DNA of 23,623 nucleotides, taken from positions 1 to 23,623 of IMG/VR virus record IMGVR_UViG_3300032092_000263, one strand, 5' to 3'. A program made the translations under genes and the position numbers. The notes below the pieces were generated by a model. It was not told where the DNA came from, made no database searches, and was given only the letters and a program-made list of their open reading frames with translations. This DNA comes from a virus. Below are positions 1 to 23,623 of the stretch, piece after piece (within the stretch, counting starts at the first letter, position 1; each line of letters starts with the position of its first letter).

Positions 1-2
1 TT

Positions 3-650
3 CGTGCTCATCGTATCAAAGTTGGCGACAATAAAAAAGATGATGTGGAAGATATGAAAGAAGAAGCTGATATGTCTCACATTGAAGACCATAAAGATCA
101 GCAAGAGAAAAATATCGAAGACCAGTTAATGGCTGAGTTAGATTTAACTGACGAGCAAATTGATCACATTGTTGATTCTGCTCAAGAAGATGACTTTATC
201 GAAGAGTATGATGATGAAGAATTATCTATTGTTGATGAAGACAGTGGCGAAGAAATCCCAGAAGAAGAATACACTGGTGTCAATGAAGAAAAACTAATGG
301 AAGTTCTATCCAAAGTAGAACGCATCCGTGCTCGTTTACGTTTTGCTAAAACCAAAGGCAAGCGTGAGCGTAAAGCACAAATTGCCCTAAGAACACGTTC
401 GACAAATGCTGTTGCAAATAAACGTGCACGTCGTTTGGCAATTAAGTTAATGAAGAATCGTTTACTGCGTGGTAGAGATGCCAACAAAATCTCCATTGGT
501 GAGAAAGAACGCATTGAACGTATAATCCAAAAACGTAAAGTTATCGTTGGACGTATTGCTTTAAAGTTAGTACCACGCATCCGTCAGATTGAGAAGTCAC
601 GTTTATCACATACTAAATTTACAAAAGGTGCACCAAATGTTGCGTTTTAA
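3..650 (+). CDS. Conserved T4-like phage protein, C-terminal part (5' truncated by window)
   Basis: The reading frame is open to the left edge, so the gene starts upstream; a GTG at 45 and an ATG at 54 exist but neither has a convincing ribosome binding site. The visible part has an acidic first half (runs such as EEYDDEELSIVDED) and a strongly basic second half with the segments RARRLAIKLMKNR, GEKERIERIIQKRK and LKLVPRIRQIEKSRLS. I recall similar basic helical segments in proteins of marine T4-like phages, where the function is unassigned. The split charge suggests a DNA-associated or scaffold-like protein, but that is inference. The next gene overlaps its 3' end, starting at 637, which implies co-translation with the head-region genes that follow. 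Confidence 0.7.
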   Translation, partial: RAHRIKVGDNKKDDVEDMKEEADMSHIEDHKDQQEKNIEDQLMAELDLTDEQIDHIVDSAQEDDFIEEYDDEELSIVDEDSGEEIPEEEYTGVNEEKLMEVLSKVERIRARLRFAKTKGKRERKAQIALRTRSTNAVANKRARRLAIKLMKNRLLRGRDANKISIGEKERIERIIQKRKVIVGRIALKLVPRIRQIEKSRLSHTKFTKGAPNVAF

Positions 651-1572
651 AGAATACATCTCAGAAGTAAAGACATGTAACTGTTGGAATGGTTACAAGC
701 GTGTTCCAGGAACTAAGCCATGTGAGCCAGGTTCTTGTGTTAAAGAATCTGCCATTGCTGAAGGTGGTCTCTGGGATAATATCCACGCTAAACAAAAACG
801 TATTAAGGCTGGTTCTGGTGAACGTATGCGCAAACCTGGAAGCAAAGGTGCTCCAACTGATGCTGCGTTAAAAGCATCTCAAAATGAAGAAGTTGAACAG
901 ATTGATGAGTTAGATACAAAAACTTTAAAATCTTATGTTAATAAAAATCTAAAGTCTAATGACACTAGCTCTAAAAGAGATACTGGATTGTATACAGCGA
1001 CTAATAAAATTGCTAAAACACAAGCAACTTCAACATTAGATAAAAAAGTTAAAACACTTGGTAACACATCAGCAAGAGATCATAAAAATCCATATGAGTA
1101 TGAAGCATCTCGTTCTGAATTAAAGAACAGAGGATCTCATAATTTTGCAGGACGCAAAACTAAAACTGAAGAAGTTGACCTAGAAGAAACAACCCCATAC
1201 TACAACAAACCATCTTTTCTAAAGAAGATGTCTCGTATTGCTAAACAAGAACGCCAAGCACGTGAAAAAAAAGAAGCCGAAGCTAAGAAACCTGTTAAAG
1301 AAGAAACTATGGATGAAGCTGCCATCGATGCTAAAGGACACAAAAGTTCTACTGGTGGTTTAACTCAAAAGGGACGTGATGCATACAATGCTAAAGGTGC
1401 TAATCTACAAGCACCAGTAACTACCCCACCATCAAAGTTAAAAGCTGGCAGCAAAGCATACAATCGTCGCAAGTCTTTCTGTGCTCGTATGAGTGGCGTT
1501 GATGGTCCAATGAAAGATGAAAAGGGTCGTCCGACTCGTAAAGCACTAGCACTACGTAAATGGAATTGTTAA
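637..1572 (+). CDS. Putative internal head/virion protein with Cys module and conserved phage domains
   Basis: A 311-residue hydrophilic protein. ATG 637 is chosen over an upstream in-frame start at 589 because AAAGGTG precedes it and the N-terminus MLRFKEYISEV resembles that of the downstream gene (MNFKTFLETV). A four-Cys module (C14, C16, C29, C34) is followed by GLWDNIHAKQKRIKAGSGER, which resembles the DUF5872 signature. The C-terminal 70 residues (RRKSFCARMSG ... ALRKWNC) resemble DUF6321; both names are from memory. Between them lie acidic motifs EEVEQIDE and EEVDLEE, which fit the (L/I)-x-E cleavage rule of the T4 prohead protease gp21. I infer a protein packaged in the head. Its biochemical role is unknown. 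Confidence 0.65.
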   Translation: MLRFKEYISEVKTCNCWNGYKRVPGTKPCEPGSCVKESAIAEGGLWDNIHAKQKRIKAGSGERMRKPGSKGAPTDAALKASQNEEVEQIDELDTKTLKSYVNKNLKSNDTSSKRDTGLYTATNKIAKTQATSTLDKKVKTLGNTSARDHKNPYEYEASRSELKNRGSHNFAGRKTKTEEVDLEETTPYYNKPSFLKKMSRIAKQERQAREKKEAEAKKPVKEETMDEAAIDAKGHKSSTGGLTQKGRDAYNAKGANLQAPVTTPPSKLKAGSKAYNRRKSFCARMSGVDGPMKDEKGRPTRKALALRKWNC

Positions 1573-1573
1573 T

Positions 1574-2023
1574 ATGGATGAATTGAAATTATCTCTTAAA
1601 ATAACATTAGCAAATACATTTTTAATGTATTTCAAAACACAATCCTATCACTGGAATGTTGAAGGTATGTTCTTCCCGTTGTTCCACGATTTCTTTGGTG
1701 AACTTTACCAAGAAGTCTACGGAGCAGTTGATCCTCTTGCAGAAGAAATTCGTGCACTTGATGATTACGCTCCGATGTCTCTTGACGAGTTGCACAGTAC
1801 TGCAACTGTTAAAGAAGATGTAGTAAGACCAGTACTCATAAGAGATATGCTGGAAAACTTGCAACAAGCTAATCAAGAAGTCTTAGATAGCCTAAATAAA
1901 GTGTTCGATCTAGCAACAGCAGAAAAAGAGCAAGGACTTGCTGATTTTGCTGGCAGCAGAATAGATGCCCATAAGAAACATGCTTGGATGATTCGTTCAA
2001 GTCTAAAAAAGATAGAGGAATAA
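1574..2023 (+). CDS. Dps/ferritin-like protein
   Basis: A 149-residue protein with the Dps pattern: Y-H-W-N-V-E-G near residue 27, then F-x-x-L-F-H-D-F-F, and D-P-L-A-E-E-I-R-A-L-D. These place the His, Asp and Glu residues that form the inter-subunit ferroxidase site in Dps proteins. Dps proteins form 12-mers that oxidise and store iron and protect DNA from Fenton chemistry. The length is near normal for the family (about 150-180). It starts one base after the previous stop and ends one base before the next start, between two proteins that look like internal head components. It may therefore act in the virion or late in infection. The family call is firm; the location is inference. Confidence 0.85.
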   Translation: MDELKLSLKITLANTFLMYFKTQSYHWNVEGMFFPLFHDFFGELYQEVYGAVDPLAEEIRALDDYAPMSLDELHSTATVKEDVVRPVLIRDMLENLQQANQEVLDSLNKVFDLATAEKEQGLADFAGSRIDAHKKHAWMIRSSLKKIEE

Positions 2024-2024
2024 T

Positions 2025-3896
2025 ATGAATTTTAAAACATTTTTAGAGACTGTTAATAAGTCTGACATTCCAGCGTACTTACGCAAGAATGATAAGATGA
2101 CCACTAAAGATCTAGAAAAAGAACGTACACAGAATCGTTCCCATCCAGAAACTATTAAAAAGATTAATGGTACTCAGATGGAAGAAGTTGAACAGATCGA
2201 TGAAAAGTCTGAACAAGCTAAACGTAATAAGACCATGAAGAATATGATGGACGCATCTCGTGGTGCACGTTATAAAGTTCAGAACAAACTAAGTGGTGAT
2301 GATGTTCGTGACTGGGACGGTAAACATCCTACTCCAAGAGCACAAAACGTAGCAATTGGTCGTGCCTTGCGTAATGAAGACGCTGAACAAGTAGACGAAG
2401 GACGTATGAAAGCCATCGCAACAAATGCTCAAGAAACAGATCGTTTAAAGAAAAAAGATGATGTTCCATTCGATGGTCCATACACTAAGACTCCAGCAAC
2501 TACAACAGACAAGTCTGGTGCAGTTCATACAGCTATGAGTCGTGCAAAGCACTTGGCTAAACAAGCAATGAAGAATGTTAAAGAAGAAGCTGAGGTTTTA
2601 GACGAACTGCGTCCACTAACTTATATGTCATATCACAATAAAGCTACCGCAATAGGACGAGATGGAAAAAAAGCATTTGACAAAAGTGGTAAAGACCGAT
2701 CTACTAATATTGCAAAAGCAGATAAGCGAGTGATCGACGCTGTCCATGGAAGGGGACCTCTACCTAAACTATACCCAACTGCTAAGAAAACTACACTAGG
2801 TAAGAAAGCACAAGCTGCTATTCGCTCTGATGCTAAGTGGAATGAAGAAGTTGAATTAGAAGAAGGTTACGATAAATCTTCAGAGCATCATAAAAATGCT
2901 CGTAAAATGGCAAAAGACTATGATGGTAAAGCAACTTTTCATCCCAATGGTCACGCTGAAGTAAGAATGCGTTCAATAGTTCATGGGTATAGCACTCTTA
3001 ATCCGAAAGGAACTACTTTAATGTCTGGTGAAGATTTGGCCAATCGTGCTTGTAAGGAACATGGTAAAGGTAAAGTTCAAGGTAATGTAGTTCACTTCAA
3101 AGAAGAAAAAGACGAACAAGAGTATGGTTATGAAGGCGATATGGCTTTGAATCAGTTGGCAACGCTAACACGTTGCGCTGAAATGATTAAAGATACACTA
3201 AAGCCAGATACTGATTTGCCAGAGTGGGTTCAGTCTAAGATTACTCTTGCCACTGATTACATTCAAACTGCAGCTGACTATTTGTATTCTGAGTCTGAAG
3301 TTAATGAGGGCTACTACGAAAAGCCAGCATCAGCATATCGCCGTAAAGGTGACGAAGTGAGAGATCCAACTCCAGTTGCTCCAGTTCCAGCTAAGAAGTA
3401 TATCAAAGGTACACCTGAGAATAAAGCAGCAAGAGCAGCAAGCAAGCCAATCAATGGTATGCCAACTAATGTAAAGTCAGAAGAACTTAAAGGCAATCAA
3501 CACAAGATTGATAAAAACAAGAATGGTAAGATTGATGCCCATGACTTTAAGTTACTGCGTAAAGAAGAGCAGTCTAAAGAACAATTTGAAAACGGAGAAT
3601 TGGAAACAATGTCAAAATCATACAAACAATTTGTTGAATCATTAAACGAAATTAAAATGTCAGATTTGCCATCGCGTAAAATAAGTGGTTCAAGCTACGG
3701 TGCTCAATACCACGATTCAGAAGGCGATGATGAAGAAGAAAAACCAAAAGCTAAACCAGCAGCAGATGCTGTAAAGCGTGGTCGTGGTCGTCCAGCAGGT
3801 GCTAAATCTGGTGCACGTCAAAGTGGCTCTGCCGTTAAGTCAAAGAATGGCGCAGACTACACTGGTTATAAATTACACTTACCAAATAAGAACTAA
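2025..3896 (+). CDS. Large putative internal head protein with EF-hand-like loop and AT-hook
   Basis: A 623-residue, hydrophilic, lysine-rich protein with no membrane segment. It starts MNFKTFLETV, like its neighbour at 637. Acidic motifs recur: EEVEQIDE, EDAEQVDE, EEAEVLDE, EEVELEE and SEVNE. Several match the (L/I)-x-E rule for T4 gp21 prohead protease. A canonical EF-hand-type loop (DKNKNGKIDAHDF) is encoded around 3508-3546. The C-terminus carries RGRGRPAGAKSG, an AT-hook-like minor-groove binding motif, and ends YKLHLPNKN. A second start-like N-terminus (MSKSYKQFVESLNEI) appears in frame at 3609. I infer a DNA-associated capsid-internal protein processed during head maturation. No enzymatic domain is recognised. 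Confidence 0.7.
   Translation: MNFKTFLETVNKSDIPAYLRKNDKMTTKDLEKERTQNRSHPETIKKINGTQMEEVEQIDEKSEQAKRNKTMKNMMDASRGARYKVQNKLSGDDVRDWDGKHPTPRAQNVAIGRALRNEDAEQVDEGRMKAIATNAQETDRLKKKDDVPFDGPYTKTPATTTDKSGAVHTAMSRAKHLAKQAMKNVKEEAEVLDELRPLTYMSYHNKATAIGRDGKKAFDKSGKDRSTNIAKADKRVIDAVHGRGPLPKLYPTAKKTTLGKKAQAAIRSDAKWNEEVELEEGYDKSSEHHKNARKMAKDYDGKATFHPNGHAEVRMRSIVHGYSTLNPKGTTLMSGEDLANRACKEHGKGKVQGNVVHFKEEKDEQEYGYEGDMALNQLATLTRCAEMIKDTLKPDTDLPEWVQSKITLATDYIQTAADYLYSESEVNEGYYEKPASAYRRKGDEVRDPTPVAPVPAKKYIKGTPENKAARAASKPINGMPTNVKSEELKGNQHKIDKNKNGKIDAHDFKLLRKEEQSKEQFENGELETMSKSYKQFVESLNEIKMSDLPSRKISGSSYGAQYHDSEGDDEEEKPKAKPAADAVKRGRGRPAGAKSGARQSGSAVKSKNGADYTGYKLHLPNKN
3609..3896 (+). CDS. Possible nested gene or internal start within the large head-region protein
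   Basis: An in-frame ATG within the 2025-3896 gene would give a 95-residue protein starting MSKSYKQFVESLNEI. This N-terminus has the same pattern (short polar lead, aromatic-K-x-[FY]-[LIV]-E/S) as the starts of the genes at 637 and 2025. GGAG (12 bases upstream) and GGAA (closer) could serve as ribosome binding sites. The product would hold the acidic stretch and the AT-hook-like RGRGRPAG segment. Either two genes fused in this phage, or an internal start makes a separate DNA-binding product. Only the motif similarity supports it. Confidence 0.35.
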   Translation: MSKSYKQFVESLNEIKMSDLPSRKISGSSYGAQYHDSEGDDEEEKPKAKPAADAVKRGRGRPAGAKSGARQSGSAVKSKNGADYTGYKLHLPNKN

Positions 3897-3911
3897 CTAA
3901 GGGGAATTAAA

Positions 3912-4181
3912 ATGGCACTATGGTCAAATACAGACGCAGAAGGCAGCAAACCAAAATATCTAAACACTGCTGGTAAAGCAGCTGTTGAAGGTATCTCTGC
4001 AGCAGAAGCAGCAATTGCAGCAAACAAAGCAAAGGGTGTTGCTCATGCTGGTTGGGTTACTACTCGTACTTATACTGATGCACAAGGTCGTACTCGCAAC
4101 AAGACTGAAGTTCTAGTTGCTATGGGTTCAATGACTGGCGATGATAATACTGATGATACTACTATTGGTATTGATGCCTAA
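3912..4181 (+). CDS. Small conserved T4-like phage protein, probably virion-associated
   Basis: An 89-residue protein preceded by a good ribosome binding site (AAGGGGAATTAAA then ATG). It is Ala-rich (GISAAEAAIAANKAKG) with a motif HAGWVTTRTYTDAQGRTR and an acidic tail. I recall similar proteins starting MALW(S/G) in marine T4-like phages, with no settled function. It is the last gene before a strong intrinsic terminator, so it closes the head-region transcript. Its tail includes the CTAAATA late-promoter-like sequence that overlaps its stop codon. Confidence 0.75.
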   Translation: MALWSNTDAEGSKPKYLNTAGKAAVEGISAAEAAIAANKAKGVAHAGWVTTRTYTDAQGRTRNKTEVLVAMGSMTGDDNTDDTTIGIDA

Positions 4182-4184
4182 ATA
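4178..4184 (+). promoter_or_regulatory. Late-promoter-like CTAAATA
   Basis: CTAAATA resembles the T4 late promoter core TATAAATA and overlaps the stop codon of the small gene before it. A transcript from it would begin close to the 5' arm of the hairpin at 4193-4213. The motif is short and the DNA AT-rich, so chance is possible. Confidence 0.35.
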
Positions 4185-4192
4185 GTAGTAAT

Positions 4193-4220
4193 GAGGGGAG
4201 ATTGGCTCCCCTCTCGTTTT
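4193..4220 (+). terminator. Intrinsic terminator
   Basis: GAGGGGAG and CTCCCCTC form a perfect 8-bp GC-rich stem with a 5-base loop (ATTGG), followed by TCGTTTT. This fits a Rho-independent terminator ending the head-region operon. The next gene begins about 15 bases further on. Confidence 0.85.
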
Positions 4221-4234
4221 ACGATTGATTGGAA

Positions 4235-4612
4235 ATGAGAGAACCTTTGAGTGAAAATAACTTTCTTCTACATGCTATGCATCACTATGATAATCCGCAG
4301 TGTTCTAACATAGAAGAGTTTGAAGATGATTTAAAGAAGTTTGTTTATCTTAAGAAACTAATATATCGTTATAAGAATGTTGGTGAGTTAAGAGAAAGAT
4401 TAATCTTAAATCATATAATTGTTCTCTACAATATTTTTGGCGATGAAACAACTCGTATGTTGTTTCATAAGATTGAAGAGCCATTGTGGCCACAGTTAGT
4501 CACGTTTTTGGTTTATCTTAATCGTATGCCTGAAAGCGTACCTGAGTATGGAATTACCTTGGCAGATATTAAACTAGACGAAACTATTATTGCTGTATTA
4601 AGGAAGATATGA
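4235..4612 (+). CDS. Conserved T4-like phage protein of unknown function
   Basis: About 125 residues, rich in helix-forming segments, with conserved-looking stretches HHYDNPQC, LRERLILNHIIVLYNIFG and WPQLVTFLVYLNR. I recall this family from cyanophages and pelagiphages but know no function. The start is uncertain: TTG 4229, ATG 4235 and TTG 4247 are all in frame. TTG 4247 has GAGAG upstream and would give MSENNFLL, which looks closest to relatives as I remember them. It ends in an ATGA overlap with the next gene, so the two are probably translated together. Confidence 0.8.
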   Translation: MREPLSENNFLLHAMHHYDNPQCSNIEEFEDDLKKFVYLKKLIYRYKNVGELRERLILNHIIVLYNIFGDETTRMLFHKIEEPLWPQLVTFLVYLNRMPESVPEYGITLADIKLDETIIAVLRKI

Positions 4613-5142
4613 GTAGGTTAGTAGACAATCTTATTGCATACCGAATTCTGTCAATGCTTATCAAACCATTTTCAGAAACAAGTGCATACCAATTGGGTAT
4701 TATCGATGATAAAGGTAAGAACCTAAAGAAGAGCAGCACACTCACAACTACCAAAGAAAAAGACGCATACACATATTTACATCGTTTGGTGTTTAATATG
4801 AAAAAGATTATCAATCGTCTTCCAGGTGGTGAGTCAAAGCTAAAGAATTTAGTTAGTGCGTTCTTTCTAGTAAAAGAATACTACGAAACAAACGATCGTT
4901 CATTATCACTTATGGAAGAACGATATAATACACTACTGGAAAAAGTAAGTAAATATAATTTAACTCTAGTTGAAGAAGAAATGCTTATTGTTGAATTTCT
5001 TGAGCGTGGTATTATATTAGAAGATGGTGTGGCAAATGTTACTGGTGCTGCTGTTTCAACAGATACTCCTGCTCCATTGAAGAAAGATATTAAAAAGTAT
5101 AAACAGATCGCTAGAAGAAAAATTCCAGTAGAGGTTGCATAA
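4609..5142 (+). CDS. Conserved T4-like phage protein of unknown function
   Basis: A 177-residue soluble protein starting MSRLVDNLIAYRIL, with segments YQLGIIDDKGKNLKKSS, DAYTYLHRLVFNMKKI and LPGGESKLKNLV. I recall a well conserved family in marine T4-like phages without an assigned role. It overlaps its neighbours at both ends: ATGA with the gene before and TAATG with the Rz-like gene after. It therefore sits in the same transcript as the probable lysis accessory genes. The lysine-rich, mainly helical composition gives no enzyme clue. Confidence 0.8.
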   Translation: MSRLVDNLIAYRILSMLIKPFSETSAYQLGIIDDKGKNLKKSSTLTTTKEKDAYTYLHRLVFNMKKIINRLPGGESKLKNLVSAFFLVKEYYETNDRSLSLMEERYNTLLEKVSKYNLTLVEEEMLIVEFLERGIILEDGVANVTGAAVSTDTPAPLKKDIKKYKQIARRKIPVEVA

Positions 5143-5585
5143 TGTGGATGTTGAGTTTTATTCCAGACGCAATACTACTCTGGACAATTCATATTATATT
5201 GATAGCTGGTGTAATTGGTGTTGCTGCATCATACACAGTATTTAAATTTCCATTTATAAATCGTTATCGTTTACCAATTCAAATAATTTCATTTCTGTTG
5301 GTAGTTGTTGGTATCTTCTTTGAAGGTAGTTATGCAACAGAGAAAAGCTGGCGTGATCGTGTAGCGGAATTACAAGAAAAAGTAGCAAAAGCAGAAGCCC
5401 AGTCTAAAGTAGCAAATGAAAATATAAAAACTGTCTACGTAGACAAAGTAAGAATTGTTAAAGAACAACAAGTAGTTGTTCAAGAAAAGATTAAAACTGT
5501 TGAATTAAAGATTGATTCACAGTGTAAAATAACTGCGGATACCGTTGATATTTTAAACGAAGCAGCAAAGGGTAGTAAGAAATGA
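5142..5585 (+). CDS. Rz-like inner-membrane spanin (i-spanin)
   Basis: A 147-residue protein with two hydrophobic segments (about residues 8-32 and 45-62), followed by a long charged coiled coil (ELQEKVAKAEAQSKVANEN onward). The C-terminal segment SQCKITADTVDILNEAAK resembles the ends of Rz-type i-spanins. Such proteins sit in the inner membrane and pair with an outer-membrane lipoprotein to fuse the two membranes in the last step of lysis. The next gene, a small lipoprotein, overlaps by ATGA, the usual Rz/Rz1 arrangement. A second TM segment is unusual, since most i-spanins have one. The call rests on architecture and context, not on a firm family match. Confidence 0.6.
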   Translation: MWMLSFIPDAILLWTIHIILIAGVIGVAASYTVFKFPFINRYRLPIQIISFLLVVVGIFFEGSYATEKSWRDRVAELQEKVAKAEAQSKVANENIKTVYVDKVRIVKEQQVVVQEKIKTVELKIDSQCKITADTVDILNEAAKGSKK

Positions 5586-5842
5586 AACTCTTGTTACTTA
5601 TTCCTGCAGTTCTTTTAACTGGATGTTTGGTCACTCCAGTTAAACAAAACTTTCCTGAAGTACCACCTGAAATTATGATAGCATGTCCTGACCTAAAAAC
5701 TGTGGAGCCAACTGAAAAACTATCTGAAGTTTTGAAAGTTGTTGTCGATAACTATGGGCAATATCACGAGTGTCGTGCCAAAGTAGATGCATGGCTAGAG
5801 TGGTATAAAACCCAGAAACAAATTTTTAAGACTGTAAACTAA
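5582..5842 (+). CDS. Rz1-like outer-membrane lipoprotein (o-spanin)
   Basis: An 86-residue protein with a lipoprotein signal peptide, MKLLLLIPAVLLTGC; the lipobox LTGC makes Cys15 the lipidated residue. The mature part is about 72 residues and has a Pro-rich beginning (PVKQNFPEVPPE), as in many o-spanins. Later comes VVVDNYGQYHECRAKVDAWLEWY, a segment I recall as conserved in T4-like marine phages. The start overlaps the stop of the Rz-like gene. The inferred role is to bind the i-spanin across the periplasm and disrupt the outer membrane at lysis. Confidence 0.65.
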   Translation: MKLLLLIPAVLLTGCLVTPVKQNFPEVPPEIMIACPDLKTVEPTEKLSEVLKVVVDNYGQYHECRAKVDAWLEWYKTQKQIFKTVN

Positions 5843-5843
5843 G

Positions 5844-6200
5844 ATGGAACTACCAGAAAGACTCGCTAAATTGGAAGCACAAGTAGAAACAATAAAAGAG
5901 GATGTCAAAGAATTGAAGCACGATATCAAAGAAGTGCATTCTCGTTTGACTACTTCAAACAGAGAAATCGTGGACAAGATTGACGATATGCAAACACGTA
6001 TTGAACACAAGATGCAAGCTAATGCAAAGATCAATCAAGATCAACACGAAGTCATTCGTAAAGATGTCGTTGAAGATCTAGAAAGAATGAATACCCGTGT
6101 TTCTGCATTGGAACAGTGGAAGTGGTATGTAATCGGTGGTGCTGCTGTTGCAGGGTTTGTTCTTGGACACATCAACGAGATCGCAAACTACATAAAATAA
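5844..6200 (+). CDS. XhlA-like coiled-coil protein with C-terminal membrane anchor
   Basis: A 118-residue protein: residues 1-90 are a continuous heptad-rich, charged coiled coil (LPERLAKLEAQVETIKEDVK onward), and WYVIGGAAVAGFVLGHI near residue 92 forms one membrane segment close to the C-terminus. This is the layout of the hemolysin XhlA family, found near holin and endolysin genes. It follows the spanin-like pair by one base, supporting a lysis-related role. A tail-anchored scaffold with another function would look the same. Confidence 0.55.
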   Translation: MELPERLAKLEAQVETIKEDVKELKHDIKEVHSRLTTSNREIVDKIDDMQTRIEHKMQANAKINQDQHEVIRKDVVEDLERMNTRVSALEQWKWYVIGGAAVAGFVLGHINEIANYIK

Positions 6201-6221
6201 ATTTTCTTTTTATTATGAATC

Positions 6222-6240
6222 AGAGTAAAATTGTTACTCT
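6222..6240 (+). promoter_or_regulatory. Hairpin just upstream of the primase ribosome binding site
   Basis: AGAGTAA and TTACTCT form a perfect 7-bp stem with a 5-base loop, ending a few bases before the GTGGGG ribosome binding site of the primase gene. No T tract follows, so it is not a terminator. It may modulate primase translation or mRNA stability. Confidence 0.4.
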
Positions 6241-6252
6241 TGTGGGGTTATT

Positions 6253-7275
6253 ATGCTATACATTGACAACAAATTTGCAAGTATTCTTGGATCACGTCTA
6301 AGAAACTTTAAACAAAAAAACGATTATCTGTGGAACTATTCTTGCCCAGTATGCGGGGATAGTTCTAAGAATAAATTAAAGGCACGTGGATACATCTACC
6401 GTAAAGGTTCTGATTTATTCGTTCGGTGTCATAACTGCAACTACGGTTCAAATCTTGGTAGCTTAATCAAGTATGTAGATGCTAAACTTTATGATGAGTA
6501 CGTTCTTGAACGCTACAAAGGTGGTGCTAGTAAACACAACGCACACAAAGATGTGGCAGCAATCCTCCCAGAAGAAACCCCAGAAGTATTTCTAGAAGAT
6601 GCTATTCTAGAGAGTTTGGCTCGCCTAGATACGTTAGACATCACACACCCTGCTGTAAAATATTTAATTAAAAGAAAGATTCCAAAACAATATTGGAATC
6701 TACTTTATTTTGCACCTAAGTTTAAAAAGTTTACCAACTCAGTAACACCTAAGTTTCAGGAACCAATTGAAGGTGATCATCCAAGAATGATCATTCCGTT
6801 TTTTAACCCAGCAGGTAAATGTTTTGCTTATCAAGGTAGAGCGTATGGCGATGAGCAACCCAAGTACTATACAATTAAAGTTGATGAAACACAGGAGAAA
6901 ATATATGGACTCGATCGCTTGGATTATAGCAAACGCATATACGTTGTTGAAGGACCAATTGATTCGTTATTCTTACCGAATTCAATTGCTGTTTCAGGAG
7001 CAAGTTTTGATACCCCTACTATTCGGCAGTTACTTACTAATGCAACGATTGTAATGGACAATGAACCCCGCAATAAAGATATAGCAAGACAACTTGAAAA
7101 ATATATCGATTTGGGGTATAATGTAGTTATGTATCCTGATTCAGTTCAGGAAAAAGATATTAACGATATGGTTTTATCGGGTAGATCGCCTGATGAAATT
7201 CTAGAACTCATAAATACCAATACCTTCACTGGTATGGAAGCGAAATTAAAATATGCGAATTGGAGAAAGAATTGA
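6253..7275 (+). CDS. 61: DNA primase, T4 gp61-like
   Basis: A 340-residue protein, almost the same length as T4 gp61. The N-terminal zinc-binding module has Cys31-x-x-Cys34 (SCPVCGDSS) and Cys59-x-x-Cys62 (VRCHNCNYGS), as in phage primases that read trinucleotide start sites. A TOPRIM-type core follows: RIYVVEGPIDSLFL supplies the acidic Glu, and TIVMDNEPRNKD the acidic segment. It makes RNA primers for lagging-strand synthesis together with a gp41-type helicase, which is not in this window. ATG 6253 has GTGGGG upstream. Its stop overlaps the TTG start of thyX, placing it at the head of the nucleotide/replication operon. Confidence 0.92.
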   Translation: MLYIDNKFASILGSRLRNFKQKNDYLWNYSCPVCGDSSKNKLKARGYIYRKGSDLFVRCHNCNYGSNLGSLIKYVDAKLYDEYVLERYKGGASKHNAHKDVAAILPEETPEVFLEDAILESLARLDTLDITHPAVKYLIKRKIPKQYWNLLYFAPKFKKFTNSVTPKFQEPIEGDHPRMIIPFFNPAGKCFAYQGRAYGDEQPKYYTIKVDETQEKIYGLDRLDYSKRIYVVEGPIDSLFLPNSIAVSGASFDTPTIRQLLTNATIVMDNEPRNKDIARQLEKYIDLGYNVVMYPDSVQEKDINDMVLSGRSPDEILELINTNTFTGMEAKLKYANWRKN

Positions 7276-7952
7276 AAGTCAATTTAATTAGTTATAGTAA
7301 GCCCTCCATTACCATGTATGAAGAAGGTCTCAAAGATGCTCAAGAACTCATAGCTTATTGCGCACGAGTTTCTAATCCAAGCAATCAATTTAATGTTGAA
7401 ACAGCTGACAAGCTAATTCGTTATCTAATTAAACACAAACACTGGTCACCACTAGAAATGGTTAGTGCTTGTCTCGAAATTGAAACAACTCGAGATATTG
7501 CTCGCCAAATTTTACGCCATCGCTCTTTTAGTTTTCAAGAATTCAGCCAACGCTACGCAGATCCAACTAAGGACTTATCATTTGTCTTAAGAGAAGCAAG
7601 ACTCCAAGACGAAAAGAATCGTCAAAATAGTGTAGAGTTACCAGCCACAATTGCTGGGCAGAATATTGCTGAAGAGTGGTATGCTAGACAAAGAGAAATT
7701 CTAGCATTAGTGACAAAAACGTATGACTGGGCAATCTCACAAGGTATTGCTAAAGAACAAGCAAGAGCAATTCTACCAGAAGGAAATACAGTTAGTCGTT
7801 TATACATGAACGGTACACTGCGTAGTTGGATACACTACATCGAGTTGCGCAGTGGTAATGGTACACAAAAAGAACATGTGGAAGTAGCAAGGGAATGTGC
7901 TAAAGTTATTGCTGAAGCATTTCCAATGTCTACGGATTTTATTAATCAATAA
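7272..7952 (+). CDS. thyX: Flavin-dependent thymidylate synthase ThyX
   Basis: A 226-residue protein that makes dTMP from dUMP using methylene-tetrahydrofolate, FAD and NADPH. The ThyX signature RHRSFSFQEFSQRY lies at residues 82-95 and fits RHR-x7-S. The usual Asn is replaced by Gln. The C-terminal LRSWIHYIELRSGNGTQKE matches the family's substrate-binding region. The best start is TTG 7272: GGAG lies six bases upstream and the TTG overlaps the primase stop as TTGA. A TTG at 7260 would add four residues but has no ribosome binding site. Placement before nrdA fits joint dNTP supply. Confidence 0.95.
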   Translation: MKVNLISYSKPSITMYEEGLKDAQELIAYCARVSNPSNQFNVETADKLIRYLIKHKHWSPLEMVSACLEIETTRDIARQILRHRSFSFQEFSQRYADPTKDLSFVLREARLQDEKNRQNSVELPATIAGQNIAEEWYARQREILALVTKTYDWAISQGIAKEQARAILPEGNTVSRLYMNGTLRSWIHYIELRSGNGTQKEHVEVARECAKVIAEAFPMSTDFINQ

Positions 7953-7971
7953 GAAATATAACAGGAAGTTT

Positions 7972-9771
7972 ATGGAAAATATTGTGCATGGCATAAAGGT
8001 TGATTATTCTCGTGATGCGTTGTTTGACGAACTAGGAAGAATAAGATTAAAAGAAAGTTACATGAAAGATGACGAAACATCTCCTCAAGAAAGATTTGCT
8101 TTTGTTAGTAGTAAGTTTGGTAGTGATCCTGCCCATGCTCAAAGGTTGTATGACTACTCCAGTAGACACTGGTTGTCTTATTCTACCCCAATCCTCAGTT
8201 TCGGGAGGAGTAAACGTGGTTTGCCGATCTCATGTTTTTTAAATTATATTGAAGATACAGCGGAGGGTTTAGTTGATAATCTTAGTGAAACTAATTGGCT
8301 TAGTATGCTTGGTGGTGGCGTTGGTATCGGTTTTGGTATACGTTCGGCAGACGATAAGAGCACTGGCGTTATGCCGCACCTCAAGATGTACGATGCATCA
8401 AGTTTGGCTTATCGCCAAGGTCGTACTCGTCGTGGATCTTATGCTGCTTACCTTGATATTAGTCATCCAGATATTATAAATTTCTTGGAGATGCGTAAAC
8501 CAACAGGTGACCAGAATATGCGTTGCTTGAACTTGCACCATGGTATTAACATTCCAGATGCATTTATGGAATTAGTTGAGCAATCTATGATTGACCCAAA
8601 TTTCGATGACTCTTGGAATCTAGTTGACCCAGCATCAAACGAAATTCGTGAAACTGTTTCAGCCAAAGAAATGTGGCAACGTATTCTAGAAATGCGTATG
8701 ATGACAGGTGAACCATACATACACTTTATTGATGAATCAAATCGTAAACTTCCACAGTGGTTAAAGGATAAAGGTTTAAAGGTTCATCAATCAAATCTAT
8801 GTTCAGAGATTATTCTACCAACAGATGAAAAGCGTACTGCTGTTTGTTGCTTGTCATCACTAAACTTGGAGTATTACGATGAGTGGAAAACAGATCCTCT
8901 TTTCCTTGCTGATATTGCAGAAATGCTTGACAATGTTCTTCAGTATTTTATTGATAATGCACCTTCCACCATCAAAAGAGCTAAATATTCCGCCATGCGT
9001 GAGCGAAGTATCGGCATCGGTGCGTTGGGTTGGCATGCCTACTTGCAGAAAAACAAGTTACCTTGGGAATCACCAATGGCAATTGGTCGCAACAAACAAA
9101 TCTTTACACACATAAGAGGAAAGTTAGATGAGGCAAACAAATTATTGGGATCTAAGCGTGGTGAAGCGTTGGACGCAGTGGGTACTGGGAATCGCTTTAG
9201 TCATCTTATGGCTATTGCTCCCAATGCTTCTTCTTCCATTCTCATGGGCAATACTAGTCCTAGTATTGAACCTTACCGTGCCAATGCTTATCGCCAAGAC
9301 ACTCTATCGGGTTCTCACCTAAATAAAAATCGCTTCTTAGATATTATTATTCAAGAAGAATCCCAGAAAAATAAAGAAGGTTGGGCAGATGATGTTTGGC
9401 GTAGCATTATTGCCAATGATGGTTCTGTTCAGCATCTCGATTGGATGGATCAGTGGACTAAAGATGTTTATAAAACATCAATGGAGATTGATCAGCGTTG
9501 GGTAGTTCAGCATGCTGCAGATCGTCAAGAGTTTATTGACCAAGCCCAATCACTAAACGTATTCTTCAGACCAGACTCACACATTAAATACATTCATGCT
9601 GTTCACTTTATGGCTTGGAAATTAAAGCTAAAGACGATGTACTACTGCCGTTCTGATAAGATCGCAAAAGCGGATAAAGTTAGTAAGCGTATTGAACGTG
9701 AGGTTATCAAAGAAATCAATCTCCATGCACTAACTGGTGACGCAGATACTTGCTTAGCCTGCGAAGGATAA
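7972..9771 (+). CDS. nrdA: Class I ribonucleotide reductase large subunit NrdA
   Basis: A 599-residue protein that reduces ribonucleoside diphosphates to deoxy forms. Visible catalytic residues are Cys88 (LPISCFLN), the active-site triad in SNLCSEI (Asn275, Cys277, Glu279), a second redox Cys in VCCLSSLN (292 or 293), the radical-transfer Tyr557-Tyr558 (TMYYCRS), and the C-terminal thioredoxin-reactive pair C594-x-x-C597. It is far shorter than E. coli or T4 NrdA (about 750-760). The N-terminal ATP-cone used for allosteric activity control is absent, as expected for an enzyme free of dATP shut-off. AGGAAG precedes ATG 7972. It pairs with nrdB two genes downstream. Confidence 0.96.
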   Translation: MENIVHGIKVDYSRDALFDELGRIRLKESYMKDDETSPQERFAFVSSKFGSDPAHAQRLYDYSSRHWLSYSTPILSFGRSKRGLPISCFLNYIEDTAEGLVDNLSETNWLSMLGGGVGIGFGIRSADDKSTGVMPHLKMYDASSLAYRQGRTRRGSYAAYLDISHPDIINFLEMRKPTGDQNMRCLNLHHGINIPDAFMELVEQSMIDPNFDDSWNLVDPASNEIRETVSAKEMWQRILEMRMMTGEPYIHFIDESNRKLPQWLKDKGLKVHQSNLCSEIILPTDEKRTAVCCLSSLNLEYYDEWKTDPLFLADIAEMLDNVLQYFIDNAPSTIKRAKYSAMRERSIGIGALGWHAYLQKNKLPWESPMAIGRNKQIFTHIRGKLDEANKLLGSKRGEALDAVGTGNRFSHLMAIAPNASSSILMGNTSPSIEPYRANAYRQDTLSGSHLNKNRFLDIIIQEESQKNKEGWADDVWRSIIANDGSVQHLDWMDQWTKDVYKTSMEIDQRWVVQHAADRQEFIDQAQSLNVFFRPDSHIKYIHAVHFMAWKLKLKTMYYCRSDKIAKADKVSKRIEREVIKEINLHALTGDADTCLACEG

Positions 9772-9773
9772 AA

Positions 9774-9962
9774 ATGGATGCCTATGACATTGCGGATAAA
9801 ATTAAAAAGTATTGGTGTGCAGTAGTTCCAAAGAACTCTGGTGAAATTACTAAAACAAATAAAAAAATCAGAGTAGTTGTTAATACTGACGAAGGTTATC
9901 GTGAAGTTGTAGGTGTTTATATCAAAGATGATATGATAGAACTAACATTGGACAAGGAATAA
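9774..9962 (+). CDS. Small conserved phage protein between nrdA and nrdB
   Basis: A 62-residue protein starting MDAYDIADKIKKYW, predicted as a mix of helix and beta strands (IRVVVNTDEGYREVVGVYIK). ATG 9774 follows the nrdA stop by two bases, and the gene ends one base before nrdB. I recall similar short proteins in this position in other T4-like phages, without a known role. Its location suggests it is made in step with the reductase subunits, but there is no evidence that it binds them. Confidence 0.75.
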   Translation: MDAYDIADKIKKYWCAVVPKNSGEITKTNKKIRVVVNTDEGYREVVGVYIKDDMIELTLDKE

Positions 9963-9963
9963 G

Positions 9964-10953
9964 ATGGTAAAGACTAAAACAAAAATGACAGATGAACGTA
10001 GCTACTTTAAGCCGTTCAACTATCCATGGGCATACGAAGCATGGTTAAAGCACGAACAAGCACATTGGTTGCACACAGAAGTACCAATGATGGAAGACGT
10101 TAAGCAATGGAAGAAAAGTTTAACACCACACGAGAAAACATTCTTGACAAACATCTTTCGTTTCTTTACGCAAGGTGACATTGACGTAGCTGGTGGATAT
10201 GTAAAGAACTACTTACCATACTTCCCACAACCAGAAGTACGTATGATGCTAATGGGTTTTGCTGCACGTGAAGCACTACACATTGCTGCGTATTCACATC
10301 TAATTGAAACACTTGGTTTACCTGAGATTACATATTCTCAGTTTATGGAATACCAAGAGATGAAAGACAAGCACGATTACGTTCTTGATATTTCTTCTAA
10401 GAATGGCACTATTGAATCAACTGCTACTCACATTGCGGTATTCTCTGCCTTTACTGAAGGTATGCAATTATTCTCTTCATTCATTATGTTGTTGAACTTC
10501 CCACGTCATGGATTGATGAAGGGGATGGGACAGATTGTTACTTGGAGTATTGTTGATGAAACAATGCACGCTGAGAATATGATGAAGTTGTTTAAAGAAT
10601 ACATCAAAGAAAATCCAGAGATCTGGGGTGATGATCTAAAAGGTAAGATTTATACAATCGCTGAAAAGATGGTTCAGTTGGAAGATAAGTTTATTGATCT
10701 GGCATTTGCTGAAGGCGAGATGCGTGATCTTAAGCCAGAAGATGTTAAGACTTATATTCGTTATATCGCAGATCGTCGTTTAATTGGTCTTGGTATGAAA
10801 GGTATCTTTAAAGTTAAAAAGAATCCACTACCATGGGTTGAAGAAATGATCAATGCACCTGTTCACGGTAACTTCTTTGAGAATCGTGTAACAGATTACG
10901 CTAAAGGTGCATTGTCTGGTTCTTGGGATGACGTTTGGGGAGCAGCTGCTTAA
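9964..10953 (+). CDS. nrdB: Class I ribonucleotide reductase small subunit NrdB
   Basis: A 329-residue ferritin-like protein that holds the metal cofactor and radical needed by NrdA. Aligned by eye with E. coli NrdB, the ligands are all present: Asp72 (TQGD), Glu103-x-x-His106 (REALH), the radical Tyr110 (AAYSH), a Glu in FTEGMQ, and the Glu-x-x-His pair in VDETMHAE. The offset of 12 residues is constant for Asp72, Glu103, His106 and Tyr110. It is therefore a Tyr-radical type, not a Tyr-less subclass. The start follows the previous stop by one base with AAGGAA upstream. Its stop overlaps the aldolase start (TAATG). Confidence 0.96.
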   Translation: MVKTKTKMTDERSYFKPFNYPWAYEAWLKHEQAHWLHTEVPMMEDVKQWKKSLTPHEKTFLTNIFRFFTQGDIDVAGGYVKNYLPYFPQPEVRMMLMGFAAREALHIAAYSHLIETLGLPEITYSQFMEYQEMKDKHDYVLDISSKNGTIESTATHIAVFSAFTEGMQLFSSFIMLLNFPRHGLMKGMGQIVTWSIVDETMHAENMMKLFKEYIKENPEIWGDDLKGKIYTIAEKMVQLEDKFIDLAFAEGEMRDLKPEDVKTYIRYIADRRLIGLGMKGIFKVKKNPLPWVEEMINAPVHGNFFENRVTDYAKGALSGSWDDVWGAAA

Positions 10954-11618
10954 TGTTAGAAACTATATGTGACACAATGCTGGATGCTTACAAGCGTAAC
11001 TGGATTACCAGTCGTGACGGTAATGTAAGCATTCGACATCACGATCGTGATCATTTTTATATTACGCCAAGTGGTGTGCGTAAGCAGACTATGCAGCCTG
11101 ATCAGTTTAAAAAGATTATAATTAAACCACCAATGTCGTGGAATGAACCAAAGACTGGATTGATTGCAGAACGCTGGGGATGGAAAGAAGATAATTATAC
11201 TGAGATCAGTGGAAATTTAAAACCTAGTGGAGAAATCCCATTACACTTTGGTTTACAAAAACAAATGGGTCAACACAGTAATGATGTTCGTGTAGTTATG
11301 CACTTTCATCCAACTTACTGTGTTGCTGCTATGCACGCTGGTATTGAACTGGGTGATATCGCAAATGATTTCCCAGAACTAAGTAGATATACTAAAGTAG
11401 CAAAGAATGTGCCTGATGTTCCACCAATCTCTCAAGAATTAGCTGATCACTGCCATCGTAACTTGGAGTTAGATGATAGCGGTAATATCGCATATGATAT
11501 TGTTGGTATTAAGGGACATGGAGTAGTTTCCATTGACACTAGCCCATGGCGTGCTTATGAACACATTGAACGTCTTGAACACATTTGCAAGATAGTACTT
11601 GCATCTAGAAAATACTAA
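10953..11618 (+). CDS. Class II aldolase/adducin-family enzyme
   Basis: A 221-residue protein with the family's zinc site: Glu94 in PSGEIPLH, His117 and His119 in MHFHPTYC, and His189 in IKGHGVVSI. This matches the Glu, HxH, His order in L-fuculose-1-phosphate aldolase, L-ribulose-5-phosphate 4-epimerase and methylthioribulose-1-phosphate dehydratase. TSRDGNVSIR near residue 19 is also typical. These enzymes cleave, epimerise or dehydrate sugar phosphates; the substrate here cannot be read off. A non-enzymatic adducin-like role is unlikely, as all metal ligands are present. It is translationally coupled to nrdB, which suggests a tie to pentose or nucleotide metabolism. Confidence 0.85.
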   Translation: MLETICDTMLDAYKRNWITSRDGNVSIRHHDRDHFYITPSGVRKQTMQPDQFKKIIIKPPMSWNEPKTGLIAERWGWKEDNYTEISGNLKPSGEIPLHFGLQKQMGQHSNDVRVVMHFHPTYCVAAMHAGIELGDIANDFPELSRYTKVAKNVPDVPPISQELADHCHRNLELDDSGNIAYDIVGIKGHGVVSIDTSPWRAYEHIERLEHICKIVLASRKY

Positions 11619-11629
11619 AAGGTAGAAAT

Positions 11630-11779
11630 ATGACAACAAAAGTATTTGAATGTGAATCATGTGGAACTTCAGGAAAGATAGTTATCAAAGGTACTGATAC
11701 TCAGTACGAAGATATTGTCTATTGCCCGATTTGTTCCGCAGACATTTACGAAGAAGAGGACTTAGACACAGAAGACTAA
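11630..11779 (+). CDS. Small zinc-ribbon-like phage protein
   Basis: A 49-residue protein starting MTTKVFECESCGTSGKI, with two Cys-x-x-Cys pairs (CESC and CPIC) about 24 residues apart and an acidic tail (EEEDLDTED). The spacing fits a zinc ribbon. AGGTAGAAAT precedes the ATG, and the gene starts 11 bases after the aldolase stop. I recall similar tiny proteins in T4-like phages. Possible roles are nucleic-acid or protein contacts; none is shown. Its stop codon lies in the left arm of the hairpin ahead of the next gene. Confidence 0.8.
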   Translation: MTTKVFECESCGTSGKIVIKGTDTQYEDIVYCPICSADIYEEEDLDTED

Positions 11780-11807
11780 ATAGATGTTTACATCTATGAA
11801 TTAGTCT
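11773..11807 (+). promoter_or_regulatory. Long hairpin over a late-promoter-like motif, ahead of a GIY-YIG gene
   Basis: ATAGATGT and ACATCTAT (11780-11797) form a perfect 8-bp stem with a 2-base TT loop. AGACTAA (11773-11779) and TTAGTCT (11801-11807) extend it by seven pairs across a 3-base GAA bulge. The structure ends one base before ATG 11809. CTAAATA at 11776-11782 resembles a T4-type late promoter core. Transcripts starting there would lose the left arm and free the start codon, while read-through transcripts would sequester it. Confidence 0.6.
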
Positions 11808-11808
11808 A

Positions 11809-12234
11809 ATGTGGTTATATAATAACGAACAACTTAATGAGTTACCAGAAGATTGCGTTGGATTTGTTTATCTAATAACAAATCTAACAAACGATCGTAA
11901 GTACATCGGTAAGAAACTTGCTAAGTTTTCAAAAACCAGTACCAAAACAGTTACACTTAAAAATGGTACTAAAAAGAAAAAAAAGATTCGTAGTAAAATT
12001 GATTCCGATTGGTTAGAATACTACGGATCAAGTATTGAATTAAATAAAGACATTGAAACTTTGGGAAAAGAACATTTTACCCGAGAAATTTTATATTTCT
12101 GTAAGTCAAAGGCTGAGTGTTCTTACGTTGAAGCACGAGAACAGTTTAGTCGTAGAGTTTTAGAATCAACTGAATATTATAATGGACAAATCTCAGTACG
12201 AGTACACGGATCACACATCATAGGTAAGGTATGA
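11809..12234 (+). CDS. GIY-YIG-like endonuclease (Seg/I-Tev type)
   Basis: A 141-residue protein. Near the N-terminus GFVYLITNLTNDRKYIGKK matches the GIY-YIG core: GFVY, then Asn, Arg and YIG about ten residues on. A Lys-rich insert follows, then SDWLEYYGSS and a Glu in CSYVEAREQFSRR that may be the metal-binding Glu. Free-standing GIY-YIG nucleases in T4-like phages act as homing endonucleases or in DNA repair. No separate DNA-binding domain beyond these 141 residues is seen, so it is a small version. The start lies directly after a long hairpin. It ends in an ATGA overlap with the next gene. Confidence 0.7.
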   Translation: MWLYNNEQLNELPEDCVGFVYLITNLTNDRKYIGKKLAKFSKTSTKTVTLKNGTKKKKKIRSKIDSDWLEYYGSSIELNKDIETLGKEHFTREILYFCKSKAECSYVEAREQFSRRVLESTEYYNGQISVRVHGSHIIGKV

Positions 12235-13235
12235 CAAAAATACTTTTTATAACAGCAATAGCATTATCAGCTTGTGCAGCTTATTACTCTGTAATGGGCT
12301 TGCTTGCTATTTTCTCAGCAGCTGTTATTCCAATTCTTATTATGGGTTCACTACTAGAAGCTGCAAAACTTGTAGTAGCTTCTTGGCTCTATCGTTCGTG
12401 GAAAGAAATTCCATTAATAATGAAGTCTTATTTCACCTCAGCATTAGTTATTTTGATGATACTAACTTCGATGGGTATCTTTGGTTATCTATCGAAAGCA
12501 CACCTAGATCAAGCAGTCCCAAGTGGGGATGTTGCTTCAAAGGTATCAATACTTGATGAGAAAATAAAAACAGAAAAAGATAACATAGATGTCGCAAGAA
12601 AACAAATCAAACAACTTGATGATCAAGTGGACCAAACGATCGGAAGAAGTTCTGACTCGCAAGGAGTGGAGAGATCTCTACAGATTAGACGAGGACAGCA
12701 AAAGGAAAGAACCGCACTTCTTGCTGAAATTGGATCAGCTCAAACCAGAATCGCCAGATTAAATGAAGAACGTGCACCAATTGCTGCTGACTTAAGAAAA
12801 GTTGAAGCTGAGGTTGGTCCGATTAAATATATTGCTGCGTTAATCTACGAAGACACTGCATCAGAAGATGTGCTAGAAAAAGCAGTTCGTTGGGTTATTA
12901 TTATGATTGTTTTGGTATTTGACCCACTGGCTGTTTTACTATTGGTAGCAGCAAACTGGCAAATGCGTAAAGATTCTGAGATCATCGTACAATCTGAAGA
13001 ATTACCTGAACCACAACCTCTACAACCCAAGCCAGAGCCAGAGCCATTACCAGAAGAAAGTAAGAGTATAATCTCTAACTTCTTTCGTAAGCCTAAAGAA
13101 GACACGTCAACATTAGAAGTCTTTGAACACGCCACAACTAAGAAAGTTATAAACTTAAAAAATGAAGCTGTGGTGAATGATCAGATTCAAATAGAACTTA
13201 CACAAGAAAAACCTCCTAGACCACCTTTAAGGTAG
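12231..13235 (+). CDS. Membrane protein with central coiled coil, conserved in T4-like phages
   Basis: A 334-residue protein with N-terminal hydrophobic segments (about residues 4-25, 27-52 and 62-86, including IPILIMGSLLEAAKLVVASW and MILTSMGIFGYLSKAHLDQ). A coiled coil of about 100 charged residues follows, then another membrane segment (VIIMIVLVFDPLAVLLLVAAN). The cytoplasmic tail is Pro/Glu-rich (repeated PEPEP-like stretches). I recall the family from aquatic T4-like phages, without a function. It overlaps the GIY-YIG gene and leads a run of envelope-directed genes. Roles in superinfection exclusion or membrane organisation are conceivable but unproven. Confidence 0.75.
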   Translation: MTKILFITAIALSACAAYYSVMGLLAIFSAAVIPILIMGSLLEAAKLVVASWLYRSWKEIPLIMKSYFTSALVILMILTSMGIFGYLSKAHLDQAVPSGDVASKVSILDEKIKTEKDNIDVARKQIKQLDDQVDQTIGRSSDSQGVERSLQIRRGQQKERTALLAEIGSAQTRIARLNEERAPIAADLRKVEAEVGPIKYIAALIYEDTASEDVLEKAVRWVIIMIVLVFDPLAVLLLVAANWQMRKDSEIIVQSEELPEPQPLQPKPEPEPLPEESKSIISNFFRKPKEDTSTLEVFEHATTKKVINLKNEAVVNDQIQIELTQEKPPRPPLR

Positions 13236-13253
13236 TGTAAAACATAATTAACC

Positions 13254-13260
13254 CTAAATA
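13254..13260 (+). promoter_or_regulatory. Late-promoter-like CTAAATA
   Basis: The motif sits in an 81-base gap about 57 bases before the next start. A transcript from it would have a leader of roughly 50 bases ending in the AAAAAGG ribosome binding site. A short inverted repeat (GTTAT...ATAAC) lies in that leader. Confidence 0.4.
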
Positions 13261-13316
13261 ATATTAGAGTGAACGCAATACCTCGTTATTTTCCGTATAA
13301 CTAAAAAGGTTTAAAA

Positions 13317-13790
13317 ATGACCAAAAAGATCGCTACAGCGGTGCTTTTTGTCATGTATTTGTCTTCTGCGATGGCTGATCCCATCGTGACTGATTCGACT
13401 AGTAGAAGTACAACTGATTCTACTTCAAATAGCACTACAACAGTAAAATCCCCTCCACCAACAGCAGTGGCTCCAGCAATCACGATTATTAATAGTGATG
13501 TTTGCGCTGTAGCTGTATCTGGTGCAACTCAAACTCAAATTCTTGGTATCTCCTTTGGTGCCACGATGACTGATAAGAATTGCGAAAGATTAAAGTTAGC
13601 TCGTTCCACATATGATATGGGTATGAAGGTAGCAGCAGTTGCTATTATGTGCCAAGATGAAAGAGTCTTTACAGCAATGATGAATGCTGGAACACCATGC
13701 CCAGTAGATGGTAAAATTGGTGAGCAAGCCAAGAAAATCTGGGAAGACAATCCTGATCGTCAACCACAAAAAGTCAAGAGTAAAGACTAA
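13317..13790 (+). CDS. Exported conserved phage protein
   Basis: A 157-residue protein with a Sec signal peptide (MTKKIATAVLFVMYLSSAMA, cleavage expected after AMA at residue 20). A Ser/Thr-rich low-complexity stretch follows (STTDSTSNSTTTVKSPPP). The conserved-looking core has four Cys (DVCAVAV, KNCERLK, IMCQDE, TPCPVDGKIG), which could form two disulfides in the periplasm. I recall the core (TQTQILGISFGAT ... CERLKLAR) from several phage groups, without a known role. AAAAAGG precedes the ATG. The next gene, also exported, starts immediately after its stop. Confidence 0.8.
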   Translation: MTKKIATAVLFVMYLSSAMADPIVTDSTSRSTTDSTSNSTTTVKSPPPTAVAPAITIINSDVCAVAVSGATQTQILGISFGATMTDKNCERLKLARSTYDMGMKVAAVAIMCQDERVFTAMMNAGTPCPVDGKIGEQAKKIWEDNPDRQPQKVKSKD

Positions 13791-15995
13791 ATGAGATTTT
13801 GGGTATTAGTGTTTTTGGTTGTTGGCTTGGTTGCACTCACACCAAGAGCTAAAGCACAAACTCCAATAACATCACAAAACATTCTAACACCAACAGTTGA
13901 TGCATGGACTGGTTCTGTTGCAGGACAAAATGGTGGATACTCTGGTGGTGGTAATGGACCAGCATTTAATGCAGGAACAAATACTTTAATTTTTGGATAT
14001 ACAACTGCAACAGCAACTCAAAGAATCACTGCTGAAGCATTTGCTATTCAACACGCATTAGATTTGTCCAACTCTGGTATTAAAATTAATGGATATAATT
14101 ATTCATGGCAGATTAATAATTCTGGTGAGCAATCTGGAACTTTGACTGGACAGGTAAATTTGTTAAGAGGTACTAGTGTTTTAAGAACTGACATCTATAA
14201 TTACAATACTCCAACGAATGGTTTTCAGTTATACTCTGGCACTCAAACTTTTGTTAATCAAGAAAGTATACTTGCTGGTGATTCAATGACACTTTCGTTT
14301 ACTGGTAAAGATAGTAGATTCTGGGCAGGTTATTATGGACCACAAGTTCGTAATCCATCAATTACATTAAACTATACTACTGATCCGTGCGCAGGCAATC
14401 CAGCATATTCACCATCGTGTTCAGGATATAACACAGTAGTAACCAGTCCAAATTTATTAACTGGAATGACTGGACCACAAGCATATGCTATCAACCAAGC
14501 ATTATCCAATGCTGGTGCTGGCGCAATGATACATGGTTTTAATTATGGATATGACTATAGCGTAGCTGGAAGAACATGTTCCTTTTTTGATTTGTTTGGT
14601 TTTTGTTTAACAGGTTGGCAGTATTCAGATGCAGGAGTTGCCACTGTTATTACAGACAGTAATAATTCTACTATCTACAGTTCATCTAATACACACAATG
14701 GTGGTGATAATGGAACTTTTGGAACATATAGTAAACAATTTAGATTTGGAACTTCCAGACAAATAACTACACTTGGTGGCTTTGCTATGGCACCATGGAC
14801 TAGTGGAAATGCCAGCATAACAAATATGTATAGCAATGCGGTATATACAGCAGATCCTTGTTTAGATCCTCTATCTTCACCATCATGTTCAGGTTATGCT
14901 GCAGCATATTTCACTCAACAATGTACTGCTAATCCTCTGTATAATTCTGCATGTCCTGGATACGCACAAGCATATTTTACTCAACAATGTACTGTCAATG
15001 CAATGTTTGATCCTGCATGTCCTGGATACGCATCGGCATATCTAACATATCAATGTTCAATCAATCCATTGTATAGCACCACATGTGCTGGATATGCAGA
15101 AGCCTATAAAACTCAACAATGTGCATTGGATGGATTATATGATAGAACTTGTACAAACTATGCAGACGCATATGCTAGAAAATATGTAATAGGTATTCCA
15201 TCTTCTGGAACAATAAGCTATGGACCAGCTGATTCAAGATGCACAGTTGGTTGTGACACATCCAATACCCTAAACACAAATGCTGGACCAGCTACATCAG
15301 GCTATTCTGGTCCAGGTGCCACTAATGTATCAACAACACAGCCAGTAACTTCGATTAGTAACTCAGGACAAATTTCTACTGGTGTTGCTGTTACTAATGA
15401 TAGTAACGTGAACGCTGTAATTGCAACTCCAAAAATGGATGGACCAGCTGCATCTACTGGCAATAGTCCTGTTGCCTCATCAATGAATTCGCCTGGACCA
15501 GCTGCATCAGGATCTTCAACCCAAACAGCAAATGCTGGACCCGCCACTAGACAAGAACAAAAATCAGAGGATAAAAGAGATGATGCTCCGAAAGGCACTG
15601 GAGGCAACAATTCGCCACAGACTACTAATACTGCTCAAGCGTCATCTGATAAACCAGCAGCACCAACTGCTCGTCAAGCAATCCAAGAACGAAGAGAAGC
15701 TGCAGCAAAAGCTGAAGCAGTAGAAAAAGGTAAAAACCTTGCCAATGAAATGGGTAAGGCATCTGACATGGAATCACAAAAACAAGTTCAGAATGTAGTT
15801 ATTCAAGCAATGGGGTTTACACCTGGATTTGATACATACGGTAAAGCAATGTTACCAGATGTTGCTGGATATAAACCATATTCAGTTTATAACAATCAAA
15901 AAACTATTGATAATCGTGCTAACCTAAGAATGTTTGGTGGCACTGATCGCATACATAACGAAATGGTAAACTCACAATATAACAAAGGAAATTAA
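13791..15995 (+). CDS. Large secreted protein with duplicated domain and Cys repeats
   Basis: A 734-residue protein with a signal peptide ending AKA at residue 22. Residues about 26-195 and 214-355 look like two copies of one beta-rich Gly/Asn/Thr domain: compare AIQHALDLSNSGIKINGYNY with AINQALSNAGAGAMIHGFNY, each copy ending near a DPC. Five 22-residue repeats of the type QCxxNPLYxxxCPGYAxAYxTQ follow, with two Cys each. Then comes a Ser/Ala/Pro low-complexity part with GPAAS/GPATS units and a charged, helical C-terminal region. Secretion fits disulfide pairing in the periplasm. A surface, fibre-like or receptor-masking role is possible but unknown. Confidence 0.8.
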   Translation: MRFWVLVFLVVGLVALTPRAKAQTPITSQNILTPTVDAWTGSVAGQNGGYSGGGNGPAFNAGTNTLIFGYTTATATQRITAEAFAIQHALDLSNSGIKINGYNYSWQINNSGEQSGTLTGQVNLLRGTSVLRTDIYNYNTPTNGFQLYSGTQTFVNQESILAGDSMTLSFTGKDSRFWAGYYGPQVRNPSITLNYTTDPCAGNPAYSPSCSGYNTVVTSPNLLTGMTGPQAYAINQALSNAGAGAMIHGFNYGYDYSVAGRTCSFFDLFGFCLTGWQYSDAGVATVITDSNNSTIYSSSNTHNGGDNGTFGTYSKQFRFGTSRQITTLGGFAMAPWTSGNASITNMYSNAVYTADPCLDPLSSPSCSGYAAAYFTQQCTANPLYNSACPGYAQAYFTQQCTVNAMFDPACPGYASAYLTYQCSINPLYSTTCAGYAEAYKTQQCALDGLYDRTCTNYADAYARKYVIGIPSSGTISYGPADSRCTVGCDTSNTLNTNAGPATSGYSGPGATNVSTTQPVTSISNSGQISTGVAVTNDSNVNAVIATPKMDGPAASTGNSPVASSMNSPGPAASGSSTQTANAGPATRQEQKSEDKRDDAPKGTGGNNSPQTTNTAQASSDKPAAPTARQAIQERREAAAKAEAVEKGKNLANEMGKASDMESQKQVQNVVIQAMGFTPGFDTYGKAMLPDVAGYKPYSVYNNQKTIDNRANLRMFGGTDRIHNEMVNSQYNKGN
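14853..15182 (+). repeat. Five tandem 22-residue (66-base) Cys repeats in the secreted protein
   Basis: Repeat units begin at about 14853, 14919, 14985, 15051 and 15117. Units 2-5 are exactly 66 bases; the first has one residue fewer between its two Cys. Consensus: Q-C-x-x-N-P-L-Y-x-x-x-C-P-G-Y-A-x-A-Y-x-T-Q. Units 1 to 3 share near-identical DNA at GCATATTT(T/C)ACTCAACAATG, which points to recent duplication. Confidence 0.9.
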
Positions 15996-15996
15996 A

Positions 15997-16497
15997 ATGG
16001 CAGAGGAAATTAAAGACGTCAATAAAAAGATTGACGAAGCAGAAGCAGCAGTAAAGAAGTATGCAAGTAAAGATACTGTAATTAGTATTGGTGGTTACGA
16101 ATTTACACCTGCAAAACTAATGGTAGCTGCAACATTAGTATCATCTATTCTTGGTGGTTTATATGGTGCGTTTGAAGTCTATAAAGATTATCAGGGTATG
16201 AAGAAAAAGATTGCAGAATATGTTTCACCAGATTTAGCAGAAGTTTATAAAAAGCTAGATGTTATTCAAGTAGAGTCTGGTAAAACTGCTGAGTATACTC
16301 GTGATATCAAGAACGATCTTAAAAATGACATTCGTCGTTTAGAGTCAGTTGTTGAGCAAGTAGAGCGTTCAGCCAAACAATCTGCACGTGAATCAAGCGA
16401 ATCGCAAAAAGAACAAGAGCGTGAACTACGTCAATTACGTAAAGAAATCGATACTAAGATCCAAAGAGCGTTAGACAACCCATTATCGAATAAATAA
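15997..16497 (+). CDS. Membrane-anchored coiled-coil protein
   Basis: A 166-residue protein with a short charged N-terminus, one hydrophobic segment (LMVAATLVSSILGGLYGAF, about residues 41-60), and a long charged coiled coil to the C-terminus (LRQLRKEIDTKIQRAL). AAAGGAAATT precedes the ATG, one base after the stop of the secreted protein. It ends the envelope-directed block, just before a strong terminator. The segment GGYEFTPAKLMVAATLVSS resembles membrane proteins I recall from other T4-like phages. No function is known. Confidence 0.75.
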   Translation: MAEEIKDVNKKIDEAEAAVKKYASKDTVISIGGYEFTPAKLMVAATLVSSILGGLYGAFEVYKDYQGMKKKIAEYVSPDLAEVYKKLDVIQVESGKTAEYTRDIKNDLKNDIRRLESVVEQVERSAKQSARESSESQKEQERELRQLRKEIDTKIQRALDNPLSNK

Positions 16498-16520
16498 CCT
16501 TTCTAGATCAATGACTTACG

Positions 16521-16546
16521 AAAACCCTACTGCTAGTAGGGTTTTT
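16521..16546 (+). terminator. Strong intrinsic terminator
   Basis: AAAACCCTACT and AGTAGGGTTTT form a perfect 11-bp stem with a 3-base loop, ending in a run of five T. It separates the envelope-directed operon from the early promoter that follows. The A-rich left arm means it could also act on the opposite strand. Confidence 0.92.
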
Positions 16547-16557
16547 CAACATTTAGC

Positions 16558-16586
16558 TTTACTTTTATTTGACTTTAGCGTATAAT
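16558..16586 (+). promoter_or_regulatory. Early sigma70-like promoter
   Basis: TTTACT at 16558-16563 and TATAAT at 16581-16586 are separated by exactly 17 bases. Transcription would start near 16593 and give a short leader with AAGGAA before ATG 16618. The spacing and -10 box recur at three other places in this half of the window. Confidence 0.75.
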
Positions 16587-16617
16587 AACTGTGTTAGGGT
16601 TGAAAAAGGAACTTATT

Positions 16618-16779
16618 ATGATACGATTTATTATTGGTCTACTGTTGACCTTTGGTGCTGTTGGTGGTTTGGATAACGATCCAGATGCACCACTGTTGGT
16701 ATTGACTTTGATTGCCGTGATTGGCTTGGGGTTGATGCATTCTGGTGTGCATGCTCTTGGGAGAAACAATAATGAGTAA
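16618..16779 (+). CDS. Small membrane protein
   Basis: A 53-residue protein with two hydrophobic stretches (MIRFIIGLLLTFGAVGGL and LLVLTLIAVIGLGLMHSGV) joined by an acidic turn (DNDPDAP). ATG 16618 is chosen because AAAAAGGAA lies just upstream and because the promoter's predicted start, near 16593, is downstream of an alternative in-frame start at 16591. It is the first gene of the early operon. Its end overlaps the next start. Function unknown; small early membrane proteins of phages often act on host functions. Confidence 0.65.
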   Translation: MIRFIIGLLLTFGAVGGLDNDPDAPLLVLTLIAVIGLGLMHSGVHALGRNNNE

Positions 16780-16984
16780 AATGGCTGAGTTAGCGTTAGA
16801 CATTGAAGAGTTGTTGGCTGAAGGTATGTCACCAAAGTTTGTTGCAGTTACACTGAACTGTCCGATTGAAATGGTTTATGATACCATTGAACAACTTGAG
16901 TGTTTAGAATTAGAAAAGCAGTATGAAATGTTGTCATATGATGAAGAGATGGCAAATGACGATGCACAATATTATGGAGCTTGA
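16772..16984 (+). CDS. Small acidic helical phage protein
   Basis: A 70-residue acidic protein, MSKMAELALDIEELLAEGMS, with a helix-turn-helix-like middle (SPKFVAVTLNCPIEMVYDTI). That segment resembles the helix pairs by which small regulators read DNA, though here the charge is strongly negative. GGGAGAAAC precedes ATG 16772; ATG 16781 is an alternative. It overlaps the previous gene by eight bases and is followed by the next after one base. Role unknown. Confidence 0.65.
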   Translation: MSKMAELALDIEELLAEGMSPKFVAVTLNCPIEMVYDTIEQLECLELEKQYEMLSYDEEMANDDAQYYGA

Positions 16985-16985
16985 T

Positions 16986-17225
16986 ATGATTATTACTTAC
17001 AAAGAAGCACAATTAGCAACTGAACATTTTGATAAGAGTCATGGATCGTTTTTCGATCGTGGTTCTGCAGATTCTTACTACCATCGTCCACGTGACCCAC
17101 ATCGTGGTGGTGTTGGTGGTATGTCTGGTCCTAGAATTGATGCTGTGCGTGAAGCAGACATAGAAGCATACCACGCTGGCTATGATTACAATGAACAATT
17201 TGGTGACAAGAAAAGCTGGGATTAA
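16986..17225 (+). CDS. Conserved phage protein with HGSxFDRGSADSYY motif
   Basis: A 79-residue protein. SHGSFFDRGSADSYYHRPRD and the C-terminal AYHAGYDYNEQFGDKKSW are highly characteristic; I recall this motif pair in many phages of aquatic bacteria, with no known function. ATG 16986 follows the previous stop by one base and has GGAGCTTG upstream. A frame extending back to 16923 would overlap the previous gene by 62 bases and is not needed. The Gly/His/Arg-rich centre (HRGGVGGMSG) is likely flexible. Confidence 0.75.
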   Translation: MIITYKEAQLATEHFDKSHGSFFDRGSADSYYHRPRDPHRGGVGGMSGPRIDAVREADIEAYHAGYDYNEQFGDKKSWD

Positions 17226-17243
17226 TTTCTTGCATAATTTAAT

Positions 17244-17272
17244 TTTACTTTAAACTAGAAAGAATGTATAAT
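17244..17272 (+). promoter_or_regulatory. Early sigma70-like promoter
   Basis: TTTACT at 17244-17249, a 17-base spacer, and TATAAT at 17267-17272. The predicted start near 17279 lies inside the small gene whose ATG is at 17264, so this promoter can only serve the gene at 17388 and those after it. Confidence 0.65.
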
Positions 17273-17404
17273 AAACTTAAACCTAGAGATCCAATAGCAA
17301 AGGATCTACGTACTCCCAAATACCGAATGCGTGTAGTTGAGAGTAAGGTTAAGTACACACGCAAATCCAAACACACAAAGGACAATTATGGACAATACTT
17401 ATGA
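17264..17404 (+). CDS. Small basic phage protein
   Basis: A 46-residue, Lys/Arg-rich protein. Its core KPRDPIAKDLRTPKYRMR then VVESKVKYTRKSK resembles a family of tiny basic proteins (DPxAKxLRTPxFRxRVV) that I recall from many phages, which argues it is real. AGAAAG lies just before ATG 17264. It overlaps the next gene by 17 bases. It must be translated from transcripts reading in from upstream, since its own first codons coincide with a -10 box. Nucleic-acid binding is plausible from its charge only. Confidence 0.6.
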   Translation: MYNKLKPRDPIAKDLRTPKYRMRVVESKVKYTRKSKHTKDNYGQYL

Positions 17405-17636
17405 AATAGGCAGAGGTGGTGCTCTTACTACTGTTAAGATTAAAGACTACCCATACGATGTTGTTGAGTTTACCATTACCAAATATCTTGCTGATGAAAA
17501 AGGTAGGGAGATTGTCAACAGCGGATACACCACATTCTTTTCCAATAAAGAATTCGTAGATTTTTTCACACCAATTGTAAATGACTTGAAAGCGAGATTT
17601 GATAATGCAAACAATGCCAGCAAACCAAACACCTGA
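17388..17636 (+). CDS. Small phage protein of unknown function
   Basis: An 82-residue protein starting MDNTYEIGRGGALTTVKIKD. ATG 17388 is chosen because AAAGGA lies six bases upstream; an upstream TTG at 17337 has no such site. The pattern suggests alternating beta strands then a C-terminal helix (DFFTPIVNDLKARFDNAN). No family is recognised. The next gene overlaps its end by 32 bases. It is the first complete gene after the promoter at 17244. Confidence 0.6.
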   Translation: MDNTYEIGRGGALTTVKIKDYPYDVVEFTITKYLADEKGREIVNSGYTTFFSNKEFVDFFTPIVNDLKARFDNANNASKPNT

Positions 17637-17907
17637 ATTTAAAACTTGGCTCAAAGGACTACTAGTCGATGAAAATACAAAAGATCTGTGCGTTGTGTTT
17701 ACCAAGAAAGATGGTACTGAGCGAGAACTATTCTGCACACTCGATGAAAGCAGAATCCCCTCAGCCAAACTTCCAAAAGTCCAAGAAAGTGGCTCGGTTG
17801 TTAGAAACTTCAGCGATGAGTCAGCCAGAGTGTTTGACACAGAAAAGCAAGAGTGGCGATCTTTTCGTTGGGATTCAGTGAAACAAGTAAGGTTTGAACT
17901 ATCATGA
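17605..17907 (+). CDS. SH3-barrel-like phage protein (DUF2693-type)
   Basis: A 100-residue protein. The segments VVFTKKDGTERELFCTLDES, IPSAKLP and VFDTEKQEWRSFRWDSVK match a family of small phage proteins annotated as SH3 beta-barrel fold-containing (DUF2693-like), recalled from memory. ATG 17605 is preferred over ATG 17614 because GCGAG lies eight bases before it. It overlaps its neighbours at both ends, the downstream one by ATGA. Function unknown; the WRSFRWDSV ending is the most diagnostic part. Confidence 0.7.
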   Translation: MQTMPANQTPEFKTWLKGLLVDENTKDLCVVFTKKDGTERELFCTLDESRIPSAKLPKVQESGSVVRNFSDESARVFDTEKQEWRSFRWDSVKQVRFELS

Positions 17908-18101
17908 ATAATACTATGTTAACAATCGGTCTTTTGTTGGTTGCAATTGCTGCAGTAATTGGTATGCCTATTGCCCTTATCTGGGCACTCAATACCTTAT
18001 TCCCTGTGTTGGCAATTCCATACGGCATTGAAACTTGGTTGGCTGCATTTATTATTCCAGCTGCATTTAAAACTGAATTTTCGTTTAAACAGAAAGCATA
18101 A
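17904..18101 (+). CDS. Small membrane protein
   Basis: A 65-residue, very hydrophobic protein with two probable membrane segments (about residues 5-30 and 35-53: IGLLLVAIAAVIGMPIALIW, then LAIPYGIETWLAAFIIPAAF) and a short basic tail. ATG 17904 overlaps the previous stop as ATGA. I recall similar short proteins in T4-like phages, with no known role. It lies directly before dsbA. Confidence 0.7.
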   Translation: MNNTMLTIGLLLVAIAAVIGMPIALIWALNTLFPVLAIPYGIETWLAAFIIPAAFKTEFSFKQKA

Positions 18102-18103
18102 TT

Positions 18104-18382
18104 ATGAGTATTTCCTCAATTGAAGATCGTAAAAAGATTTTTGGTGCCATCCGTGAGATTAGTAATTCTATGGTTCGCATCGAAGCAGAACGTGATCTAA
18201 TCAAAGACATCGTGAAAGATGTTTCTGATAATTATCAACTTTCTCGTAAAGTTGTAAATAAGATGGCTAAAGTTTATCATAAACAATCACTATCTCAAAC
18301 TGTTGCTGAACACGAAGAGTTTGTAGACATGTATGACCAAGTAACCAGTGCGAATAATACCAACACTGCACCCAACCCATAA
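18104..18382 (+). CDS. dsbA: DsbA-like double-stranded DNA-binding protein
   Basis: A 92-residue helical protein, nearly the same size as T4 DsbA (89). Shared features, as I recall the T4 protein, are LIKDI in the middle, the motif YHK near residue 58, and the acidic E-x-E-E-x-V-x-x-x-Y-D-x-V near the end. T4 DsbA binds DNA near late promoters and enhances late transcription in vitro. ATG 18104 follows the previous stop by two bases. Its last 35 bases overlap the GTG start of the next gene, linking it to the metabolic cassette. Confidence 0.72.
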   Translation: MSISSIEDRKKIFGAIREISNSMVRIEAERDLIKDIVKDVSDNYQLSRKVVNKMAKVYHKQSLSQTVAEHEEFVDMYDQVTSANNTNTAPNP

Positions 18383-18950
18383 GTACAAGTTACTTTATGT
18401 TTCTGGATACGCTCAGGAGGGTGATGGTACATTCGATGCTTTATTCTCAAAGACAACTATAACAGATAATTTTAAAGAACTTTTCTATAAAAATGAAATA
18501 GAAACATATGCGTGTGAGTTTAGTAAAACAGACACGCATTTTTCAGTGTATCATAAATGTAGAGAATTTGTTATAAAGAATAAAATTGATTTTGTCTTTG
18601 GTTTTTGCTATGGATCGTTTCCGTCTTTATACTCTGCCATAGATAGTAGTGTAAAAGGTGTTATTCTTTTAGATACTTCTACTATTCCTCCTGTTTGGTC
18701 TAATCGGGGAATTACCTCAAACTTAACAAAACCAATTCCGCCAATTAAACTGGATAGTATAACATGTCCTGTTAAATTATTTTATTCAGAGTGGGGAGTT
18801 AATAATAAGATTAATACCTTTAATAAATTACAAACTGAGTTTATTAAAACACTTGACGTTGAAGTCATCCCAAATAGTACACATGCTATTATGCTTGAAC
18901 CACAACGATATATCTTAATGGATAAAATAATGGAGTTTATAAATGCTTGA
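18348..18950 (+). CDS. Alpha/beta hydrolase-like protein with Cys at the nucleophile elbow
   Basis: A 200-residue protein. The beta strand-turn-helix elbow reads DFVFGFCYGSFPSL, fitting G-x-Nuc-x-G with Cys87 in place of the usual Ser. NSTHAIML near the C-terminus supplies the probable catalytic His, and VKLFYSEWGVNNK the strand that usually bears the acid. Cys-type members include dienelactone hydrolase, but the size and cap here do not single out a family. The only usable start is GTG 18348, since no ATG occurs before the conserved LLYVSGY strand. It is therefore coupled to dsbA and overlaps the transaminase by eight bases. Substrate unknown. Confidence 0.7.
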   Translation: MRIIPTLHPTHKYKLLYVSGYAQEGDGTFDALFSKTTITDNFKELFYKNEIETYACEFSKTDTHFSVYHKCREFVIKNKIDFVFGFCYGSFPSLYSAIDSSVKGVILLDTSTIPPVWSNRGITSNLTKPIPPIKLDSITCPVKLFYSEWGVNNKINTFNKLQTEFIKTLDVEVIPNSTHAIMLEPQRYILMDKIMEFINA

Positions 18951-19761
18951 CTATCCAGCTTGGAAAAATGGTAAGTACTGTAAAGTTAAAGATCTGACCG
19001 TATCAGTTCTTGATTTTGGTTTGATTCATTGTGATGCTACATATGATGTTCTTGCCGTTAAAAATGGCGAGATACAAAATCTCGAAGCACACCTGAGTAG
19101 ATTTATTAACAGTTCACAGGGGTGGCGCATTCCAGTTGAATACTCTGATAATGATATTGAGATTGTAATTCAAACACTGGTGGCTATTGCTCCAACTGAT
19201 GATCTATTAGTTTGGATTGGTTTAACACGTGGAACACCTACATCTGGCAATCCAAGAGATCTAGACAGTTGTAAACCTAATTTGTTTATATACGTTAAAC
19301 CTTACTATGGTTTCAACAAGGATAACACAGCAACTGTTTGTTTGGCTAAACAATTACGCAATACTGCCATTGATCAAACAATGAAGAACTTTGCATGGAA
19401 TGATTTAAACCTTGCACAGTGGGAAGCAATTGATCGTGGTTATGATACAGCTGTGCTAATAGACCATAGAGGTTTCTTAACTGAAGGTCCAGGATTTAAT
19501 ATGGGTATTGTCCGTGACGGTAAAGTTTATGCCCCAAAGCAAAATCGCCTGGAAGGCACAGTTATGAAACTTGTTGAACAGTTATGTGTGGAAAATAACG
19601 TACAGTTTAGTTGGGCTGCAATATCACCTGAGGATTGTCTTGATGCAGATGCTATGTTTTTAACATCAACTGCTGGTAATGTTATTGCAGTAAAGTGTTT
19701 TGAAAATAAATATTTTAATGATAATGAGATTTTAAAATGGTTACAACAGAAGTTAGTCTAG
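18943..19761 (+). CDS. Class IV PLP-dependent aminotransferase
   Basis: A 272-residue protein of fold-type IV. HCDATYDV (residues 29-36), the phosphate-side Arg53 in HLSRF, the probable Schiff-base Lys148 in MKNFAWNDL, and TEGPGFN (Glu181, Asn186) line up with branched-chain, D-amino-acid and (R)-amine transaminases. The D-x-TYDV and KNxxWxDL pattern is closest to (R)-selective amine transaminases and bacterial relatives, as I recall those sequences. The usual G-I-T-R segment that contacts the PLP phosphate reads G205-T-V-M. It overlaps both flanking hydrolase genes. The donor and acceptor are unknown; aminodeoxychorismate lyase is an alternative. Confidence 0.88.
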   Translation: MLDYPAWKNGKYCKVKDLTVSVLDFGLIHCDATYDVLAVKNGEIQNLEAHLSRFINSSQGWRIPVEYSDNDIEIVIQTLVAIAPTDDLLVWIGLTRGTPTSGNPRDLDSCKPNLFIYVKPYYGFNKDNTATVCLAKQLRNTAIDQTMKNFAWNDLNLAQWEAIDRGYDTAVLIDHRGFLTEGPGFNMGIVRDGKVYAPKQNRLEGTVMKLVEQLCVENNVQFSWAAISPEDCLDADAMFLTSTAGNVIAVKCFENKYFNDNEILKWLQQKLV

Positions 19762-20534
19762 AACAAAACAAACATCTATTATTCCTACTACCAGGACAAA
19801 GTTTATCGCCACGTGTTTTCTGGGATTTTAAACTACCAGATGGTTACACGCATATAGATTATTTTCTTGCAGCAGGTATAGATGTAATCTTATTTGATCC
19901 ATGCGGTTATGGAGAGAGTACTGAGAATTATCAGTACGATAGGCTTGGGTATGCAGACCAGATTGAATCTGCAATCAAAGAACTTAAGAAAGAATATGTT
20001 TCTAAAACTGTATTTGGTTTCTCTACATCAACTGCTCCTGCATTGATTGCTGGTGAGAGAGGTTTATTTGATAAAGTTATTATTCATAGTCCATCTGTTC
20101 GTATGGATAAACGGTATTATGTTGAGTTTGACACTGAGCACTTTGAGACTGGTATCGAAAAACTTAAAAAAGAAAGACTTGAGAAGATTAGTGATAAGTT
20201 GATTGGTACACCAAATAGAATTGACGGATGGGAGCAAAAGATTGTTGACGTTATTGGCAGCACTACTTGGAAAGTTCCATCGCAACCTGTTTATGATATA
20301 AACAATTACTGGGTTGATACAGGACAGTTAGGGTTCGATCCTGCAAAGGTTCCACCGATCTTAAGCATTATTGGTGAGTATGACTATGAATCAACCACAG
20401 GTGGTTATGATACCTTTAAGGAACTATTCCCTCAATCCAAGGAAGTCATTATTCCTCAGTCTACCCATTTTTCTATGTGGGAAAATTCCTCTGCCCTAAC
20501 TCGTTTGGAGATGATCCAATGGGTCTTGCAATAA
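19737..20534 (+). CDS. Alpha/beta hydrolase-fold protein
   Basis: A 265-residue protein with the fold's landmarks in order: the oxyanion-side strand LLFLLPGQSLS, DVILFDPCGYGES (the D-x-x-G-x-G-x-S segment), the nucleophile elbow VFGFSTSTAPA with Ser96, the acid Asp in IIGEYDYES, and His in QSTHFSMWE. The triad is complete; the last elbow Gly is Ser98 instead. An esterase, amidase or thioesterase activity is likely, but the substrate is unknown. It starts inside the transaminase gene (25-base overlap) and ends the three-gene cassette, before a new promoter. It is not an obvious duplicate of the first hydrolase. Confidence 0.82.
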   Translation: MVTTEVSLEQNKHLLFLLPGQSLSPRVFWDFKLPDGYTHIDYFLAAGIDVILFDPCGYGESTENYQYDRLGYADQIESAIKELKKEYVSKTVFGFSTSTAPALIAGERGLFDKVIIHSPSVRMDKRYYVEFDTEHFETGIEKLKKERLEKISDKLIGTPNRIDGWEQKIVDVIGSTTWKVPSQPVYDINNYWVDTGQLGFDPAKVPPILSIIGEYDYESTTGGYDTFKELFPQSKEVIIPQSTHFSMWENSSALTRLEMIQWVLQ

Positions 20535-20568
20535 CCCTCAAAACCGTAAGGGAATGATCAAAAATACC

Positions 20569-20597
20569 TTGCCTTTAATTCAAAGGTAGGGTATAAT
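20569..20597 (+). promoter_or_regulatory. Early sigma70-like promoter with inverted repeat in the spacer
   Basis: TTGCCT at 20569-20574, a 17-base spacer, and TATAAT at 20592-20597. CCTTGCCTTT and AAAGGTAGGG form an imperfect 10-bp inverted repeat around AATTC that covers the -35 box and spacer. It could be an operator. The leader carries GGAGG before ATG 20626. Confidence 0.72.
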
Positions 20598-20625
20598 AGT
20601 TATATTAAATGGAGGTTATTGACCT

Positions 20626-21762
20626 ATGGCTGTAAATACTGCAAAACGTAAAGCTGCGATTGAGAAAGCAGATCGCATTATGAAGGGTGTTGAGGTTCAA
20701 CTCAATCCTGAAACATATCAACGTGACTTGATATGTGGTTTGAATTACTACAACGCAAATCACGATGACAAAGACAAGAAGAAGTGGTTCATCTCTCACT
20801 ACGCTAAGATTGATAAGAAATTAGCAGTTGAGATGTTGAAGATCGATGAATACCAATTTAGGTATGCTGGTATTCTTGCACGTCTTCAAGATGGTGGTTC
20901 TGTCCTTCAAGAAAAGGAAATGAATTACTACAATGAACGTGTAGAGTTCTTGAAGTCTCAGATTGGTGCTCGTCAAAAATCCCAAGACAAACAAGACAAG
21001 AAAGATGCAGATGCTGCCAAAGAAGCACTGCCATCAAATGTAATTTCAATCCAACAACGTATGGAAGATAAAGCCCATGACTTGGCTGGTGAGATTGAAG
21101 GTGCGATTGATGACTTTGTTCTCGCTGGTTGCAAGTCAGAATTTTCAACAAAGAATTATCTGTTGGCGAATCAAGTGGCTGGACCAATTGCTAAACGCAT
21201 TGGAGAGTTGTTTGAGGGTACTGCCAAAGAACTTAGAGAAGCGATTGAAGGTACTGATGAGCAATTGGTAGAAGGTTACTCACACTTAAACAAACGAGAG
21301 CTAAAACGATTCTTAGAGTTTGTTGAAACTATTATTGCTGATTGTCAGCAGATGGTTCAAACAGCCAAAGTGAATCGTGCACCACGTAAGCGTAAAGAAA
21401 TTTCTCCTACAAAGCAAGTTGCTCGTATGAAGTTCTTGCGTGAATTTACAGAACTTGGCTTGAAGTCAGTACCACCTACTAACATTATTGGTTCTGCAGA
21501 AGTCTGGGTGTATAATACCAAATACCGTAAACTACAAAAGTATGCTGCGGAAAGTGGCACTATTGCAGTCAAGGGAACTACCTTGATTGGTATTAGTTTG
21601 AAAGATTCTGTTTCGTTTACACTACGTAAACCAGAAGAATTCTTCAAGGGATTGTCTATGGGTAAACGTGCATTGAGTAATGCACTCAAAACCCTAAAGA
21701 CTAAACCAGCTGTACCAAATGGTCGTGTGAATGAAGAATGTATTATCTTGGGAGCATTTTAA
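20626..21762 (+). CDS. Conserved T4-like phage protein upstream of RNase H
   Basis: A 378-residue soluble, Lys/Glu-rich protein. Coiled-coil-like helices dominate the first 250 residues. The C-terminal part, from KEISPTKQVARMKFLREFTE through EVWVYNTKYRKLQKYAAES to FTLRKPEEFFKG, is predicted beta-rich and looks like a conserved domain. I recall a family with this ending in cyanophages and pelagiphages, beside rnh, with no function assigned. GGAGG lies ten bases before the ATG and a promoter is directly upstream. It ends two bases before rnh. Gene order suggests a replication-linked role. Confidence 0.8.
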   Translation: MAVNTAKRKAAIEKADRIMKGVEVQLNPETYQRDLICGLNYYNANHDDKDKKKWFISHYAKIDKKLAVEMLKIDEYQFRYAGILARLQDGGSVLQEKEMNYYNERVEFLKSQIGARQKSQDKQDKKDADAAKEALPSNVISIQQRMEDKAHDLAGEIEGAIDDFVLAGCKSEFSTKNYLLANQVAGPIAKRIGELFEGTAKELREAIEGTDEQLVEGYSHLNKRELKRFLEFVETIIADCQQMVQTAKVNRAPRKRKEISPTKQVARMKFLREFTELGLKSVPPTNIIGSAEVWVYNTKYRKLQKYAAESGTIAVKGTTLIGISLKDSVSFTLRKPEEFFKGLSMGKRALSNALKTLKTKPAVPNGRVNEECIILGAF

Positions 21763-21764
21763 TT

Positions 21765-22655
21765 ATGATTTTAGTTGACTATTCGCAAGTTGCTCTCAGC
21801 AACATTCTATCTTTCCAGCGTGAGTTGAAAGGAAGTGACTCTGAAGTAAAGAACTTGATTCGTCACGTTACCCTTTCTACTTTGAAATCATACAAGAAGA
21901 AGTATGGTAAAGAGTATGGCGAACTTGTTATTTGTTGCGATGGACGCAAGTACTGGCGTAGAGAAATCTTCCCACACTACAAAGCTGGTCGCAAGAAATC
22001 CCGTGAAGCCAGTGAACTAAACTGGACATTGATCTTTGATACACTATCAGAAATGCGTGAAGATATTGCAAAGCATTTTCCATATAAAGTTATTCATATC
22101 GATCGTGCTGAAGCTGATGATATTATTGCAGTTCTTGCTAAGTGGACTCAGACCAATGACCTAGTTCAACAAGGATTGGTTGAAGACCCACAAAAGGTTT
22201 TAATTCTTTCTTCTGATGGTGACTTTATCCAACTGCAAAAGTTTGATAACGTGACACAATGGTCACCGATGCAAAAGAAACAGATCAAAGCCAATGCTCG
22301 TGAACTACACGAAAAGAAAATCACCCACATCGTTAAAGCTGGTGATGATGGCATTCCAAATATCTTTAGTAAAGATGATGTGTTTGTTATTGGTGAACGA
22401 CAGAAAGTTTGCTCAGCAAAACGTCTTGCTGAGTTTATTGAGAATGGGTATGATGCATGTAAGAATGATGATGAACGTCGCAACTGGCACCGTAACGTAC
22501 AGTTGATTGACTTTGATTACATTCCAGAAGACGTTTCTACGCAGATCATAGATACATATACAAATTACAAAACAACTGGCGACAAGATGTCAATTATGCA
22601 ATATCTTATTGACAACAAGTGTCGTTTACTTTTAGACGAGCTGGAGGACTTTTAA
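21765..22655 (+). CDS. rnh: RNase H / 5'-3' flap exonuclease, T4 Rnh type
   Basis: A 296-residue protein, close to T4 RNase H (305). It removes RNA primers and some adjacent DNA from lagging-strand fragments. The acidic metal sites of the FEN-1/T4 RNase H family are visible: ILVDYSQ at the N-terminus, VICCDGRKYWRR with a basic arch-like region (FPHYKAGRKKSR), DRAEADDIIAVL, ILSSDGDFIQL, and KAGDDGIPNIFS from the helix-3-turn-helix. ATG 21765 is chosen over an upstream ATG at 21738 because it follows the previous stop by two bases and opens on the conserved first strand. The next gene overlaps by one base. Confidence 0.92.
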   Translation: MILVDYSQVALSNILSFQRELKGSDSEVKNLIRHVTLSTLKSYKKKYGKEYGELVICCDGRKYWRREIFPHYKAGRKKSREASELNWTLIFDTLSEMREDIAKHFPYKVIHIDRAEADDIIAVLAKWTQTNDLVQQGLVEDPQKVLILSSDGDFIQLQKFDNVTQWSPMQKKQIKANARELHEKKITHIVKAGDDGIPNIFSKDDVFVIGERQKVCSAKRLAEFIENGYDACKNDDERRNWHRNVQLIDFDYIPEDVSTQIIDTYTNYKTTGDKMSIMQYLIDNKCRLLLDELEDF

Positions 22656-23122
22656 TGGCAACAAAATATATCACTGAAATCTTAGACGATATCAATTCTG
22701 ATCCTACTAAGATTGTTAATTACAAAGAAAATGGAGCATTGCGTTTGGTTCTAGAACACGCATTTGATCCAGCAAAGAAATTTATCTTGCCTGAGGGTAG
22801 TCCTCCATATAAAGAAGACACAGCACCTCAAGGTATGAATCCTTCTAATCTTCATATGGAAGCCAAGAAGCTATATGTGTTCTGTCGTGCAGATCTAAAT
22901 CCTGTTCGCAGAGAAAGTCTTTTTATTCAATTGCTTGAGAACAGTCACCCAAGTGAAGCCAAGCTATTGCTTGCAGTCAAAGATCAAAAGCTAACTAAGA
23001 TGTATCCTAAAATTACACATAAGTTAGTCAGTAATACTTGGTCTGTTATTCCTGCTCCAGTTGCAAAGGAGAAAAAGGTAACAAAAAAAGAACAGGCTCC
23101 AGAGAATGGAGCAAGTGCCTAA
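22655..23122 (+). CDS. Conserved T4-like phage protein (DUF6433-type)
   Basis: A 155-residue protein starting MATKYITEILDDINSDPTKI. Its segments LRLVLEHAFDPAKKF, LPEGSPPYKEDTAPQGM and FCRADLNPVRRESLFIQLLE match a family I recall as DUF6433, common beside rnh in marine T4-like phages. No function is established. GGAGG lies close upstream and ATG 22655 overlaps the rnh stop (TAATG). The last 20 residues are Lys/Glu/Ala-rich and likely disordered. It ends the early operon begun at 20569; a new promoter follows. Confidence 0.82.
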   Translation: MATKYITEILDDINSDPTKIVNYKENGALRLVLEHAFDPAKKFILPEGSPPYKEDTAPQGMNPSNLHMEAKKLYVFCRADLNPVRRESLFIQLLENSHPSEAKLLLAVKDQKLTKMYPKITHKLVSNTWSVIPAPVAKEKKVTKKEQAPENGASA

Positions 23123-23146
23123 CTGCAAGATATCAAGAATCTTTAC

Positions 23147-23175
23147 TTGACAAAATAAAGAAATTGCTGTATAAT
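23147..23175 (+). promoter_or_regulatory. Consensus sigma70 early promoter
   Basis: TTGACA at 23147-23152, a 17-base spacer and TATAAT at 23170-23175 match the E. coli sigma70 consensus exactly. The start would lie near 23182, about 23 bases before the next gene, which has an AAAGG site. Confidence 0.9.
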
Positions 23176-23204
23176 TATATTATGAAGCGTGTGAAAGGTT
23201 AATA

Positions 23205-23528
23205 ATGAAATCATTAATTATGTTATCCTGTGTTGTTGCAACGAATGCAATGGCACTGGACTTTGATACAGAGTGGGCTAGGTATGCCAGTGATTTTGAA
23301 AGACTAAAACAAAAAACTGTTGTGGCTACAAAATCTACTGGTATTGAAGTTGCAGATAAGTCTACTAAATTGCCTGAGAAAACTACTCAGATGAATGTAT
23401 TACAGCAAGTTGACCCTAAGTCTCCTGAGAGATTGGGGTATAATTTGTCAGATCCAATTATGCGGGATCGTGTAATAGACGCATATAACAAACCCAATGC
23501 AGTAGTTTATTCTGTAACCTTGAATTGA
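23205..23528 (+). CDS. Small exported phage protein
   Basis: A 107-residue protein with a Sec signal peptide (MKSLIMLSCVVATNAMA, cleavage expected after AMA at residue 17). The mature start LDFDTEWARYASDFERL resembles a family I recall from T4-like phages, which also ends in a phrase like NAVVYSVTLN. No Cys remains after cleavage, so it is a soluble periplasmic protein without disulfides. AAAGG precedes the ATG and a consensus promoter lies directly upstream, so it is probably strongly and early expressed. Function unknown. Confidence 0.75.
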   Translation: MKSLIMLSCVVATNAMALDFDTEWARYASDFERLKQKTVVATKSTGIEVADKSTKLPEKTTQMNVLQQVDPKSPERLGYNLSDPIMRDRVIDAYNKPNAVVYSVTLN

Positions 23529-23539
23529 AAGTATATATT

Positions 23540-23623
23540 ATGAAAAAAGTAATCCTAGCAGTTGCGGTTCTCGCACTATCAGCATGCAGTTCAACAAAAC
23601 TAACTGATGCTGGTCAATCCTCA
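23540..23623 (+). CDS. Lipoprotein, 3' truncated by window
   Basis: The first 28 residues are visible: MKKVILAVAVLALSACSSTK then LTDAGQSS. The lipobox LSAC makes Cys16 the lipidated residue. The C-S-S-T-x-L-T-x-x-G start resembles small DUF4156-type envelope lipoproteins, but too little is visible to be sure. It follows the exported protein by 11 bases and probably shares its promoter. Confidence 0.7.
   Translation, partial: MKKVILAVAVLALSACSSTKLTDAGQSS

Follow-up and report, generated by a model that had tools for sequence, protein, structure and literature searches.

The window analysed here is a 23,623-nucleotide stretch of viral DNA (positions 1 to 23,623 of IMG/VR record IMGVR_UViG_3300032092_000263), in which three overlapping enzyme genes follow a gene for a DsbA-like phage transcription protein. 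The features of this region are as follows.

18104..18382, + strand: DsbA-like phage transcription protein (PF11126, E 1.4e-14; phrog_639, E 7e-20)
18348..18950, + strand: hyd1, 200 aa, GTG start, predicted small alpha/beta-hydrolase (AlphaFold model and Foldseek)
18943..19761, + strand: AT, 272 aa, predicted PLP fold-type IV aminotransferase, (R)-amine-transaminase-like (PF01063 Aminotran_4, E 9e-32)
19737..20534, + strand: hyd2, 265 aa, predicted alpha/beta-hydrolase (PF00561 Abhydrolase_1, E 2.5e-7)
20569..20597, + strand: sigma70-like promoter match in the gap from hyd2 to the following gene (20626), 10/12 consensus positions

A sequence-only reading of this DNA had described three enzyme genes joined by overlaps of 8 and 25 bases and coupled to dsbA by a further 35, and the coordinates bear this out: 35 bases are shared by the dsbA-like ORF and hyd1, 8 by hyd1 and AT, and 25 by AT and hyd2. 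The three ORFs are real and full-length, with intact catalytic residues and low pairwise dN/dS (0.08 and 0.15 for AT, 0.05 and 0.07 for hyd2, 0.19 and 0.21 for hyd1; simple Nei-Gojobori values from two pairs per gene, with dS above 1 in some). The GTG of hyd1 is only the first start codon in frame; in most relatives the alignment begins at about residue 9-12. In many of these phages the gene next to hyd1 on its 5' side is the DsbA-like one, which we leave out of the pathway proposed below. The promoter match after hyd2 is a possible end point of the cassette; it is weak, the region having 20 sigma70-like sites vs. 13.5 +/- 4.3 in shuffled sequences.

AT scores 111 bits against Pfam Aminotran_4 (gathering score 28.5), and residues Lys148, Arg53 and Glu181, which we take to be the catalytic lysine, the phosphate-binding arginine and the glutamate at the pyridine nitrogen of fold-type IV enzymes, are kept in 30 of 30 aligned sequences. 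The earlier call of a class IV transaminase agrees with this, and we predict AT to be a PLP fold-type IV aminotransferase. Its best PDB matches are chains labelled branched-chain transaminase (E 6e-37 to 4e-36), with (R)-amine transaminases (R-TA) from 1e-33, and when the AT profile is compared with the PDB an (R)-amine transaminase ranks first. Table 1 of PMC8401098 gives R-TA motif 1 as HxxxxYD[VT]x[STAHP] and motif 2 as [FY]V[EQAWNS]...[RKFGP]x[STANER]. Motif 1, as tabulated there, occurs in the window's AT and in 28 of 30 ATs, one of the two misses being an incomplete sequence, while BCAT motif 1 and DAAT motif 1 of the same table each occur in 0 of 30. Motif 2 in its tabulated form is partial: the window's AT, positioned by ungapped alignment, reads L-V-W ... 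G-N-P and fits at three of five fixed positions, and for this reason we call AT R-TA-like rather than file it as an R-TA. Like the (R)-amine:pyruvate transaminases, AT has motif 1, the catalytic lysine and top-ranking PDB matches; unlike them it is shorter, departs from motif 2 at Leu89 and Pro104, and has invariant Gly102, Pro104 and Arg105. Overall, AT is closer to (R)-amine transaminases than to PabC, D-Ala transaminase or IlvE of the E. coli type.

A link to folate had also been suggested, in which AT would be an aminodeoxychorismate lyase feeding ThyX. A ThyX gene does lie at 7260-7952 of the window, and AT matches the NCBIfam PabC equivalogs at 59.5, 55.9 and 51.6 bits (best E 3e-16). 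However, the cut-offs of these models are 308, 260 and 177 bits, R-TA motif 1 is present, and aminodeoxychorismate lyases stand near the bottom of AT's PDB match list (E 2e-6 and 2e-4). With PabC scores below the cut-offs and PabC-type chains ranking low, the assignment was dropped, and we regard the folate link as scarcely credible.

Both genes flanking AT had been called alpha/beta-hydrolases, and the predicted structures are in agreement. hyd2 scores 31 bits against Abhydrolase_1 (cut-off 25.8), and its AlphaFold model (pLDDT 92.5) matches monoglyceride lipases, esterases and C-C hydrolases in Foldseek. Its putative triad, Ser96-Asp216-His244, is represented among 30 sequences by Ser in 28 and Cys in 2, Asp in 28 and Glu in 2, and His in all 30, and the nucleophile elbow G-x-[SC]-x-[ST] is found in 29 of 30; fold and triad point to an alpha/beta-hydrolase. 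No match to hyd1 was found in Pfam, PHROG or NCBIfam, and its AlphaFold model (pLDDT 85.2) matches esterases and MenH in the PDB with E down to 2.4e-8. The label "Cys-type" given to hyd1 fits the window, where the nucleophile is Cys87, and fails for the 8 of 15 aligned sequences that have Ser at this position (Cys or Ser in 15/15). Asp109 is found in 15 of 15 sequences and His179 in 14 of 15, and by fold and triad, with a presumed role for Asp109, hyd1 is likewise a predicted alpha/beta-hydrolase. Both folds are like those of MenH/esterase/monoglyceride-lipase-type enzymes; the differences are an identity of 8-17% among the matches listed, the elbow sequence of hyd2 and a hyd1 nucleophile that alternates between Cys and Ser.

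Among 36 viral loci, hyd2 comes after AT in 34, usually overlapping it by 22 or 25 bases. This order, conservation in other viral contigs and the low dN/dS argue that the cassette is more than a chance arrangement. An extra ORF separates the two genes in three loci, AT occurs without hyd2 in two (L090 and L092), and L057-L059 have hyd2 with no AT at the locus. hyd1 lies directly 5' of 20 of 37 ATs, and AT is present at 22 of 23 hyd1 loci found by profile. Since 17 of the 37 ATs lack hyd1 directly upstream, hyd1 was dropped as an obligate partner of AT, and the counts support the AT-hyd2 pair as the stable inherited unit, with hyd1 optional. Within the lineage the trio is an accessory feature, found at 8 of 54 g20626 loci that have at least 2 kb of upstream sequence. 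The joint role proposed in the sequence-only reading is thus partly supported: AT and hyd2 stay together and AT is present at nearly all hyd1 loci, whereas the trio is not fixed. The rarity of the trio and the extra ORF in three loci would suit unrelated accessory genes sharing a hot spot downstream of dsbA. However, the adjacency and overlap of AT and hyd2 persist at identities of 47% (AT) and 29% (hyd2) and also at other places in the genomes; the pair statistics already disfavour a shared hot spot, and we consider it very unlikely.

We also compared records with and without AT for other genes. A CmoA-like gene (MT2) beside or fused to a second methyltransferase gene (MT1) is found in 9 of 14 records with AT, including that of the window's own phage (G001, >99% identical), vs. 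1 of 11 without; a DUF6356 gene is found in 10 of 14 and 0 of 11, respectively. Among records of at least 79.8 kb the counts are 7 of 8 vs. 0 of 7 for DUF6356 (Fisher P 0.0014) and 6 of 8 vs. 1 of 7 for MT2 (Fisher P 0.04), P values that ignore shared ancestry and rest on a non-random set of records without AT. Directly upstream of AT-hyd2, five lineages (L085, L089, L076, L087 and L096) carry MT1, MT2 and DUF6356, with 2OG-oxygenase-like ORFs around them (part Pfam-supported, part named by eye), and in four of these lineages a PP-loop gene follows a few kb downstream. In the record of G001, MT1, MT2 and DUF6356 are likewise arranged in this order at 53.5-55.6 kb, and the PP-loop gene lies at 46.6-47.8 kb. 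The self-contained three-step pathway on one host metabolite envisaged earlier gives way to this larger phage gene set, most of which falls outside the window. MT1 and MT2 are fused in six of the records compared, and in three records without AT (L323, L325 and L328) a hyd2-like hydrolase, an ORF without assigned function and a PP-loop gene come after the fusion. Of the 47 MT2 loci, the records of 32 were searched, many of them fragments, and AT was found in only 9 of these, and three fragments with AT lack MT2 (G006, G007 and G014).

AT-hyd2 is also present without MT2 in G019 and G020, as would be expected of a stand-alone auxiliary metabolic module, unlinked to the CmoA-like genes, that serves host takeover or cell-wall change by acting on D-amino acids, branched-chain or other host metabolites. 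Plasmids carry distant AT relatives (about 31-36% identity for the 25 of 145 listed), most often from Sinorhizobium, Azospirillum and Rhizobium and some annotated as branched-chain/2-keto-4-methylthiobutyrate aminotransferase, and branched-chain transaminase models, all below cut-off, come first for AT in NCBIfam. However, AT has neither DAAT nor BCAT motif 1, and AT-hyd2 clusters with MT1-MT2-DUF6356 in five lineages; a stand-alone module seems to us unlikely.

MT2 matches TIGR00740 below cut-off (E 1.9e-18) and CmoA/YecO in the PDB (E about 1e-23), and its profile aligns with that of CmoA at 99.9% (E 1.5e-34), which suggests a CmoA homologue and predicted carboxy-SAM (Cx-SAM) synthase. MT1 is weakly similar to a PHROG named DNA methyltransferase (E 5e-7) and to CmoB (hhalign, 71%, E 3.7e-5). 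At the column of E. coli Arg199, MT2 of G001 has Glu; among 46 MT2-family sequences this column holds Glu, Lys, Gln, Val or Ala, and every sequence from a record with AT has Glu, with otherwise no clean link to AT presence. Glu for Arg199 was dropped as a bar to the synthase role because the S-B43 CmoA, an active synthase in PMC12783734, likewise has Glu in the alignment. The strong similarity of MT2 to CmoA and the weak one of MT1 to CmoB recall the E. coli cmo5U tRNA pathway. Unlike E. coli CmoA and CmoB, the phage proteins are fused or adjacent and clustered with oxygenases and a PP-loop enzyme, and we found no evidence for tRNA as the target of MT1-MT2.

In Synechococcus phage S-B43, CmoA-CmoX-CmoY carries out 5-glycylcarboxymethylcytosine hypermodification of DNA, and ligase clusters with unknown amine substrates were reported in the same study (Yang et al. 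2025, PMC12783734). The present phages resemble S-B43 in that a CmoA homologue is accompanied by another transferase and a PP-loop enzyme. They differ in that MT1, fused to MT2 in several records, replaces CmoX, the PP-loop protein is only distantly CmoY-like, and oxygenases, DUF6356, a transaminase and hydrolases come in addition. The main text of PMC12783734 contains none of the words aminotransferase, transaminase, hydrolase and dioxygenase. A CmoX-type cytosine C5-methyltransferase (PF00145) is absent from 24 of 25 records, with one partial match near the end of G010. The PP-loop protein of G001 has no Pfam or NCBIfam match, and its profile is similar to CmoY, an AsnS-type amide ligase, over only 34 columns and to LarE and asparagine synthetase around the PP-loop only. 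The PP-loop gene was not found in several records with AT, and because it is also present in records without AT (G025 and G027) it is unspecific and was dropped as evidence, by itself, for a link to AT. Beyond these phages, when bacterial and archaeal genomes were scanned by pattern with the profiles of hyd2 and AT, no relative could be confirmed; hyd2 had no match among plasmids or phage records, and AT matched 6 phage records at 21-25% identity. The best-ranked matches of literature searches gave no account of this AT-hydrolase pair, and passages of PMC4360716 do not mention oxygenase, aminotransferase or hydrolase.

Some MT1-MT2 clusters suggest acyl or beta-keto-acid chemistry, in which thioesterase hydrolases would free a beta-keto acid and AT would convert it to an (R)-beta-amino acid or amine, modifying a lipid, glycan or small molecule and not nucleic acid. 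The cluster of G004, G005 and G036 includes a FabG-like SDR, a MaoC-type dehydratase and a beta-keto acid cleavage enzyme (PF05853, E 2.6e-87 in G004); the cleavage enzyme is also present in G037, together with a distant SDR, and in L094 a desaturase-like ORF (named by eye) follows AT-hyd2-PP-loop. The resemblance of the hyd2 model to monoglyceride lipases and esterases is in line with such chemistry. However, tblastn across all loci found acyl-type genes in those four G records only, with none in G001, and G036 and G037 have no AT match. We consider this account unlikely.

The explanation that we tentatively favour is that AT and hyd2, with hyd1 optional, are inherited together as an amine-supplying and hydrolytic module within a variant phage modification pathway that centres on the CmoA-like protein. 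Since the pair is inherited as a unit and travels with DNA-modification-like genes, it may serve chemical modification. From the observed gene content, folds, catalytic residues, overlap, co-occurrence and linkage, we infer every reaction of this pathway, the order of its steps and its target. MT2 would convert SAM and prephenate to Cx-SAM, and MT1 would use this to carboxymethylate a macromolecule, phage DNA being the most likely one. 2OG oxygenases may act on the same product or substrate. The PP-loop enzyme would activate the carboxylate and couple an amine to it. AT would make this amine from a carbonyl compound by (R)/D-type transamination, and hyd2 (and hyd1) would hydrolyze an ester, thioester or amide, either freeing the AT substrate or trimming the product.

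In its most specific form, this pathway would be a new hypermodification: a non-proteinogenic amine made by the phage with AT and hydrolase, coupled by the PP-loop enzyme to a carboxymethyl handle from a CmoA-linked, non-C5 MT1, and decorated by 2OG oxygenases. We consider this full version unlikely. If the favoured explanation is right, carboxymethyl-handle chemistry would reach from cyanophage to uncultured T4-like phages, and transamination and hydrolysis would join the chemistry of phage modification. It would also offer a candidate answer to which amines the uncharacterised phage ligases use, and AT-hyd2 with MT1-MT2-DUF6356 would provide a genetic signature for finding such phages.

The sequence-only reading had described an array of three overlapping open reading frames (ORFs) behind a DsbA-like gene, and the array was confirmed, overlaps included:

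18348-18950: hyd1, putative small alpha/beta-hydrolase; 35-base overlap with the DsbA-like gene before it
18943-19761: AT, class IV aminotransferase; 8-base overlap with hyd1
19737-20534: hyd2, alpha/beta-hydrolase; 25-base overlap with AT

The product of the DsbA-like gene is the PF11126 phage transcription protein rather than a disulfide enzyme. The Aminotran_4 assignment of AT is clear and hyd2 matches an alpha/beta-hydrolase family; no family match was found for hyd1, whose predicted structure is nonetheless that of an alpha/beta-hydrolase. Catalytic residues are well kept: Lys148, Arg53 and Glu181 of AT in 30/30 aligned sequences; a Ser (28) or Cys (2) nucleophile, His244 (30/30) and Asp216 (28, with Glu in the other 2) in hyd2; and Cys/Ser87 with Asp109 (15/15) and His179 (14/15) in hyd1. 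Pairwise dN/dS of 0.05-0.21 suggests that all three encode functional proteins. Elsewhere the window carries a ferritin-like protein (1574-2023) and a class II aldolase-family gene (10935-11618) that overlaps the end of ORF 9964-10953.

A profile scan recovered 40 AT loci, including near-identical contigs that come from different samples. hyd2 lies downstream of AT in 34 of the 36 loci with at least 900 bases downstream (the exceptions being L090 and L092), but hyd1 directly precedes AT in only 20 of the 37 whose upstream sequence reaches 700 bases or more. The unit is an AT-hyd2 pair, to which hyd1 is an optional addition. The overlap between the start of hyd2 and the AT stop usually measures 22 or 25 bases, rising to 29 or 32 in the most divergent loci (L091, L093-L095), and an additional ORF separates the two genes in L008, L069 and L073. 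The hyd2 of L038 (2735-3528) is broken across two frames, by a frameshift or an assembly error. L057-L059 carry hyd2 with no AT match in the locus, and no AT was found by profile in the whole record of L059. Scanning for hyd1 gave 23 loci, of which 22 include AT, 21 of them immediately after hyd1; outside that scan, AT-less hyd1-like genes lie upstream of g20626, the gene downstream of hyd2, in L184-L186. Among the best 80 of at least 524 g20626 loci, the 54 with at least 2 kb upstream carry the trio in 8, hyd1 alone in 2 and neither in 44. The trio is accessory.

In a single-sequence PDB search with AT, the top six chains carry branched-chain transaminase labels (E 6e-37 to 4e-36) and (R)-amine transaminases come next (from 1e-33); D-amino acid transaminases match at about 1e-14 and E. 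coli-type IlvE chains at about 2e-7. Aminodeoxychorismate lyases match only at 2e-6 and 2e-4, and the folate role once suggested for AT was not supported. The best NCBIfam models are branched-chain transaminases, all far under cut-off, and a 30-sequence AT profile ranks an amine transaminase first. By the published motifs for (R)-amine (R-TA), D-amino-acid (DAAT) and branched-chain (BCAT) transaminases, as excerpted from PMC8401098, R-TA motif 1 occurs in 28/30 AT sequences and motif 1 of DAAT and of BCAT in 0/30; three of five positions of R-TA motif 2 fit. Since R-TA motif 1 is present and its DAAT and BCAT counterparts absent, AT probably works like an R-TA, lacking the DAAT and BCAT alpha-carboxylate motifs so described, although we do not file it as a member. 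Plasmid-borne AT relatives share about 31-36% identity among 25 listed of 145, and no plasmid relatives of hyd2 were found. Named phages gave AT matches in 6 records (21-25% identity) and none for hyd2, and two pattern-based scans of one genome per species (84,980 species) yielded no confirmed AT or hyd2 relative.

Five lineages (L085, L089, L076, L087, L096) place AT-hyd2 in a larger cluster, behind the small methyltransferases MT1 and MT2 (the latter CmoA-like), a DUF6356 protein and 2OG-oxygenase-like ORFs; in four, a 240-aa uncharacterised protein and a PP-loop (AsnS/LarE-like) protein follow. In L085 hyd1 comes after the PP-loop gene, and two oxygenase-like ORFs exceed the Pfam cut-off; P4Ha, just upstream of AT, is oxygenase-like by eye, with no match over cut-off. 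L085 also encodes a TctC-type solute-binding protein (7760-8683, PF03401); more TctC-/TRAP-like proteins were seen by eye in L255 (4921-5814) and L103-L106, several such genes adjoining a PP-loop gene. In G001, the record of the window's own phage, the counterparts lie beyond the window:

46.6-47.8 kb: PP-loop gene
52161-52868: 2OG oxygenase, over the Pfam cut-off
53.5-55.6 kb: MT1-MT2-(162 aa)-DUF6356

G001 is >99% identical to the window, save 116-base and 41-base length differences; the 116-base stretch, at window 17154-17269, is absent from G001. Its PP-loop protein is tied to the other clusters by 35% identity, and its DUF6356 protein, which falls under the Pfam cut-off, by profile. In the same phage, IscU/IscA-like iron-sulfur assembly ORFs (by eye; L255 7775-8770) immediately follow the PP-loop gene. 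L094 (6001-9758) and L095, in records of 146 and 225 kb, carry AT and hyd2 together with a PP-loop-like ORF that is about 430 aa long and contains an SGGWDS motif; in L094 a desaturase-like ORF (by eye) comes next.

MT1 and MT2 form a single polypeptide in G002, G003, G004, G005, G015 and G033. In the AT-less L323, L325 and L328 such a fusion precedes a hyd2-like hydrolase, an uncharacterised ORF and a PP-loop gene, an arrangement that links hyd2-type hydrolases with the pathway even where AT is missing. The fusion gene overlaps the alpha/beta-hydrolase gene in these three and in L293 (655-3034), whose record lacks AT, and adjoins a hyd1-like gene without AT in L330 and L331.

Across 25 virus records searched for AT, MT2 and DUF6356, MT2 occurred in 9 of 14 with AT versus 1 of 11 without, and DUF6356 in 10/14 versus 0/11. 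Restricting the comparison to records of 79.8 kb or more gave 7/8 versus 0/7 for DUF6356 (Fisher P 0.0014) and 6/8 versus 1/7 for MT2 (P 0.04), P values that ignore common descent; three of these seven AT-less records entered via the PP-loop search. G025 and G027, near the window in g20626 (78% and 76%), lack the set, whereas G004 (54%) carries it, a pattern consistent with the genes being gained or lost together. In the other direction the association is weaker, with AT in only 9 of 32 MT2 records searched (47 MT2 loci in all). The PP-loop gene is no marker of AT, because it occurs in 8/16 records with AT (one a short match) and 2/6 without.

MT2 is homologous to CmoA, matching TIGR00740 at 1.9e-18 (under the model cut-off), CmoA/YecO structures at about 1e-23 and CmoA by profile comparison at E 1.5e-34. 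Arg199 of E. coli CmoA is described as a key carboxylate contact in the excerpted PMC3663124, and MT2 has Glu there; this objection to carboxy-SAM (Cx-SAM) synthesis falls because the CmoA of phage S-B43 (L352 4279-4974), active in print, aligns Glu in that column too. In S-B43, by the excerpted text of PMC12783734 (2025), CmoA makes Cx-SAM, CmoX carboxymethylates cytosine and the AsnS-type ligase CmoY adds glycine; other ligase clusters exist, their amines unknown. The phages here share the CmoA homologue with that system, but lack its CmoX: PF00145 matched in 1 of 25 records, partially and near a contig end. MT1 resembles E. coli CmoB weakly, gave no meaningful BLAST match to CmoX and weakly matches a PHROG named DNA methyltransferase, and the PP-loop protein resembles CmoY around the PP-loop only.

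Our tentative reading is that AT-hyd2(-hyd1) may be a module of a modification pathway around the CmoA-like protein; gene content, folds and linkage are observed, and from them we infer all reactions and the DNA target. MT2 would make Cx-SAM and MT1 transfer the carboxymethyl group, to which the PP-loop enzyme would couple an amine produced by AT, while hyd2 and hyd1 might release or trim esters, thioesters or amides. That this amounts to DNA hypermodification with a phage-made amine, AT and hydrolase supplying it and a PP-loop ligase coupling it to an MT1-placed handle, seems improbable. Our confidence in both is slightly lowered because no Pfam or NCBIfam model matches the PP-loop protein of G001. 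Acyl chemistry instead is rather unlikely, yet has real support: G004, G005 and G036 hold SDR, BKACE (beta-keto acid cleavage enzyme) and MaoC genes within the MT1-MT2 cluster, a set that would suit making an (R)-beta-amino acid from a beta-keto acid. The loci are L300, L302, L303 and partly L304, with these positions in the first:

L300 2775-4411, 7605-8204: FabG-like SDR, BKACE (PF05853, E 2.6e-87) and MaoC dehydratase, beside an MT1-MT2 fusion

Because the acyl route could itself be the amine source, it is compatible with the modification pathway. Rather than the lone metabolic cassette first proposed, AT-hyd2(-hyd1) is best understood as a conserved component of a broader phage pathway that is largely uncharacterised, has other genes beyond the window, and is kin to the CmoA-CmoX-CmoY system yet different from it.
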